From Vreelandella sedimenti (GTDB lineage Bacteria > Pseudomonadota > Gammaproteobacteria > Pseudomonadales > Halomonadaceae): 64,000 nt of DNA. Under the pieces are notes generated by a model. The model worked only from the letters and a program-made list of their open reading frames with translations. It searched no databases and was not told where the DNA came from. The DNA lies in NCBI RefSeq assembly GCF_013416325.1, contig NZ_JACCGK010000009.1, positions 142,463 through 206,462 on the forward strand, read 5' to 3'. This document shows, piece after piece, positions 1-64,000 of the stretch. The position numbers were made by a program, and so were the translations under genes. The first letter of the stretch is position 1; each line of letters starts with the position of its first letter.

Positions 1-37
1 CATGTCTATGCATAATCGCACACACAAGGAGTTGTTC

Positions 38-460
38 ATGGATCGTAAAGCTAGCGCACGTTGGGAAGGTGGTCTCAAGGATGGTAAAGGCACCGTTTCA
101 ACCGAAAGTGGCGTTTTAGATGCCAAGTACTCCTTCAGCAAGCGCTTTGAAGATGAAAAAGGCACCAACCCCGAAGAGCTGATCGGCGCAGCGCACGCCA
201 GCTGTTTCTCAATGGCGCTCTCGATGATTTTGGGCGAGAAGGGTTATACCGCTGATGCTATCGAAACCAGCGCCAAAGTGACCCTTTCCCAAAGCGATGC
301 TGGGTTCGATATCTCGAAAATTCACCTGGACGTGGTGGCTGAGATCAGTGGCGCTGACGACGCCGCATTCCAGGAAGCAGCGGAAACGGCTAAAGCGAAT
401 TGCCCAGTTTCCAAAGTGCTTAATGCGGATATTAGCATGACGGCTAAACTGAAGGCCTAA
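38..460 (+). CDS. osmC: OsmC family peroxiredoxin
   Basis: Thiol-dependent peroxidase of the OsmC/Ohr family, which reduces organic hydroperoxides in the cytoplasm. The 140-residue product has the usual family length. It carries both redox cysteines in the expected contexts: Cys56 in [11 protein letters not shown] (peroxidatic) and Cys122 in NCPVSKVL (resolving). The glycine- and lysine-rich N-terminus ([12 protein letters not shown]) is typical of the OsmC rather than the Ohr branch. An in-frame ATG lies at position 2, but AAGGAG at 26-31 is placed correctly for the ATG at 38, so the shorter start is used. The gene stands alone and is followed by a hairpin terminator. The OsmC versus general OsmC-family call is inferred from sequence character. 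Confidence 0.93.
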
Positions 461-511
461 ATTTTGTTTAGGCTGTGATTTGCTTATAAGCAGATAGTTC
501 TTTTAATATAG

Positions 512-548
512 ATGGCTCGCGTATAAACAGTGTGCGCGAGCCATTTTG
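512..548 (+). terminator. Rho-independent terminator after osmC
   Basis: Perfect 10-bp inverted repeat ATGGCTCGCG / CGCGAGCCAT (512-521 and 535-544) followed by TTTTG. It lies about 50 bases after the osmC stop codon. Confidence 0.7.
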
Positions 549-605
549 TTGACTAAACTAATTTTAGCCTCTTAGGTGTTTTTGTTTTTTAAATAATAGG
601 CATTA

Positions 606-637
606 AAAAAGCCTTGGTAATTGCCAAGGCTTTTATT
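606..637 (-). terminator. Terminator of the PRC-barrel gene (probably bidirectional)
   Basis: Stem GCCTTGG / CCAAGGC with a 6-base loop, flanked by an A-run on the left and a T-run on the right of the plus strand. It can therefore act in both directions. It sits directly after the stop of the minus-strand gene at 651. Confidence 0.75.
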
Positions 638-650
638 TACTGGCTGGTGC

Positions 651-1076
651 TTATTTGTCTTTGTCTTCGTTGCGATTGTACTCTTCAGCTGCTTCTAGAG
701 CATCTTCTGAAGCATTAACGGTAATGACATAATCATCGCCATCTTCGTTTTTGGTCAGCTCAAGCGAGTCCCATTCGATAGCGACGTTTTTCTCGCCCAT
801 ACCTAAGAAGCCTCCAACGCCAACAACAACAGCATTGATTTGGCCGTCTTCACCGATTACCAGATCAGTGATGGTGCCGATATCTTCGTCATCTTCGACA
901 CTGCTTTTGACTTGGTTGCCGGTTAAAGCGTCAGCATGGAAAGTGTTTTCTGGCGTTTCTGTCAGGTAAGTTGCTTCCATGGTGGTGGTACTCTCTTCAG
1001 CATTTACACTGCCAGCGGCAAACATAAAGGCCGGAACCATAAGGGTACCTAGAATAGCGGGTTTGATCGTTTTCAT
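651..1076 (-). CDS. PRC-barrel domain protein, exported
   Basis: Small protein of 141 residues with an N-terminal signal peptide (hydrophobic stretch ending near AGSVNAEES). It is followed by a PRC-barrel-like domain: the segment around LTGNQVKSSVEDDEDIGTITDLVIGEDGQINAVVVGVGGFLGMG is the characteristic 'V...G..IG.I.DL..D..G.I.AVVV' pattern. The C-terminus is acidic and charged. A longer reading frame reaches 1139, but AAGGAG just upstream of the ATG at 1074-1076 fixes the start. Related exported PRC-barrel proteins are common in halophilic proteobacteria and their role is not established. Periplasmic location is inferred from the signal peptide. Confidence 0.8.
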   Translation of the reverse strand: MKTIKPAILGTLMVPAFMFAAGSVNAEESTTTMEATYLTETPENTFHADALTGNQVKSSVEDDEDIGTITDLVIGEDGQINAVVVGVGGFLGMGEKNVAIEWDSLELTKNEDGDDYVITVNASEDALEAAEEYNRNEDKDK

Positions 1077-1495
1077 TTTGCTTGCTCCTTGCGATTTTAT
1101 TGGGCTTAACGACTCCGCGTAACAACCCGAATAAATCAATAGTAGCGGTATTGGCTTCGTTTAAAACAAGCGATAGCAACGCCGATACTATTATTCCTAG
1201 GTGTGTCAATTACCCTAGCTATTTAATGCTTTGGGATAATTGACGCTATCTTGCGCTTCACTGCGCCAAGACAACTATCAGGTTAGTCGCTGTGTTCAAA
1301 AATACAACCATTCCATTGAAACTTTTAACTAAAACGATCGCTGCTGTGCCGCCCTCATGGGCCTACCCGCGCCGTCATGCGACAGTCTGTCGAGTTGACC
1401 TGCCTTCGCTCAGTGTTCATATTCGTCTCTAAATGGCTCGCTTTTTATCCTTGGTTTGATAAAAGTGAGGTCGCGTAAAAAGGAGAACCCTGACC
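1077..1495. other. Divergent intergenic region (419 bp)
   Basis: Upstream region shared by the minus-strand PRC-barrel gene and the plus-strand L,D-transpeptidase gene. No convincing gene, repeat or paired -35/-10 was found. The AAGGAG near 1478 serves the gene at 1496. Confidence 0.5.
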
Positions 1496-2452
1496 ATGAC
1501 TTCCCACCCTTTGCAGATTATTAAACAGCTCTGCGTCAGCAGCGTTGCGCTAGGCGCTTGGCTATTAGCCTCAAGCGCTGTGGCCGATAGCAGCGAGCTG
1601 CCTAAAGGGCATTTTCTGCTGCCTAAAGAGGGCAATATGGTGGGCCAGGTGTATACCGTCACGGCGACCGAAGAGGATACGCTGCTGGATATTGCCCGGG
1701 CACACAACGTGGGCTATGAAGAAATTCGTATGGCCAACCCGGATACCAGCCTATGGGTACCGGGAGAAGGCACCGAGGTGACGATCCCCGGACAGTATAT
1801 TCTTCCCGATGAAACGCGTAGTGGCATTGTGATTAACGTGGCAGAGCTACGCCTTTACTACTACCCCGAGGTAGGAGAGGGTGAGACGCCGCGGGTCGAA
1901 ACATACCCTATTGGTATCGGGCGGGATGCTTATAACACCCCGCTGGGAATTACCGAAACCACCATGCGGCTTGAAAACCCGGCCTGGTATCCACCCGAGT
2001 CGATTCGTCGTGAAGCCGCCGAGCGGGGCGACCCTGCCCCTGCGGTGGTTCCCCCAGGCGCTGATAATCCCTTGGGTGAATACGCTATTTTGCTGGATAT
2101 TCCCGGTTACCTGATCCATGGCACTAACCAGCCAGATGGCATTGGTATGCGTGCCAGCCGTGGCTGTATACGGATGCATCCGGAAGATATTGAGTCGGTC
2201 TTCTGGCGGGTACCGGTAGGCACTCAGGTCAATATTATCGATTCGCCAATCAAAGTAGGCTGGGGTGAAGGGGGAAAGCGTTACATACAAGCCTTCACAG
2301 CGACGGATGAGCAAGTATTTGGTATGGAAACGCTGTTAAACGTAGTTGGATTGATTGAGCAGCATGACGGTAGTGGTGCTTCCGGCGTCAACTACGAACA
2401 GGTAAGTGAAATATTAGAGCAAGCGAATGGCCAGATCGTGCCGATTAGCTAA
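1496..2452 (+). CDS. L,D-transpeptidase with LysM domain (YkuD family)
   Basis: Periplasmic transpeptidase that forms 3-3 peptidoglycan cross-links or attaches lipoprotein to peptidoglycan (ErfK/YbiS/YcfS/YnhG group). The 318-residue product has a signal peptide ending near SSAVADS. A LysM-like module follows at about residues 50-100 (YTVTATEEDTLLDIARAHNV). The YkuD catalytic domain shows His208 in HGTN and the motif SRGCIRMHP with the nucleophile Cys224. Start at 1496 is supported by AAGGAG about 15 bases upstream. The gene is monocistronic. Which of the E. coli paralogues it corresponds to cannot be decided from the sequence alone. Confidence 0.92.
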   Translation: MTSHPLQIIKQLCVSSVALGAWLLASSAVADSSELPKGHFLLPKEGNMVGQVYTVTATEEDTLLDIARAHNVGYEEIRMANPDTSLWVPGEGTEVTIPGQYILPDETRSGIVINVAELRLYYYPEVGEGETPRVETYPIGIGRDAYNTPLGITETTMRLENPAWYPPESIRREAAERGDPAPAVVPPGADNPLGEYAILLDIPGYLIHGTNQPDGIGMRASRGCIRMHPEDIESVFWRVPVGTQVNIIDSPIKVGWGEGGKRYIQAFTATDEQVFGMETLLNVVGLIEQHDGSGASGVNYEQVSEILEQANGQIVPIS

Positions 2453-2466
2453 ACGATGGTGCAGCG

Positions 2467-3135
2467 CTAGCGTGCTGGATCCAACACCCCACCCAGCGAT
2501 GCATTGCGCCGAAACCAGCCCGCGATGCTGGTACGCGGGCAGCGAGTAGGCAGCACTTCGTGGGGAATGGTCTCAGATAAGAAGCAGGCGAAGGTGCCCG
2601 CTTCGGGTACCACCCGGGCGACCTCTTGGTTGGGGGCGTCCGGGTGGTAGATCACCATCTCACCGCCACCGTCGCTGGGCCAGTCCGGCGTCAAATAGCT
2701 GACCGTGGATATCACGCGGTTGGCACGACCGCGAAAGCTATCCAGGTGACGTTGATAAAAAGCGCCAGGTGGATAGTGGGCAAAGTGGGCTTCGTACTCA
2801 AATAAGCCCAAAAACAGCGCGTGGTTAAGCGCCTGCTGTAGCTCGCTCATGGCGTCTAAGTAACGCCGTTGGGCAGCGCTTTCTCGATCAAGCCAGTGAA
2901 TAGCGTCACCGCGGATATCTTTACGCAGCAGGTGCTGTTGACCGCGGCCAATGCCCGCTTCATCCAGTCCGTTATAGGCCGCCCGGTGTAGAAGCTCATT
3001 ATTCAGCGCGTCGCATAGCCCCAGGTCAATAACCCCGCGGCCCACATACCAGCCCTGTTCAACCAGCGCATCCACAAGAGCGACCTGCGTCGCGGGCTGA
3101 AGCGCAGGTGAAGATGTAGCAACGCTGGGAGTCAT
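2467..3135 (-). CDS. 2OG-Fe(II) oxygenase family protein
   Basis: Non-haem iron, 2-oxoglutarate-dependent dioxygenase of 222 residues. The iron-binding triad is visible: His130 and Asp132 in QRHLDSF, and His192 in TIPHEV. Arg201 in CPRTSIAGWF is the likely 2-oxoglutarate carboxylate ligand. The jelly-roll core is recognisable (YPPGAFYQRH, VSYLTPDW, GGEMVIY). Substrate is unknown. The YPPGAFYQRHLD layout resembles prolyl-4-hydroxylase-type proteins widespread in gammaproteobacteria. Its start overlaps the stop of the upstream Nudix gene by 4 bases (ATGA), so the two are probably translated together. Confidence 0.88.
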   Translation of the reverse strand: MTPSVATSSPALQPATQVALVDALVEQGWYVGRGVIDLGLCDALNNELLHRAAYNGLDEAGIGRGQQHLLRKDIRGDAIHWLDRESAAQRRYLDAMSELQQALNHALFLGLFEYEAHFAHYPPGAFYQRHLDSFRGRANRVISTVSYLTPDWPSDGGGEMVIYHPDAPNQEVARVVPEAGTFACFLSETIPHEVLPTRCPRTSIAGWFRRNASLGGVLDPAR

Positions 3136-3803
3136 TGGTTGGATCTCGATGGCGCCGAACTGGAAACGTTCGTAGAGGATGTAGATAGACGGTTTTTGCG
3201 CTCAGGGTGGTGGCGCAGCGGCCCCTGGGGGCGCTGATATAAATCAATCGGCATACCGAAGCCTTCGGCCAGTAACTCGACCAGCATCATGGCAGATAAT
3301 CCCCAGATCACATGGCCGTCCACATGATAGCTGGGCACGTAGTGGGCAACGCCATCCACGGTAATCACGTCGGTATGGGTGCGGTGATCGTCTAAAAAGT
3401 GACTTAGCGGCACTTCAAAAATAGCGTCTAGCTCACCGGGGTCGGCAATCAGCGGTAAATCCGGCGGAATAATGACCACCCAGGGGGTAACGCGAATACC
3501 GTGCAGCGAAATAACGTCCGACAGGCGTCCCAGGGGTTGCACCAGAGCGGGGTCGAGGGCAATCTCCTCTTCTGCCTCGCGCAGTGCCGTGGCGTAAAGG
3601 TCGCTATCAAAGGGCTCGCGTTTGCCGCCTGGGAACGCCACTTGGCCGCTATGGGTGCTCAAATGGCTGGCCCGGCGGGTAAACAGCAAGGTAGGCGCTG
3701 GGCGCTCGACAATCGGCAACAGCACGGCGGCCTCGGGCATCACGATGTGATCCAAGCGTTGAGGAGTCAGCTGTTGCAGCTGTTTACGCAGTTTTTCTAA
3801 CAT
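3132..3803 (-). CDS. CoA pyrophosphatase, Nudix family (NudL/YeaB-like)
   Basis: Nudix hydrolase that probably cleaves coenzyme A or acyl-CoA to 3',5'-ADP and 4'-phosphopantetheine. The Nudix-like box runs through SGQVAFPGGKREPFD to ATALREAEEEIAL. It follows the CoA-pyrophosphatase variant (GQVAFPGG, then TALREAEEEIAL) rather than the plain consensus. The frame is open back to a GTG at 3878. The ATG at 3803 (MLEKLRKQL) gives 223 residues, closer to family size, and is preferred although no strong ribosome site is visible. The last 4 bases overlap the 2OG oxygenase start. The product has an extra C-terminal tail of low-complexity Ser/Arg character after the catalytic domain. Confidence 0.85.
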   Translation of the reverse strand: MLEKLRKQLQQLTPQRLDHIVMPEAAVLLPIVERPAPTLLFTRRASHLSTHSGQVAFPGGKREPFDSDLYATALREAEEEIALDPALVQPLGRLSDVISLHGIRVTPWVVIIPPDLPLIADPGELDAIFEVPLSHFLDDHRTHTDVITVDGVAHYVPSYHVDGHVIWGLSAMMLVELLAEGFGMPIDLYQRPQGPLRHHPERKNRLSTSSTNVSSSAPSRSNQ

Positions 3804-3897
3804 AGGGTATCCCGTTACTTTGTTCTCTTTTACCCAGCAGCGGTCATTGACGTCAAGCGCGTCAAGGCTTCTATTCACTAGCCGTTGAGAATACGCG

Positions 3898-4455
3898 ATG
3901 AACTTTTGCAGCCAGTGTGGTGATAAAGTACGTTTTGCCGTCCCGGAAGGCGATGACCGGCCTCGCTACCTGTGCGATGCCTGCGGCACGATTCACTATC
4001 AGAACCCACGCATCGTGGCCGGCACGCTTCCCGTCAGCGGTAGTAAAGTACTGCTCTGTAAGCGGGCGATTTCACCGCGCAAAGGTTACTGGACACTGCC
4101 CGCCGGTTACATGGAAAATGCCGAATCAACCCAGCAGGCAGCTTCCAGAGAGACCCGTGAAGAGGCCTGTGCCGAGGTCGAACTGGCCAACCTCTACACC
4201 CTGATTGACCTGCCGCATATCAATCAGGTGTATATGATTTTTCGTGCCGAGCTAGTCGGCGGCTTTAGCGCCGGGCCGGAAAGCCTGGAAGTCGCGCTGT
4301 TCGAAGAGCATGAAATCCCTTGGGATGAGCTTGCCTTCATGACCATTGAACGTACCCTCAAGCATTTTTACGCTGACCGCCCCCGCAATGAATTTCCGCT
4401 GCATATCAGCATGGTAACGCCAGAAGATCGCGAGCGTTACTTTGGCAGTGCGTAA
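3898..4455 (+). CDS. Nudix hydrolase with N-terminal zinc ribbon
   Basis: 185-residue pyrophosphohydrolase. A zinc ribbon is visible at the N-terminus (Cys4, Cys7, Cys26, Cys29). It is followed by a complete Nudix box starting at Gly70, with Glu76, Arg84-Glu85 and Glu88-Glu89. The usual glycine after the EE pair is replaced (EEACAEVEL). This arrangement matches the NudC-like or ADP-ribose/NADH pyrophosphatase group (COG1051-type with zinc ribbon), but it is shorter than true NudC (about 257 residues). Substrate is therefore uncertain. It is divergently transcribed from the CoA pyrophosphatase gene across a short gap. Confidence 0.87.
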   Translation: MNFCSQCGDKVRFAVPEGDDRPRYLCDACGTIHYQNPRIVAGTLPVSGSKVLLCKRAISPRKGYWTLPAGYMENAESTQQAASRETREEACAEVELANLYTLIDLPHINQVYMIFRAELVGGFSAGPESLEVALFEEHEIPWDELAFMTIERTLKHFYADRPRNEFPLHISMVTPEDRERYFGSA

Positions 4456-4471
4456 TACTTTAAAAGTCTGG

Positions 4472-4783
4472 TTATAGGTCGGCGAGTTGCCACACATCAT
4501 AAGCGACTTCTTCGTAGGGGTGGGCAAGCTTCAAGGCCGCAATGGTGCCGTGAATATGCGCCTCATCGCAGAGCAGTTCGACTTTGAACTCTTCGACCTT
4601 TTCCAAGCTGCCCACCGAGCCGATGTGCGGGTGGGCGCCTTCCGTTGGGCGAAACTGCCCCGTGCCTCGGGTTTGAAAACAGACGTTTTCATACGCCCCT
4701 ATACGCCCAGCTCCGGCTTCGAATACCGCCTGCTTAACACTTTCGGCATCTTCTATAGGGACAAAAAATGCGAGCTTATACAT
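4472..4783 (-). CDS. YqfO/NIF3-like small protein
   Basis: 103-residue stand-alone homologue of the YqfO insert domain of NIF3-family proteins (cell-envelope-like CutA/PII fold). Typical segments are MYKLAFFVP at the start, GRIGAYENVCFQTRGTGQF in the middle and KLAHPYEEVAYDVW near the end. Function is unknown. Structurally similar proteins bind metals. An in-frame TTG lies at 4795, but GGAGGT there is the ribosome site for the ATG at 4783. It is convergent with the Nudix gene and ends within 20 bases of it. Confidence 0.82.
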   Translation of the reverse strand: MYKLAFFVPIEDAESVKQAVFEAGAGRIGAYENVCFQTRGTGQFRPTEGAHPHIGSVGSLEKVEEFKVELLCDEAHIHGTIAALKLAHPYEEVAYDVWQLADL

Positions 4784-4904
4784 ATTGACCTCCAAGGGGG
4801 CGATCCAGTGTGAAACGCTAACTATGTTAGCGGATAGGCGACTACTGGTCGCGAGCTTGGCTTTGTATGATGATGCTTTTATGACGTTTACCCACGACTG
4901 TTAG

Positions 4905-5867
4905 ATGAGCCATCCTATGGATAAATTTGAGGTAAAGCTGGATCAGGCGGCCAGAGCCGCGTGGATGTCCTATGTAGGTGGAATGACTCAGGATGAGATC
5001 GCCAGCCAACTGGGTGTCTCACGACCCGGTGTGCAGCGTTTATTGGCGTTGGCTCGCCAGGAGGGGTTAGTCAAAGTACATATTGATCATCCTATCTCTA
5101 ACTGTATGGCGCTAGGCAGCACGCTGCGCGATCACTTTGGCTTGACCTACTGTGAAGTGGTACCTGCCGATAGCCACGCAGCTGATGGCGCCGCCTCCTA
5201 CTTGGCAGTCGCCGCTGCCGAGCGCATTGCGCAGCTGGTTGAGCGCAGTGAGCCGTTGACCCTGTCGCTAGGCACCGGGCGTTCGGTGCGGGCAGCGGTG
5301 GAAGCACTTAGTCGCGTTGAGCGGCCCCAGCATCGCTTTGTGTCGCTGGTGGGTAATGTCGCCCGAGATGGTTCGGCTAACCGCTACGATGCAGTAATGG
5401 TGATGGCGGATAAAACCGGTGGTGAGCGCTTTTTACTGCCCGCGCCGGTGGTGGCAGAGTCGCTGGCTGAAAAAGAGGCAATGCTGGCCCAGCGTCTCTT
5501 TACGGCGATTGCCGATGTGGCACGGCAGTCAGAAGCTGCCTTTATCGGCGTTGGGCGCATCGACCGCCAGGCTACGCTGTTTCAAGACCACTTTATTAGC
5601 GAAAGCGAGTTGGATGAGTTGCTGGGACTGAAAGCGGTAGGGGAGTTGCTAGGCTGGCCGCTGAACCGTGACGGCGAGGTAATCGACTGTTCGATTACGC
5701 GGCGAGTTACCAGCCTTCCCCTGGAGCGCTTTGGTAAGCATCATATGGTGGCGATTGCCGGTGGCCGTGAAAAAGCCCCGGCGATTCACGCCGCGCTGCG
5801 TGGTGGTTGGCTGAAGGGCTTGGTGACTGACGAAGTGGCTGCTCGGCAGATCGTTGAAGCACTTTAG
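4905..5867 (+). CDS. SorC/DeoR-type sugar-binding transcriptional regulator
   Basis: Probable regulator of the polyol cluster that follows. The 320-residue protein has an N-terminal helix-turn-helix (about residues 20-55: GGMTQDEIASQLGVSRPGVQ). The long C-terminal domain is of the SorC effector type, related to sugar-phosphate isomerases (SLGTGRSVRAAVEAL, FIGVGRI, GGREKAPAIHAALRGGWLKGLVTDE). Start could be the ATG at 4905 or at 4917, and neither has a clear ribosome site. SorC-family proteins bind phosphorylated sugars and may activate or repress. The adjacent inverted repeat at 5968-5990 is a candidate operator. Many rhizobial and Halomonas polyol ABC clusters carry such a regulator, whereas Pseudomonas mtl operons use an AraC-type MtlR. 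Confidence 0.88.
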   Translation: MSHPMDKFEVKLDQAARAAWMSYVGGMTQDEIASQLGVSRPGVQRLLALARQEGLVKVHIDHPISNCMALGSTLRDHFGLTYCEVVPADSHAADGAASYLAVAAAERIAQLVERSEPLTLSLGTGRSVRAAVEALSRVERPQHRFVSLVGNVARDGSANRYDAVMVMADKTGGERFLLPAPVVAESLAEKEAMLAQRLFTAIADVARQSEAAFIGVGRIDRQATLFQDHFISESELDELLGLKAVGELLGWPLNRDGEVIDCSITRRVTSLPLERFGKHHMVAIAGGREKAPAIHAALRGGWLKGLVTDEVAARQIVEAL

Positions 5868-5919
5868 GGCTTTCAGGCCCAGTTGCGTGCACTGCAATAT
5901 GCGTTAGGAATAATGAATT

Positions 5920-5957
5920 AGCGTAAAGTCTAAGCTAATCGGCTTTGCTTTTTTTTG
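5920..5957 (+). terminator. Possible terminator after the SorC regulator gene
   Basis: Imperfect stem (AGC..AAAGTC pairing with GGCTTTGCT) followed by a run of eight T at 5949-5956. The stem is weak, and the T-run is the main support. Confidence 0.45.
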
Positions 5958-5967
5958 GCTTACGTAC

Positions 5968-5990
5968 GATCATTTGTTCGATAGATGATC
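5968..5990. promoter_or_regulatory. Candidate operator in front of the polyol operon
   Basis: Inverted repeat GATCAT-N11-ATGATC about 50 bases upstream of the binding-protein start. The symmetry, position and neighbouring regulator gene suggest a SorC-family binding site. This is inference. Confidence 0.4.
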
Positions 5991-6040
5991 AATAAGATCA
6001 AGGCGACAACAATGCCAATACAAGCCCATAGGAGTGCTTT

Positions 6041-7360
6041 ATGCGACTCGCACGTCACTTGCCCGTTACCACGCTAGCGGCCGCCATTGCCATGTCGGGC
6101 CATGCCCAGGCGCAAACCGAAATTACCGTGGCTACGGTCAATAACAACGATATGGTGATCATGCAGAGCCTCACCGAGGCTTTCGAAGAAGCTCACCCTG
6201 ATATCACCCTGGACTGGGTGGTGCTCGAGGAGAACGTGCTACGTCAGCGGATGACCACCGATATTGCCACCGATGGCGGCCAGTTCGACGTGATGACCAT
6301 AGGCACTTACGAAGTACCTATCTGGGCAGAGCGCGGCTGGCTGTCCCCCCTGGATAACCTGCCCGACGACTACAATGAAGACGATCTTCTGACCTCGGTG
6401 CGCGATGGTTTGAGCTTGGACGGCACATTGCATGCGCTCCCTTTCTACGCCGAAAGCTCAATGATGTACTACCGTCAGGATCTGTTTGAGAAGGCGGGTA
6501 TTGAAATGAGCGATCAGCCCACCTGGGACGAAGTGCGTGAGTGGGCGGGTGAACTGCATGGCAGTGAAGAGGGGGTAGCAGGGATCTGCCTGCGTGGTAA
6601 ACCAGGTTGGGGCGAAAACATGGCCTTTGTTTCCACTCTGGTGAATACCTACGGCGGTCGTTGGTTTGACGAAGAGTGGAACCCTGAGCTCAACTCTGAA
6701 GCCTGGGTTAACGCTATCCAGTTTTATGTCGATTTGCTCAACGACTACGGCCCGCCAGGCGCTAGCTCCAACGGCTTTAACGAAAACCTGGCGCTGTTCT
6801 CCCGCGGCAATTGCGCGATGTGGGTAGATGCCACCTCGGCAGCGGGCAAGCTGTATGACGGCAATGAGTCCGATGTGGCGGACAGCTTAGGCTTTGCCTC
6901 AGCACCCGTGGCAGAAACACCTAAAGGCTCACACTGGTTGTGGTCCTGGGCGCTAGCTATCCCAGCCTCTTCAGAGAACCAGGAAGCGGCGCTTGAGTTT
7001 ATTACCTGGGCGACCTCGCAAGAGTACATTGAGCTGGTCGGTGAAACTGAAGGCTGGACCAGTGTCCCCCCAGGCACCCGTGAGTCGACCTACGCCAATG
7101 AGCAGTACACCGAAGCAGCCCCTTTTGCTGACTTCGTGCTAAAGGCTATTCAGGACGCCGACCCCACCGACTCTACCCTGGAACCTAACCCCTACGTGGG
7201 TGTGCAGTTCGTCGGCATCCCAGAGTTTCAGTCGATCGGTACCCAGGTAGGCCAAACCATTGCCGCGGCGCTGACCGGTGACACCACGGTGGAGCAGGCG
7301 CTAGACAGTGCTCAGCGTGCCACCGAACGCACCATGCAGCGTGCCGGTTATCTAGACTGA
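6041..7360 (+). CDS. smoE: Polyol ABC transporter substrate-binding protein
   Basis: Periplasmic binding protein of the extracellular solute-binding family 1 that delivers a polyol (sorbitol, mannitol or arabitol) to the membrane permeases. The 439-residue precursor has a Sec signal peptide (MRLARHLPVTTLAAAIAM, cleavage after AQA near residue 25). The mature start TEITVATVNNNDMVIMQ and the ILDWVVLEENVLRQRMTTDIA-like region are characteristic of SmoE/MtlE. A GGAG motif precedes the ATG. It is the first gene of the transport operon, and a 12-bp stem immediately follows it. Exact substrate cannot be read from sequence. The symbol follows the Rhodobacter smo nomenclature. Confidence 0.9.
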   Translation: MRLARHLPVTTLAAAIAMSGHAQAQTEITVATVNNNDMVIMQSLTEAFEEAHPDITLDWVVLEENVLRQRMTTDIATDGGQFDVMTIGTYEVPIWAERGWLSPLDNLPDDYNEDDLLTSVRDGLSLDGTLHALPFYAESSMMYYRQDLFEKAGIEMSDQPTWDEVREWAGELHGSEEGVAGICLRGKPGWGENMAFVSTLVNTYGGRWFDEEWNPELNSEAWVNAIQFYVDLLNDYGPPGASSNGFNENLALFSRGNCAMWVDATSAAGKLYDGNESDVADSLGFASAPVAETPKGSHWLWSWALAIPASSENQEAALEFITWATSQEYIELVGETEGWTSVPPGTRESTYANEQYTEAAPFADFVLKAIQDADPTDSTLEPNPYVGVQFVGIPEFQSIGTQVGQTIAAALTGDTTVEQALDSAQRATERTMQRAGYLD

Positions 7361-7366
7361 TGACCC

Positions 7367-7401
7367 GCAATGCCTGCCTTGGCTAACTCGGCAGGCATTG
7401 C
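7367..7401 (+). promoter_or_regulatory. Intercistronic hairpin between binding-protein and permease genes
   Basis: Perfect 12-bp inverted repeat GCAATGCCTGCC / GGCAGGCATTGC with an 11-base loop and no T-run. Position and form suggest an mRNA-stabilising or partial-attenuation hairpin that keeps the binding protein in excess over the permeases, as in other ABC operons. Confidence 0.6.
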
Positions 7402-7428
7402 CCCCACACTGGTTCTGCAGGTATTTAC

Positions 7429-8319
7429 ATGAATAAAACACGTGCTTCTGGCCGGACGGTCGGCGGGCTACGGACGCTTTCGCTTCAAGCGCCTGCTGTA
7501 ACGCTGCTATTGCTTTGGATGATTGTGCCACTGGGTATGACGCTATGGTTCTCCTTCCAGCGTTATAACCTGCTAATGCCCGGTATGACTGGCTTTGCCG
7601 GGTTGGAAAACTATGAATACCTTCTCACCGACCCTGCTCTATGGGCCGCTATGGGCAACACGCTGCTGCTGGTGGGATGGGTGCTGGCGATTACCGTGGT
7701 GGGCGGCACCCTTCTGGCGGTGCTGTTTCAGCAGGAGTTTGCGGGGCGCGGGATCGCTCGTGTGCTGGCGATCTCACCGTTTTTTGTAATGCCCACCGTG
7801 AGTGCCCTGGTGTGGAAAAACATGATGATGCATCCCTCTAACGGGGTGCTGGCGTGGCTGTCTGAGTCCATCGGCCTGCCCGCTGTCGATTGGTTCTCCT
7901 CGCTGCCGCTGACGTCGATTGTGATCATCGTTGCATGGCAGTGGCTGCCGTTTGCACTGCTGATTCTGCTCACCGCTATGCAGTCGCTGGATGAGGATCA
8001 GGTGGAAGCGGCGCGGATGGACGGCGCAGGGCCGGTGGCGATTTTCTTCTTTATCACTCTGCCGCATCTAAAGCGTGCCATCAGCGTGGTGATCATGATT
8101 GAGATGATTTTCCTGCTGACCATCTTTGCTGAGATTTTTGTCACCACCTCCGGTGGGCCTGGCTTGGCGACGACCAATCTGGCTTACCTGATTTACATTC
8201 GTGCGTTGCTGGATTTTGACGTAGGCACTGCCTCCGCCGGGGGGGTGATTGCGATCATTCTCGCCAATATCGTGGCGATCTTCCTGGTTCGTATGGTAGC
8301 CAAGAACCTGGAAGATTAG
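7429..8319 (+). CDS. smoF: Polyol ABC transporter permease (SmoF/MtlF-type)
   Basis: Inner-membrane permease of 296 residues with six predicted hydrophobic segments. The first begins near residue 20 (APAVTLLLLWMIVPLGMTLWF). The binding-protein-dependent transport loop (EAA motif) reads EDQVEAARMDGAGPVAIFFFITLPHL, about residues 187-212, and contacts the ATPase. It pairs with the next gene product to form the membrane channel. The gene lies in a tight co-directional operon 9 bases from the following non-coding spacer. It belongs to the MalF-like half of carbohydrate ABC transporters. Confidence 0.9.
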   Translation: MNKTRASGRTVGGLRTLSLQAPAVTLLLLWMIVPLGMTLWFSFQRYNLLMPGMTGFAGLENYEYLLTDPALWAAMGNTLLLVGWVLAITVVGGTLLAVLFQQEFAGRGIARVLAISPFFVMPTVSALVWKNMMMHPSNGVLAWLSESIGLPAVDWFSSLPLTSIVIIVAWQWLPFALLILLTAMQSLDEDQVEAARMDGAGPVAIFFFITLPHLKRAISVVIMIEMIFLLTIFAEIFVTTSGGPGLATTNLAYLIYIRALLDFDVGTASAGGVIAIILANIVAIFLVRMVAKNLED

Positions 8320-8348
8320 ACCGGCACTTGTGTCTTGGGAGTACTTCG

Positions 8349-9215
8349 ATGACAACATTAAGTTCCAAAACCGCAGCGCCACGCTCGGTGTCAGGGTGGC
8401 GGTCGGCGCAAAGCAAGCGCATCTTGCTGACGCTTTTGGGGTGGTCGGTGGCGCTGGTGATCTTCTTTCCGATTTTCTGGATGATCCTGACTGGCTTTAA
8501 AACGGAAACAGCGGCGATTGCCGACCCCTCGCTGATTTTTTCGCCCACCTTAGAGAGCTACCAGGATGTGCACGCGCGTTCCGGCTATGCACGCTTTGCG
8601 CTCAACAGCGTTGCGGTGGCATTTGGCTCAACGTTCTTCGCGCTGCTGATTGCGATTCCTTCAGCCTACGCCATGGCCTTTTTGCCCACTAAACGCACCA
8701 AAGGCACGCTGCTGTGGATGCTCTCCACCAAGATGCTGCCCTCGGTGGGCGTGCTGGTGCCGATTTATCTGATCTTCCGAGACACCGGGCTGCTCGACAC
8801 TCGCACCGGGCTAATCATCATCTATACCTTGATGAATCTGCCGATTGTGGTGTGGATGCTCTACACCTTCTTTAAAGATATGCCCAAAGACATTCTTGAA
8901 GCAGGGCGTATGGACGGTGCCTCAACCCTCCAGGAAGTGTTCTTTCTGCTGCTGCCGCTCACGCTGCCGGGTATCGCCTCAACGGGCCTTCTATCGGTCA
9001 TTTTGAGTTGGAACGAGGCGTTTTGGAGTCTCAACCTAACGACCTCAAATGCCGCGCCGTTAACCGCCTATATCGCCTCATTCTCAAGCCCTGAGGGGCT
9101 GTTCTGGGCCAAATTGTCCGCCGCTTCCACCATGGCGATTGCGCCGATTTTGATACTTGGTTGGATGACCCAAAAACAAATGGTACGTGGCCTGACCTTT
9201 GGTGCCGTCAAGTAA
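8349..9215 (+). CDS. smoG: Polyol ABC transporter permease (SmoG/MtlG-type)
   Basis: Second inner-membrane permease, MalG-like, 288 residues. Hydrophobic segments begin with LLTLLGWSVALVIFFPIFWM. The MalG hallmark LKTE/FKTE appears as ILTGFKTETAA, and the EAA loop is ILEAGRMDGASTLQEVFFLLLPLTLPG. A TTG at 8328 is in frame, but TGGGAG at 8335-8340 points to the ATG at 8349. It heterodimerises with the upstream permease. The C-terminal segment QMVRGLTFGAVK is typical of this family. Confidence 0.9.
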   Translation: MTTLSSKTAAPRSVSGWRSAQSKRILLTLLGWSVALVIFFPIFWMILTGFKTETAAIADPSLIFSPTLESYQDVHARSGYARFALNSVAVAFGSTFFALLIAIPSAYAMAFLPTKRTKGTLLWMLSTKMLPSVGVLVPIYLIFRDTGLLDTRTGLIIIYTLMNLPIVVWMLYTFFKDMPKDILEAGRMDGASTLQEVFFLLLPLTLPGIASTGLLSVILSWNEAFWSLNLTTSNAAPLTAYIASFSSPEGLFWAKLSAASTMAIAPILILGWMTQKQMVRGLTFGAVK

Positions 9216-9227
9216 AGGATATTCCTC

Positions 9228-10379
9228 ATGGCAACACTACAACTGAACAATATTACCAAGCGTTTCGGCGACACCGAGGTGATCAAAGGCATCGACCTTG
9301 AGGTCAATGACCGAGAATTTGTGGTCTTCGTTGGCCCCTCCGGCTGCGGTAAATCGACCCTGATGCGGATGATCGCCGGGCTGGAAAGCGCTACCGACGG
9401 TGATATTTTGATCGACGGACAGCGCATCAATGACGTCGGCCCCGCCGACCGCGGCCTCGCCATGGTATTTCAGAGCTACGCGCTTTACCCACATATGACG
9501 GTTGAGGGCAACATGGGCTTCAGTATGCGCCTGGCCGGAGTGCCCAAGGAGGAACGTCGCGCCAAGGTGCTGGAGGCGGCCAAAATTCTGCAGCTGGAGC
9601 CGCTGTTAGATCGCAAGCCCAAAGCGCTCTCCGGCGGTCAGCGCCAGCGTGTGGCGATTGGTCGTGCGATTGTACGTAACCCCAGCATCTTCCTTTTTGA
9701 CGAGCCGCTCTCCAACCTGGATGCCGCGCTGCGGGTGCAGATGCGTATCGAGCTGGCGCGTCTGCACGATGAGCTGGACGCCACCATGATCTACGTCACC
9801 CACGACCAGATCGAAGCCATGACCATGGCAGATAAAATCGTCGTGCTCCACGACGGCGTGGTCGAGCAGGTGGGCTCGCCAATGGCGCTCTATCACCACC
9901 CGCGCAATCGCTTTGTAGCGGGCTTTATTGGCTCACCGAAAATGAATTTTCTACCGGTGACGTTGACCGGGGTAACGGCTGAAGGCGTAGCGATTCGTCT
10001 ACCCGGTGGCGGAGAGCGCAGCGTGCCGGTCGACGGTGCGCACTTGGATGCTAACGCCACCCTTGAGCTGGGTGTTCGCCCAGAACACTTGGTACTTGAT
10101 GAACAAGGGCCGCTGAGTGGGCAGATCAAAGTGCTTGAGCGCCTCGGCGGTCAAACCTCGCTCTACGTTCAAATGGACGATGAGCTGATCACTATTATGG
10201 CTGATGGCGACGTGGCCTACCGGGTCAACGATACCGTGCGTTTCGGCTTTGCCCCCGAGCGCGCTCACCTGTTTGACGCAGGCGGGCTAGCCCTGCCTAG
10301 CTTGCAGCAGCATCCGCTAGCGGGGCTGACCCGCCATGACAACCGCGCCCCTGGCTCGTCTTCTGAGGAGCCTGCATGA
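9228..10379 (+). CDS. smoK: ABC transporter ATP-binding protein, UgpC/MalK type
   Basis: Cytoplasmic ATPase of 383 residues that powers polyol import. Walker A is GPSGCGKST at residues 36-44. The signature is LSGGQRQRVAIGRAIVRNP, Walker B is IFLFDEPLSNLDA and the switch histidine is in YVTHDQIEAMT. The C-terminal OB-type (TOBE/MalK regulatory) domain begins near residue 235 (GSPKMNFLPV) and contains LGVRPEHL. The ribosome site AAAGGA precedes the ATG. Its stop codon overlaps the start of the HAD phosphatase gene by 4 bases (ATGA), so the two are translationally coupled. Confidence 0.93.
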   Translation: MATLQLNNITKRFGDTEVIKGIDLEVNDREFVVFVGPSGCGKSTLMRMIAGLESATDGDILIDGQRINDVGPADRGLAMVFQSYALYPHMTVEGNMGFSMRLAGVPKEERRAKVLEAAKILQLEPLLDRKPKALSGGQRQRVAIGRAIVRNPSIFLFDEPLSNLDAALRVQMRIELARLHDELDATMIYVTHDQIEAMTMADKIVVLHDGVVEQVGSPMALYHHPRNRFVAGFIGSPKMNFLPVTLTGVTAEGVAIRLPGGGERSVPVDGAHLDANATLELGVRPEHLVLDEQGPLSGQIKVLERLGGQTSLYVQMDDELITIMADGDVAYRVNDTVRFGFAPERAHLFDAGGLALPSLQQHPLAGLTRHDNRAPGSSSEEPA

Positions 10380-11059
10380 GGACGTTAATCTTTGACTGCG
10401 ATGGCGTGCTGGTCGACAGCGAGGCTCTTGCGGAAGGCACACTGGTGGAGTACCTCTCCCGCTGGCTGCCCGATTTGAATATTGACCAGGAATTAGGCCA
10501 AGCGCTGGGGATGACCACGGCGGCTATTCTTGCTCATCTCGAAGCATTAAGCGCCCACATACTGCCATTAGACGCCACCGAGCAGGTGGATACCGCTATC
10601 GAGGCCCGCTTGGCGCAGGAGCTTAAAGCTATCGACGGTGCCGATAAGGCGGTTCGTGGCATTACCTTGGAAAAGGCGGTGGTTTCCAACAGTCGGCGCA
10701 GTCGCGTATTGGCATCACTGGCAAGCACTGGGTTGGCCGATGCGTTTGGCGAGGTGCCCATTTTTACCGCTGAGCAGGTAGCACACCCCAAGCCCGACCC
10801 CGCACTCTATCGATTGGCGGCATCTCACTTAGGCCAAATGCCGCGGGACTGCCTAGTGGTAGAAGATAGCGTGGCCGGGGTGACGGCCGCCCGTGCCGCG
10901 GGAATGTGCGTGATTGGGTTTGTCGGCGCCAGCCATGTGGATGTTGATCAAGCGGCGCGCCTTACTCAAGTCGGTGCCTGGCGTATTTTAGAGCATATGC
11001 ATGGCCTGGAAGCCTTGGTGGACGAGTGGCAAGCCAAGGCTTCCAGCTTTTCGCCTTAA
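10376..11059 (+). CDS. HAD-IA family hydrolase (sugar/polyol-phosphate phosphatase-like)
   Basis: 227-residue haloacid-dehalogenase-type phosphatase. Motif I is FDCDGVLVDSE with Asp7 and Asp9. Motif II is VVSNSRRSR, the motif III lysine is in HPKPDPALY, and motif IV is VVEDSVAGVTAA. The cap sits between motifs I and II as in subfamily IA (beta-phosphoglucomutase/phosphoglycolate type). Its place between the ATPase and the dehydrogenases suggests removal of phosphate from a sugar or polyol phosphate, either as a substrate or to relieve phosphate-stress intermediates. Such a role is inferred. GGAG precedes the ATG inside the upstream coding region. Confidence 0.85.
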   Translation: MRTLIFDCDGVLVDSEALAEGTLVEYLSRWLPDLNIDQELGQALGMTTAAILAHLEALSAHILPLDATEQVDTAIEARLAQELKAIDGADKAVRGITLEKAVVSNSRRSRVLASLASTGLADAFGEVPIFTAEQVAHPKPDPALYRLAASHLGQMPRDCLVVEDSVAGVTAARAAGMCVIGFVGASHVDVDQAARLTQVGAWRILEHMHGLEALVDEWQAKASSFSP

Positions 11060-11072
11060 CGAGAGCATGATG

Positions 11073-11858
11073 ATGAAACTAAACAATAAAATCGCGGTGA
11101 TTACCGGCGGCGCGCGGGGTATCGGCTTGGCTATTGCCCAGCGTTATTTAAGCGAAGGCGCCAGCGTGGTAGTGGCAGATATTGATCGGGCCGCTATCGA
11201 TGATGCTTTAGCGACGCTGCAGCAGCAGGCGCCTGCCGAAAAAGTGATGGGGGTCGAGCTGAATGTCTGCGATCAGACATCGATTGATGCCATGGTCAAA
11301 ACGGTAATAGAGCGCTTCAGTGGTATCGATATTTTGGTCAACAACGCCGCTATCTTCGATATGGCGCCGGTACTTGAGGTGACCGAGGAAAGCTTCGATA
11401 AGCAGTTTGCGGTCAATACCAAAGGCATGTTTTTTACCTTGCAGGCGGTAGCCCGTTCGATGGTGGCCCGTGGTCAGGGGGGTAAAATTATCAATATGGC
11501 CTCCCAGGCAGGTCGACGAGGTGAAGCCCTGGTAAGTGTTTACTGCGCCAGCAAAGCGGCCGTCATCAGCCTTACCCAGTCCAGCGGTTTGGATCTAATC
11601 AAACACTGTATCAACGTTAACGGCATCTCCCCAGGCGTGGTGGATACGCCGATGTGGGAACAGGTCGACGCGCTGTTTGCCCGTTTTGAAAACCGCCCGC
11701 TCGGTGAGAAGAAGCGCTTGGTGGGCGAGGCGGTGCCGTTTGGGCGTATGGGGCTTCCCGAAGACCACACCGGTGCGGCGCTGTTTTTGGCCAGCCAAGA
11801 CAGTGATTACGTGGTCGCCCAGACGCTCAATGTCGATGGCGGCAACTGGATGAGCTGA
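11073..11858 (+). CDS. smoS: SDR family polyol dehydrogenase (sorbitol dehydrogenase-like, SmoS type)
   Basis: Short-chain dehydrogenase, about 261 residues, probably oxidising D-sorbitol to D-fructose or a related polyol to its ketose with NAD. The cofactor motif is TGGARGIG near the N-terminus. NNAA follows, and the catalytic Ser, Tyr and Lys are visible in INMASQAG and SVYCASKAA. The family ending TLNVDGGNWMS is present. Three consecutive ATGs occur at 11067, 11070 and 11073. The third is best spaced from GAGAG at 11061 and is chosen here. The open frame extends further upstream into the HAD gene and is not used. Substrate is inferred from the cluster. Confidence 0.87.
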   Translation: MKLNNKIAVITGGARGIGLAIAQRYLSEGASVVVADIDRAAIDDALATLQQQAPAEKVMGVELNVCDQTSIDAMVKTVIERFSGIDILVNNAAIFDMAPVLEVTEESFDKQFAVNTKGMFFTLQAVARSMVARGQGGKIINMASQAGRRGEALVSVYCASKAAVISLTQSSGLDLIKHCINVNGISPGVVDTPMWEQVDALFARFENRPLGEKKRLVGEAVPFGRMGLPEDHTGAALFLASQDSDYVVAQTLNVDGGNWMS

Positions 11859-11865
11859 GGTGGCC

Positions 11866-12486
11866 ATGACCCCTGATCTTGATGCCTTAGCACAACAGAT
11901 TATTTATGCCGCCGAAGGCGCCACGCGCTATCTGGTCGCACTGGCAGGGCCGCCGGGGGCGGGGAAATCCTATCGCAGTGCTCAGCTCTGCGATGCGATT
12001 AATCAGCGCCTGCCAGGGCAAGCGGAGCTAGTGCCCATGGATGGCTATCACTTCGATAACGCTGTGCTGGGCGAGCAGCAGGTGCCGGTAAAAGGCGCGC
12101 CCCATACCTTCGATGTAGAGGGGCTGCGCTGCGACCTCGAACGCATCCGCCAAGGGGCTCATCCGGTAGCGGTACCGGTTTTTGACCGCCCGTTGGATCT
12201 AGCCCGTGCCGGTGGACGACTGATCACCCTTGAGCAGCGCATCGTCATTGTCGAGGGCAACTACCTGCTGCTTGACCGCTCCCCCTGGCGCGAACTGCGA
12301 CCGCTGTTTGATTGGACACTATTTCTAGACGTCGATGACGTCGTGCTGATTGATCGACTGATCAATCGCTGGCTTGAGATGGGCCAGGATCGCACCGGTG
12401 CGCTGGAGCGCACCCACCACAAAGACATGCTTAACGCTCAATTAGTGAAGAGTTGCTGTTTAACGCCTGACCAGCGCTGGCGCTAG
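11866..12486 (+). CDS. P-loop nucleoside/sugar kinase-like protein
   Basis: 206-residue P-loop phosphotransferase of the uridine-kinase/pantothenate-kinase-like group. Walker A is ALAGPPGAGKSYRSA near residue 30. The DGYHFDN motif and the IVIVEGNYLLLDRSPW segment (Walker-B-like) are typical of the family that includes the fructose kinase FrcK of rhizobia. In this operon it could phosphorylate the ketose made by the dehydrogenases (fructose), which would otherwise lack a kinase here. That is inference. GAGGTGG upstream favours the ATG at 11866 over the GTG at 11860. Confidence 0.78.
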   Translation: MTPDLDALAQQIIYAAEGATRYLVALAGPPGAGKSYRSAQLCDAINQRLPGQAELVPMDGYHFDNAVLGEQQVPVKGAPHTFDVEGLRCDLERIRQGAHPVAVPVFDRPLDLARAGGRLITLEQRIVIVEGNYLLLDRSPWRELRPLFDWTLFLDVDDVVLIDRLINRWLEMGQDRTGALERTHHKDMLNAQLVKSCCLTPDQRWR

Positions 12487-12588
12487 TACTTTGTGTTAGC
12501 CCCTTTGTGTTTGCCCATTGATAGCGCCACTTGTTACCTGTCTTTATTCACCCCCATCGCGCCAAGAAGGCCTTGGCTGGAGAGTCCC

Positions 12589-14094
12589 ATGACCCGACTT
12601 AACAATCACAACCTGGGCACGCTAACCGATGATGTTGCTAATCCTAATTACGTTGCCAAACCTCAATATGACCGCAAGACGCTCACCCCCGGCATCGTAC
12701 ATATTGGGGTGGGCGGCTTTCACCGCGCCCACCAAGCGATGTATCTGGATGCATTAATGAACCAGGGCGAGGCGCTGGATTGGGGGATTGTTGGCGTAGG
12801 CGTGATGCCTGGCGACAAACGTATGCGGCAGGCGCTGGCAGCGCAGGACTATCTGTATACCCTGGTGGTCAAACACCCCGATGGCCAGTATGAGCCGCGG
12901 GTTATTGGTAGTATGGTGAATTACCTGTTTGCACCGGAAGACACCGAGGCAGTTATCGAGCAGATGGCCGATCCGGCGATTCGCATTGTGTCATTGACGG
13001 TGACCGAAGGCGGCTACAATTTTCACCCGGTGAGCGGCGAATTCAACCTCGATAATCCCCAGGTGCGCGCCGACCTTGCTAATCCCACCCAGCCCACCAC
13101 CAGCTTCGGGCTGGTGGTGGAAGCGCTTGCCCGCCGCCGTGCGCGAGGCATTGCGCCCTTTACCGTTATGTCCTGCGATAATATTCAAGGTAACGGCGAT
13201 GTCGCTAAACGCATGTTTGGCGCCTACGCCCAAGCACGGGACGCCGAGTTAGGCGCCTGGCTTGCCCGTGAGGTGGCGTTTCCCAACGCTATGGTGGATC
13301 GCATTACCCCGGTGACGTCGCCCACGGATATTGATGAACTGAGTCAGCGCTTTGGGGTAGAGGACGCCTGGCCGGTGGTATGCGAACCCTTTACCCAGTG
13401 GGTGTTGGAAGATCACTTCCCCCTTGGGCGTCCGGCGTTTGATAAAGTGGGTGTCCAAGTCGTGGAGGATGTGGAACCCTACGAACTGATGAAGCTGCGC
13501 CTGCTCAACGCCAGTCACCAGGCATTGACCTATTTTGGCTATTTAGCCGGATATCGCTACGCCCATGAGGTGTGCCAAGATCCGCTATTCGTTGATTTTT
13601 TACTGGGCTATATGCGCGAAGAGGGCACGCCGACTTTGGCGCCGGTACCGGGGGTTGATTTGGAAACCTACCGATTAACGCTGATTGAGCGCTTCGCCAA
13701 CCCGCAAATCAAAGATACCCTGGCACGGCTCTGCGCCGAGAGTTCTGACCGCATTCCTAAATGGCTAGTGCCGGTGATTCGCCAACAGTTGGCCCAGGGT
13801 GGTGAAATAGAGCGCAGCGCCGCCGTGGTGGCCAGCTGGGCGCGCTACGCTGAAGGGGTCGACGAGCAGGGCCAGACCATTGAGATCGTCGATCGCTTGA
13901 AAGCGTCGTTAATGGCGATTGCTGCGGAGAACCGCCAACGGCCGACGGCCTTTATCGAAAACCGCGAGTTGTTTGGTGACTTAATCGACAGCACTCGCTT
14001 TGTTGAAGCCTATTTAGCGGCCCTTAGTTCACTGCACGAACGTGGCGCACGCGCTACGCTAGAGGGTCTGGCGTCGTCCAAAGGAACAGTGTGA
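12589..14094 (+). CDS. Mannitol dehydrogenase family protein (mannitol/D-arabitol 2- or 4-dehydrogenase)
   Basis: Polyol-specific long-chain dehydrogenase of 501 residues, the normal size of MtlD/MtlK. The N-terminal cofactor-binding region reads VHIGVGGFHRAHQAMYLD. The catalytic segment with the family lysine and following Asn-xx-His is at MKLRLLNASHQALTYFGYL. It oxidises a polyol such as D-mannitol to fructose or D-arabitol to xylulose with NAD. The presence of xylulokinase immediately downstream makes D-arabitol a strong candidate. The frame runs upstream to 12493 but GGAGAG before 12589 fixes the start. The last 4 bases overlap xylB (ATGA), implying coupling. Confidence 0.9.
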   Translation: MTRLNNHNLGTLTDDVANPNYVAKPQYDRKTLTPGIVHIGVGGFHRAHQAMYLDALMNQGEALDWGIVGVGVMPGDKRMRQALAAQDYLYTLVVKHPDGQYEPRVIGSMVNYLFAPEDTEAVIEQMADPAIRIVSLTVTEGGYNFHPVSGEFNLDNPQVRADLANPTQPTTSFGLVVEALARRRARGIAPFTVMSCDNIQGNGDVAKRMFGAYAQARDAELGAWLAREVAFPNAMVDRITPVTSPTDIDELSQRFGVEDAWPVVCEPFTQWVLEDHFPLGRPAFDKVGVQVVEDVEPYELMKLRLLNASHQALTYFGYLAGYRYAHEVCQDPLFVDFLLGYMREEGTPTLAPVPGVDLETYRLTLIERFANPQIKDTLARLCAESSDRIPKWLVPVIRQQLAQGGEIERSAAVVASWARYAEGVDEQGQTIEIVDRLKASLMAIAAENRQRPTAFIENRELFGDLIDSTRFVEAYLAALSSLHERGARATLEGLASSKGTV

Positions 14095-15581
14095 TGTATA
14101 TCGGGGTAGATTGCGGAACCCAAAGTACCAAGGTGGTGGTGGTCGACGTTGAACGAGGCATGATCCTGTCGGAAGCAAGCCGGCCCCATCGCTTGGAAGA
14201 AAGCGAAAATGGCCGCCGTGAGCAAGCTCCGGCCGAGTGGTTGGCGGCCCTGAAAGGCGCATTTTTTGCCGCCCTTGATAAAGCCGGGGTCTCGGCGAGT
14301 GAGGTGCGTGGTATCGGCGTTTCCGGCCAGCAGCACGGTATGGTGGCGCTGGATGCGGATGGTGCACCGGTCTACCCCGCCAAGCTGTGGTGCGATACCG
14401 AAACCAGCGCGCAGAATGCTGAATTGGTTGCCCGTCTGGGCGGTGAAGCGGGCTGCCTGGAAAAATTGGGGTTAGTGCTGCAAACCGGCTATACCGCCTC
14501 CAAGGTTGCTTGGCTGCGTGAGCATCACCCAGATGCGTACTACCGTATTGAGAGCTTGTTATTACCCCACGACTATCTCAATTTTTGGCTCACCGGTGAG
14601 CGGGTCACCGAAGCGGGCGATGCCTCGGGTACTGGCTACTTCGATACCCGCAAACGCTGCTGGCAGTTGCAAGTATTTGAGGAAATAGCTCCCGAGCTAG
14701 ACCCAGCACGGGTGCTGCCCCGTTTGCTGGAAGCCCATGAGCCGGTTGGCATGGTGCGCCAAGTAGTCGCACGTGAGCTGGGCCTTGGCGATCAGGTTGT
14801 TGTCTCTTCGGGTGGCGGTGACAATATGCTGGGCGCCATTGGCACCGGCAATATTACCCCAGGGTTGATCACGCTGAGCTTGGGCACCTCCGGCACCGTT
14901 TGCGCTTATTCTGCTACGCCGGTCGAGTGCGATAACGCCATGGTCGCCAACTTCTGCTCCAGCACCGGTGGCTGGTTGCCGCTGATCTGTACGATGAATG
15001 TTACTTCGGCCACCACGCGGGTGCGCGAGCTGTTTGGCTTGGATCTGGCAGCCTTTGGCGAGCAAGTGGCCAGCGCGCCGATAGGCGCCGAGGGCGTTAC
15101 CGTATTGCCGTTTTTCAACGGCGAGCGAGTGCCGATGCTGCCCGACGCCTCCGCGGACTTTCTTGGCCTGACCAGTTTGAATACCACCCAGGCTAATTTG
15201 TGCCGGGCCGTAGTGGAAGGGGCCACTTTCGGGCTACGCTATGGGCTGGAATTATTGGGCGATTTAACCGCCGGCGCCAGCCAGATTCGTTTGATCGGTG
15301 GCGGCGCTAACAGCCCCGTTTGGCGCCAGATGGTCGCGGACATTACCGGTACCCAGGTGATTTGTCCTGAGATTACCGATGCGGCCGCGCTTGGTGCCGC
15401 AGTACAGGTGGCCTGGTGCGACCAGCGTTCAGAGGGCGTAACCCTGGAAGCGCTGTGTGAAAGATTAGTCCACTTGGATGCGCAGTCACTTGCGGATCCC
15501 CATCCTGAGCGAGTGGCCGAGTACCAACCGATTTATATGCGCTACTGCGCAGCACTTGAACAACGCCATGGCGGCGCTTAA
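14091..15581 (+). CDS. xylB: Xylulokinase
   Basis: FGGY-family carbohydrate kinase, 496 residues, phosphorylating D-xylulose to xylulose 5-phosphate. N-terminal ATPase phosphate-1 motif is [25 protein letters not shown] with WCDTET marks the xylulokinase subgroup. The phosphate-2/adenosine region is SLGTSGTV and the C-terminal FGGY element is [20 protein letters not shown]. It overlaps the polyol dehydrogenase gene by 4 bases. It corresponds in position to mtlY of Pseudomonas mtl operons and supports ketopentose flow into the pentose phosphate pathway. Confidence 0.93.
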
Positions 15582-15601
15582 AAGCATATCAAGGAGATTT
15601 T

Positions 15602-16555
15602 ATGACCAGCCAACTGCAACAGCTAAAGCAACATTCGCTTGTCGTCGCCGACACCGGTGATCTTGAGGCTATTCGCCGCTACCAGCCGCAGGATGCCACC
15701 ACTAACCCATCACTACTGCTCAAGGCGTTTAGTCTGTCCGGTTATCAAGCGCTGATCGACGAAGAGCTGAGCAATGTAAAAGCCTCTGTTGGCAGCCGTG
15801 AAGAGCAGGTCAAACATGCCGTTGACCGCTTGGCGGTGGCCATGGGCAGTGAAATTTCCGCCGTTGTACCGGGGCGTGTTTCCACCGAAGTGGCGGCCCG
15901 TTTGTCGTTTGATACCCAGGCCAGCATTGCCAAAGCTCACGAGTTAATCGAGCTGTACGATGCCCGCGGCGTGTCACGTGACCGCGTGCTAATCAAGCTT
16001 GCGTCTACCTGGGAAGGCATTCGCGCCGCTGAGGTGCTCGAACGCGAAGGTATTCAGTGCAACCTGACGCTGCTGTTCAGCGCTGCCCAGGCCCAGGCAT
16101 GTTTTGATGCCGGGGTGTTTCTGATCTCACCCTTCGTGGGCCGCGTGACCGATTGGTACAAAAAAGAGACCGGTAACGACTACACGTCGGAAAACGACCC
16201 GGGTGTTAAGTTTGTTCAAGGCGTTTGTCAGCGTGCCAACCAGGGCGGCTACGACACCGTGGTAATGGGCGCAAGCTTCCGTAATACCGGGCAGGTACTT
16301 GCACTGGCAGGCTGCCCCAGGCTGACCATTTCGCCTGCCTTATTAGAAGAGCTGGATGCCGCCGAAGGCAGCGTTGCTGCGCAAATCCAAGCGGGTGAAG
16401 GCAGTGGCAAGCCTACCGAGCCATTGAACGAAGCCGCTTTCCGCTGGGGCCACAATCAAGATGCCATGGCCAACGATAAGCTGGCCGAGGGCATCCGCCG
16501 CTTCCACGACGATCAGCTTGAGTTAGAGAGCCTGATCGATAAGCGGTTAGGCTGA
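15602..16555 (+). CDS. tal: Transaldolase (TalB type)
   Basis: Class I aldolase of the pentose phosphate pathway, 317 residues, the length of E. coli TalB. The Schiff-base lysine is Lys132 in [12 protein letters not shown], at the same position as in TalB. The N-terminal [14 protein letters not shown] and [13 protein letters not shown] are diagnostic. AAGGAG precedes the ATG. Its place after xylulokinase shows that the cluster brings its own enzyme for recycling pentose phosphates to fructose 6-phosphate and erythrose 4-phosphate. It is followed by a 15-bp hairpin. Confidence 0.96.
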
Positions 16556-16581
16556 AATATAAGCTAGCGCATAGCTTAAGC

Positions 16582-16615
16582 GCGTCGGGGTTAGGGGGCG
16601 CCCTAACCCCGACGC
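16582..16615 (+). terminator. Strong hairpin after the transaldolase gene
   Basis: Perfect 15-bp inverted repeat (arms 16582-16596 and 16601-16615, GCGTCGGGGTTAGGG and complement) with a 4-base loop. No long T-run follows (CGTTATA). It may terminate inefficiently or stabilise the 3' end. It marks the end of the polyol operon proper. Confidence 0.55.
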
Positions 16616-16647
16616 CGTTATACATTCGGGTACAGGGAGAAAACCTT

Positions 16648-17490
16648 ATGGATGCCACCCTGAGCCAACTGTTGGAATCTATCGAATTAACCCCCGTTGG
16701 CGGTTTGCAGTCGCTCAGTGGGGGTGACATTGCTGCTGTATACCGCCTGGAGACCCGCCAGGGGCAGGTGGTGATTAAACACGACGATATGGCGCGGCTG
16801 CGTGGCGAAGCCGAAGGGCTGCGTGCGTTGCGTGGCGCCTGTTCATCGCTGGTAGTGCCAGAGGTGTTAGGTTTGGCAGAAGGCTGGCTGGTCATTGAGT
16901 CGTTGGACACCTTGCCCGCTGGGCCGAAGAGCGAAGCGGCGCTTGGCGAAGGGCTGCGCGGTTTGCACAGCGTGATTGGCGATGCCCACGGCTGGCATCA
17001 GGATAACGCCTGCGGGCGCACACCCCAGCCGAATGCCCCGCTCAGCGACGGCCGGGCCTTTCAACGCGAGCGCCGCTTACTCCCTTTGTGTGAGGCGGGC
17101 CACCAGCGTGGGTTATTGGATAGCGAGCTGCGTGGCCGTATCGAACGCTTGGCCTACGATTTGGAGCGTTGGCTGCCCGATGCACCGCCTAGCTTGCTGC
17201 ACGGTGATTTGTGGTCGGGGAATGTGCTCTTCGCTACAAAGGGGCCAGCGATCATTGATCCGGCAGTTTATCGCCACTACCCAGAAGTGGATGTGGCGAT
17301 GTTAACGCTATTTGGCTCTCCAGGGGAGGCGTTTTTTGACGCCTACTGGGATGGCGACGCCCCGACCGACTGGCCGAGGCGTGAAGCCCTGTTTCAGCTT
17401 TACCCGCTGCTGAATCACCTGCTGCTGTTCGGTGCCGGTTATCGTTCTGCGGTTGAACGCTGCGTAGCGAGGCTTGAGTCCTTCGCTTGA
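16648..17490 (+). CDS. Fructosamine kinase family protein
   Basis: 280-residue protein of the fructosamine/ketosamine-3-kinase family (aminoglycoside-phosphotransferase-like fold), which phosphorylates protein- or amino-acid-bound ketosamines so that they decompose. The ATP-binding start is SLSGGDIAAVYRLE with the lysine in VVIKHDD. The catalytic loop is LLHGDLWSGNVLF and the metal Asp is in AIIDPAVYRHYPEVDVAM, which is the family signature. GGGAG precedes the ATG. It follows the polyol cluster, where intracellular fructose could glycate proteins. A protein-deglycation role fits but is inferred. Confidence 0.9.
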   Translation: MDATLSQLLESIELTPVGGLQSLSGGDIAAVYRLETRQGQVVIKHDDMARLRGEAEGLRALRGACSSLVVPEVLGLAEGWLVIESLDTLPAGPKSEAALGEGLRGLHSVIGDAHGWHQDNACGRTPQPNAPLSDGRAFQRERRLLPLCEAGHQRGLLDSELRGRIERLAYDLERWLPDAPPSLLHGDLWSGNVLFATKGPAIIDPAVYRHYPEVDVAMLTLFGSPGEAFFDAYWDGDAPTDWPRREALFQLYPLLNHLLLFGAGYRSAVERCVARLESFA

Positions 17491-17500
17491 ACTACCAGTG

Positions 17501-17533
17501 CTTATGTTTTATCAGGACTTATGTTTTATCAGG
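17501..17533. repeat. Tandem 16-bp direct repeat
   Basis: CTTATGTTTTATCAGG occurs twice, at 17501-17516 and 17518-17533, separated by one base. It lies between the convergent fructosamine-kinase and cyanase genes. No function is evident. Confidence 0.7.
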
Positions 17534-17542
17534 GCATAGATT

Positions 17543-17983
17543 TTACCAAGATTTATAGGGCAAAAACTTACCATTCAAAGTTAATAGTACCCGGTCGCCT
17601 TTAGGGTCTTCGATTTTGTCGACCTCCATGGTGAAATCAATGGCGCTCATAATGCCGTCGCCAAATTTCTCCTGCACCACGTCTTTTAGGGTCTCACCGT
17701 ACACACCAACGACTTCATAGAGTCGGTAGATAAATGGATCCTGGGGGATCGCTTCATCCCAGGCTTTAGTGGGAAAGGCCACTAAAGCCTCTACTGCATC
17801 GCTCTCCACGCCAAGGGTGTCACACAGCTTAGTGGCAATCTCTTGACTGGCGCTGTTCATACCGTAGCAGGCGGAAGCCACCCAAACCGGCGACATGCCG
17901 ACTGCTTTGCCAATATCTTCCCAGCTCATTTTTTTACGTGCTTTGGCGGCGAGCAGGGTGTGACGCATTTCGAGCTTATCCAT
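17543..17983 (-). CDS. cynS: Cyanase (cyanate hydratase)
   Basis: Converts cyanate and bicarbonate to ammonia and CO2. It is a cytoplasmic homodecamer. The 146-residue product matches the family along its full length. An N-terminal helical domain (WEDIGKAVGMSPVWVASACYG) is followed by the catalytic domain, in which Arg87, Glu90 and Ser113 (IYRLYE; IMSAIDF) correspond to Arg96, Glu99 and Ser122 of the E. coli enzyme. TAGGAGA precedes the ATG. The gene is downstream of the FNT channel gene on the same strand with a 53-base gap, so the two are probably one operon under the sigma-54 promoter near 19011-19027. No carbonic anhydrase (CynT) gene is adjacent. Confidence 0.96.
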   Translation of the reverse strand: MDKLEMRHTLLAAKARKKMSWEDIGKAVGMSPVWVASACYGMNSASQEIATKLCDTLGVESDAVEALVAFPTKAWDEAIPQDPFIYRLYEVVGVYGETLKDVVQEKFGDGIMSAIDFTMEVDKIEDPKGDRVLLTLNGKFLPYKSW

Positions 17984-18036
17984 TAGGGTTTCTCCTATAA
18001 GGGGGGGGGCGTTTTCTTTGGCCTATTAGGCTGTGA

Positions 18037-18849
18037 TCAAGACAACACTTTTTTGGGCTGAGTACGGACGTGGGTGGTATATAGAACCAAGCCAACGAGG
18101 GTTAGGCCGCCGACCAGATTACCCAGTACCGTGGGGATTTCGTTCCACATAATGTATTGATACAGGGTGAAGTCGGCGCCCATCATCAGGCCGATCGGAA
18201 ACAAGAACATGTTGACCACGGAGTGCTCAAAACCGAGATAGAAAAAGACAATAATCGGCATCCACATGGCCATGATTTTGCCGGAAACCGTTGTGGAGAT
18301 GGCGGCACCTACCACGCCCATAGAGACCATCCAGTTGCAGAACATGCCCCGCAGGAAGAGCACAATCCAACCGGCAAGCCCCGCCTCCTGATAGCCTACC
18401 GTGCGGCTTTCACCAACGGCCATCATCGTTTGGCCGACAGCGTTGATCTCCTCGGTGCCGCCCATGGAGAAATTCAGGTAGCCGAAAGTGGCGATAAATA
18501 GAGCGCCCCCAAGGTTGCCAAGCCCTACCAGTGCCCAGCACTTCAACATGCGCGGCAGTGTCACGCCGGGTCTTTTGTCGAGCCATGCAATTGGCACCAG
18601 CATAAAAACCCCGGTGAGCAGGTCATAGCCCATCAGGTAGAGCATCACAAAGCCCACGGGGAAGAGCAGTGCCCCAATCAAAAAGTGGCCGGTTTGCGTC
18701 GCGATGGTGATGGCAAAAATAACCGCCAACGCCAGGGTCGCCCCCGCCATAAAGGCGCGGATAAGCGTATCCCGGGTGCCCATATAGACTTTTGATTCAC
18801 CCTGATCCACCAACTTGGTGACAAATTCACTGGGCATTAGATAAGACAT
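18037..18849 (-). CDS. Formate/nitrite transporter (FNT) family channel
   Basis: Inner-membrane channel of the FocA/NirC/HCO2-NO2 family, 270 residues, six hydrophobic segments. Family landmarks are FLIGALLFPVGFVMLYLMG (segment 2), LVGLGNLGGALF (the glycine/asparagine segment), GMFCNWMVSMGV and GFEHSVVNMFLFPIGLMMG, with the conserved pore histidine in FEHSVVN. It is followed by cynS. FNT pores pass small monovalent anions, so cyanate or nitrite is a plausible substrate here. The substrate is inferred, not shown. A GGAG motif sits before the ATG. Confidence 0.9.
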   Translation of the reverse strand: MSYLMPSEFVTKLVDQGESKVYMGTRDTLIRAFMAGATLALAVIFAITIATQTGHFLIGALLFPVGFVMLYLMGYDLLTGVFMLVPIAWLDKRPGVTLPRMLKCWALVGLGNLGGALFIATFGYLNFSMGGTEEINAVGQTMMAVGESRTVGYQEAGLAGWIVLFLRGMFCNWMVSMGVVGAAISTTVSGKIMAMWMPIIVFFYLGFEHSVVNMFLFPIGLMMGADFTLYQYIMWNEIPTVLGNLVGGLTLVGLVLYTTHVRTQPKKVLS

Positions 18850-19010
18850 AAATATGTCTCCTGTGTCATTTCGGTTAATTAACGCTTAACCCAAGAGTTT
18901 TAGTGTTTCCTGATAGGAGCAATAAATAGGAGCAACAAAACCGATGGCTGCGCCGTCCTGGTGCAAAAGAGATTAAGCGTGTGGCGCTATCGCACTATCC
19001 ACCCATCCAG

Positions 19011-19027
19011 TGCTATTTGTGTGCCAA
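19011..19027 (-). promoter_or_regulatory. Sigma-54 promoter of the FNT-cynS operon
   Basis: On the minus strand TTGGCACACAAATAGCA matches the -24/-12 consensus. It has TGGCAC, then GG and GC separated by the required 12-base register. The only departure in the core is TAGCA for TTGCA. It lies about 160 bases upstream of the FNT start and beside a gene for a GAFTGA-containing activator. Confidence 0.65.
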
Positions 19028-19107
19028 CTCGCGCATATGATTTCTAACATTTTGTTTTTAATGTATTAATCTGTTTCTTAGAGGATGTTTTTGGAGCGCT
19101 TAAAGTG

Positions 19108-19162
19108 TTACGAAATATCGTAAGCTACGATATTCCGTTGTTTTAGTGACGAAATGTCGTAA
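19108..19162. promoter_or_regulatory. Three tandem palindromic operator sites (candidate enhancer)
   Basis: Site 1 is TTACGAAATATCGTAA (19108-19123), a perfect 6-bp-arm palindrome. Site 2 (19125-19140) is a degenerate copy in the opposite orientation. Site 3 is TGACGAAATGTCGTAA (19147-19162). They lie about 80-135 bases upstream of the -24/-12 element and just before the activator gene, as expected for upstream activating sequences of a sigma-54 regulator. Confidence 0.6.
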
Positions 19163-19214
19163 CTGGCGCGGGACTTGAATGGTGATGGGATAACTTAATT
19201 TGAGGCCAACATTA

Positions 19215-21146
19215 ATGGATGAGCCTGAAAGTCATCACGTTTTTGCTGTAATGGGTGGCTTTTCGCCTCTGGCGATGATCTTGGTCGACCCGTTTGCTGA
19301 CCAGCTGATCGCTGCGAATTATGCCGCTTGCGCGATGCTCAATATTGATGAAGCAATGCCTTTGGAGACACCGTTTAGCCATCGCTTGGGTGCTTCGCTG
19401 CCACTATGGGTGAGCTTCACCGATGAAGCGCTAACACAAAAAGCGGCCTGGTCGGATGACCTGGTGATGTTAGATATGCTGCGCCAGCCGTATCGCGTTG
19501 AGGTTTATGCTCAGCGTATCGACGACTCTTCACAGCTGTTACTGACGCTGATAGACCGCAATAAAGCTGAGCAGCGGCGAGCAAAAGCGGAATTAGGTCG
19601 CCAGCACCGCCAGGGTGAAGTGGGTTGGCAGCGGGTCGAGCAGGTGTTCGAGCGGATTGAAAAGCAGAACCAACTGATTCTTGGCGCAGCGGGCGAGGGG
19701 ATCTACGGGCTGGATGCCGAAGGCAAAACAACCTTCGTTAATCCTGCCGCCGAGCGAATTCTGGGCTGGAGTACCGAGGATATGGTGGGCCACGACGCTC
19801 ACCTGATGTTCCACCACACCCACGCCGATGGCAGCCATTTCCCGGTGCAGCAGTGCCCTATTCACGCCTCGTTTAGCGATGGCCAGGTGCATCACGTCGA
19901 TAACGAGGTGTTCTGGCACAAAAATGGTGAGGCAATTCCTGTTGAGTACACGAGTACACCGATTTTTGAAATGGGGCGTTTGGTCGGGGCGGTGGTGCTG
20001 TTTCGTGATATTCGTGAGCGCAAGCGCGCTGAGCAGCAGTTGCGCGATGCCCTTGCTGAGGTGGAGTCACTCAAGCAGCGCCTCGAACTTGAAAATGAGT
20101 ACCTCCAGGAAGAGATAAAAGCGGAGTTAAACCATCGTGATATTGTCGGCAATAGTCCGGCAGTGGCAAAGCTGATTCAACAGATTGAGCTGGTTGCGCC
20201 CACCAGCGCCAACGTGTTGATAAGCGGCGAGTCGGGCACCGGTAAAGAGCTGATTGCCCGCGCCATCCATGCGGGGAGCACGCGCAATGATCGACCGCTG
20301 ATCCGCGTGAACTGTGCGGCTATTCCCCGTGATCTGTTTGAGAGCGAGTTTTTTGGCCATGTAAAAGGGGCCTTTACCGGCGCGGTGCAGGATCGCCCAG
20401 GGCGTTTTGAGCTTGCCCACGGCGGCACGTTATTTTTGGATGAAGTCGGTGAAATCCCCCTGGAACTGCAGAGTAAGCTGTTGCGGGTGCTGCAGGATCA
20501 GCAGTTTGAGCGCGTAGGCGATAACCGTACCCGCGAAGTGGATGTGCGGGTGATTGCCGCCACCAATCGCGAACTGCGCGACATGATTGAGGCAGGCCAC
20601 TTTCGTGAAGATCTCTATTTTCGACTCAATGTGTTTCCTATTGACTCGGTACCGCTGCGCAAGCGGATTGAGGATGTGCCGCTGCTGGCGCGGCACTTTT
20701 TACAGCGTGCTTGCCTGAAATTTAATAAGCCGGGTGTGCGCATTCCCCCCGCACAGTTAGATATTCTGCAGCGCTATCCATGGCCAGGCAATATTCGTGA
20801 ACTGGAAAACATCATTGAGCGCCAAGTCATCGTGACCCAGGATCGACGCTTAATGTTTGATGACCTACTGTCGGGAGAACCGTCGCGCTCGATGGGGCAT
20901 ACTAAACCAATGCCGACGTTACTCCACTCCAGCGGAGAGAATAATCAAGCAACGCTGCTGACTGAGCAGGCGCTGAGCCAACGTCGGCGGGCGAGCACGA
21001 TTGCCGCTCTGGAACAGGCGAGAGGTAAAATCTCTGGGGTGGGGGGCGCGGCAGAACTGCTTGGTATTAAACCCACTACGCTGGCCTCGCGGCTAACTAA
21101 ATGGGGAATCGATACGCGAGAATTTCGTAAAAGAGCGCCACATTAA
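19215..21146 (+). CDS. Sigma-54-dependent transcriptional activator with PAS domains
   Basis: Enhancer-binding protein of about 643 residues. The N-terminal half holds one divergent PAS-like region (about 10-115) and one clear PAS domain (about 150-270: GEGIYGLDAEGKTTFVNPAAERILGWS) followed by a coiled-coil linker. The central AAA+ domain has Walker A GESGTGKE, the sigma-54 contact loop GAFTGA, and Walker B GGTLFLDEVGEIP. The end is a Fis-type helix-turn-helix (GGAAELLGIKPTTLASRLTKWGI). A TTG at 19200 is in frame, but TGAGG at 19201 suits the ATG at 19215. It is divergent from FNT-cynS and probably controls it. No receiver domain is present, so sensing is likely through the PAS domains. Confidence 0.92.
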   Translation: MDEPESHHVFAVMGGFSPLAMILVDPFADQLIAANYAACAMLNIDEAMPLETPFSHRLGASLPLWVSFTDEALTQKAAWSDDLVMLDMLRQPYRVEVYAQRIDDSSQLLLTLIDRNKAEQRRAKAELGRQHRQGEVGWQRVEQVFERIEKQNQLILGAAGEGIYGLDAEGKTTFVNPAAERILGWSTEDMVGHDAHLMFHHTHADGSHFPVQQCPIHASFSDGQVHHVDNEVFWHKNGEAIPVEYTSTPIFEMGRLVGAVVLFRDIRERKRAEQQLRDALAEVESLKQRLELENEYLQEEIKAELNHRDIVGNSPAVAKLIQQIELVAPTSANVLISGESGTGKELIARAIHAGSTRNDRPLIRVNCAAIPRDLFESEFFGHVKGAFTGAVQDRPGRFELAHGGTLFLDEVGEIPLELQSKLLRVLQDQQFERVGDNRTREVDVRVIAATNRELRDMIEAGHFREDLYFRLNVFPIDSVPLRKRIEDVPLLARHFLQRACLKFNKPGVRIPPAQLDILQRYPWPGNIRELENIIERQVIVTQDRRLMFDDLLSGEPSRSMGHTKPMPTLLHSSGENNQATLLTEQALSQRRRASTIAALEQARGKISGVGGAAELLGIKPTTLASRLTKWGIDTREFRKRAPH

Positions 21147-21234
21147 TCGCCAAGCCATCATGCTTTGGACTAAGGTAAGCTGGATGCGACTTGACAACAG
21201 GCTGTACACATATTTTTAGATTGTTCAAGGCTAG

Positions 21235-21253
21235 CATACATACATGAATGTAA
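21235..21253 (+). promoter_or_regulatory. AcrR/TtgR-type operator upstream of the efflux operon
   Basis: Contains CATACA-N4-TGAATGTAA, closely resembling operators of TtgR/AcrR-type repressors. It is immediately followed by TATAAT at 21255-21260, so a bound repressor would cover the promoter. The same 19-base pattern occurs in front of the TetR gene (29978-29996). Confidence 0.6.
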
Positions 21254-21371
21254 CTATAATGCTCATCTTTCTGAATGGCTTAACGTGCGAGTGGCTTAAT
21301 GTTCTGCAGAATAAGCAGGTTGAGAGACTAAGCGCGTTTACCATCTGACGCTGATACCTAGAGGCAATCCC

Positions 21372-22835
21372 ATGCGACTGGCACACTGGGCAGTCAATGC
21401 CCCTTTACGACCCCTACTGTTAGCGGTATTTACCGCTTCTTTTGTATTGCCTGCTCAAGCTGCCGATCTCATCACGATTACCCGTGATGCGTTAGACAAC
21501 AACGCTGCACTTGCTTCGGCGCGTTCGGAGTATTTGGGTGTTGAAGCAGGCAGAGACGTTGCACGTGGTGGGCTACTACCCCAAATTAACGCCTCGGGCA
21601 CCGTTGCGCACAATGAACAGTATGAAAGCCAGAGCTCATCCCGAGCGGGTACAGGATCTGGAACGGGCAATGTGAGTGCTGGCGATGACCGTTACAACAC
21701 CGTAGCGCTCACCCTTGAAGCCACCCAGGCGCTTTATGATGAAGTGACGCGCAGACAAGTCACTCAGGCAGAGCGCCAGATTGACCAGCAGGTATACCTG
21801 CTTGCCGCCACCGAACAGCAGCTACTGATTGACGTGGCCAGCGCCTATTTTGATATTTTGCGGGCTTACGAAGTACTCGAAGCGCGTTTTGCCCAAGAGC
21901 GAGCCATTGGCCGTCAACTTGAGCAGGCCGGTGAGCAGTTCGAGGTCGGTTTGATTGCGATTACCGAAGTTGAAGAGGCCCGGGCTACCTTTGACCAGTC
22001 CCGAGCTGATCGCATTGCCGCGGAGAGCAATCTGCAGGTGGCATTTGAGGCTCTGGAGCAGTTGACCGGCCAGCGCTACGCCAGTATTGAAGCGTTGGGC
22101 GACAGTATGCCAATCGCCCTCCCGGAACCCAGCAGCCGCGACTACTGGGTAGAGCAAGCCATTGAGCGTAATCCTCAGGTATTGGCGCAACAGGCAGGGA
22201 TAGAGGTATCACGCAGCGGTGTGGAAATTGCCCGCGCGGGACGATTGCCCACCCTTTCAGCCTTTGGCAACTATCAGTATGGCGACAGTGATATTGATAA
22301 CACCACCGGGAATGACTCCTCTAGCCAGGTAGGCATACGCGCTAATTTACCTATCTATACCGGCGGCAGTACCAGTGCCAGCATCCGCCAAGGGACTTAT
22401 CAACTGGAAAGCAGCCAGTATGATTTCGAGTCCCAGCGTCGTTCGTCAATTCAGCAGGTTCGCTCTCTGTACACTCAAGTCAGCAACGATGTGGAAACTG
22501 TCGAGGCTCGCGAGCAGGCCATTGTCTCCAACCAAAGTGCGCTGGAAGCGACGCGTGCCGGTTACGAAGTCGGCACCCGTAACATCGTGGACGTTTTGAA
22601 CGCTGAGCAGAATTTGTATAACGCCATCGCCAACTACGCCGAGGCTCGCTACGACTACGTAGTGAATTTGCTCTCGCTTCGTCAGCAGGCCGGGCGCCTG
22701 GATGTAGACGCCATCGAAGAAGTCAATGCGTGGTTAACTGGCGATGAGGTGAACTTCACCTTACCAGAGAGCGGCGACAACGACCGCTACGAGCCTGCGC
22801 TTAACATCGGTGCACCGCCCCAACCGGGCACGTAA
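21372..22835 (+). CDS. TolC family outer-membrane efflux protein
   Basis: Outer-membrane channel component of a tripartite RND pump, 487 residues. The signal peptide ends near VLPAQAADLI. It is followed by the two tandem TolC repeats with long helical hairpins (AEQLLIDVASAYFDILRAYE-like and the matching C-terminal TQVSNDVETVEAREQAIVSNQ region). Conserved strand residues are present (VGIRANLPIYTGG). GAGGCAATCCC precedes the ATG. It is the first gene of the operon, unlike the common adaptor-pump-TolC order. It probably exports drugs or other amphiphiles together with the two downstream products. Confidence 0.92.
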   Translation: MRLAHWAVNAPLRPLLLAVFTASFVLPAQAADLITITRDALDNNAALASARSEYLGVEAGRDVARGGLLPQINASGTVAHNEQYESQSSSRAGTGSGTGNVSAGDDRYNTVALTLEATQALYDEVTRRQVTQAERQIDQQVYLLAATEQQLLIDVASAYFDILRAYEVLEARFAQERAIGRQLEQAGEQFEVGLIAITEVEEARATFDQSRADRIAAESNLQVAFEALEQLTGQRYASIEALGDSMPIALPEPSSRDYWVEQAIERNPQVLAQQAGIEVSRSGVEIARAGRLPTLSAFGNYQYGDSDIDNTTGNDSSSQVGIRANLPIYTGGSTSASIRQGTYQLESSQYDFESQRRSSIQQVRSLYTQVSNDVETVEAREQAIVSNQSALEATRAGYEVGTRNIVDVLNAEQNLYNAIANYAEARYDYVVNLLSLRQQAGRLDVDAIEEVNAWLTGDEVNFTLPESGDNDRYEPALNIGAPPQPGT

Positions 22836-22910
22836 TGGCTTGTCGGTTGGAAGTGATCCAGGTGCGCACGTGCTATCGGTCACCTTAAAAAAGATATGGG
22901 AATGCAACGT

Positions 22911-24182
22911 ATGAAGAATATGATTCACTCACGCCGAGCGAGTCTGGTGACGCTGGTAGCTGCGCTGGCACTTTCAGCCTGCGGTCAAGAACAAGCCGAG
23001 GCACCTCAACAGGGTGCCCAGCAAGAAGCTCCGCCCCACGAGGTCGAAGTGGCGGAAATGGCGCGTCAGGATATACCGCTGGACAAGTCGTACCCTTCGC
23101 TGCTGCGCAGTGACGATGAAGTTACCTTGGTGGCCCGTGTCAATGGGTTTCTGGAGGAGCGTCACTTTGAACCCGGTCAGTTGGTGGAGGAGGGCGATCG
23201 TCTTTATACCATCGAGCCCGATCTTTACCAGGCCACGGTCAATCAGCGTGAAGCCGATTTACAGAGCGCTCGTGCCGAGCTTGCCCGCGCCCAGCGTGAT
23301 GCCCAACGTTTCGAGCAGTTATTAAGCCAAAACTCAGTGAGTCGCCAGCAGTATGATCAGGCGTTGGCCGACCAACGAGTAGCCCAGGCGAGCGTCGCCC
23401 AAGCAGAAGCCGCCTTGACCAGCGCCAACCTGGATTTAGGCTATTCCCAGGTGACGGCTCCTGTCTCAGGCATGATCGGTTTGAGCCAAGTTAATGTAGG
23501 CAATTTGGTGACCTCGGGTACGGAGCTAGCGACGATCACTCCGCTGGACCCACTGGAAGTTCGTTTCCAACTGCCTCAGCGGGATGCCTTTGAGCTGCGT
23601 CGACAGTTGAGTGACGGCGGTGATACGTCGGATATTCGTGCGCGGTTGAGCATTCCTGGCGTGAGTGGCGGCAGCGATTCCGAACTAGAAGGGCATTTGG
23701 ACTTCCTGGGCTCACGAGTTGATAGCGGCACTAGTACCGTGCAAGCGTCCGCAACCTTCGAAAACCCCATGGCGACCGTACTGCCCGGCCAATTTGTACG
23801 TGTACGCATTGAGGGCCTGAAGCGTTTTGATGTGATGGCAGTCCCTGAAATTGCCGTTACCCAAGGATTGATGGGCCCGCAGGTGTTTGTCCTGGATGAC
23901 GACAACAAGGCTCGGGAAAGAACTGTTTCATTGGGCGAAGTGGCTGGCCCATGGCAGTTGATTCGTGAGGGGCTTGAGCCGGGGGATCGTATAGTGGTCG
24001 GCGACCCCGCTGGTTTAGAGCCGGGTATGGTGATTGATCCTCAGCCGTTTGCTGGCAACGCTGAGGACATCGTTGAAGATGTGGAGCAAGAAGAGGCCCA
24101 GGAGCAGGCTGAAGCGTCAGAGGCAATGGAAGAGGGGGCAGCTGATGGCCAACCCGCTGAAGGGGAAGAGGGTGCACAATAA
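22911..24182 (+). CDS. RND efflux periplasmic adaptor (AcrA/MexA-like lipoprotein)
   Basis: Membrane-fusion protein bridging pump and TolC channel. The N-terminus is a lipoprotein signal with lipobox LSACG. The barrel-sandwich half motifs appear at about residues 55-95 (VARVNGFLEERHFEPGQLVEEGDRLY) and at 185-215 (YSQVTAPVSGMIGLSQVNVGNLV), separated by an alpha-hairpin rich in Ala, Gln and Arg. The C-terminal membrane-proximal domain includes PGQFVRVRIEG and AVTQGLMGPQVFVLDD. An acidic Glu-rich tail of about 40 residues is unusual. In-frame ATGs also occur at 22896 and 22902. The start at 22911 is chosen because the lipoprotein signal then begins MKNMIHSRR. It shares TAATG with the pump gene. 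Confidence 0.9.
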   Translation: MKNMIHSRRASLVTLVAALALSACGQEQAEAPQQGAQQEAPPHEVEVAEMARQDIPLDKSYPSLLRSDDEVTLVARVNGFLEERHFEPGQLVEEGDRLYTIEPDLYQATVNQREADLQSARAELARAQRDAQRFEQLLSQNSVSRQQYDQALADQRVAQASVAQAEAALTSANLDLGYSQVTAPVSGMIGLSQVNVGNLVTSGTELATITPLDPLEVRFQLPQRDAFELRRQLSDGGDTSDIRARLSIPGVSGGSDSELEGHLDFLGSRVDSGTSTVQASATFENPMATVLPGQFVRVRIEGLKRFDVMAVPEIAVTQGLMGPQVFVLDDDNKARERTVSLGEVAGPWQLIREGLEPGDRIVVGDPAGLEPGMVIDPQPFAGNAEDIVEDVEQEEAQEQAEASEAMEEGAADGQPAEGEEGAQ

Positions 24183-27100
24183 TGAACTTCTCTAACTTCT
24201 TCATCAGCCGCCCGATATTTGCCACGGTACTGGCGATTATCGTGACGCTGGTGGGCGTGATGTCCATGCGCATTCTGCCTATTGAACAATACCCCAGCGT
24301 GGTGCCGCCGACGGTATCGGTGCAAGCGCAGTTCCCTGGGGCAGATGCAGAAACCGTTGCGCAAACGGTGGCGGCCCCCATTGCCGAAGCCATTAACGGC
24401 GTTGAGGACATGCTTTATATGACCTCAAACAGCGCCGATAACGGCCTCATGAGCTTGAGCGTGGCGTTTGACATCGGCACCGACGGCGACATTAACACCA
24501 TCAACGTCAACAACCGGGTTCAGGGGGCGCTCTCGCAGTTACCTGAGGCCGTACAGTCACAAGGTGTCACGGTTGAGCTGCGCTCTGACTCGATTTTGAT
24601 GTTTATCGCGTTGACCTCACCTGATGGCGACTACGACAACATCTATATGCAGAACTACGCCACCCTTAACGTGCTTGATGAACTGCGTCAGGTGCCGGGT
24701 GTGGGTAATGCCGAGGTGTTGGGCGGCGGGGAATTTGCCATGCGTATCTGGATGGATCCGGATAAGTTGGCTCAGTACGACCTGACGCCCAGTGAAGTGG
24801 CCAGCGCGATTAGGGCACAAAATACTGAAGTTCCTGCGGGCAATTTGGCATCGACGCCGCAAAGTGAGCCGCGTGCGTACACCTATACGATTACCGCTGG
24901 CGGCCGCCTTAATAATGTCGACGACTTCCGTAATATTTACCTGCGCACCAATAGCGACGGCTCTTCGCTAAACTTGGAAGACGTCGCTCGCATTGAGCTT
25001 GGGGCATCTTTTTACGGGGTTGATGCGCGTTTGAACGGCTCAACCATGACGCCGATTATTATTAACCAGCAGCCCGGTGCTAACGCGCTGGCAACTGCGC
25101 AGGGTGTGCGGGATACGATGGAGGAGCTGGCTGGACGCTTCCCACCTGGGCTTGAATATGTTGCCCCTTATGATACGACCCTGTTTATTGATGCCTCCGT
25201 GGAAACGGTACTCCACACCTTTATTGAAGCCTTTCTGATCGTTATCGTCATTCTGTTTATTTTCCTGCAGAACTGGCGTTTCACTGTGATTGCCATGTCG
25301 GTGGTGCCGGTTGCGGTCGTGGGCACCTTTGCAGGCTTCTACATGTTTGGTTTTTCGATCAACTTGTTGACACTATTTGCCTTGGTGCTATCGATAGGGA
25401 TAGTGGTCGACGATGCCATTCTTGTCGTGGAAAACGTCGAACGCGTGCTAAGCGAAGAGGACGATATCAGCGTGCGCGATGCCACTGTTCGGGCGATGAA
25501 AGAAGTCGGCGGGCCGGTTATTGCGACTTCGTTGATCATGGCAGCCGTGTTTGTACCCGTGGCTTTCCTTGGCGGCTTTACCGGACAGATTTACCAGCAG
25601 TTTGCGATTACCGTAGCGATCTCGGTAGCTATCTCGGCGTTAATGGCGCTGACCTTTACCCCTGCTCTGTCAGCGATTTTTATCAAGCACAAAATCGCCG
25701 GTGCCGGGCAGTCCAAATTCAAGCGCGCACTAAATACACCGCTACGCCTGTTTGACAGACTGTTTGCGGGGATCACCGCTGCCTATATGTGGGTCGTAAA
25801 AGGCTTGGTGCGGTTTTGGGTGTTGGCATTAGCGCTCACGGTAGCGACAGGGGTTGGTTCCTACTGGCTCTACGCCAATACGCCTTCAACGCTGGTGCCG
25901 GAAACCGACCAAGGGGTTGTGCTGGTCAGCGTGTCGCTTCCTGACGCCGCGTCGCTGGATCGCACCCAACGCTATATGTCGAAACTCAGTGCAGCGATTG
26001 AAGATATTCCCGGTGTGGAATACTCCTCAGCGGTGGCGGGCTATGACATTTTGTCGAGTGCCGTGAATACCGCTCGGGGGGTAATGTTTATCAATCTAAG
26101 CCCTTGGTCTGAGCGTGATTTGACTGCCACCGAACTTGTAGGTCGCATTATGGGGTTAGGCGCCAGTATTGATGGTGGCTCGGCGATGGCCTTTAACTTA
26201 CCGCCGATCATGGGGCTTTCGACCACTGGTGGCTTTACCGGCTATTTGCAGTCCTTTGATGGGGCAACGCCTCGTGAGCTCTATCAAGCGTCACTGCAAA
26301 TCATGCAGAAGGCTAATCAGCACCCGGCCTTGAACCGTGTCTTTACTACGTTCAATGTGAATGTGCCGTCCTATCGGGCGAACATTGATCAGCAGAAGGC
26401 ATTAAGCTACGGCGTGGCGCTGGAAAATATTAACTCAGCCCTTTCCAATACCTTTGGTAACGGTTTTGTGAACTACTTCAGTTATCAGAACCGTAATTTT
26501 CAGGTGTATCTGCAAAACGAAGATGAATTCCGCAAAACGCCGGAAGACGTTAGCAGCGTTTACGTACGTGGCGGAAATGGCGAACGTATTCCGCTTTCTG
26601 AGTTTGTCGAGCTTGAGCGACAAACGGGCCCATCGGTAGTGTCGCGCTTCGGCGTATATGCCGGAGCTCAGTTCCAGGGGGAACCTGCGGCTGGCTATAG
26701 CTCTGCTCAGGCGATCGAAGCGATGGACGAAGTCGTGCAAGAGACGCTGGGAACCAACTGGGGCATGGGCTGGACGGGTACCGCATACCAAGAGTCCAAT
26801 ATGGGCAGTGCCGCGACCCTGGCGATTGTCTTCGGTCTATTGATGGTCTTCCTGATTCTGGCGGCTCAGTATGAGAGCTGGTCGTTACCGCTAGCGGTAC
26901 TCACCGCAACACCCTTTGCTTTCCTAGGCGGTATTGGCGGGATCGTGCTGCGCGGGCTGGACACCAGTGTGTATGTGCAGATCGGTATGTTGGTGGTGGT
27001 CGGGCTTGCGGCGAAGAATGCCATCCTGATTGTCGAGTTCGCCGAACTGCAACGTAAGGAGCAGGGAAAATCAATCCGTGAAGCGGCGATTACAGCAGCA

Positions 27101-27370
27101 GAGCTACGCTTTCGCCCCATCGTGATGACCTCCTTGGCATTCATCTTTGGTACCTTGCCGCTCGCATTGGCGACCGGTGCCAGCGACGTAAGCAGCCATC
27201 ACATTGGTACCACTGTCGCCATGGGTATGTTCTCAGTTGCCACCTTGGGCAGCCTGTTTATCCCCAGCTTCTACGCCATGATTGCAACCGTTTCTGATTG
27301 GCTAGGTCGCAAGATGAAGGGGAATAGGCATGATGGCTCACAACCGGCACTTGAGCATGACAAGCACTAG
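24182..27370 (+). CDS. RND multidrug efflux pump permease (AcrB/MexB family)
   Basis: Inner-membrane proton-driven pump of the HAE-1 family, 1062 residues and full length. It starts MNFSNFFISRPIFATVLAII, typical of AcrB. Twelve membrane segments flank two large periplasmic loops. TM4 carries the proton-relay aspartates in LSIGIVVDDAILVVENVER. The second half has MLVVVGLAAKNAILIVEFAE. The ATG overlaps the adaptor stop by one base. The substrate is not readable from sequence. A well-formed terminator follows. Operon control is probably by the TetR gene at 29306-29917, which shares an operator-like sequence. Confidence 0.96.
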   Translation: MNFSNFFISRPIFATVLAIIVTLVGVMSMRILPIEQYPSVVPPTVSVQAQFPGADAETVAQTVAAPIAEAINGVEDMLYMTSNSADNGLMSLSVAFDIGTDGDINTINVNNRVQGALSQLPEAVQSQGVTVELRSDSILMFIALTSPDGDYDNIYMQNYATLNVLDELRQVPGVGNAEVLGGGEFAMRIWMDPDKLAQYDLTPSEVASAIRAQNTEVPAGNLASTPQSEPRAYTYTITAGGRLNNVDDFRNIYLRTNSDGSSLNLEDVARIELGASFYGVDARLNGSTMTPIIINQQPGANALATAQGVRDTMEELAGRFPPGLEYVAPYDTTLFIDASVETVLHTFIEAFLIVIVILFIFLQNWRFTVIAMSVVPVAVVGTFAGFYMFGFSINLLTLFALVLSIGIVVDDAILVVENVERVLSEEDDISVRDATVRAMKEVGGPVIATSLIMAAVFVPVAFLGGFTGQIYQQFAITVAISVAISALMALTFTPALSAIFIKHKIAGAGQSKFKRALNTPLRLFDRLFAGITAAYMWVVKGLVRFWVLALALTVATGVGSYWLYANTPSTLVPETDQGVVLVSVSLPDAASLDRTQRYMSKLSAAIEDIPGVEYSSAVAGYDILSSAVNTARGVMFINLSPWSERDLTATELVGRIMGLGASIDGGSAMAFNLPPIMGLSTTGGFTGYLQSFDGATPRELYQASLQIMQKANQHPALNRVFTTFNVNVPSYRANIDQQKALSYGVALENINSALSNTFGNGFVNYFSYQNRNFQVYLQNEDEFRKTPEDVSSVYVRGGNGERIPLSEFVELERQTGPSVVSRFGVYAGAQFQGEPAAGYSSAQAIEAMDEVVQETLGTNWGMGWTGTAYQESNMGSAATLAIVFGLLMVFLILAAQYESWSLPLAVLTATPFAFLGGIGGIVLRGLDTSVYVQIGMLVVVGLAAKNAILIVEFAELQRKEQGKSIREAAITAAELRFRPIVMTSLAFIFGTLPLALATGASDVSSHHIGTTVAMGMFSVATLGSLFIPSFYAMIATVSDWLGRKMKGNRHDGSQPALEHDKH

Positions 27371-27400
27371 CCCTTAGCGATTAATCACCCGTAAGAACAG

Positions 27401-27434
27401 GCGGGTGCTCTCTTCGGATGGCACCCGCTTTTTA
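27401..27434 (+). terminator. Terminator of the efflux operon
   Basis: GCGGGTGC / GCACCCGC stem (27401-27408 and 27421-27428) with a 12-base loop and a TTTTTATT tail. Confidence 0.85.
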
Positions 27435-27556
27435 TTGCGGTAACGTTAATCAAGCTAGCTGACTAAGATCAAGGTAGAGGTGGCGCCCAAAAGCTAATCT
27501 GGACTAAGCTGGAAGTAACAATACATCACCGGCTAAGTACCGGGGGAGGCGCCATC

Positions 27557-28243
27557 ATGAACGATCTACTGCACGCTGCTACGCAGTTTCCGACCATCGT
27601 CTTTACGTTGCTACTCGGGCTGTTAGCCCTTTACTGGCTGTTAGTGATTATCCGTTTAGCCCCTCTGGAGCTGTTTGAACGCGATAGCCTCAAAGAAGAC
27701 CATCTCGCCAGCACGCTGGTTTCTCTAGGCTTCGCTGGGGTTCCCGCGACGCTGGCCTTGACGGTGATTCTGACCATTGCTGCAGTGCTTACATTAGCGA
27801 TCGAGCTACTGGTATTGCGGTGGCTACCGCTTGGCTTGATACGTATACCGGTAGGGGTGCTGGTGCTATGGGCTACGCTGGTGGTTGCTTCGCCTTTGGC
27901 GGCGATGCTCTGCCAGGCCTTACACCGTGAGCTGCACCGTTATCGCCCCTTCACGCGTCGCTGTTTACTAGGTCAAACGGTAGTGGTGACTGAGCGCGAA
28001 GGTACCGGTGAGCAGGCATTTGCAGCCATTGATAATGAGCCCAATAGCAGGGTCAAACTGCTTAGCAAGCACGATGCTCTGCCTGTACAGGGGGAACGCC
28101 GAGTGCTGGTGAAATACTTACCTGAAGAGGGCGCCTACCGCAGCGTCTCCGAGCAGGTGTATCTCGAAACGCGAGTTCGTTTGAACCGACTGCGGCTAAA
28201 CCAGAAAAATCGCCAATCAACTCATTACTCCACCTCCCACTAA
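27557..28243 (+). CDS. Membrane protein with C-terminal OB-fold-like domain (YqiJ/NfeD-like)
   Basis: 228 residues. There are three to four hydrophobic segments in the N-terminal 130 residues (FPTIVFTLLLGLLALYWLLV; LALTVILTIAAVLTLAIELL; IPVGVLVLWATLVVASPLAA). A soluble C-terminal part follows, with LGQTVVVTEREGTGEQAFAAI and GERRVLVKYLP, a pattern like the OB-fold of YqiJ/NfeD-family partners of flotillins. No flotillin gene lies nearby. GGGAGG precedes the ATG. The family assignment is by general architecture only and remains uncertain. Confidence 0.6.
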   Translation: MNDLLHAATQFPTIVFTLLLGLLALYWLLVIIRLAPLELFERDSLKEDHLASTLVSLGFAGVPATLALTVILTIAAVLTLAIELLVLRWLPLGLIRIPVGVLVLWATLVVASPLAAMLCQALHRELHRYRPFTRRCLLGQTVVVTEREGTGEQAFAAIDNEPNSRVKLLSKHDALPVQGERRVLVKYLPEEGAYRSVSEQVYLETRVRLNRLRLNQKNRQSTHYSTSH

Positions 28244-28270
28244 TACGACGTTCTATTTGAGGAGCGTCAC

Positions 28271-28297
28271 CGGGAAGCCTAAATGCTAGGCTTCCCG
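28271..28297. terminator. Hairpin between convergent genes
   Basis: Perfect 11-bp stem CGGGAAGCCTA / TAGGCTTCCCG with a 5-base loop. It is placed between the 3' ends of the OB-fold membrane protein gene and the alpha/beta hydrolase gene. No strong T-run in either direction. Confidence 0.55.
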
Positions 28298-28298
28298 G

Positions 28299-29228
28299 CT
28301 ATTTCCACCGCCGCCACTGCTGCGCCAGCCACTGCACTGCACGCTGCCAGGCTGAGGCGTTTTGCGTCTTGTCAACGGAGGTAGGGCGAGGTGCGGGGCG
28401 GTTTAAAAAGTCGTGAATGGGGTCTACCTGTGCCGGTTTATCCAACATGGGCGCGTGGCCACAGTCAGGCACTGTAAGCGTCACAAGCTGGGGGTGCGCT
28501 TCGGCCATCCGCGGCAGTGTTTCCGGGTCTAAAAGCGTGGACTCTTCACCGCGTATCACCATCACTGGGCAGCGAATATTCGCCCAGTCTGCCCACATGT
28601 CGCGCGGCGTATCGTGTACAAACTGTTCGCCAATGCGCGGATCAAAGTGATACGTCCAACTGCCATCCGGTAACCGACGGGCACTGTTGAGCGCTAGTTC
28701 GCGTCGTGCGGATTCACCGGTAATACCGAAACTAGCGTAGTGCTGGTTGAGCTCTTGTTGGAGTTCACTGAAGGTAGAGAAGCGGTGGGTAACACCGAAA
28801 TAGCTGGAGAGACCAATAAGACCCTGCGTGTTCAGCTCGGGGCCCACATCGTTAAGAATCAGCCGGGAAATACGCCCACTGTGCTGTGGGTCAGCTGCGA
28901 TCAACATGCCTAGCAGGCCACCCATCGAGGTGCCCAGCCAATCGATGTAATCGAGTTCAAAGTGGTCAAGCAGTGCTATCGCTACTGTCACGTAATGGCT
29001 ATAAAGGTAGTCGTGAGCAGGGAAAAGCGACCAACTTGATAAGCCGCGGCCAGGGGTGTCTGGGGCGATAATCCGCCATTCACTGCCGAGTTCCCGCGCC
29101 AGCGCGCTAAAGTCGCCACCGTGGCGAGCAAAGCCATGCCAGACGATCAAAGTGCGAGGGGCATTAGGGTTCCAAATGCGTACGGCGACTTCTAATTCGC
29201 GTATGCGAACAAACTCCAAGGCATCCAT
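28299..29228 (-). CDS. Alpha/beta fold hydrolase
   Basis: 309-residue serine hydrolase. The oxyanion segment is IVWHGFARHGGDF, the nucleophile elbow is GTSMGG, and the acid region lies in IRGEESTLLDPET. The catalytic histidine is in VPDCGHAPMLDKPAQV. The C-terminal 30 residues after the fold are Arg/Trp-rich (WQRAVQWLAQQWRRWK). The protein resembles the MhpC/haloperoxidase-like branch. Substrate is unknown. It lies divergent to nothing obvious and is followed on the same strand's upstream side by the TetR gene, from which it is separated by 77 bases. Confidence 0.85.
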   Translation of the reverse strand: MDALEFVRIRELEVAVRIWNPNAPRTLIVWHGFARHGGDFSALARELGSEWRIIAPDTPGRGLSSWSLFPAHDYLYSHYVTVAIALLDHFELDYIDWLGTSMGGLLGMLIAADPQHSGRISRLILNDVGPELNTQGLIGLSSYFGVTHRFSTFSELQQELNQHYASFGITGESARRELALNSARRLPDGSWTYHFDPRIGEQFVHDTPRDMWADWANIRCPVMVIRGEESTLLDPETLPRMAEAHPQLVTLTVPDCGHAPMLDKPAQVDPIHDFLNRPAPRPTSVDKTQNASAWQRAVQWLAQQWRRWK

Positions 29229-29305
29229 AGAGTACTCACACGGCTAAAACAGTAGGGCCAGTATAAGCATACTTGCTGCATTGCAGCGAGAGTGGGGTTC
29301 GATGT

Positions 29306-29917
29306 TTAACGCTGCATCATGCGAATAGAGGTATCAATCAGCTCGCCACCGCGTTCACGGATCGAAAAAGCTCCAGGGTTACGTAGCCAGTCGTGGAACA
29401 GGCCTCCCAGCATGGACTGCATCAAACGCGTTGCAATTTCGGGGCTAAGGTCTTCGCGCAACAATTGTTGCTGCTCAGCGAGCACAAAGACATTCAGCAT
29501 CTCTTCAAAACATTCGTTGCCGATCTGCTCCTGCATGTCAAGCGGGTTAATATCGCTGAAGAACTCGCAGCGATGCAGCAGGATGGAGAGTATTCGCTGA
29601 TAAGAAGGTTGCTCAAGGCGCACTAAACCTGCATGGCAGGCCAGTCGTATAGACTCCAGCGGTGATAGCTCGGCGTCAGCTTTGTCGACCTCATCCATTA
29701 GCGACTGGAAGGGCATGCGCACCTGTTCAACCAGCGCCATGAAAAGGTCACCTTTGTTTTTAAAGTGCCAATAAACGGCGCCGCGAGTAAGGCCTGCATG
29801 GCGAGCAATTTGCTCTAAAGAGGTGCGCGCCACGCCTTTGGCAAAAAATACCTCTTCAGCAGCTTCAAGCAGTGCTTCTCGTGTAGCAGCCGCTTCTGCT
29901 TTGGTCTTTCTTGCCAT
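29306..29917 (-). CDS. TetR family repressor, AcrR/TtgR-like
   Basis: 203-residue regulator. The N-terminal helix-turn-helix is in FAKGVARTSLEQIARHAGLTRGAVYWHFKNKGDLF, which is nearly identical in layout to AcrR, TtgR and MexR-type TetR repressors of RND pumps. The C-terminal ligand domain is divergent (YQRILSILLHRCEFF, LMQSMLGGLFHDWL), again AcrR-like. An operator-like element matching the one in front of the efflux operon lies about 60 bases upstream of its start, consistent with autorepression. The two loci are separated by two unrelated genes. The pump-regulator link is inference from the shared site. Confidence 0.9.
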   Translation of the reverse strand: MARKTKAEAAATREALLEAAEEVFFAKGVARTSLEQIARHAGLTRGAVYWHFKNKGDLFMALVEQVRMPFQSLMDEVDKADAELSPLESIRLACHAGLVRLEQPSYQRILSILLHRCEFFSDINPLDMQEQIGNECFEEMLNVFVLAEQQQLLREDLSPEIATRLMQSMLGGLFHDWLRNPGAFSIRERGGELIDTSIRMMQR

Positions 29918-29977
29918 GGAAATGCAACCTCATTATCGACACAGTATGGTCATATTTTAACCTAAGAGGGAGAACAT

Positions 29978-29996
29978 TTACATTCAAAACTGTATG
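29978..29996 (-). promoter_or_regulatory. AcrR/TtgR-type operator upstream of the tetR gene
   Basis: On the minus strand CATACA-N4-TGAATGTAA, the same 15 fixed bases and spacing as the site at 21235-21253. It is about 60 bases upstream of the TetR start codon. Confidence 0.6.
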
Positions 29997-30132
29997 GTTA
30001 AATGAGCCATCTCATAACGTGAGTTAACAAATTCGTCATTTCACGACTGAAAGCGTATAAACAGGCAATGAAACTGGCCCACATCGTACTATCGTCGTGA
30101 GCAAAACGAATTAAAAAAACAGGACAGAAAGC

Positions 30133-31164
30133 ATGGCGCGAGCTCCTTTTCAGCTGGGCGAGCATACCATTATGCCCGGCCAACGCTTACAAGTTGATGT
30201 GCCGGTGGCGCGCTTATATACCCATACGCCCCTGCATATTCCTGTCGAAGTCGTGCATGGCCGCAAGGATGGGCCAGTGCTATTGGTATGTGGTGGCATT
30301 CACGGCGATGAAATCAACGGTGTGGAGATTGTCCGCCGGGTACTGCGCGCGAAAGCAATCAATAGTATCCGCGGTACCCTGATCGCGGTACCGGTAGTCA
30401 ATGTGTTTGGCTTTTTACAGCAAACCCGCTACTTGCCCGATCGGCGTGATCTCAATCGCTGCTTTCCGGGCAGTGAGTCGGGCTCGTTAGGTGGGCGCAT
30501 CGCGGCCCTGTTCCGTGAAAAAATTGTCGATCACGCTACCCATATTATTGATCTGCACACCGGGGCTATTCACCGCACCAACTTGCCGCAAATTCGTGCC
30601 CAGCTGCAAATCGGCAGCGAAACCGAGCGTATGGCCGATGCTTTCGGCGCACCCGTGGTACTGAATGCGGAACTGCGTGAAGGTAGCTTGCGGCACTACG
30701 CCCAGACGCGCGGTATTCCAGTGCTGACCTATGAAGCCGGCGAGGCGCTGCGTTTTGACGAGTGGGCGATTGCCCCAGGGGTTCGCGGTGTGCTGCGAGT
30801 CATGCGCCGACTAGGCATGCTGACCGGCGAACAGCGCCGCCGTACGCCAGCACCCGCAGAGCTTGCCAAAGGGTCAAGCTGGGCCCGGGCACCTACTGAT
30901 GGCATTTTGCGCCCCAAGGTGCGCTTAGGCGCTCGCGTTGCGAAAGGCGAGGTGCTGGGCAAGGTCGCCGACCCCTTTGGCAATGATGAGGGTGAAGTGC
31001 GCGCTGTCGCCGATGGTATTGTGATTGGCATGAGTCGCTTGCCGTTGGCCAATGAAGGCGAGGCGCTGTTCCATATTGCCCGTTTTGATGAAATTGATGA
31101 GGCAGAAACGGCTATTGAGAGCTTTAACTCAAGCTTGGTACCGCCACCTGATTCGTTTTATTAA
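30133..31164 (+). CDS. Succinylglutamate desuccinylase/aspartoacylase family protein
   Basis: 343-residue zinc deacylase of the AstE/AspA family (M14-like fold). Zinc ligands are in GGIHGDEINGVE (His and Glu) and in IIDLHTGAIHRTN (His). The catalytic Glu is in VLTYEAGEAL. The C-terminal part is a lipoyl-like beta-barrel module (DGILRPKVRLGARVAKGEVLGKV), common in the COG3608 branch. This points to a peptide/N-acyl-amino-acid deacylase rather than true AstE. Substrate is unknown. It starts 135 bases beyond the divergent tetR operator. A GGACAG motif precedes the ATG. Confidence 0.88.
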   Translation: MARAPFQLGEHTIMPGQRLQVDVPVARLYTHTPLHIPVEVVHGRKDGPVLLVCGGIHGDEINGVEIVRRVLRAKAINSIRGTLIAVPVVNVFGFLQQTRYLPDRRDLNRCFPGSESGSLGGRIAALFREKIVDHATHIIDLHTGAIHRTNLPQIRAQLQIGSETERMADAFGAPVVLNAELREGSLRHYAQTRGIPVLTYEAGEALRFDEWAIAPGVRGVLRVMRRLGMLTGEQRRRTPAPAELAKGSSWARAPTDGILRPKVRLGARVAKGEVLGKVADPFGNDEGEVRAVADGIVIGMSRLPLANEGEALFHIARFDEIDEAETAIESFNSSLVPPPDSFY

Positions 31165-31294
31165 TCGTTGTTCATAATTAAAAGCTATCGCTTCAATAGT
31201 TAAGGATTAGCTACTATAAATGGCAAGTCAGCAGCCATTTGACTATACCTAAGGATGGGCTTTGTTAGCGGCTGCTAAAAATGATAACAACCCG

Positions 31295-31433
31295 GGTTTG
31301 TACGAAAAGTCGGCGAGCGAAGACTAGACAAGGCAAAAATCAACGAAAAAGCGAAGTTTACGGGGTGTAAATGAGCATTTTGAGGCGATTTTTAACGCCG
31401 TATTGTCGAGCGCAGGCAGTTTTCGTACAAAGC
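31295..31433. mobile_element. MITE-like palindromic element
   Basis: About 139 bp bounded by inverted termini TTTGTACGAAAA (31297-31308) and TTTTCGTACAAA (31420-31431). The whole element is an imperfect palindrome centred on TTTACGGGGTGTAAA. The two halves share GGNTTTGTACGAAAA at the ends and AAAAATC inside. It has no coding capacity. Such elements are normally spread in trans by a transposase or fold as RNA hairpins. No clear target-site duplication was seen. Confidence 0.65.
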
Positions 31434-31515
31434 CTAAAACAAATAGCTAGGCTTTCATCGAACTCGAACGAGTGGCGATCAAACGCCACGTCTACCGTGA
31501 CATGGAGGAACAGCG

Positions 31516-32988
31516 ATGACGAGCGATAAACCTAAGCACACCACGACAGATGCGGGCATACCGGTTAGCAGTGATGAACACTCACTCTCAGTAGGCCCAG
31601 ATGGGCCGATTGTTCTGCATGATCACTACTTGATGGAGCAGATGGCTGCCTTTAACCGGGAAATGATTCCGGATCGTCAGCCCCACGCAAAAGGGAGTGG
31701 CGCCTTTGGTCACTTCCAAGTAACTCACGACGTTAGCCAATACACCAAGGCTGACTTTCTCCAGCCGGGTAAGAAAACCGAGATGTTGGCTCGTTTCTCG
31801 ACGGTGGCCGGTGAGTCGGGTAGCCCGGACACCTGGCGCGATCCCCGTGGCTTCTCGCTGAAGTTCTACACCGAAGAGGGCAACTTCGACATGGTGGGTA
31901 ATAATACCCCTGTGTTCTTCGTTCGCGATCCGCTCAAATTCCAGCACTTTATCCACTCACAAAAGCGTCGAGCGGATAACGGCTTGCGTGATCACGATAT
32001 GCAGTGGGACTTCTGGACGCTTTCTCCGCAATCTGCACACCAGGTAACTTGGCTAATGGGCGATCGTGGTATCCCCGCCACTTGGCGCCACATGAACGGC
32101 TATTCCAGCCATACCTATATGTGGGTGAACGCTGAAGGCGAGCGCTTCTGGGTGAAGTACCACTTCAAGACTGACCAGGGCATTAAGTGCATGACCCAGG
32201 AACAGGCCGATAAGATGGCGGGTGCGGATGCCGACTACCATCGCCGCGACCTGTTCGACGCCATCAAACGCGGCGATCATCCCACCTGGACGCTGCAAGT
32301 TCAGATTATGCCGTTTGAAGATGCCAAGACCTACCACATCAACCCCTTCGATTTGACCAAGGTGTGGCCACACGCCGACTACCCGCTGAAAGAAGTCGGT
32401 AAGATGACGTTGGATCGCAACCCCGTCGATTTCCACAGCCAAATCGAACAGGCCGCGTTTCAGCCCAGCAACGCCGTGCCGGGCACCGGTTTCTCGCCGG
32501 ATAAAATGCTGTTGGCGCGGGTAATATCCTACGCTGATGCGCACCGCGCGCGTTTAGGGGTCAACTACCAAGATATCCCCGTTAACTCGCCCAAGACCCC
32601 GGTTAACAGCTACAGCCAGGGTGGTCAGATGCGTATTTCCCACTCCACCGACCCGGTGTACGCACCTAATAGCAAAGGGGGCGCGCACGCCAATCCGGAA
32701 AGGTACCCGGAAGATGCGGTATGGGAGACTGACGGCGAGTTGGTTCGCGCCGCCTACACGCTGCGCTCGGGCGATGGCGACTTCAACCAAGCCAATGACC
32801 TGGTAAATAAGGTAATGGATGATGCTGCCCGCGACCGATTGGTAAACAATATTGTGGGCCACGTTTCCGATGGTGTTGAAGAGCCGGTGCTATCACGGGT
32901 ATTTGAGTACTGGAAAAACGTCGACCAAACTATCGGCGAGCGTGTCGAGCAGGGCGTAATGGCGAACCGCCGGGAAAACGGTCAGTAA
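31516..32988 (+). CDS. katA: Catalase (haem, clade 3, KatA type)
   Basis: Decomposes hydrogen peroxide. It is cytoplasmic, 490 residues, typical of small-subunit catalases. The active-site histidine region is [20 protein letters not shown]. The Asn region is [19 protein letters not shown]. The proximal haem tyrosine is in [30 protein letters not shown] precedes the ATG. The gene is monocistronic with a strong terminator. A short GTGGCG / CGCCAC hairpin lies just upstream (31472-31489). No OxyR box was convincingly identified. Confidence 0.96.
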
Positions 32989-33009
32989 GCTTACGCTACT
33001 GGGAACACG

Positions 33010-33040
33010 AACCCGCTACGCTTGCGTAGCGGGTTTTTTA
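33010..33040 (+). terminator. Terminator of katA
   Basis: 12-bp perfect stem AACCCGCTACGC / GCGTAGCGGGTT with a 2-base loop and a T-run. It is shared with the 3' end of the convergent dusA gene, whose stop codon lies at its right edge. Confidence 0.88.
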
Positions 33041-34075
33041 TACAACGCACTCGGGTTCGTTCACTAAGCTAAGCGCGTCATCAAATAGGCGCAATCCTGC
33101 GCCTTCTTTATGGGCGTGTTCTGACAAATGACGCCGGAAGCGCCTTCCGCCAGGGCAACCCTGAAACAAGCCCAGCAGGTGGCGGGTGATGTGATTTAGC
33201 TTTGCACCTTCATCCAGGCGCTGCTGAATATACGGCCGGAAAGCTATTGCGGCATCCAAGCGGCTCGCCGCCGGGCCTTTTTTACCAAACAGCTGCTCAT
33301 CGACGCCCGCCAGCATCCAAGGGTTTTGATATGCCTCACGCCCCACCATTACACTATCCACATGGGTGAGCTGCGCTTGGCACTCTGCCAGCGTTTTAAT
33401 CCCACCGTTAATGCCGATATGCAATTCAGGACGGCTCTGCTTTAAACGGTGAACGCGGGGGTAGTTAAGCGGCGGCACATCGCGGTTCTGCTTAGGCGAC
33501 AAACCCTGCAGCCACGCCTTGCGGGCGTGAACCGTGAACACCTCGCAGCCTGCGTCAGCAACGATAGCTATAAACCGCTCAAGGTCGGCATCTTCATCCT
33601 GGTCATCAATGCCAATACGGCACTTCACCGTGACCGGAATAGACACTGCTGCCTGCATCGCCCGCACGGCATCGGCCACCTTTTCGGGGTAGCCCATCAA
33701 GCACGCGCCAATCAGGTTGTTCTGCACGCGGTCACTCGGGCAACCCACGTTCAGGTTCACCTCGTCATAGCCCCACGCCTCGGCGATCGCCGCACACTCC
33801 GCCAGCTCACCAGCATCGCTGCCGCCTAACTGAAGCGCAAGCGGATGCTCCATCTCGCTATAGCCCAAAAAGCGCTTACGGGGAGTTCCGCGCAAAATCG
33901 CACCGGTAGTGACCATCTCGGTATACAGCAGCGCCCGCTTAGTTAACGTGCGTGCAAACGCTCTGTAGTCGCGGGTTGTCCAATCCATCATGGGCGCGAC
34001 GGAGAAAGTTCTATCCAGCTCCGGGCGGGCAATGCCTGACTTCATGCGGGTTTGCGCGGTTGTGTTATCATTCAT
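33038..34075 (-). CDS. dusA: tRNA-dihydrouridine(20/20a) synthase
   Basis: FMN enzyme that reduces U20/U20a in tRNA D-loops. It is 345 residues. The FMN-binding start is SVAPMMDWTTRDYRAFAR. The catalytic cysteine is in LNVGCPSDRVQNN. The DusA-type segments LALQLGGSDAGELAECA and GINGGIKTLAECQAQLTHVDSVMVGREAYQNPW are present. The start is the ATG at 34075, with an internal ATG giving MKSGIARPELDRTF also possible. dusA is a documented integration site for genomic islands, whose integrases attack its 5' end. The integrase-like remnant and repeats just upstream fit that. Confidence 0.95.
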   Translation of the reverse strand: MNDNTTAQTRMKSGIARPELDRTFSVAPMMDWTTRDYRAFARTLTKRALLYTEMVTTGAILRGTPRKRFLGYSEMEHPLALQLGGSDAGELAECAAIAEAWGYDEVNLNVGCPSDRVQNNLIGACLMGYPEKVADAVRAMQAAVSIPVTVKCRIGIDDQDEDADLERFIAIVADAGCEVFTVHARKAWLQGLSPKQNRDVPPLNYPRVHRLKQSRPELHIGINGGIKTLAECQAQLTHVDSVMVGREAYQNPWMLAGVDEQLFGKKGPAASRLDAAIAFRPYIQQRLDEGAKLNHITRHLLGLFQGCPGGRRFRRHLSEHAHKEGAGLRLFDDALSLVNEPECVV

Positions 34076-34111
34076 AACTGTTCATATTTACAGTAGTTGA
34101 GCCACGTTTTT

Positions 34112-34167
34112 AGCTAATTGGTGTCACAAATTTGGCACTTCGTGGCACTTTCATTTGTCACTTTTCG
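34112..34167. repeat. Cluster of short repeats resembling integrase arm sites
   Basis: Three imperfect copies of a (G)GCACTT / GTCACTTTT motif (TTGGCACTT, TGGCACTTT, TGTCACTTTT) within about 50 bases between dusA and the integrase fragment. Arm-type integrase sites have this layout. The interpretation is inference. Confidence 0.4.
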
Positions 34168-34175
34168 AGGCAGTG

Positions 34176-34325
34176 ATGGCGACGATCGTGAAGCGTCTAA
34201 AAAGGGACGGTAGTTTCTCATATACTGCCCATTTTAGCATTCCGAGAAAGGGCCATACGCTAAAGCTTGGGTTTAAGCAGCAAACACCGCATACACCATC
34301 TGCAATGCCAATCCCATCAGCATAA
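34176..34325 (+). pseudogene. Remnant of a dusA-targeting tyrosine integrase (N-terminus only)
   Basis: The frame from 34176 begins MATIVKRLKRDGSFSY and continues into IPRKGHTLKLGF before it meets the 3' end of the TauE gene at 34273 and stops 16 codons later. The first about 33 residues match the N-terminal strand pattern (MATI.KR...DG..SY.A...RKG) of many phage and island integrases. Orientation is away from the dusA 5' end, exactly where such integrases sit. No catalytic domain remains. The call is from memory of the family. Confidence 0.55.
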
Positions 34326-35079
34326 AAGCGAATACCTGTTTGAGAAGTTTGACGGGTAGCCTATGCGCTAATTTTGCTCCGATGGGAGCCGTTAGAATAC
34401 TGAAGGGCGCCATGAGCAGTAGCGCGGGCAGGTAAACGTAGCCGAGCGCTGCACTGGGCAGCCCTTGGGTAGACCATCCGTTGATTATGTAGCCAAGTGC
34501 ACCAGCAACCGCGATCGGTAGCCCTACGGCTGCCGAGGTGCCTATTGCGCGGGGTAGCTTGACGTTACACCAGGTGAGAAAGGGCACTGTTAGTGAGCCA
34601 CCGCCAATGGCAACGAGCGCGGAAATGCCACCAATGCCCAACCCCACACCGCTTACGCCAAGAGGGCCGGGTAAGCCGCGGCTCGGTTTGGGCTTGATGT
34701 TTGCCAGCATCTGGAGCGACATTAGCACCATAAAACAGGCGAAAAAGATGGCAAGGCCGTGGGTGGGTAGCAGCGCAGCGATAAATGTCGCCAAAAAGGT
34801 GCCCACTAATATGCCTGGAGTAATAAAGCGCACGATGTCCCAGCGAACGGCCCCGTGCCGATGGTGGGAAAGCAGGCTAGCGGTAGAGGCGGGAATGATG
34901 GCCGCCATGGCGGTGCCCAAAGCCAAGTGGGCAAGGTGCTCGTGGGGCACGCCTTGGAGTACAAAAAGCGACGTCAGAATTGGCACCATAATGCCGCCAC
35001 CACCAATCCCCAATAAGCCCGCCATCAAGCCCACAAAACCGCCCAGTGCTACATAGGCCAACCACCAAATGATGTCCAA
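34273..35079 (-). CDS. TauE/SafE family sulfite exporter-like membrane protein (TSUP)
   Basis: 268-residue inner-membrane protein with eight predicted hydrophobic segments. It has the two half-repeats of the TSUP family. The first is GGFVGLMAGLLGIGGGGIMVPIL and the second is SALVAIGGGSLTVPFL. Members move sulfite, sulfoacetate or other small organosulfur anions. The substrate here is unknown. The start is a TTG at 35079, supported by AGGAG about 8 bases upstream. No ATG lies near. Its 3' end abuts the integrase remnant, so it was at the edge of the former insertion. Confidence 0.87.
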   Translation of the reverse strand: MDIIWWLAYVALGGFVGLMAGLLGIGGGGIMVPILTSLFVLQGVPHEHLAHLALGTAMAAIIPASTASLLSHHRHGAVRWDIVRFITPGILVGTFLATFIAALLPTHGLAIFFACFMVLMSLQMLANIKPKPSRGLPGPLGVSGVGLGIGGISALVAIGGGSLTVPFLTWCNVKLPRAIGTSAAVGLPIAVAGALGYIINGWSTQGLPSAALGYVYLPALLLMAPFSILTAPIGAKLAHRLPVKLLKQVFAFMLMGLALQMVYAVFAA

Positions 35080-35200
35080 AGCCGCTGCTCCTAAAAGTGT
35101 CTTGTTAGCATGATAAGCATATTATACCTGAAGCGGTGCCTGTAGCGGGGCCAATACAAGTATTCCACTGTGGTAGCGGCTATGCAGTGGTAAGCTGCTA

Positions 35201-35278
35201 GGAGCCTGTCAGACTGAATGCTGATCTACTGCAAATTCGTGTGTTTTTCGCGACGATCGGTCAAGCTTGACAGGCTCC
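35201..35278. repeat. Palindrome-ended intergenic repeat (78 bp)
   Basis: Perfect 11-bp inverted ends GGAGCCTGTCA (35201-35211) and TGACAGGCTCC (35268-35278) around a 56-base non-coding core. The size and form are like a small MITE or REP-type element. It lies just upstream of the lipoprotein gene. Confidence 0.55.
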
Positions 35279-35300
35279 GGGGCAATATTTTGGAGTGCGT

Positions 35301-35897
35301 ATGCGCAATGTATTAAGCAGTGTTGGTGTGTTGATGATATCCGTTGCGCTACTGGTAGGCTGTAGCGAAACAGACAAGCCGAGTGATTCGGCATCAACTG
35401 CAGAACAAACATCAGCTCCTGAGCCCACAGCTGCTGAGATAGAAGTGGCTGAGGCAGAAGAGATCGCGCCTCTTGTCGTCGAGATAATGGCGCATGTATC
35501 GCTGCGCAGTGATCGGCGTTTAATGGTGGAAGGCGAGAGCAACTTGCCCGATGAAACGCTGGTGCAGATTATTGTCGAACGCGAGATCAGCAGCGTGCGT
35601 TGGCGTGAGCGAACGCGTATAGAGGGTGGCGTGTTCGCAGCGGGCCCATTTGGCCCTGGCAGTGGCTTACCCGATGGTGGCTATATAGTACAGGTTGAGG
35701 TTTCCGAAGGCAGTGTGCAGCCGGAAGTCGTTCAAGCGCGTATCGGCCACGAGGGCCAGCACCTGGCGGGAGAGCTGGTAAATCAATCCCGCCATGGGCT
35801 GGGCCAAGTGGCCACCTACTCACGTCGCTTCTTGGTGGGGAGTGAGCCAAGGCAAACGCGTGACCAGGTGGAGGTGCTAGAGAGTCCGGGGAGGTAG
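35301..35897 (+). CDS. Putative lipoprotein of unknown function
   Basis: 198 residues. Lipoprotein signal peptide MRNVLSSVGVLMISVALLVGC with lipobox Leu-Val-Gly-Cys. An acidic Ser/Thr/Glu-rich linker to about residue 60 follows. The remainder is a compact beta-rich domain (HVSLRSDRRLMVEGESNLPDETLVQIIVER, GFVAAGPFG-like strand, YIVQVEVSEGS). I do not recognise the family. The middle resembles Ig-like or carboxypeptidase-regulatory-like sandwich folds, which is only a visual impression. GGAG at 35292 supports the ATG at 35301 over the GTG at 35295. Confidence 0.7.
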   Translation: MRNVLSSVGVLMISVALLVGCSETDKPSDSASTAEQTSAPEPTAAEIEVAEAEEIAPLVVEIMAHVSLRSDRRLMVEGESNLPDETLVQIIVEREISSVRWRERTRIEGGVFAAGPFGPGSGLPDGGYIVQVEVSEGSVQPEVVQARIGHEGQHLAGELVNQSRHGLGQVATYSRRFLVGSEPRQTRDQVEVLESPGR

Positions 35898-35902
35898 ACG
35901 CT

Positions 35903-36426
35903 TTAGGCAGGATGCCAATGGGCTAACAGTACTGCATGAATCGATGTGTCGCTTGGGGCTTTGGCGAAGTGCTCAATGACGAAACGATCGTCGCGTTGCA
36001 CTACATAGTGGCCCGCTTTGTGAAACACATGGGTTGGCCCGAGTAGCAGAAGGTCACCAGCATTAACGGGTGAAAAATCTGTACCTGGGCCGGGTGTTGC
36101 CATCACGCACGGTGCTTTCCACTCGATGCTCAGCGGGAGGTGACTGGGCATTTTAATGGTCGTTGCCTGTACCTGTTCCCAGGGGAGGGGGCCAGTATGG
36201 GTCAACGTTAATAGCTCGGGGGCGCTATCACCTTCCAATAGAGTTGCCAGGGAGCAGTCGAGTGCATCAGCGAGCGCCACAAGGCGTTCGTGACCGATCT
36301 GCTTGATCGCCCCAGATTCCCAATAAGAAATGGTGACATCTGACACGCCAACTTTGCGTGCGAGGGCAGCTTTGTTGAGCTTGGCCCTAAGCCGCAGTTG
36401 CTTGATACGTGAGCCTAGCGATTCCA
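35903..36426 (-). CDS. XRE-family regulator with S24-like C-terminal domain
   Basis: 174 residues. The N-terminal Cro/CI helix-turn-helix is about residues 5-60 (RIKQLRLRAKLNKAALARKVGVSDVTISYWESG). The C-terminal domain has the beta pattern of LexA/CI (TPGPGTDFSPVNAGDLLLLGP, GHYVVQRDDRFVIEHFAK) but no obvious Ser-Lys dyad. It probably binds DNA without self-cleavage. AGGAAG precedes the ATG at 36426. A slightly longer frame begins at 36454. It could be a domesticated phage repressor. Convergent with the lipoprotein gene, 5 bases apart. Confidence 0.72.
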
Positions 36427-36727
36427 TTTCGTCTTCCTGATGATGAGCTAACAAGCTCGTTGAATGTCTTCCACTATAAACTTCTCTAATATAGATAGTG
36501 GCGCTATGAACATACGTTATTGGTCTGTCTCAAGCTTGGGGTATGCGCCCAAAATGTTACTGCAGAGCCATACTAAGCGATTGTGCTTTAGCGCGCATTA
36601 GTGGACAAATAACGTTGAGTTAATTTCTCTGACGCTTTCTTGCACTAGTCGTTCCCTACGTGACGCTGTTGGTTGCGCCTAAGGTGCGTATAATATCGCC
36701 ATGCATTTTTGCCAATAGGACGTTTTC

Positions 36728-38212
36728 ATGACCGTACGTACTCGCATCGCACCTTCTCCCACAGGAGACCCCCACGTTGGTACGGCTTACATCGCGCTTT
36801 TTAACCTCTGTTTTGCGCGTCAGCACGGTGGCCAATTCATTCTGCGTATTGAAGACACTGATCAAGTGCGCTCTACGCCTGAGTCGGAGCAGATGATTCT
36901 CGATTCGCTGCGCTGGCTGGGTCTTGAGTGGGATGAAGGCCCCGATGTTGGCGGCCCCCACGGTCCTTATCGGCAAAGCGAGCGTGGCGATATTTATGCT
37001 CAATACGCCCAGCAGTTGTTGGATGCCGGGCATGCATTTAAGTGTTATCGCACCAGTGAAGAGCTTGATGAGCTGCGTGAAACCCGCAAGGCTGCGGGCT
37101 TGCACTTGGCATTGAAGCCTGCTGACTTAGCATTGGATAGCCAAGAGCAAGCACGCCGTGAACAGGAAGGCTGGCCTTATGTAGTGCGCATGAATGTGCC
37201 CGCTGAAGGCGTTTGTGTGGTCAACGATATGCTGCGCGGTTCGATTGAAGTGGAGTGGGCGCAGGTGGACGCGCAAATTCTGCTTAAATCAGACGGCATG
37301 CCCACTTATCACCTCGCCAATGTGGTCGACGATCATCTAATGGCGATTACTCATGTGCTGCGTGGGGAAGAGTGGATTAACTCAGCACCAAAGCACCAAC
37401 TGCTGTATGAGTATTTTGGTTGGCAAATGCCGCAACTTTGTCACATGCCGCTGCTGCGCAACCCCGATAAATCCAAACTCTCTAAACGCAAAAACCCGAC
37501 CTCTATCAATTATTATCGTCGGATGGGCTTTTTAGCCCAGGCTGTTACCAACTACTTGGGGCGGATGGGGTGGTCGATGCCCGATGAGCGCGAGAAGTTC
37601 AGTCTACAAGAGATGATGGCGGAGTTTGACGTTCAGCGTGTCTCGTTAGGTGGCCCTGTATTTGACTTGGAGAAACTGACCTGGCTAAACGGTGTGTATA
37701 TCCGTGAAGACCTGGATGATGATGCACTGTTGAGCGCACTGCGTGACTGGGCTTTCAATGAAGCCTACGTTAAGCAGATACTGCCGCAGGTGCGACCTCG
37801 GGTAGAGACGCTCTCCCAGGTAATGCCGTTGGCAGGGCACTTTTTCTCTGGCCTTCCGGCGCTAACAAAAGCGTCGTTTGATAGCGTGAAGCTTGAAGAA
37901 GAGGAACTGGTCAAATTACTTCAGTTCCTTGTCTGGCGGTTCGAGGGCGTTTCGGCTTGGCATAAAGAGGCGCTTTTGAACGAGGTCAAAGCGCTGGCTG
38001 AGCACTTTGACTTGAAAATGAAAGCCTTTCTGGCGCCCGTGTTTATTGCTATTACCGGCAGCACGTCCAGTACTTCAGTGATGGATGCCATGGCGATTCT
38101 TGGCTCCGACGTTACACGGGCACGCCTGCGCAGTGCGATAGAGGTATTGGGCGGCGTCTCGAAAAAACAGGCGAAGCGCTTTGAGAAAGAGTTTCGTGAA
38201 ATAGCTTTGTGA
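36728..38212 (+). CDS. gltX: Glutamyl-tRNA synthetase
   Basis: Class I aminoacyl-tRNA synthetase that charges tRNA-Glu. 494 residues. The HIGH-equivalent is [13 protein letters not shown] and the KMSKS-equivalent is [12 protein letters not shown]. The C-terminal anticodon-binding helical domain is complete. It sits directly upstream of tRNA-Ala and tRNA-Glu genes, an arrangement that links the enzyme with its substrate tRNA. TATAAT at 36689-36694 is a possible -10. The stop codon lies inside a 13-bp tandem repeat (38196-38233). Confidence 0.97.
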
Positions 38213-38233
38213 AATAGCTTCGTGAAACAGTTT
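38196..38233. repeat. 13-bp tandem repeat across the gltX stop codon
   Basis: GTGAAATAGCTT occurs at 38196 and 38209, and a degenerate third copy GTGAAACAGTTT at 38222, period 13. The gltX stop codon lies in the second unit. Confidence 0.7.
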
Positions 38234-38269
38234 AGTAAAATCAGCTAACCGCGCTTGAGATAGCGTTAG

Positions 38270-38306
38270 CGCCAATTTCTCGTCCTTAGGAAATTGGCGT
38301 TTTTTC
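38270..38306 (+). terminator. Terminator of gltX
   Basis: CGCCAATTTC / GAAATTGGCG stem (38270-38279 and 38290-38299) followed by TTTTTT. Confidence 0.88.
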
Positions 38307-38308
38307 TG

Positions 38309-38337
38309 TTGACGAAGACCTGCGGAATCAGTATTAT
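38309..38337 (+). promoter_or_regulatory. Sigma-70 promoter of the tRNA genes
   Basis: TTGACG (38309-38314), 17-base spacer, TATTAT (38332-38337). It is 22 bases upstream of the tRNA-Ala gene. Confidence 0.7.
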
Positions 38338-38359
38338 ACGCTCCGTCTTCGCGACATGT

Positions 38360-38435
38360 GGGGCCTTAGCTCAGCTGGGAGAGCGCAACACTGGCAGTGT
38401 TGAGGTCAGCGGTTCGATCCCGCTAGGCTCCACCA
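38360..38435 (+). tRNA. tRNA-Ala (anticodon GGC)
   Basis: 76 bases including an encoded CCA. Acceptor GGGGCCT pairs with AGGCTCC (one G-U), D-stem GCTC/GAGC. The anticodon loop CTGGCAG gives GGC, and the T-loop is TTCGATC. It is read together with tRNA-Glu downstream. Confidence 0.95.
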
Positions 38436-38483
38436 ATTCGTAGTACTTGTCATCAGTGCCTTTCGCGAAGCGGCTCGATATAC

Positions 38484-38559
38484 GTCCCATTCGTCTAGTG
38501 GTCTAGGACACCGCCCTTTCACGGCGGTAACAGGGGTTCGAACCCCCTATGGGACGCCA
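38484..38559 (+). tRNA. tRNA-Glu (anticodon TTC)
   Basis: 76 bases including CCA. Acceptor GTCCCAT / ATGGGAC. The anticodon loop CTTTCAC gives TTC, and the T-arm is GGGGTTCGAACCCC. It lies 48 bases after tRNA-Ala, probably the same transcript, and next to gltX. Confidence 0.96.
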
Positions 38560-39207
38560 CTAATTCAGTATCCCTCCTAATCGTTTATTTCTCTGGCAAT
38601 GAGTCTTCTCATTTGCTGGTTTTTTGTATTCCTGCCGTTCACAAAAGAGCTACAAATCGACAATTTTTGGACGATTTTGTGCTTGACTTGTCCACTTTTT
38701 CGATTCTTGTTTTAAGGTTGTGCACAACCCCTTGTTGTTGACGTAAAAAATCTTTAACAGAACTTAAACCCTTGAAAAACAATAGCTTATGTTAGGTTAA
38801 AAAATAACCAATTTAAGGCTGGCCCACTGCCCATGGCGATTTCGGGACGTTTTGAAGTGGTTGTGAACAGGGTTATCCACAGATAGTGTGGAAAACCCTG
38901 AGCCAGGCCAGGATGTCAAAAAGTCAAGCGATATTAGGGCTTCTCGGGGGGGGGTAGTGGTGGCGATTTCGCCCAATGAATGCATCAAACGAGGCGAAAC
39001 AGAACGCTATCAAATGGCTCCCATCAACGGTGCACTTAATAATTGCAACGGCTGATCAACAGGGCAGGCTATGCTCAGCAGGACAAGGGGCGGTCTCTAG
39101 GTGCGAGCTAATTCAAGGCTCGATAAGTCAGTCGATTGATGGTGGGTGCCTGTGGTGGTGCGTTGAAGGCCTATGAGGCATCGCGCCAATTAGTTCATGC
39201 ATAAGCA
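38560..39207. other. AT-rich intergenic region with DnaA-box hairpin (648 bp)
   Basis: No gene is convincing here. The region carries AT-rich stretches around 38700-38820, TTGTGCACAA at about 38717, and an inverted pair of DnaA-box-like sequences at 38868-38900. The 66-codon frame at 38976 has no ribosome site and looks accidental. Confidence 0.6.
38868..38900. promoter_or_regulatory. Inverted pair of DnaA-box-like sequences
   Basis: The left arm CAGGGTTATCCACA and the right arm TGTGGAAAACCCTG pair at 13 of 14 positions around GATAG. The left arm contains a perfect DnaA box (TTATCCACA), and the right arm contains a near match on the other strand. Confidence 0.5.
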
Positions 39208-39231
39208 AAAGGCCACCCTAAGGTGGCCTTT
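39208..39231 (-). terminator. Terminator of gltA
   Basis: AAAGGCCACC / GGTGGCCTTT stem with a 4-base loop. Read on the minus strand it ends in TTTT, about 25 bases after the gltA stop. Confidence 0.75.
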
Positions 39232-39255
39232 GGTCGTACCGTCATGTGGAAGGGG

Positions 39256-40542
39256 TTATTTTTTTGGATAGTCACGCTGGTCGTGGCCAATATAGAGCTG
39301 GCGCGGACGACCGATTTTGTAGCTTTCGCTGAGCATCTCGTGCCAATGCGAGATCCAGCCAATGGTGCGCGATACAGCGAAAATCACGGTGAACATATTG
39401 GTTGGGATGCCCATCGCTTTCAGAATGATGCCTGAGTAGAAATCAACGTTCGGGTACAGCTTCCGCTCAATGAAGTACTCGTCTTCTAGGGCAATCTGCT
39501 CAAGACGCTTAGCGATTTTAAGCTGCGGGTCGTCGGCCATGCCGAGCTCTGCAAGTACTTCGTCGCAGGTCTCTTTCATTACCTTGGCGCGCGGGTCAAA
39601 GTTGCGATACACGCGGTGACCAAAGCCCATTAGCTTGAACGGGTCGTCCTTATTCTTGGCTTTATCAACAAAGCGCTGGATGTTCTCTTCGGAGTCTTCA
39701 CCGATTTCGTCAAGCATGGCCAGCACGGCTTCGTTGGCGCCGCCATGAGCGGGGCCCCAAAGTGCCGCGATACCTGCGCTAATACAAGCGAACGGGTTGG
39801 CACCTGTGGAGCCTGCCAAGCGTACAGTCGAGGTAGAGGCATTCTGCTCGTGATCCGCGTGCAGCATGAAGATGCGATCCATGGCTTTCGCGTATACCGG
39901 GTTGATTTTGTACTCTTCGCAAGGGTTGCTGAACATCATGTAGAGGAAGTTCTCTGCATAGGTCAGGTCGTTGCGCGGGTAGTTAAAGGGCTGACCCACA
40001 TTATACTTATGGGACATTGCCGCTAGTGTAGGCATCTTGGCGATCAGACGGATCGCGCTGATCACACGATCTTCCTCTTGAGTGATGTCCATGTGGTCGT
40101 GGTAGAAGGCCGCTAAGCCACCCACTACACCGCACAAAATAGACATCGGGTGCGCATCACGGCGGAACCCTTTAAAGAAGTTGTTGATCTGATCGTGAAC
40201 CATGGTGTGGTTGCGAATGCGCGATTCAAAATCCGCGTATTGCTCGTCGTTGGGTAACTCACCAAACAGCAGGGTGTAGCACACTTCTACGAAATTGGAC
40301 TCTTTGGCCAGTTGATCAATCGGGTAGCCGCGGTGTAGCAGCACGCCCTTGCCGCCATCAATATAAGTGATGGCAGACTGGCAGGAAGAGGTGGCCATAA
40401 AGCCGGGGTCGTAGGTGAACAGGCCTTCAGCGCCTAAACCGCGTACGTCGATGACGTCGGGGCCAAGTGTGCCGGAATACATGGGTAGCTCGATCGGTTT
40501 ATCCAGACCGTCTACCGTCAATGTCGCTTTCCTGTCAGCCAT
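39256..40542 (-). CDS. gltA: Citrate synthase (type II)
   Basis: Condenses acetyl-CoA and oxaloacetate in the TCA cycle. 428 residues, typical of the NADH-sensitive hexameric gammaproteobacterial enzyme. Active-site segments are [32 protein letters not shown] and [13 protein letters not shown], containing the catalytic histidines and aspartate. The N-terminal [20 protein letters not shown] is typical. It is divergent from sdhC. A sigma-70 promoter is visible 75-100 bases upstream. Confidence 0.98.
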
Positions 40543-40617
40543 GCTGGCCTCCTTTCGAATTCGGGTTGGGACGTAAAGTCATTGCTGCGCATACCGCGCC
40601 GGCGAAAAGGCTTGCCC

Positions 40618-40645
40618 ACTATAGAAGTGTGCGACATTTTGTCAA
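40618..40645 (-). promoter_or_regulatory. Sigma-70 promoter of gltA
   Basis: On the minus strand TTGACA, 16-base spacer, TATAGT. Confidence 0.7.
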
Positions 40646-40883
40646 TTAGCCTAAGCGCTAGCTTCAGGTTGTACAAATATTGTTGCTTTGAATAGTTTTT
40701 GTATACGATGAAAAAGCCTACATTATGGCGAAACGTCAGAAGATTGACGATAGGCTAACATGATATGTTAACAGGCTTATCAAATTGCTAATCTACTGTC
40801 ACTATAACCATGCTGCAGCGCAAAATCGACTCAGGATGCGGACAATTTTCTTGCACCATAGTCGAGTTAGGGCTGAGTTCGGT
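40646..40883. other. gltA-sdhC divergent control region
   Basis: Contains nested inverted repeats: AGCCTA/TAGGCT (40715-40720 and 40751-40756) around CGTCA/TGACG (40734-40738 and 40745-40749). They lie between the two divergent promoters and might bind a shared TCA-cycle regulator. No gene seen. Confidence 0.4.
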
Positions 40884-40912
40884 TTGTAAGCGAGGGCGAA
40901 GGTTCTTATAAT
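40884..40912 (+). promoter_or_regulatory. Sigma-70 promoter of the sdh-suc cluster
   Basis: TTGTAA (40884-40889), 17-base spacer, TATAAT (40907-40912). Transcription would start near 40919, giving a leader of about 110 bases, unusually G+C-rich with several possible stems. Confidence 0.7.
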
Positions 40913-41031
40913 CCACGGCGCGCGACCGGCAGGTAGGTGGTCGTGCCCGACTTGGCAACGGCCGAGCCCCTTCCAGCAACCACCGCCCGCTCGGGCCATG
41001 CCCGACCTGTCGCAGAGCGGGCCAAGAGAGT

Positions 41032-41421
41032 GTGTACAAAGCCGTGAATAGCAAACGACCCGTAAACCTAGACCTTACTACGATACATTTCCCACTGCCG
41101 GCGCTGACGTCGATCACACACCGCATCACGGGTGTCATCCTGTTCGTTGGCCTGATTTTCGCTTTTTGGGCGCTGGGCAAGTCCTTGTCATCTCCTGCGG
41201 GTTTCGACGCCGTTAGCGATGCACTGGCCAATAATTTTTTGGCTAAGTTGATTGCTTGGGGGTTGTTATCCGCACTGGCATTCCACTTTGTAGCAGGTAT
41301 CAAGCACCTGCTGATGGATGCCGATATTGGGGTAACCCTTGAGGGTGGCGTTAAAAAAGCGCAGATCACCGTCGTGGTCAGCGCTGTTCTGATTATTCTG
41401 GCAGGAGTTTGGGTATGGTAA
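41032..41421 (+). CDS. sdhC: Succinate dehydrogenase cytochrome b556 subunit
   Basis: Membrane anchor of complex II, 129 residues with three hydrophobic helices. The family signature runs NSKRPVNLDLTTI, HRITGVILFVGLIF, and FHFVAGIKHLLMDAD, with the haem-ligand histidine in the last. Start is a GTG at 41032 (an in-frame GTG also at 41044), by analogy with Pseudomonas SdhC, which begins similarly. GAGAG just upstream is rather close. The stop overlaps sdhD. Confidence 0.93.
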   Translation: MYKAVNSKRPVNLDLTTIHFPLPALTSITHRITGVILFVGLIFAFWALGKSLSSPAGFDAVSDALANNFLAKLIAWGLLSALAFHFVAGIKHLLMDADIGVTLEGGVKKAQITVVVSAVLIILAGVWVW

Positions 41422-41762
41422 CTAACATTACAAGTTTTGGCCGTAGTGGGCTTTCTGACTGGCTGATGCAGCGCGTTTCTGCTGTTATTTTGGCCCTCTA
41501 CACGGTCTTTATCGTTGCCTTTCTGCTGTTTAATCCGAACCTCGATTACTACACGTGGAGCGGTCTGTTCAGCCAGACGTGGATGCGGATTTTCTCGCTA
41601 CTGGCGTTCGTCGCCTTAGCCGCACACGCCTGGATCGGCCTGTGGACCGTCACCACCGACTATCTCAAGTCCACTCGCCTGCGCGTGGGTGTCCAAGCTG
41701 TCATCATCTTGGGCATTTTCGTGTACTTGGTGTGGGGCATTCAAATTTTGTGGGGAGCTTGA
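41415..41762 (+). CDS. sdhD: Succinate dehydrogenase hydrophobic membrane anchor subunit
   Basis: 115 residues, three hydrophobic helices. Typical elements are [21 protein letters not shown] and [17 protein letters not shown], with the haem-ligand and quinone-site histidine and tyrosine region. The ATG at 41415, preceded by GGAG at 41404, is preferred over the upstream ATG at 41409. It overlaps sdhC by 7 bases, so the two are coupled. Confidence 0.93.
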
Positions 41763-41766
41763 TTAC

Positions 41767-43539
41767 ATGTCTAATCTGCGTAGCCTGACGTTTGACGCCA
41801 TTATCATTGGTGGCGGTGGCTCTGGCCTGCGAGCCGCTCTGGAGCTGGCGAAGTCCGGTAAAAAGACGGCCGTGTTATCGAAAGTTTTCCCGACCCGCTC
41901 TCACACCGTTTCTGCCCAGGGTGGTATTACCTGCGCGATTGCGTCCGATGACCCGAATGATGACTGGCGCTGGCACATGTACGACACCGTTAAAGGCGGC
42001 GATTATATCGCTGACCAGGACGCGGCGGAGTATATGTGCTCTGAAGGCCCGAAAGCGGTATTCGAGCTCGAGCATATGGGCCTGCCGTTCTCGCGTTTGG
42101 ATAACGGTCGCATTTATCAGCGCCCGTTTGGCGGTCAGTCGAAGAACTTCGGTGAAGGTGGCCAGGCAGCTCGTACCTGTGCCGCTGCTGACCGTACCGG
42201 CCACGCGCTGTTGCACACCCTTTACCAGAATAACTTGAAGAACAATACCGTGTTCCTCAATGAGTGGTACGCGGTGGATTTAGTCAAAAATGCCAGCGGT
42301 GACGTGGTCGGTTGTATTGCCATGTGCATCGAGACAGGTGAAGTGGTGCACGTTAAATCCAAGGCCACGGTGCTCGCTACCGGTGGTGCAGGCCGCATTT
42401 ATGCCTCCACAACCAATGCGTTGATCAACACCGGTGACGGCATTGGCATGGCGCTGCGTGCGGGCTTCCCGATGCAGGACATGGAAATGTGGCAGTTCCA
42501 CCCGACCGGTATTTACGGTGCGGGCACGCTGGTCACAGAAGGCTGTCGCGGTGAGGGTGGCTATCTGATCAATAAAGACGGCGAGCGCTTTATGGAGCGT
42601 TATGCGCCGAACGCCAAAGATTTGGCGGGCCGCGACGTTGTTGCTCGTTCGATGGTCATGGAAATTCTGGAAGGTCGTGGCTGTGGCGAGAAGGGCGATC
42701 ACGTCTTCTTGAAGCTCGATCACCTGGGTGAAGAAGTACTTGGTAAGCGCCTACCCGGTATCGTTGAGCTTTCTAAGACGTTTGCTCACGTCGATCCGGC
42801 AAAAGACCCGATCCCGGTCGTACCGACCTGCCACTACATGATGGGCGGTATACCGACCAACATTCATGGTCAGGCGATTACCATGGACGAAAGCGGTAAC
42901 GATCATATCGTTAACGGCCTGTTTGCCTGTGGTGAAGCAGCATGCGTATCTGTTCACGGTGCTAACCGCTTGGGCGGTAACTCGCTGCTGGATCTCGTGG
43001 TCTTCGGGCGTGCCGCAGGCATGTTTATTGAAGGCGCCCTGAACGAAGGCATTGAGTACCTGGACGCTTCCGAGTCTGATATTGAGTCGGCCATGAAGCG
43101 GATCACGCGCTGGAATGAGTCTGAAGGTGGTGAAAGTATTCCTGAGCTGAAAGCTGAGCTTCAGGAAATCATGCAGACCTCCTTCGGCGTATTCCGCGAA
43201 GAGAAAAACATGCTGGAAGGCGTCGACAAGCTAGCGCTACTGCGTGAGCGCATCGCCAATGCCCACTTGCCTGACAAGTCCAATGCCTTCAACACTGCCC
43301 GTGTAGAAGCACTGGAACTTGATAACTTGATGGAAGTGGCAGAAGCGACGGCGATCGCTGCCCTTGAGCGTAAAGAGAGCCGCGGCGCCCACTCGCGCTA
43401 CGACTATCCAGACCGTGATGACGTCAACTGGCTGAAGCATTCGCTCTTCTTCCCGGCGACGAAAGAGCTGAAAAAACGCGACGTTAACTTCAAGCCGAAA
43501 ACCGTTGATACGTTCGAGCCTAAGGTTCGTACCTACTAA
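41767..43539 (+). CDS. sdhA: Succinate dehydrogenase flavoprotein subunit
   Basis: FAD-binding catalytic subunit, 590 residues. The dinucleotide site is [17 protein letters not shown]. The FAD-linking histidine is in [13 protein letters not shown]. The active-site [21 protein letters not shown] and [18 protein letters not shown] are present. The frame is open further upstream into sdhD, but GGGGAG suits the ATG at 41767. It oxidises succinate to fumarate at the cytoplasmic face of complex II. Confidence 0.98.
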
Positions 43540-43566
43540 ACGCCGCATAGACGAGAGGGAGTCACT

Positions 43567-44277
43567 ATGTCCAATCTTCAGGTATCCGTATACCGTTACA
43601 ATCCGGAAACCGACTCCGCACCTTACATGCAAGAGTTTCAGGTCGATACTAAAGGCCGCGATGTGATGGTGCTGGATGTTCTTCATATGATGAAGGAACA
43701 AGACAGCGGTTTGGCGTTTCGTCGCAGCTGCCGTGAAGGCGTCTGCGGTTCAGACGGCATGAACATGAACGGCAAAAACGGCTTGGCGTGTATCACGCCG
43801 CTGTCAGATGTTGTCAAAAACAACAAGCTGACCCTGCGCCCGCTGCCGGGCTTGCCGGTTATTCGCGATATGGTCGTCGATATGGGCTTGTTCTATAAGC
43901 AGTACGAGCGTATTCAGCCGTACCTGCAAAACGACACGCCACCGCCTGCCATTGAGCGCCTACAGTCGCCAGAAGAGCGCGACAAGCTAGATGGCTTGTA
44001 TGAGTGTATTCTGTGCGCATGCTGCTCAACGTCTTGCCCGTCGTTCTGGTGGAACCCCGAGAAGTTTGTCGGCCCTGCTGGTTTGCTGCAATCTTACCGC
44101 TTCCTGGCCGATTCCCGTGACACGGCTACCAGCGAGCGGTTGAGCAACTTGGAAGATCCGTTCTCGGTGTTCCGTTGCCGTGGCATCATGAACTGTGTTG
44201 CGGTGTGCCCAAAAGGGCTCAACCCTACCCGGGCAATTGGTAAAATTCGCGAAATGTTACTTGCTGATGCTACCTAA
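43567..44277 (+). CDS. sdhB: Succinate dehydrogenase iron-sulfur subunit
   Basis: 236 residues holding three Fe-S clusters. The [2Fe-2S] site is SCREGVCGSDGMNMNG...LAC. The [4Fe-4S] and [3Fe-4S] ligands are in CILCACCSTSCPSFWW and CRGIMNCVAVCPKGLNP. It passes electrons from SdhA to the quinone site of SdhCD. GAGGGAG upstream of the ATG. It is the last gene before a 390-base gap with two hairpins that separates it from sucA. Confidence 0.98.
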   Translation: MSNLQVSVYRYNPETDSAPYMQEFQVDTKGRDVMVLDVLHMMKEQDSGLAFRRSCREGVCGSDGMNMNGKNGLACITPLSDVVKNNKLTLRPLPGLPVIRDMVVDMGLFYKQYERIQPYLQNDTPPPAIERLQSPEERDKLDGLYECILCACCSTSCPSFWWNPEKFVGPAGLLQSYRFLADSRDTATSERLSNLEDPFSVFRCRGIMNCVAVCPKGLNPTRAIGKIREMLLADAT

Positions 44278-44665
44278 GCCTATGACATCTTAGTAAAAAT
44301 GCGCCTGCCACTTAAGTTGGGTGATAATGCCACTTAAATCATGGCGCTTCGCTTGTTATCATAGGGTTTGTCACGCGGTGCGGCGTCACGCCGCACCGTT
44401 GATCAGACAAGTTTGAAAGCCGGTGCCTGGGGTACCGGCTTTCGAGCATGAACTGAAGACGAAACATCGTATGACCGCTAGAAACACACTATGAACGCTA
44501 GATGCGACATAAAGTGTTAGATGAAGAATAGCTAGACGAACAGGGTTTCCGGCCGTTGGCCGGCGCCGCCGGCAAATGTCCCGCCCCGCCGGCAGGGCAA
44601 TAGCGATGTCGCCGCATGTTTGCGACGATACCGATACCACCCCATCAGTGCAGGGTGACCGAGAG
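44278..44665. other. sdhB-sucA intergenic region (388 bp)
   Basis: Two hairpins lie here. The first is CGGTGCGGCG / CGCCGCACCG at 44376-44398 with a 3-base loop. The second is GAAAGCCGGTGCC pairing with GGTACCGGCTTTC at 44415-44443 (one mismatch). Neither has a strong T-run. They could attenuate read-through or end the sdh message, with suc transcribed in part from a promoter further down. A G+C-rich segment with GCCGGC repeats follows. Confidence 0.5.
44376..44398 (+). terminator. Possible terminator/attenuator after sdhB
   Basis: Perfect 10-bp G+C-rich stem with loop TCA, but no T-run follows. Termination efficiency cannot be judged. Confidence 0.45.
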
Positions 44666-47500
44666 ATGCAACAAGGCATAATGGAGTTGATGTGGCGTTC
44701 CTCTCACGTTAGTGGCGGCAATGTTCACTACGTGGAAGCGCTTTACGAGCAGTACCTCGCCGATCCTGAGTCTGTCCCTGACGAATGGCGCAGCTATTTT
44801 GATGAGTTGCCGCGCCCCGAGGGCAGTGCCTCCCACGATGTTCCACTTAGCCCCGTGCGTGATCAGTTCTACCAGTTGGGGCGCGAAAGTCGCCCGGGCC
44901 GGGTAGTCGCCGCTGCCGATAGCGGTGAAAACAAAAAGCAGGTAAAAGTCCTGCAGCTGATTAACGCTTACCGCTTCCGTGGCCATCAAAAGGCCAATAT
45001 CGACCCGCTAGGGCTGCGTAATCCCACCCCCGTACCCGATCTCGATCTGTCCTTTCATCAGCTTTCAAAAGCTGATCTGGATACCGAGTTCCAAACCGGT
45101 TCTTTCTTTTTAGGTATCGACAAAGCGCCACTGCGTGACATCGTAGATGCGTTGGAGCGTACTTACTGCCGCTCGATCGGCTGCGAGATCATGCATATCG
45201 TCGATACGGAAGAGAAACGCTGGCTACAACGGCGTTTTGAGTCGGTACGCAGTGCGCCTGATTTCAGTGCCGACGTGCGCAAGCACGTGTTGGAGCGTTT
45301 GACGGCCGCCGAAGGTTTGGAGAATTACCTGGCATCCAAGTATCCAGGTACCAAGCGTTTCGGTCTTGAAGGCGGCGAATCGTTTGTGCCGATGATGGAC
45401 GAGCTTATCCAGCGTGCTGGCGGTTACGGCACCAAGGAAGTGGTCATCGGTATGGCGCACCGTGGTCGACTCAATCTGCTAGTCAATATTTTGGGTAAAA
45501 ACCCAGCTGACTTGATTGATGAGTTCGACGGCAAGAAAGTCATCGAGCGCGGCTCAGGTGATGTGAAGTACCACCAGGGTTTCAGTTCGAATGTCATGTC
45601 CCCGGGCGGCGAAGTCCATTTGGCGATGTCGTTTAACCCGTCGCACCTGGAAATTGTCGCGCCTGTCGTAGAGGGTTCGGTGCGTGCCCGCCAAGATCGC
45701 CGTAACGACGAAGAGGGCAGTAAGGTACTGCCGATCAACGTCCACGGGGATGCGGCGTTTGCCGGTCAAGGCGTGGTGATGGAGACATTCCAGATGTCTC
45801 AGACCCGTGCTTATAAAACCGGTGGCACCGTCCACATTGTGATTAACAACCAAGTGGGCTTCACCACCTCGCATCCGCTGGATGCACGCTCTACCGAATA
45901 CTGCACTGATATTGCCAAGATGGTTCAAGCGCCTATTTTTCATGTCAATGGCGATGACCCGGACGCAGTGCTGCACGCCACCCAGGTCGCTCTCGACTAT
46001 CGCCAGCAGTTCAAAAAGGATGTGGTGATCGATCTCGTTTGCTATCGTCGCCGTGGCCACAACGAAGCTGACGAGCCGTCAGGCACGCAGCCGATGATGT
46101 ACTCCAAGATCAAAGATCACCCTTCTGCGCGCTCGCTGTACGCCAAGCGCTTGGTTGATCAGGGCGTGCTCTCTGAAGAGTCCGCTAAAGCGATGATCGA
46201 AACCTATCGTGATGACCTCGTGGCAGGCAACCACGTTGCCAATGCCCTGGTGCAAGAGCCCAACGCTTCTCTGTTCGTTGACTGGGCGCCTTACCTGGGT
46301 CACGAATGGTCTGGTGATGCCGACACGACGTTTGATATGAAGCGTCTGCAGCAGTTAGCGGCTCGCATGTGTGAAGTGCCGGATGGCGTCGAAGTGCAGC
46401 GCCAAGTGGCCAAGATTTATGAAGACCGGCGTAAAATGCAGGCTGGTGGTTTGGCACTTAACTGGGGTTTTGCGGAAACGCTAGCCTACGCCACGCTGCT
46501 AGAGCAGGGCCACCCGATCCGGATTACCGGGCAAGACGTTGGGCGCGGTACTTTCTCCCACCGTCATGCGGTGGTGCATAACCAGAAAGATGGCACTACC
46601 TATGTTCCGCTGCAGAATATGGCCGATGGTCAGCCGCGTTTCACCATTCATGACTCCTTCCTTTCGGAAGAAGCGGTGTTGGCATTTGAGTACGGCTACT
46701 CAACCACTGCGCCGAATGACTTGGTGATCTGGGAAGCGCAGTTTGGTGACTTCTTTAACGGCGCCCAGGTGGTCGTGGATCAGTTCATCTCCTCGGGTGA
46801 AACGAAGTGGGGCCGGGTGTGTGGTTTAACCATGCTGTTGCCACACGGCTACGAAGGCCAGGGCCCGGAGCACTCTTCGGCGCGCTTGGAGCGCTTCCTA
46901 CAAATGTGTGCTGAGCACAATATGCAGGTCTGCGTACCCACCACGCCCGCACAGATTTATCATCTACTGCGTCGTCAGGTGATTCGTCCGCTGCGTAAAC
47001 CGCTGGTGGTGATGACACCTAAATCGCTGCTGCGTCACAAAGAAGCGATTTCGAGCCTTGAAGATCTCGCCCACGGCAAGTTCCACATGGTGCTCGCCGA
47101 CCAGGCGGATTTGACGCCGGAGAAGGTCACACGCGTTGTGCTATGTGCTGGTAAGGTCTACTACGACTTAGCCGCTTGGCGCGCTGAGAATGAGCGTCAT
47201 GACACGGCAATCTTACGTGTTGAGCAGCTCTATCCGTTCCCGAAAGAAGAGCTTCTGGAAGCGCTGCAAGACTATACCAACGTAGAAGACATTGTGTGGT
47301 GCCAGGAAGAGCCGCTTAATCAGGGCGCTTGGTACTCCAGCCAGCACAATATGCGTGCAGTGGCCGATATGCTGAAAGATGGCCTTGGTCGCGAGTTGAA
47401 ATTTGCGGGACGTCCTGCCTCTGCTGCTCCAGCAGCTGGTTATATGTCCGTCCACACTGAACAGCAGCGCCAGCTGGTGGAAGACGCTTTTAATTTATAA
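44666..47500 (+). CDS. sucA: 2-Oxoglutarate dehydrogenase E1 component
   Basis: Thiamine-diphosphate decarboxylase of the 2-oxoglutarate dehydrogenase complex, 944 residues. The N-terminus MQQGIMELMWRSSHVSGGN aligns with other SucA starts. The ThDP-binding core includes EVVIGMAHRGRLNLL, GDAAFAGQGVVMETF and RRRGHNEADEPS, and the C-terminal transketolase part is GQDVGRGTFSHRHAVVHNQ. The frame is open upstream to 44576, but the ATG at 44666 gives the family N-terminus. It makes succinyl-dihydrolipoyl-E2 from 2-oxoglutarate with sucB and lpdA. Confidence 0.97.
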   Translation: MQQGIMELMWRSSHVSGGNVHYVEALYEQYLADPESVPDEWRSYFDELPRPEGSASHDVPLSPVRDQFYQLGRESRPGRVVAAADSGENKKQVKVLQLINAYRFRGHQKANIDPLGLRNPTPVPDLDLSFHQLSKADLDTEFQTGSFFLGIDKAPLRDIVDALERTYCRSIGCEIMHIVDTEEKRWLQRRFESVRSAPDFSADVRKHVLERLTAAEGLENYLASKYPGTKRFGLEGGESFVPMMDELIQRAGGYGTKEVVIGMAHRGRLNLLVNILGKNPADLIDEFDGKKVIERGSGDVKYHQGFSSNVMSPGGEVHLAMSFNPSHLEIVAPVVEGSVRARQDRRNDEEGSKVLPINVHGDAAFAGQGVVMETFQMSQTRAYKTGGTVHIVINNQVGFTTSHPLDARSTEYCTDIAKMVQAPIFHVNGDDPDAVLHATQVALDYRQQFKKDVVIDLVCYRRRGHNEADEPSGTQPMMYSKIKDHPSARSLYAKRLVDQGVLSEESAKAMIETYRDDLVAGNHVANALVQEPNASLFVDWAPYLGHEWSGDADTTFDMKRLQQLAARMCEVPDGVEVQRQVAKIYEDRRKMQAGGLALNWGFAETLAYATLLEQGHPIRITGQDVGRGTFSHRHAVVHNQKDGTTYVPLQNMADGQPRFTIHDSFLSEEAVLAFEYGYSTTAPNDLVIWEAQFGDFFNGAQVVVDQFISSGETKWGRVCGLTMLLPHGYEGQGPEHSSARLERFLQMCAEHNMQVCVPTTPAQIYHLLRRQVIRPLRKPLVVMTPKSLLRHKEAISSLEDLAHGKFHMVLADQADLTPEKVTRVVLCAGKVYYDLAAWRAENERHDTAILRVEQLYPFPKEELLEALQDYTNVEDIVWCQEEPLNQGAWYSSQHNMRAVADMLKDGLGRELKFAGRPASAAPAAGYMSVHTEQQRQLVEDAFNL

Positions 47501-47538
47501 GCGACCACCGGATTTAGAGAACATATAAGGGAAACGAC

Positions 47539-49125
47539 ATGGCTACTGAGATCAAAGCGCCAACCTTTCCGGAATCCGTTGCCGAAGGCACAGTGGCGGC
47601 GTGGCATAAAAAGCCGGGTGACAGCGTTGAGCGTGACGAGCTGATTGTTGAGATCGAAACCGACAAAGTGGTGCTGGAAGTCGTCGCACCGGAAGCGGGT
47701 ACCCTGACCGACGTAATGGCCGAAGAGGGCGATACGGTTGAGTCAGAACAGGTGCTGGGCAAAATCGGCGAAGGCAGCGCGTCTGACAGCAAAAAAGAAG
47801 AGAAACCTTCTGGCGATGACAGCGCTAAAAAGTCTGAAGAGAAATCCGAAGAGAAATCCGAAGGTAAGAAAAAAGAGAAACAAGCCAGCGGTGGCGGCAA
47901 GCAACACGACGTAAAAGCCCCCAGCTTCCCTGAGTCAATCCAGGAAGGCACCGTGGCAACTTGGCACAAAAAAGTCGGTGAAGCGGTGAAGCGCGATGAC
48001 GTGCTGGCCGACATCGAAACCGATAAGGTTGTGCTGGAAGTGGTCGCTCCGGCCGATGGCGCCCTGGCTGAAATTAAAGCCGAAGAGGGTAGCCAAGTTG
48101 AATCTGAAGCGATTCTCGCGACCTTCACCGAAGGGGCGGGTGGTGACAGTGGTAGCGAAAGCGGTGGTGATTCAGCGTCCGCTAAAGCAGATAGCAGCGA
48201 TGACGATGGCGCCGACGAGAAAGTAGGTGACAAAATCCTCGCTCCAGCCGCACGTAAAATGGTTGCCGAGCACGACCTGGACGTTGCCAAGATTGAGGGC
48301 ACCGGTAAAGGTGGCCGTATCTTGAAAGAAGACGTTCAGAAAGCGGTCAAAGACGGTTCTGCCAAGAAAACAGCAAAATCGTCTGCACCAGCGAAAGCTG
48401 CCGCTGCACCGGCTGCCGAGGGTGAGCGCATCGAGAAGCGCGTACCGATGAGTCGTCTGCGTCAGACCATCGCCAAGCGCTTGGTTCAGGCGCAGCAAAC
48501 CGCGGCGATGCTGACTACCTACAACGAAGTGGACATGACCGAGATCATGGCCCTACGTGCGCAGTACAAAGAGACGTTCTTAAAAGCTCACGATATCAAG
48601 CTGGGCTTTATGGGCTTCTTTGTAAAAGCGGCTTCAGAAGCGCTCAAGCGTTATCCGGATGTGAACGCCTCTATCGACGGCACCGACATCGTTTATCACG
48701 GTTACCAGGATATCGGCGTTGCTGTATCCACCGACCGTGGTTTGGTCGTACCGGTACTGCGTGACACCGACAGCATGAAAATTGCTGACGTCGAGCGCAA
48801 GATTGTCGATTTCGGCAAGCGTGGTCGTGACGGCAAGTTGGGCATGGACGACATGATCGGTGGCACCTTTACCATCACCAACGGCGGTACCTTTGGCTCG
48901 TTGATGTCGACCCCAATTATCAACCCGCCGCAAACTGCCATTCTGGGCATGCACAAAATCCAGGATCGTCCGATGGCCATCAACGGCAAGGTCGAGATTC
49001 GCCCGATGATGTATCTGGCGCTCTCTTACGACCACCGTATGATCGACGGCAAAGACGCCGTTCAATTCTTGGTCACTCTAAAAGAATTGCTGGAAGACCC
49101 GGCACGTCTGCTGCTAGATATCTAA
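47539..49125 (+). CDS. sucB: Dihydrolipoyllysine succinyltransferase (E2), two lipoyl domains
   Basis: Succinyl-transferase core of the 2-oxoglutarate dehydrogenase complex, 528 residues, longer than the usual about 400. There are two lipoyl domains, at about residues 1-78 and 126-205. Each carries the attachment motif [10 protein letters not shown] and the APTFPES/APSFPES start, and they are joined by a Glu/Lys/Ser linker with short repeats. A peripheral-subunit-binding domain follows (about 230-275, [18 protein letters not shown]). The catalytic domain ends with [17 protein letters not shown], containing the active-site His and Asp. The duplication of the lipoyl domain is unusual for a gammaproteobacterial SucB. 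Confidence 0.95.
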
Positions 49126-49160
49126 AAAAACGTAAGCGTCATATTGATTCAGTACGCTGA

Positions 49161-50690
<1,530 letters not shown>

Positions 50691-50709
50691 TTCAGTAAGC
50701 AACAACGAA

Positions 50710-50732
50710 GCGCCACCTTCTAAGGGTGGCGC
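50710..50732 (+). terminator. Hairpin after lpdA
   Basis: GCGCCACC / GGTGGCGC stem with a 7-base loop (50710-50717 and 50725-50732). The tail is AAACTTTC, so any termination is probably partial. The sucCD genes follow on the same strand. Confidence 0.5.
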
Positions 50733-50770
50733 AAACTTTCGGCTTTGTCTTAATCCACAAAGATCGAAAG

Positions 50771-50836
50771 AACGGGGATGACCCGTTCTTTTAAGACCGC
50801 TCTTGCAAGGCTGCTCTTAAAAGAATACGGGTCATC
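50771..50836 (+). promoter_or_regulatory. Long inverted repeat in the sucC leader
   Basis: A 20-base arm at 50777-50796 pairs with 50815-50836, with a 2-base bulge, around an 18-base loop. An alternative small stem, AACGGG / CCCGTT (50771-50776 and 50782-50787), shares bases with the large one, so the two are mutually exclusive. It ends 33 bases before the sucC start, which lacks a clear ribosome site. Confidence 0.55.
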
Positions 50837-50869
50837 GTTCGAGTCACATGCAACCAATGGCATGAATCG

Positions 50870-52036
50870 ATGAATCTTCACGAGTATCAAGGTAAACAGC
50901 TGTTTGCCGACTATGGTCTACCAGTGTCTAAAGGCTTTGCAGTCGACACGCCCGAAGAAGCGGAAGAGGCTTGCAAAAAAATCGGTGGTGACATGTGGGT
51001 GGTTAAAGCCCAGGTTCACGCCGGTGGCCGTGGTAAAGCGGGTGGCGTTAAGCTGATTAAAGACCCGGCTGAAGCCAAAGCATTTGCTGAGCAGTGGCTG
51101 GGTAAAAATCTGGTAACCTTCCAGACTGACGAAAAAGGTCAGCCGGTTGCCAAGATTTTGGTTGAGACCTGTACTGACATCGCCGATGAGCTGTATCTCG
51201 GTGCCGTGGTTGACCGTACTACCCGTCGTGTGGTCTTTATGGCCTCTACCGAAGGTGGTGTTGAGATCGAGACGGTTGCAGAAGAGACGCCGGAAAAGAT
51301 TCTCAAAGCCGAAATCGATCCGCTGGTCGGCGCACAGCCGTACCAAGCGCGTGAACTAGCCTTTGCGCTGGGCCTAAAGGGCGACCAGATCAAGCAGTTC
51401 ACCAAGATTTTCCTGGGTCTGTCTCAGTTGTTCCACGACAAAGACCTGGCGCTGTTGGAAATTAACCCGCTGGTCGTCACTGAAGAGGGTAATCTGCACT
51501 GCCTCGACGCCAAACTGGGTCTGGATAGCAATGCCCTATACCGTCACCCTGATCTGCAGGCCATGCGTGACCCTTCGCAAGAAGATCAGCGTGAAGCCGA
51601 TGCGGCGAAGTGGGAACTTAACTATGTCGCGCTTGATGGCAACATCGGCTGCATGGTTAATGGCGCAGGTTTGGCCATGGGCACCATGGACATCGTCAAC
51701 CTGAGCGGCGGCAAGCCCGCTAACTTCTTGGACGTTGGCGGTGGTGCCACCAAGGAGCGCGTGGCAGAAGCGTTCAAAATCATCCTCTCTGACGACAATG
51801 TTAAAGCCGTTCTGGTTAACATTTTCGGCGGTATCGTACGTTGCGACATGATTGCTGAAGGCATTATCGGTGCCGTTGAGCAAGTGGGTGTCAACGTACC
51901 GGTTGTCGTACGTCTGGAAGGTAACAACGCCGAGCTGGGTGCTGAAAAACTAGCATCGAGCGGTTTGAACATCATCGCGGCTACCAGTCTGACCGACGCG
52001 GCTCAGCAGGTCGTTAAAGCGGCGGAGGGCAAGTAA
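50870..52036 (+). CDS. sucC: Succinyl-CoA synthetase (ADP-forming) beta subunit
   Basis: ATP-grasp subunit, 388 residues. The start [22 protein letters not shown] is typical. The ATP-grasp elements [18 protein letters not shown] and [12 protein letters not shown] are present, and [14 protein letters not shown] and [15 protein letters not shown] lie in the CoA/phosphate domain. It makes succinate and ATP from succinyl-CoA with SucD. Stop and sucD start share one base (TAATG). The start has no clear ribosome site. Confidence 0.98.
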
Positions 52037-52908
52037 TGAGCATCCTGATCGATAAGAACACCAAGGTCATCTGCCAGGGCTTTACCGGTGGCCAAGGCAC
52101 GTTCCACTCCGAGCAGGCGATTGCCTACGGTACGCAAATGGTCGGTGGTGTTACGCCGGGTAAAGGCGGCCAAGAGCACCTCGGTCTGCCCGTTTTCAAT
52201 ACCGTGAAAGAAGCGGTAGCGAAAACCGGTGCGGAAGCCAGCGTTATCTACGTACCTGCGCCGTTCTGTAAAGATTCGATCCTTGAAGCGGCGAACGCCG
52301 GTATCAAGCTGATTGTGTGCATCACCGAAGGCATCGCCACGCTGGATATGCTCGAAGCGAAAGTGAAGTGCGACGAGCTGGGCGTACGTCTGATTGGCCC
52401 CAACTGCCCAGGTGTTATCACCCCAGGCGAATGCAAAATCGGCATCATGCCGGGCCACATTCACCAGCCGGGCCGTGTCGGTATCGTATCGCGCTCTGGT
52501 ACATTGACCTATGAAGCCGTTAAGCAGACCACTGATCACGGTTTTGGTCAGTCTACCTGTGTAGGCATTGGCGGCGACCCGATTCCAGGCTCTAACTTCA
52601 TCGACATCCTTGAGATGTTCGAGAAAGACCCGAAAACCGAAGCTATCGTCATGATCGGCGAAATCGGTGGCACGGCTGAAGAAGAAGCGGCGGCTTATAT
52701 CAAAGCCAACGTTTCCAAGCCCGTGGTTTCCTACATTGCCGGTGTCACTGCACCTCCTGGTAAGCGTATGGGCCACGCGGGCGCGATCATCTCTGGCGGT
52801 AAAGGCACCGCTGACGAGAAGTTTGCTGCACTAGAAGACGCCGGTGTTAAAACCGTGCGCTCTTTGGCTGAAATCGGTGATGCGCTGAAAGAAGTGACTG
52901 GCTGGTAA
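52036..52908 (+). CDS. sucD: Succinyl-CoA synthetase alpha subunit
   Basis: 290 residues, CoA-binding and phosphohistidine subunit. The N-terminus is [20 protein letters not shown]. The phosphorylated histidine is in [33 protein letters not shown] is the conserved partner segment. Translationally coupled to sucC. A strong hairpin follows. Confidence 0.98.
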
Positions 52909-52933
52909 GCCATTGACGTTTAGCTGCACGCTA

Positions 52934-52959
52934 TAAGGGCGCCCCTCGGGGCGCCCTTA
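52934..52959 (+). terminator. Terminator of sucCD
   Basis: Perfect 12-bp stem TAAGGGCGCCCC / GGGGCGCCCTTA with a TC loop, followed by CTGTTT. It closes the TCA-cycle block. Confidence 0.7.
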
Positions 52960-52998
52960 CTGTTTCTGGTTTCTGCCCTTGTGCCATTACATCTGCGA

Positions 52999-54021
52999 TC
53001 ACGCCGCAGAACGACGCAGTATGCGATAGCTATACAGTACAAAGAACGGCGCGCCTGCCGCCAAATATAGATGATAGCTGACCAACCGCCACACCAGAAC
53101 CGCTGCTGCGGCCTGCTCGCGCTCCATCAACGGCAACAACAGGCTTCCTACGCCCACCTCCGCAGCGCCCGCGCCGCCGGGCAGAAAACTAAATTGGCTG
53201 GCTGCCATCGCCAGCATCTGGGTCAAGAATGTCCACATCCAGTCCGCATGGCCACCTACTCCCAGTACTGCCAAATAGAGCAAGCTGTAGCGCATGAGCC
53301 AGTGCGCCGTCGTCAGCGCTAGCATGGCGATCAGTATACTGCGCGGGAGCTTAAGGGTGACCTTTAATGCATACCGACAGCGCAAGAGGCGCCGTACGAG
53401 CCAGCGTCGCTGATATCGGCTTGGCCATGGCGTGTTCACGCCGGGTGAGCGCAATAGGCTGGGTAGATAACGCATTACGACAATCACCAGCGCTGTCATG
53501 AACGCTAATCCTACCAGTGCCCACTGTACGAGCGATTGATGTGGCCATTGGGTGTCGCTTAGCATTGAAAAGAGCACCAGACCGCTCAGCATGGCCAGGA
53601 AGAAAAGTAAGTCGCAGCCTTGATCAATCAGGAACACCGCCGCGCCCTTGGCAGGCGGAAAACCGCGCCGTGCAAGCAACAACAACAGGGTTGCTGGGCC
53701 ACCGCTGCCGCCTGGGGTGGCGCACAGGGCAAACTTGGACGCCAGTTCGATACCCAGGGCGCCGCGCTGACCAAGCCTGCCCGCACGGCCCCCCAGCATC
53801 AAACGTAGCCTTGTTGCATTCAGGTTCCAGCACAGAAAGGCCATCACCAGCATCAATAACAGCAGCCCAAGTGGGAAGTGTTTGACGCGCTGCAGTGCTT
53901 CAGCGCCACCCAGCCAAGCGGTGAGCACTAACGGTGCAATCAGCGCTAAGGCAATCATCACACCATGGATGGGTCGCCACTTCAGTAGCTGACGGCGACT
54001 AGTGGTGTTGGTGGAGTGCAT
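52999..54021 (-). CDS. Flippase-like membrane protein (LPG-synthase TM region family)
   Basis: 340 residues with about eight hydrophobic segments, of the UPF0104/AglD-MprF N-terminal type. Visible landmarks are SKFALCATPGGSGGPATLLLLLARRGFPPAKGAA (the conserved Gly-rich loop) and FLPGGAGAAEVGVGSLLLPL. Members act as glycolipid flippases or unknown envelope proteins. The start at 54021 (MHSTNTTSRRQLLKW) is chosen. The longer frame to 54081 lies inside the upstream glycosyltransferase. The two genes overlap by 23 bases and probably act together in making or moving a glycolipid. Confidence 0.82.
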   Translation of the reverse strand: MHSTNTTSRRQLLKWRPIHGVMIALALIAPLVLTAWLGGAEALQRVKHFPLGLLLLMLVMAFLCWNLNATRLRLMLGGRAGRLGQRGALGIELASKFALCATPGGSGGPATLLLLLARRGFPPAKGAAVFLIDQGCDLLFFLAMLSGLVLFSMLSDTQWPHQSLVQWALVGLAFMTALVIVVMRYLPSLLRSPGVNTPWPSRYQRRWLVRRLLRCRYALKVTLKLPRSILIAMLALTTAHWLMRYSLLYLAVLGVGGHADWMWTFLTQMLAMAASQFSFLPGGAGAAEVGVGSLLLPLMEREQAAAAVLVWRLVSYHLYLAAGAPFFVLYSYRILRRSAA

Positions 54022-55117
54022 ACGGTTGGCTGCCGTGGCAAAGCTGCTGATAGTGCTCCAGCAGGGAATGCATGACACCATCCCAGTTGAAATGGCGCTC
54101 TACATGGCGGCGCGCATAGCGCCCACTGGCGGCGACATCATTACTGAACAGTGCCACACACGCCTCCGCCATGGCAACGGGGTCGAGCGGTTTGCATAAA
54201 ATACCCGCCCCCAGCAGCACGTTTTCTGCCAGCGCCCCTGCGTTCGCTGCTATTACTGGAATGCCGCTTGCCATCGCTTCCTGAGCAATTAAGCCGAAGG
54301 TTTCGCGGGTGCCCGCATGTAACAGAGCATCGCTACTGGCCAGTGCCTTCGCGACCTCGTGGGCGCCACAGCAGCGATCCACGATGGTGACATTACTAGG
54401 TACGTGATGTGGCATGCCGGGGCCCATCAGCAGTAAATGGTAATCGCTACCTAGCTGACGCATCGTCGCCAGTAGCACATCTATATTTTTCTCGCGGGAA
54501 TTGCGGCCCACAAAGATCAGCAGCTTTTTATCGCTGGGTATGCCCATGGTCTGTCGGAAGGCCGGGTCACACTGCTGGGGATTAAATTGCGCCAAATCGA
54601 CGCCCAATGGCTGAACCCGAACGTTATCGACGCCCCAGTCATTCAGTCGATTCGCCATCGCGTTGCAGGGTGCCAGCACGCTATCAAATTGGCTATAAAG
54701 CGTCGTAACATAGCGGGTTAAGCGTTTTTCAACGTAGCACCCAAAGCGATCACCCATTAAGCGAGGAAGATCAGAGTGATAAAAGCCCACCACAGGCACG
54801 CCGAGACGTTGTCCCGCATCGAGCGCAGCCCAGGCCGTTACATAGGGGTCGCCAGCCTCTATCAGATCGGGCTTCAGATCAATCAGTACATCACGCCACG
54901 GAGAGCCGCGTAGCGGAAAGCGATAGCCTTGCCCCAAAGGAAGGTGTAACGCCGGTAGCGTGTGGTGATCGCCAAGACTATCCCGCTCCGCCCCCGGCAC
55001 CAGCAGACTGGTACGCAGCTGTGGAATACGCGAGAAAACACGGTGTTTGGCCTGCAAATAGGTACGTACACCGCCGCTGGCGGGTGCATGGAACATCGTC
55101 ACATCGGCAATGTGCAA
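53999..55117 (-). CDS. Glycosyltransferase family 4 protein
   Basis: 372-residue GT-B transferase. The N-terminus MHIADVTMFHAPASGGVRTYLQAK is typical of GT4, with the first-domain Gly-rich loop. The C-terminal domain has IFVGRNSREKNIDVLLATM and the donor-binding signature GTRETFGLIAQEAMASGIPVI (E-x7-E). It begins with TTG at 55117, backed by GGAGG five bases upstream. A TTG further up at 55135 lacks a site. It probably glycosylates a lipid or envelope acceptor and is coupled to the flippase-like gene downstream. Confidence 0.87.
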   Translation of the reverse strand: MHIADVTMFHAPASGGVRTYLQAKHRVFSRIPQLRTSLLVPGAERDSLGDHHTLPALHLPLGQGYRFPLRGSPWRDVLIDLKPDLIEAGDPYVTAWAALDAGQRLGVPVVGFYHSDLPRLMGDRFGCYVEKRLTRYVTTLYSQFDSVLAPCNAMANRLNDWGVDNVRVQPLGVDLAQFNPQQCDPAFRQTMGIPSDKKLLIFVGRNSREKNIDVLLATMRQLGSDYHLLLMGPGMPHHVPSNVTIVDRCCGAHEVAKALASSDALLHAGTRETFGLIAQEAMASGIPVIAANAGALAENVLLGAGILCKPLDPVAMAEACVALFSNDVAASGRYARRHVERHFNWDGVMHSLLEHYQQLCHGSQPYALHQHH

Positions 55118-55275
55118 GCTAACCTCCAACCACAAAGATTGTCATCGTTTCACCATAAAGGAGAAATAAGTCAGTTCAGCGACAGTTGAGCCAAGGCTGT
55201 TATTTCCTGCTAATCCCTCCCTTCCAGCCCTTTCGCTGATCACAAGCTAGTGAGTCGTGTTCGTCTGTTTATTGG

Positions 55276-55319
55276 TTGACTCTTGGTCAAGCTGGACTAG
55301 TATGACATCCATATGGATG
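55276..55319 (+). promoter_or_regulatory. Promoter and palindromic operator of the RHH-depolymerase operon
   Basis: TTGACT (55276-55281), 16-base spacer, TAGTAT (55298-55303), then the perfect 14-bp palindrome CATCCATATGGATG at 55306-55319. The palindrome covers the transcription start, a classic repressor position. The first gene is a ribbon-helix-helix regulator. Confidence 0.62.
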
Positions 55320-55415
55320 GTGTATGGATTCCAAAAAGATGCCTTCTGGATGTTGGGTAGTTGTTTTAGCCCCATCGAAAGGTGTCCGGTGACCAAGCGC
55401 AACGAGGAACGACAC

Positions 55416-55832
55416 ATGAGCGTGCACGAACTGCGCCGCAAGAGCGGCGACTCCAGCGAGAAGATCACCATTAACCTGGGGGTCGTTGACCTGGGGCAGA
55501 TCGACCTGCTGGTTCAGGAAGGCTTCTATTCCAACCGAACTGATCTGATACGCACCGCTATCCGCAATCAGTTGGTGACCCATGCCGAGGTCGTTAGAGA
55601 GACCGTTACCCGCAAGTCGTTTGTGCTCGGGCTTGAGCACTACAGTCGCACGGATCTGGAGGCCCTACAGTTGGCAGGGGAGAAATTGCAGATTCAGGTT
55701 CTGGGCATGGCCAGCATTGCCGATGACGTTACGCCGGAGTTAGCTCTTGCCACCATCGAGTCGGTGGTCGTACTGGGCGCACTACACGCCAGCAAAGCGG
55801 TCAAGGCCGCCCTGGCAGATCGAATCCACTGA
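55416..55832 (+). CDS. Ribbon-helix-helix (CopG-like) regulator
   Basis: 138 residues. The N-terminal strand and helix-turn-helix of the Arc/CopG fold is seen in ITINLGVVDLGQIDLLVQEG followed by FYSNRTDLIRTAIRNQL (about residues 17-53). A longer C-terminal domain of unknown type follows (KSFVLGLEHYSRTDLEAL). The frame extends to 55257, but GAGGAAC at 55404 supports the ATG at 55416. It is upstream of the PHB-depolymerase-like gene and probably controls both through the palindrome at 55306. Confidence 0.78.
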   Translation: MSVHELRRKSGDSSEKITINLGVVDLGQIDLLVQEGFYSNRTDLIRTAIRNQLVTHAEVVRETVTRKSFVLGLEHYSRTDLEALQLAGEKLQIQVLGMASIADDVTPELALATIESVVVLGALHASKAVKAALADRIH

Positions 55833-55855
55833 ATCACTCAATAGGGACATTGATC

Positions 55856-56977
55856 ATGATCGACACCGCTATGTCGAAGCGAATGGAAGAAGCAACGCGA
55901 CTCACCTGTGCGGGGAAACTGCATGAGGCCATGGCCCTCCTCCAGGGTGGCGCGCCCGAAGAGTGGCGTGAGAAAACGCCGGATAACGCTTACCGAGGTG
56001 GTAATACCTTCGATGGAACCTGGCAGGTTAGCGATAAAAAAGACACGGTAACTAAGCCAGCGTCAGAGGCCCTATCTCCTGATATCGGTCACACTCGTCA
56101 AACGAACACGGGCACCTTCACGACCGGTAGTTTCAGCAACCGCGTAGGCAGGCGTGATTACAAGCTGTATATCCCCAGCGGCTATCACGGACAAGCGCTG
56201 CCGCTAGTGGTTATGCTGCATGGCTGCACGCAGAATCCGGATGACTTCGCTGCTGGAACCGAGATGAACCGGCTGGCCGAAGAGCAGCTGTGTTGTGTGC
56301 TCTATCCGGCCCAGCCGATGACCGCCAACAACTCCAAGTGCTGGAACTGGTTCAAGGCCGAAGACCAGCAGCGTGAGGGCGGTGAACCAGAGATTTTGGC
56401 GGGCATGACTCGCCAGATCATTGACAACTATGAGCTCGATACCACCCGTGTCTATGTGGCAGGGCTCTCGGCAGGCGCCGCCATGGCGACCACTCTGGCG
56501 ATGACCTACCCCGATCTCTTTGCGGCGGTAGGCGTGCACTCTGGGCTGCCCCACGGCGTGGCCAAGAGTCTACCCGAGGCCCTGGGGACCATGCAGGGAG
56601 GCACAGGGCCCCTGGGTGGCGGTAACAAAACAAAAGGAGCTGCGTGGGCGTCGGATGTGCCAGCCATTATCTTTCATGGCGACCGCGACACCACCGTACA
56701 TCCCAGCAACGCGGATCGCGTGGCTGCCCAGTACAGCACATCGCGTCAAGCAGGGGCGACGGTAGAGAAGGGGAAGGTAGCCAATGGTCACGGCTACACC
56801 TGTACCACTTACCACAATGCCAAGGGCGAGCCGCACCTGGAGCTGTGGCAGGTACACGGGGCGGGCCACGCCTGGTCGGGAGGCAGCACTAAAGGAAGCT
56901 ATACCGACCCGAAAGGCCCCGATGCCACCAAGGAAATGCTGCGTTTCTTCTTACAACACCGTCAAGCTGTTGCGTAG
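55856..56977 (+). CDS. PHB depolymerase family esterase
   Basis: 373 residues of the LpqC/type-1 catalytic-domain poly(3-hydroxybutyrate) depolymerase family. The oxyanion region is VVMLHGCTQNPDDFAAGT. The nucleophile is in YVAGLSAGAAMATT. The acid is in IIFHGDRDTTVHPSN and the histidine in VHGAGHAWSGGS. No signal peptide is seen. The first about 85 residues are a charged, Thr/Asn-rich extension, so it may act inside the cell or on short oligomers. The ATG at 55856 is chosen over the TTG at 55850. Confidence 0.87.
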   Translation: MIDTAMSKRMEEATRLTCAGKLHEAMALLQGGAPEEWREKTPDNAYRGGNTFDGTWQVSDKKDTVTKPASEALSPDIGHTRQTNTGTFTTGSFSNRVGRRDYKLYIPSGYHGQALPLVVMLHGCTQNPDDFAAGTEMNRLAEEQLCCVLYPAQPMTANNSKCWNWFKAEDQQREGGEPEILAGMTRQIIDNYELDTTRVYVAGLSAGAAMATTLAMTYPDLFAAVGVHSGLPHGVAKSLPEALGTMQGGTGPLGGGNKTKGAAWASDVPAIIFHGDRDTTVHPSNADRVAAQYSTSRQAGATVEKGKVANGHGYTCTTYHNAKGEPHLELWQVHGAGHAWSGGSTKGSYTDPKGPDATKEMLRFFLQHRQAVA

Positions 56978-57164
56978 CGGTAGTAAACGAGAGCATACGG
57001 AGTGTTTTGCTCGTAAAGAAGCTATACCGCGAGGCCTTGCCATCACTATTGCTAACGCAAGTTAATACATTATTCGTGTTATTAATAGTTGTTATATGCA
57101 TAGAGCTAAAGTTTATATTTTATATGCCGACAAACCTACCTCTCTTACTAATTAGGTAGTTTCC

Positions 57165-58790
57165 ATGCTTTCACGATTCAAGATCGGTACACGGCTCGCA
57201 CTGGCTTTTGGCTTGGTCTCGCTATTTCTTTTGGGTACTTTAATAGCGGGAATTATGGGCATCACCTTCACCAAAGATACTGCCCAAAAAACCTTGGACA
57301 CGGAGGTAGCACTCGCAAGCAATGCCGCAGAAATTCAGCGTCTGGCATTGCAAGCGCGGCGTTTTGAAAAAGATATCTTCATCAATATCGACAGTAGCGA
57401 TCGGGTAGCGGCTTACCAGCAAAGTTGGGCGGCGACCATCGAAGAAATACAGGCCGCCTTCCAGGCGGGTAGCCAAATTGCCGATAAAGATAGCCTCAAT
57501 GCTTTGTACCAACAGGCAGGAAGCGCCCTCCAGGAGTATGAAGAGGGTTTTCTGTCAGTCTATCGCAAAATTGAATTAGGCAGTATTACCGAAACCTCTC
57601 AAGCCAATCTGGCTTTCGGTGAGCATAAAGAGAGTATCTACCAGCTTGAGGAGTTGGCTGATGAAATTAGCCTAGTGGCTGTTGAAGGGGTCAAGACGGC
57701 TAATGAGGCGATAAATGCCGAGTATCGTTTGGCTATTTGGCAGCTTTGTATTTTCGCGGGGGGGGCGTTGTTGATGGCGTTGGCGCTGGCAATTGCTATT
57801 ACGCGTAGCATTGTATTGCCTTTGCGGAGAGCGGTTGAGGTTGCAAAGCGCGTTGCGGAAGGAGATTTGCGACACGATATCGTAACCACAGGACGTGATG
57901 AAACGGCTCAGTTATTAACCTCCATGGCCGAAATGAGTAAAGCGCTCACTACTCTGGTCGCATCACTACGTGACTCCAGCGAGAATGTCTTGAACGGAGC
58001 CAATGAGATTGCCCAAGGTGGGCAGGAGCTCGCCGCTCGCACTGAGCAGCAGGCAGCTGCCTTGCAGGAAACGGCTTCTAGTATGGAGGAGATGACGGCA
58101 ACGGTTCGTCAGAATAGCGATTCAACCAAAGAGGCTGATGCGCTGGCCCATAATGCTTCACAACAGATGCAAAGTGGCGGTCAAGAAGTCTCCCGTAGCG
58201 TAGAGTTAATGCGCGAAGTAACAGCCGCATCGCTAAGCATGGATAAGATCGTTGAGGCCATCGATACGATTGCATTTCAAACCAATATCCTAGCTTTAAA
58301 CGCCTCCGTTGAAGCGGCGCGTGCTGGTGATAAAGGCCGTGGGTTTGCAGTGGTCGCTACAGAAGTTCGTGCGCTCGCAAGCCGCAGTGCCGCTTCAGCA
58401 GGTGAAATACGCACCATGCTCGACGATACGCGTAGCAAAATAAAGCTATGTTCTGACCAAGCGGAGCGAGGCGCTGCGACCATTGGTGAGACGGAAGCAG
58501 TGATCCAGCGCTTAGCTATGTTGATGGTCGAGGTATCCTCTGCCACTCGGGAGCAAAGTAGTGGTATTGAGCAGATCAATACTGCTATTACTGAAATGGA
58601 TTCTACCACTCAGCAAAACAGCACACTGGTTCAGCAATCGACTAATGCAGCATTTTCCTTGGAAGATCAGGCTGGGCGCCTGCGCGAGCTGGTAGCTGCC
58701 TTTCAAATAGATGAAGCTGTCGTGAAAAAGGCATCAGTGTACAATCCGGCAAAGGGCTTACCTTTGGCTTCAAGACAAACGGAGTTCTAA
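57165..58790 (+). CDS. Methyl-accepting chemotaxis protein
   Basis: 541-residue chemoreceptor. TM1 is at about residues 10-30 (LALAFGLVSLFLLGTLIAGI). The periplasmic helical bundle spans about 35-190. TM2 is LCIFAGGALLMALALAIAI. A HAMP domain follows (about 215-270, RSIVLPLRRAVEVAKRVAEGDL), then the signalling domain with the hairpin tip IVEAIDTIAFQTNILALNA and the C-terminal methylation helices. The ligand-binding region is of the four-helix-bundle type (DUF-like MCP N-domain). No chemotaxis genes flank it. No clear ribosome site precedes the start, so the ATG is chosen as the only one that keeps TM1. Confidence 0.92.
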   Translation: MLSRFKIGTRLALAFGLVSLFLLGTLIAGIMGITFTKDTAQKTLDTEVALASNAAEIQRLALQARRFEKDIFINIDSSDRVAAYQQSWAATIEEIQAAFQAGSQIADKDSLNALYQQAGSALQEYEEGFLSVYRKIELGSITETSQANLAFGEHKESIYQLEELADEISLVAVEGVKTANEAINAEYRLAIWQLCIFAGGALLMALALAIAITRSIVLPLRRAVEVAKRVAEGDLRHDIVTTGRDETAQLLTSMAEMSKALTTLVASLRDSSENVLNGANEIAQGGQELAARTEQQAAALQETASSMEEMTATVRQNSDSTKEADALAHNASQQMQSGGQEVSRSVELMREVTAASLSMDKIVEAIDTIAFQTNILALNASVEAARAGDKGRGFAVVATEVRALASRSAASAGEIRTMLDDTRSKIKLCSDQAERGAATIGETEAVIQRLAMLMVEVSSATREQSSGIEQINTAITEMDSTTQQNSTLVQQSTNAAFSLEDQAGRLRELVAAFQIDEAVVKKASVYNPAKGLPLASRQTEF

Positions 58791-58799
58791 AAAGCTGAT

Positions 58800-58835
58800 A
58801 ACAGCAGCGGCGCCTTAAGAGTGCCGCTGCTGTTT
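58800..58835 (+). terminator. Terminator of the chemoreceptor gene
   Basis: 12-bp stem AACAGCAGCGGC / GCCGCTGCTGTT with an 11-base loop, then TTA. Confidence 0.75.
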
Positions 58836-58850
58836 ATGGTCTACTAGAGT

Positions 58851-59028
58851 TTATTCATTAGGCTGTGCCATCAGGAAGCGAATCTCTCTGCGAACTTCGT
58901 TGAACACTACGCGCAGCAGACCGGCCAATTTTTAACGCTATTCGTCTTCGGTCCGGATAACCCCTCTGCGTCATTAATTACCACTCTGCTGCGATCGCTG
59001 AGAATAAATGCTGTTGGCATAAACGCCT
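58851..59028 (-). pseudogene. Decayed copy of the rnb 3' end
   Basis: Read on the minus strand, it translates in two frames to pieces matching the C-terminus of the RNase II encoded at 63597. One frame gives AF(M)P..FILSDRSRVVINDAEG, against the intact AFVPAPLMHSDRSKVVIDDKEG. After a frameshift, RVVFNEVRREIRFLMAQP corresponds to RIVLTEAREETRSLVAKP. Internal stops TAG and TAA interrupt the second piece. Its length equals the matching 178 bp of the intact gene. Identity is about 70 percent by eye over the first 64 columns. Homology ends at 59028 at AAACGCC. Confidence 0.7.
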
Positions 59029-59070
59029 AGGCTCCTGAAAGTGTTCGATGAGCTGCAGGTGAAGTAAATC

Positions 59071-59181
59071 CTCATAAATCGAGCGTTCTTCGATTTGAGA
59101 CTGTCATTAGGCTGTTGGCAAAATTCATGTCATGCATATAGATGAAAAAGCAGGAGTATCTAAACAGGTACTCCTTTTTTT
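59071..59181 (+). ncRNA. Possible small RNA: hairpin with strong terminator
   Basis: A small stem AAATCGA / TCGATTT (59076-59082 and 59090-59096) is followed after about 55 bases by the terminator-like stem AGGAGTA / TACTCCT (59152-59158 and 59169-59175) and a run of seven T. No coding region precedes it within 120 bases. An RNA gene is possible, but it could equally be a relic terminator. Confidence 0.3.
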
Positions 59182-59691
59182 GCTTTATTGGATGAAAAAA
59201 ATAGTACTGCAGACTAGATTTTTAACCCGCCCCTATCCTTGACAGTAAAAGCTGTGTCTCTTATTTTGATAATGTAACTTTTGGTAATTTTTATGTTTCA
59301 CGGTGTAATTGAAAGAGTTGTGGCTTTTTATTAGGTCAATTATCAAAAGGATAATTTTAATTATAATGCGTAAATTATTTAATTCGCTTTAAAAGCTAAT
59401 GTTTGAGCTTGGTGTCGTTACTTTGAGAATCTTGCTTTTTTACTTATCAAAACAGAGTTAAAAGATTCGTTGGGCCTGCCTTAAGTTATATCGAATTTGA
59501 TAGTAGCAATAATTTATTTATTTAAAGAATTTTTGTTTTACCTGCTGGATACGGCCTACATAAGAAAAACTCACTATTTTTTAGCCAGTAATGTGCAGTG
59601 CAAGTAGGTATGAAAAAATAAAGATTAAATAAGCTTGAAAATAAGAACATAGGGAAACTTGGTTAATTGACAATAATGGCGAGGTAGTATT
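59182..59691. other. AT-rich intergenic region (510 bp)
   Basis: Strikingly A+T-rich compared with the rest of the window, especially 59270-59600. No open frame of note, no tRNA, and no repeat copy. It precedes the nucleotide-sugar cassette. TTGACA at about 59667 lacks room for a useful -10 before the cassette start, so the promoter is probably further upstream and was not identified. Confidence 0.6.
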
Positions 59692-60792
59692 TTGAAAATC
59701 TTGGTCATAGGGAATATGGGGTATGTTGGCTCCGTTGTGGTGCGAGAGTTAGCCTTACGTCACCCATCTGCCACTCTTCATGGGTACGACGCTGCCTACT
59801 TCGCACACTGCTTAACGGGCGCCGAACTACTTCCTGAGCGTTATCTCGCTCAGCAGTTTATGGGGGATGTACGAGATATTCCGACTGACTTCTTTAAAGG
59901 TTATACGGCGGTGGTTCAGCTGGCGGCGATTTCCAATGACCCCATGGGAGACCGCTTTGCCGCAGTGACCGCTGAGGTTAATCAGCAGGCGACGGTTGAT
60001 ATTGCCAAGGCAGCGGCTCAGGCGGGGGTAGAGAACTTCGTTTTTGCCTCAAGCTGCAGCATTTATGGCGTCGCTTTAGGGGCTCCGCGCAGTGAGTTAG
60101 ATCCTGTGGCTCCCGTTACCGCCTATGCCTGCTCGAAAATAGCAGCTGAAGAAGCTTTAGCCAGCATTGAGGGCGACATGGTGATTACCTGTTTACGCTT
60201 TGCGACTGCCTGCGGGATGTCAGAGCGTTTACGGCTGGATCTGGTGCTCAATGATTTCGTTGCCTGTGCCTTAAGTCAGCAACATATTACCGTACTTAGC
60301 GATGGGTCTCCCTGGCGACCCTTGATCGACGTCTCAGATATGGCCAGAGCTATCGACTGGGCAGTACAGCGCAAGCCTGAAAACGGCGGGCGCATACTCA
60401 ATATCAATACCGGATCGAACGAACGTAATCATCAAGTACGAGATTTAGCCACTGCAGTGGCCAAGGCCGTTCCCGGCACCACGCTGAGTATCAATACCCA
60501 AGCCCCGGCGGACAGCCGTTCCTACCAAGTGGATTTCAACCTGTTTGCCAAATTGGCCCCCGAACACCAACCGCAAACGACGCTTCTGGATTCGATCATG
60601 GGGTTGATCAATGGGCTCACAAGTATGGAATTTTCTGATGCCCAGTTCCGAGCCTCACGCTATATGCGTTTGCATGCTCTACAGGGGCATATCACTGCAG
60701 GACGCCTATCTGAAAACCTGCGCTGGCGAATTTGTGATGCCAACACCCCGGGTACTTTGCCTGCTGCTACCCACGTAAACCTTGAGGCCTGA
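59692..60792 (+). CDS. NAD-dependent epimerase/dehydratase family protein
   Basis: Extended SDR of 366 residues acting on nucleotide sugars. The dinucleotide motif is IGNMGYVGSVVVREL. The catalytic triad segments are FASSCSIYG and TAYACSKIAAE (Tyr-xxx-Lys). The third domain includes RPLIDVSDMARAI. It begins with TTG at 59692, with GAGG seven bases before. The C-terminal 70 residues after about 295 are longer than usual. It is not a recognisable CDP-glucose 4,6-dehydratase (RfbG). It may be a 3- or 4-epimerase or reductase of a CDP- or dTDP-sugar. Function is inferred from the fold and neighbours. Confidence 0.85.
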   Translation: MKILVIGNMGYVGSVVVRELALRHPSATLHGYDAAYFAHCLTGAELLPERYLAQQFMGDVRDIPTDFFKGYTAVVQLAAISNDPMGDRFAAVTAEVNQQATVDIAKAAAQAGVENFVFASSCSIYGVALGAPRSELDPVAPVTAYACSKIAAEEALASIEGDMVITCLRFATACGMSERLRLDLVLNDFVACALSQQHITVLSDGSPWRPLIDVSDMARAIDWAVQRKPENGGRILNINTGSNERNHQVRDLATAVAKAVPGTTLSINTQAPADSRSYQVDFNLFAKLAPEHQPQTTLLDSIMGLINGLTSMEFSDAQFRASRYMRLHALQGHITAGRLSENLRWRICDANTPGTLPAATHVNLEA

Positions 60793-60807
60793 AACGGAGG
60801 CTAGACT

Positions 60808-61584
60808 ATGAAAGTCGCAATTTTCGCGGGAGGGTTTGGAACCCGCTTAAGTGAAGAAACAGCGATTCGCCCCAAGCCCATGGTGGAAGTGGGTGGTCGG
60901 CCGATCCTTTGGCATATCATGAAGATGTACGCCCACCATGGCTTAAAAGAATTTATTGTCCTGGGTGGCTATAAGGTGGAGCACATTCGCGACTATTTTC
61001 TCAATTATCGCGGCAATCGAACCGATTACACTATTGACCTGAAGACAGGTAACGTTGACTGGCTTCAGAGCGTCAATGATGACTGGAAAATCACCGTGTT
61101 GGATACAGGCGCTGATGCCATGACAGGAGGGCGTCTCAAAAAGGCCATGCCTCTGCTGGCAGATGAACCTTTCTGTTTGACTTATGGCGATGGGTTGAGT
61201 GATCTGAATATTAATGCCTTGATCGATTCACATCTGGCTTCGAAAAATTGGTGCACCCTGACGGCAGTAACGCAGCCGGGCCGCTACGGTGCGCTACGTT
61301 TGAAAGAGGGCAATAGCCAGGTAGAAGGCTTTCGTGAAAAGGGCGAAATAGATGGAGGGCTGATCAATGGCGGCTTCTTCGTCTGTAATCCAGAAGTGTT
61401 CGAGACGATCGACGATAGCCAGACCGTATGGGAAAACGAGCCCATGAACCGGATGATTGAGATGGGGAAATTGGGCTACTTCCATCATAACGGTTACTGG
61501 CAAAGCATGGATACGCTGAGAGACAGAATGGTGCTTGAGACCGCCTGGGCAGAAGGTGCCCCCTGGAAGCTCTGGAAGGAATGA
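60808..61584 (+). CDS. rfbF: Glucose-1-phosphate cytidylyltransferase
   Basis: 258 residues. It makes CDP-glucose from CTP and glucose 1-phosphate, the usual entry to CDP-dideoxyhexoses. The nucleotide-binding start is MKVAIFAGGFGTRLSEET. The family signatures RPKPMVEVGGRPILWHIMKMY, HHGLKEFIVLGGYK and LTYGDGLSDLNI are all present. GGAGG precedes the ATG. It follows the epimerase by 15 bases and overlaps nothing. A CDP-glucose 4,6-dehydratase, normally the next gene (rfbG), is missing from the window. Confidence 0.93.
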   Translation: MKVAIFAGGFGTRLSEETAIRPKPMVEVGGRPILWHIMKMYAHHGLKEFIVLGGYKVEHIRDYFLNYRGNRTDYTIDLKTGNVDWLQSVNDDWKITVLDTGADAMTGGRLKKAMPLLADEPFCLTYGDGLSDLNINALIDSHLASKNWCTLTAVTQPGRYGALRLKEGNSQVEGFREKGEIDGGLINGGFFVCNPEVFETIDDSQTVWENEPMNRMIEMGKLGYFHHNGYWQSMDTLRDRMVLETAWAEGAPWKLWKE

Positions 61585-61591
61585 ACCATCA

Positions 61592-62938
61592 ATGATTATT
61601 GTTGATACAGCGCTTGCCCAACGAGAGGCGCAGGGTAATCCCATTCGAGTGGGGATGGTCGGGGCGGGGTTCCAAGCGGGCGGTATCGGTCTGCAGATTA
61701 TGACCGCTACGCCTGGGATGCGCCTTTGTGCTATTGCCAATCGTCATTTGGATGCAGCGATCAAGGTCTTCCAGCAAACCGGGATTGAGCCAGTCGGCTG
61801 TGAGACTCAGCAGGAACTTGAAGCGGCGATCGCGGCTGGGCGACCGGCAGTCACCGAGGATGCCGTGGCACTGGCGCGCGCAGAGGGATTGGATGCAATT
61901 ATTGAAGTCACTGGCTCGTTGGAGTTCGCGGCGCATGCCGTCCTGGCGGCGCTGGAAAGTGGTAAAGACGTCATTCAAATGAACGCGGAACTCGACGGTA
62001 CGATCGGCCCCATCTTGAAAGTGAAAGCCGATGCGGCAGGGGTTGTCTACAGCTTTGCCGATGGCGACCAGCCTGGTGTGCAGATGAATCTCTATCGGTT
62101 TGTCGCCGGGCTAGGTATTAAGCCGGTGCTGTGTGGCAACATTAAAGGCTTGCATGACCCATATCGTAACCCTGCTACCCAGGAAAGTTTTGCCAAACGC
62201 TGGGGGCAAAAGCCGGCAATGGTGGCCTCTTTTGCTGATGGCACCAAGATATCGTTCGAACAGGCGATCGTCGCCAATGGCACCGGCATGCAAGTGGCTC
62301 AGCGCGGTATGCTTGGCCCTGATTTCTCTGGTGGTGTAGCCGGTGGGCCCTTAGTGCCCATCGAGCAGACGGTATCGGCGTTTGAGCCCTACCTGAACCC
62401 GAAGGGGCCGGGGCTGGTTGATTATGTTGTTGGGGCACGGCCGGGGCCGGGCGTATTTGTGCTGGGGACGACCGACAGCCCCCGTCAGCGCCACTATCTC
62501 GAACTCTACAAGCTGGGCGAGGGGCCTTATTACTGTTTCACAACACCTTACCATCTGTGCCATTTCGAAGTACCCACGTCCGTTGCCCGCGCCGTGCTGT
62601 TCCGTGATCCCGTGTTATCCCCCATAGAGGGCCCCAGGGTGGGCGTCATCGCCATAGCCAAAAAAGCTTTGCGGGAGGGCGATACAATTGAAGAATTCGG
62701 TGGCTTCGAAGTCTATGGGGTAGCGGAAAACATCGAGGTGATACGCAGGGATCGGCTGTTACCTATCGGGCTAGCGCTGGGCTGCCAGGTGGTGGGCCAT
62801 GTGGAAAAGGATGCAGCGCTGACCTTTGATGATGTGCGTATACCGTCCAGGCGGCTGATCGACCGCCTATATTCTGAACAGGAAGCCATGTTTGCCCTGG
62901 AATTGACGTCTGGTGTCGCTACTACGTTCACGGAGTAA
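61592..62938 (+). CDS. NAD(P)-binding oxidoreductase with C-terminal SAF domain
   Basis: 448 residues of the COG4091-like type, described as homoserine-dehydrogenase-like with a SAF domain. The N-terminal Rossmann part is IRVGMVGAGFQAGGIGLQIM with EVTGSLEFAAHAVLAALESGKDVIQMNAELDGTIG. The C-terminal about 75 residues (from ALREGDTIEEFGGFEVYGV to DVRIPSRRLIDRL) have the sialic-acid-synthase-like SAF pattern. An in-frame stretch extends to 61535 inside rfbF and is ignored. The ATG at 61592 follows AAGGA by 11 bases. Its chemistry is not known to me. The neighbours suggest action on a CDP-sugar or branched-chain intermediate. Confidence 0.72.
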   Translation: MIIVDTALAQREAQGNPIRVGMVGAGFQAGGIGLQIMTATPGMRLCAIANRHLDAAIKVFQQTGIEPVGCETQQELEAAIAAGRPAVTEDAVALARAEGLDAIIEVTGSLEFAAHAVLAALESGKDVIQMNAELDGTIGPILKVKADAAGVVYSFADGDQPGVQMNLYRFVAGLGIKPVLCGNIKGLHDPYRNPATQESFAKRWGQKPAMVASFADGTKISFEQAIVANGTGMQVAQRGMLGPDFSGGVAGGPLVPIEQTVSAFEPYLNPKGPGLVDYVVGARPGPGVFVLGTTDSPRQRHYLELYKLGEGPYYCFTTPYHLCHFEVPTSVARAVLFRDPVLSPIEGPRVGVIAIAKKALREGDTIEEFGGFEVYGVAENIEVIRRDRLLPIGLALGCQVVGHVEKDAALTFDDVRIPSRRLIDRLYSEQEAMFALELTSGVATTFTE

Positions 62939-62941
62939 GAG

Positions 62942-63490
62942 ATGCATTTTCATCAAACGAACCTCAAGGATGCCCGCCTGATAGAGCTTGAGCCACGTGG
63001 TGATGAACGCGGTTTTTTTGCTCGTACCATGTGCCGTGCAGAGTTTGAGCGCCATGGCCTGCTGAGTGACTTCGTGCAGCAGAATACCTCCTTTTCTGCT
63101 CAACGAGGCACCTTAAGGGGGTTGCATTATCAGCGGCAGCCCCATGCCGAGGCCAAACTGGTGCGCTGCATTCGAGGCGCGATTGTCGATGTCATCGTGG
63201 ATATCCGTAAAGATTCGGAAACCTACTTGCACCATCAGTTATTTGAATTAACCGATGCGAACCGGCACCAGCTGTATGTACCGCCAGGCTTTGCGCACTC
63301 CTTTCAGACGCTGACCGACGATGTTGAAGTCAGCTATCTGGTCTCGGCTGCCTATCATCCCGAGGCTGAAAGTGGTTTGCGCTATAACGATGAACGTCTC
63401 GCGATTGAGTGGCCGATTCCCCCCACGGTGGTGTCTGAAAAAGACGCTAGCTGGCCCTTAATCAGTGAGCGAAACGAAGCGCTTTTTTGA
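62942..63490 (+). CDS. rfbC: dTDP-4-dehydrorhamnose 3,5-epimerase family protein
   Basis: 182-residue cupin epimerase. The active-site segment GTLRGLHYQRQP contains the catalytic histidine. RGAIVDVIVDIRKDS and LYVPPGFAHSFQTL are also typical. It acts on 4-keto nucleotide sugars at C3 and C5. In this cassette it could serve a CDP- rather than a dTDP-sugar, as in known RfbC homologues of CDP pathways. GGAG precedes the ATG. The gene is followed by the terminator shared with rnb. Confidence 0.9.
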   Translation: MHFHQTNLKDARLIELEPRGDERGFFARTMCRAEFERHGLLSDFVQQNTSFSAQRGTLRGLHYQRQPHAEAKLVRCIRGAIVDVIVDIRKDSETYLHHQLFELTDANRHQLYVPPGFAHSFQTLTDDVEVSYLVSAAYHPEAESGLRYNDERLAIEWPIPPTVVSEKDASWPLISERNEALF

Positions 63491-63541
63491 CTACTTGCGA
63501 ATAGCTAGTAACGAATCCAGATATCAACCAAACACACTAAA

Positions 63542-63569
63542 AAAGGGGCAGCGTGATCGCTGCCCCTTT
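63542..63569. terminator. Bidirectional terminator between rfbC and rnb
   Basis: Perfect 12-bp stem AAAGGGGCAGCG / CGCTGCCCCTTT with a TGAT loop. On the minus strand it is followed by a T-run (TTTTTT), fitting rnb. On the plus strand it closes the nucleotide-sugar cassette. Confidence 0.85.
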
Positions 63570-63596
63570 GAATAATGCCTAGCTATTACCTACCCG

Positions 63597-64000
63597 TCAA
63601 TTGGCAGGCTTTGCCACTAGCGAGCGAGTCTCTTCGCGCGCTTCAGTGAGCACTATACGCAGCGGATCGCCAAGTTTGTACCGCTCTTCACCCTCGATCT
63701 GGATACGCCCCTCTTTGTCGTCAATGACCACTTTGCTGCGGTCACTGTGCATCAAGGGCGCGGGCACAAACGCCGTTGCGCCGTTTTCCACCAGACGAAC
63801 ACGCATGCCGCCACGGTTGATGGCCATGATTTCGGCCTCAAACGTATCCTGGTTCTGCGCAGCGGGCGTCAGGTAACGCACGTAGAGCCAGTCTTTCACG
63901 TCGCGCTCGGCCATACGGTTCAGGCGGCGGCGTTCCGTCAGTTGCTCGGTGAGCTGCTGGGTCGCTTCGGCGGGGGCCTGTTCGCCTTTCAACACGCGTT
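63597..64000 (-). CDS. rnb: Exoribonuclease II (partial, C-terminal part)
   Basis: The reading frame stays open to the right edge, so only the last about 134 residues are seen. The segment AERDVKDWLYVRYL and the S1-domain core EIMAINRGGMRVRLVENGATAFVPAP match E. coli RNase II (Rnb) closely. The ending ETRSLVAKPAN is likewise Rnb-like rather than RNase R. It degrades mRNA from the 3' end. A degraded copy of its last 178 bases lies at 58851-59028. The start is outside the window. Confidence 0.9.
   Translation of the reverse strand, partial: RVLKGEQAPAEATQQLTEQLTERRRLNRMAERDVKDWLYVRYLTPAAQNQDTFEAEIMAINRGGMRVRLVENGATAFVPAPLMHSDRSKVVIDDKEGRIQIEGEERYKLGDPLRIVLTEAREETRSLVAKPAN

Follow-up and report, generated by a model that had tools for sequence, protein, structure and literature searches.

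Introduction

When an integrative island replaces the 3' end of its target gene, the gene stays intact with the end brought by the element, and the displaced end comes to lie at the far side of the insert. Displacement of gene ends has also been proposed for rhs genes, the C-terminal part of which is displaced, and for T6SS effector genes of Vibrio cholerae, which are displaced stepwise (PMC5361080, with Jackson et al. 2009 among its references); the mechanism proposed there is akin to homology-facilitated illegitimate recombination. In this process (PMC3240628), the incoming DNA is homologous to the recipient at one end and is joined illegitimately at the other.

Here, we analysed a locus of Vreelandella sedimenti in which a four-gene sugar-nucleotide cassette lies between the intact rnb gene, which encodes the exoribonuclease RNase II, and a decayed copy of the rnb 3' end. 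The window, i.e. the whole stretch of DNA analysed, is 64,000 nucleotides long, and all coordinates refer to it. We conclude that the fragment is likely the displaced native 3' end of rnb and that the cassette is likely to have entered by recombination in the rnb end.

The locus has the traits of gene-end displacement, i.e. a stranded rnb end on the same strand at the far side of the insert, a native flank that is kept, and an intact gene with an insert-linked end. As in the 3'-end-replacing islands, rnb is intact with a cassette-linked end and the presumed displaced end lies at the far side; unlike in these islands, neither an integrase (among the nine window proteins scanned, the four cassette proteins being sugar-nucleotide enzymes) nor a tRNA (in 52000-64000) was detected, and the repeat at rnb consists of hundreds of bases of coding DNA. 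An integrase-borne island in a gene 3' end was rejected as an explanation, since the insert contains no integrase gene. As in the rhs and T6SS effector loci (PMC5361080), a conserved upstream anchor is followed by a new module and the old 3' part is stranded downstream; the differences are that the anchor is a housekeeping exoribonuclease, the protein of which is hardly changed, that the payload is an unrelated and convergent sugar-nucleotide cassette, and that the stranded end is a decaying pseudogene. One homologous and one illegitimate end, as in homology-facilitated illegitimate recombination (PMC3240628), are also proposed for the rnb cassette; as a difference, the rnb case is read from an old scar, the original junction of which has decayed and is unreadable to the base. 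In the literature searched, we found no paper joining Halomonas, genomic island and ribonuclease II, and none joining Halomonas, glucose-1-phosphate cytidylyltransferase and horizontal.

Results

In the window, a gene for a methyl-accepting chemotaxis protein (MCP; 57165..58790, + strand) is followed by a hairpin terminator (58800..58834; inverted repeat I10), the decayed rnb 3'-end copy (58860..59027, - strand), a conserved cassette leader with a promoter-like TTGACA/TATTTT pair (59190..59300, + strand), which is the left edge of the shared cassette DNA, and the cassette. The four cassette genes, all on the + strand, encode an NAD-dependent epimerase/dehydratase (59692..60792; PF01370), a glucose-1-phosphate cytidylyltransferase (60808..61584; TIGR02623 above cut-off), a DRL-type oxidoreductase (61601..62938; PF21135; PDB 3upy, 3upl) and an RmlC-like sugar-nucleotide epimerase, RfbC (62942..63490; profile matches). 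The 3' part of intact rnb (63597..64000, - strand) follows, and the gene continues past the window; it encodes a full RNase II of 646 aa that scores above the NCBIfam cut-off for exoribonuclease II. Apart from these genes, the window list of open reading frames shows no long frame free of overlap in the interval from the fragment to rnb. Thus, the cassette lies between the two rnb sequences, which are on the same strand and 4.57 kb apart, in agreement with the preliminary description, in which this distance was given as 4.6 kb.

The preliminary description had also recognized the fragment as a degenerate copy of the end of rnb, carrying a frameshift and stops and diverging by about 30 percent, and this was borne out. 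In a local alignment, the fragment matched 63606-63774 of rnb with 124 matches, 43 mismatches and three gaps, i.e. 74% identity when gaps are disregarded (124 of 167 aligned bases). The alignment score was 75, while the maximum among 2000 dinucleotide shuffles was 22 and the best control tile (220-base tiles with a step of 110, both strands, starts <58000) reached 26; moreover, the reverse complement of the fragment contains stops in all three frames. The shuffle and tile controls rule out that the match is due to chance or that the fragment aligns better to another gene family. Similarly, the orthologous pieces found at the same place in four other genomes (below) rule out that it is an assembly artefact.

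The length of 178 bp originally given for the fragment is probably too short. A probable further remnant of rnb lies at 59042..59059 on the - strand, where 15 of 18 bases match the sequence 347-364 nt from the rnb stop. This match is weak on its own and is supported by the orthologous piece in G077, in which 34 of 36 bases match positions 332-367 of the rnb of G001. When window positions 59021-59175 were compared with the whole of rnb, the best score was 19.5, and the 95th percentile and maximum among shuffles were 18.0 and 21.5, respectively (n=300). The match in G077 shows that the original piece comprised at least about 367 nt and later lost internal parts, 59042-59059 probably lying beyond such a deletion. 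Near 59060-59190, where the rnb remnant gives way to the leader, the joint is decayed.

We then compared the locus across the genus in a set of 82 genomes including the window's own, all of which contain an rnb-like gene, the one in G051 being only a distant relative with 30% identity. The rnb locus was compared in 77 loci, i.e. the window and 76 others, the set of 82 minus G021, G041, G051, G070 and G074; the rnb alignment leaves out G031, in the assembly of which rnb is split, and the flanks are short at several loci (e.g. L017, L039, L087, L088 and L094). The cassette oxidoreductase gene was detected in 15 of the 82 genomes (E <= 1e-100). The cassette adjoins rnb in 11 of the 77 loci (the window, G075, G077, G045, G066, G056, G062, G003, G081, G039 and G020) and is located elsewhere in four genomes. 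Family-wide, the oxidoreductase gene is present in 42 of 275 genomes; the 15 cassette loci examined among the 27 outside the genus all have the same four-gene order, and rnb was not found within their 1.5 kb flanks. In the genus, the four species with the cassette away from rnb (L078-L081) have the sequence directly after rfbC in common, so that the cassette occupies two or more chromosomal sites within the genus.

The leader pattern, AATAGTACT ... TTGACAGTAAAA ... TATTTT, is conserved upstream of the cassette amid fast-changing DNA and may represent an operator-promoter. It is present in the window, G077, G045, G066, G062 and G003, and by alignment in G075, and occurs once in the window's own genome; it was not found in the loci of G081, G039 and G020 or in unlinked cassettes. 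A glycosyltransferase gene precedes the epimerase gene in G062, G003 and G020 and in the four unlinked cassettes (L078-L081). No remnant of it was found in the window lineage at 59300-59690, a stretch that is AT-rich, and alignments between the window and G062 or G003, in which the glycosyltransferase gene follows the leader, span the leader only.

In all 11 linked loci, intact rnb meets RfbC across a GGGGCAGCG...CGCTGCCCC terminator (63542..63569 in the window; inverted repeat I18), which is present in none of the 66 unlinked loci; the pattern was also checked among the best 80 entries of a longer list. The terminator is likewise absent after rfbC in the four unlinked cassettes and, therefore, belongs to the junction between cassette and rnb. 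The end of rnb itself is also cassette-linked: the last residue is D or N with a TGA stop in eight of the 11 linked loci, the other three have a TAADS-TAG tail, and both types of end are missing from the 66 unlinked loci, two of which end in D with TAA.

How far this linkage reaches into rnb was examined in 16 close genomes, i.e. the five carriers with a fragment and 11 non-carriers, using as exact fraction the share of five-genome groups, among all that can be drawn, with a result at least as good as that of the carriers. In the last 100 nt of rnb, carrier-carrier identity exceeds carrier-noncarrier identity by 8.1 points (exact fraction 0.0018) and in the next 100 nt by 2.9 points (0.0076), while the fraction is never below 0.13 in rnb windows further upstream. 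Thus, the excess similarity among the five carriers does not extend beyond the final ~200 nt of rnb. With G075 left out, the remaining four carriers gave fractions of 0.010 and 0.015 for the last and the next 100 nt, respectively; when each close pair was represented by a single genome, the three sets tried, of four such sets, gave 0.016-0.052 and 0.063-0.096, and these weaker fractions indicate that few independent lineages carry the linkage signal. A similarity breakpoint inside the anchor gene was seen not only in these five carriers (~200 nt) but also in G003 (Vreelandella andesensis; ~120 nt). Compared with its nearest relative, G042, the rnb of G003 is 95-96.5% identical in the stretch 120-400 nt from the stop and 78-82% identical in the last 120 nt, in which it is 85-90% identical to the carriers G056 and G062. 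The gain toward G056 and G062 over G042 is 2-5 bases per 60 and, therefore, less distinct than the drop in identity to G042. The TAADS-TAG tail of G003 is the one found in G056 and G062, and the cassettes of the three group together (support 100). G003 apparently underwent a second switch near the end of rnb, ~120 nt ahead of the stop and without a stranded piece. Sliding identity along rnb revealed no donor; the rnb ends of the five carriers have no raised identity to those of the distant carriers G081, G039 and G020.

To compare the history of the cassette with that of the genomes, we used a core tree of gyrB, mutS and rpoB, in which G045 was placed by gyrB only (mutS and rpoB were not found at the cut-off) and G053 without rpoB. 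In this tree, the five carriers are scattered and form no clade: the window and G075 group with the non-carrier G028 (support 100), G066 with G010 and G059 (100), and G045 with G067 and G077 (97). The cassette tree unites the five in a single group (support 100), within which G045 and G066 are sisters. These two are 88% identical in gyrB, 92-96% in the MCP and cassette genes, 89% in the intervening non-coding DNA and 94% in the remaining rnb. Because the block is more similar between them than gyrB and the trees are discordant, we suggest that the cassette block probably moved within the carrier group.

Alternatively, the block could be ancestral to the whole group and have been lost many times, partly by recombination between the rnb end and the fragment, which would make this a swap locus. 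The scatter of the carriers in the core tree is what such a history would give, and for most carrier pairs other than G045 and G066 cassette divergence is near core divergence. However, losses would be needed in several interleaved lineages, the GGGGCAGCG terminator is kept at none of the unlinked loci, and the high similarity of the G045 and G066 blocks, together with their sister relationship in the cassette tree only, fits transfer. We therefore consider an ancestral block rather unlikely. It would, moreover, leave the origin of the fragment unexplained; it concerns the later history of the block and is compatible with the fragment being a displaced native end.

A direct search with the fragment in the 82 genomes matched five of them: the window's own genome, G075, at the edge of its fragment, and G077, G072 and G008, in which the match is inside intact rnb. 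This search was too blunt, and loci were therefore compared by synteny. By this comparison, the window, G075, G077, G045 and G066 contain a fragment, located after the MCP gene and its terminator and ahead of the cassette leader; it is thus present in all five of the 77 loci in which the cassette lies between the MCP gene and rnb, and no convincing rnb piece was found in the other 72, including beside the other variable contents of the sucD-rnb interval. Accordingly, five of the ten rnb-linked cassettes with a visible far edge have an rnb piece there, always directly after the MCP gene and terminator. In G056, G062, G003, G081, G039 and G020, other genes adjoin and there is no convincing piece, the far edge being cut by a contig end in G056. 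The five pieces differ from each other by deletions. Thus, the comparison of the region 3' of rnb that the preliminary description had proposed shows rnb pieces flanking five cassettes of one lineage only.

The MCP gene adjoins rnb in eight cassette-free loci, and in the seven of these that were aligned the MCP gene is followed by a hairpin terminator and then at once by intact rnb. The fragment occupies the place of intact rnb behind this terminator and, therefore, most likely represents the original end of rnb, which stayed where it was. The flanks and the cassette-linked tail and terminator support the earlier proposal that the cassette was inserted beside rnb and that the fragment marks one of its edges; the accompanying suggestion of a foreign rnb end is probably incorrect. 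The main point against the fragment being native is its bases at six diagnostic sites that separate carrier from non-carrier rnb ends. At these sites, the window fragment has three carrier-type bases, no native base and one that is neither, while the carrier/native/neither counts are 2/2/1 in G075, 1/1/2 in G077, 1/1/2 in G045 and 1/2/1 in G066. With this mixture, native ancestry rests on position and flank.

If the fragment were foreign, the cassette would have arrived with a piece of donor rnb on its far side, leaving the resident gene unchanged. The carrier-type bases at three of the four scorable sites of the window fragment agree with this, as does the fact that the cassette adjoins rnb in carriers elsewhere. 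In those carriers, however, rnb is on the RfbC side of the cassette and not on the leader side; moreover, the MCP flank of native junctions is on the fragment, and the cassette-type tail and terminator are on intact rnb. A foreign origin of the fragment is, in our view, quite improbable.

If rnb or its end had been duplicated in tandem at this site long ago, with the cassette landing between the copies later, the geometry would be the same, and both the former length of the fragment of at least ~367 nt and the carrier-type bases in the window, which would fit a copy of the present gene, can be cited for it. We scanned the region downstream of rnb blindly for a second rnb end using 21 coding control probes per locus. 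The best control was beaten in six of the 77 loci: by margins of 52, 14 and 11 in the window, G075 and G077, respectively, in which the matches are the fragments, and by 6 in G034 (L082), 2 in G020 and 1 in G011. The match in G034 has many gaps and lies 8 kb from rnb and was rejected as an rnb piece, those in G020 and G011 are marginal, and all three are taken for chance. The pieces in G045 and G066 did not beat the controls and were recognized by synteny and alignment. There is thus no convincing second rnb end beside rnb in the 66 cassette-free loci; this and the cassette linkage of the rnb tail and terminator make a duplication decidedly unlikely. Finally, a functional RNA or 3' UTR element, as might be proposed from the presence of the fragment in the MCP 3' flank in five genomes, is extremely unlikely given that the lineages differ by deletions, that the MCP-cassette intergenic region is 63-89% alike between carriers and that 58700-63700 contains no Rfam match at gathering thresholds.

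The gene adjoining rnb varies across the 77 loci, which confirms the variability downstream of rnb that had been anticipated. The most frequent neighbour is a PHB depolymerase gene (25 loci), followed by a glycosyltransferase gene of the GT/LPG_synthase_TM pair (14), sucD itself (12), the cassette (11), an MCP gene (eight) and others (seven, one of them a contig end only). Across the genus, the sucD-rnb interval (window 52908-63597) differs by whole modules, including the LPG_synthase_TM/GT pair, an RHH regulator with the PHB depolymerase, the MCP gene and other genes. The distance between sucD and rnb ranges from 97 bp to 10.7 kb where both were seen; in G015, there is no sucD within the 14 kb examined. 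The earlier proposal that the rnb end is a hot spot for surface-sugar genes is weakly supported: the content of the interval turns over, but cassettes are a minority (11 of 77) and the rnb pieces mark one lineage.

Discussion

The reading that we prefer, a displaced native rnb end, would involve the following steps. In the ancestor, the MCP gene and rnb would have been tail to tail. Incoming DNA from a relative with the cassette beside its own rnb would have recombined homologously inside rnb at one end, replacing the resident tail by the donor tail, and would have been joined without homology at the cassette-side end, inside the resident rnb, ~367 nt or more upstream of the stop codon. RNase II would stay whole as the product of a hybrid gene, and the resident rnb end would be stranded between the MCP gene and the cassette and decay unconstrained. 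Later, the block may have been shared among related species by ordinary homologous recombination in its flanks. Alternatively, a single crossover in rnb with a circular molecule that contained the cassette and some of rnb would have the same result. A one-sided insertion is the simplest account; it explains why intact rnb is a hybrid, why its tail and terminator go with the cassette, and how an end with a native flank came to be stranded. The fragment is decayed and keeps its position and native flank, intact rnb has a cassette-linked tail and terminator, and the cassette and core trees are discordant; from these observations, we infer the recombination steps, whether homology-facilitated illegitimate recombination or a circle crossover, as well as the donor and the direction of transfer.

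More tentatively, and with less confidence than we have in the displacement itself, the 3' end of rnb may be a recurrent, integrase-free docking site. A portable unit made up of the cassette, the convergent terminator and the final 60-200 nt of rnb could move among Vreelandella species, with the end of the housekeeping gene serving as homology arm and the old end being stranded in some cases.

The locus preserves a scar from which one can read how gene cassettes can get into bacterial chromosomes when neither integrases nor transposases are involved, and a single junction can be traced in five genomes at different stages of decay. The linked terminator and rnb tail provide a simple marker with which to trace the cassette. 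Moreover, the locus suggests that a housekeeping gene may retain a hybrid end as a side effect of the transfer of cargo.
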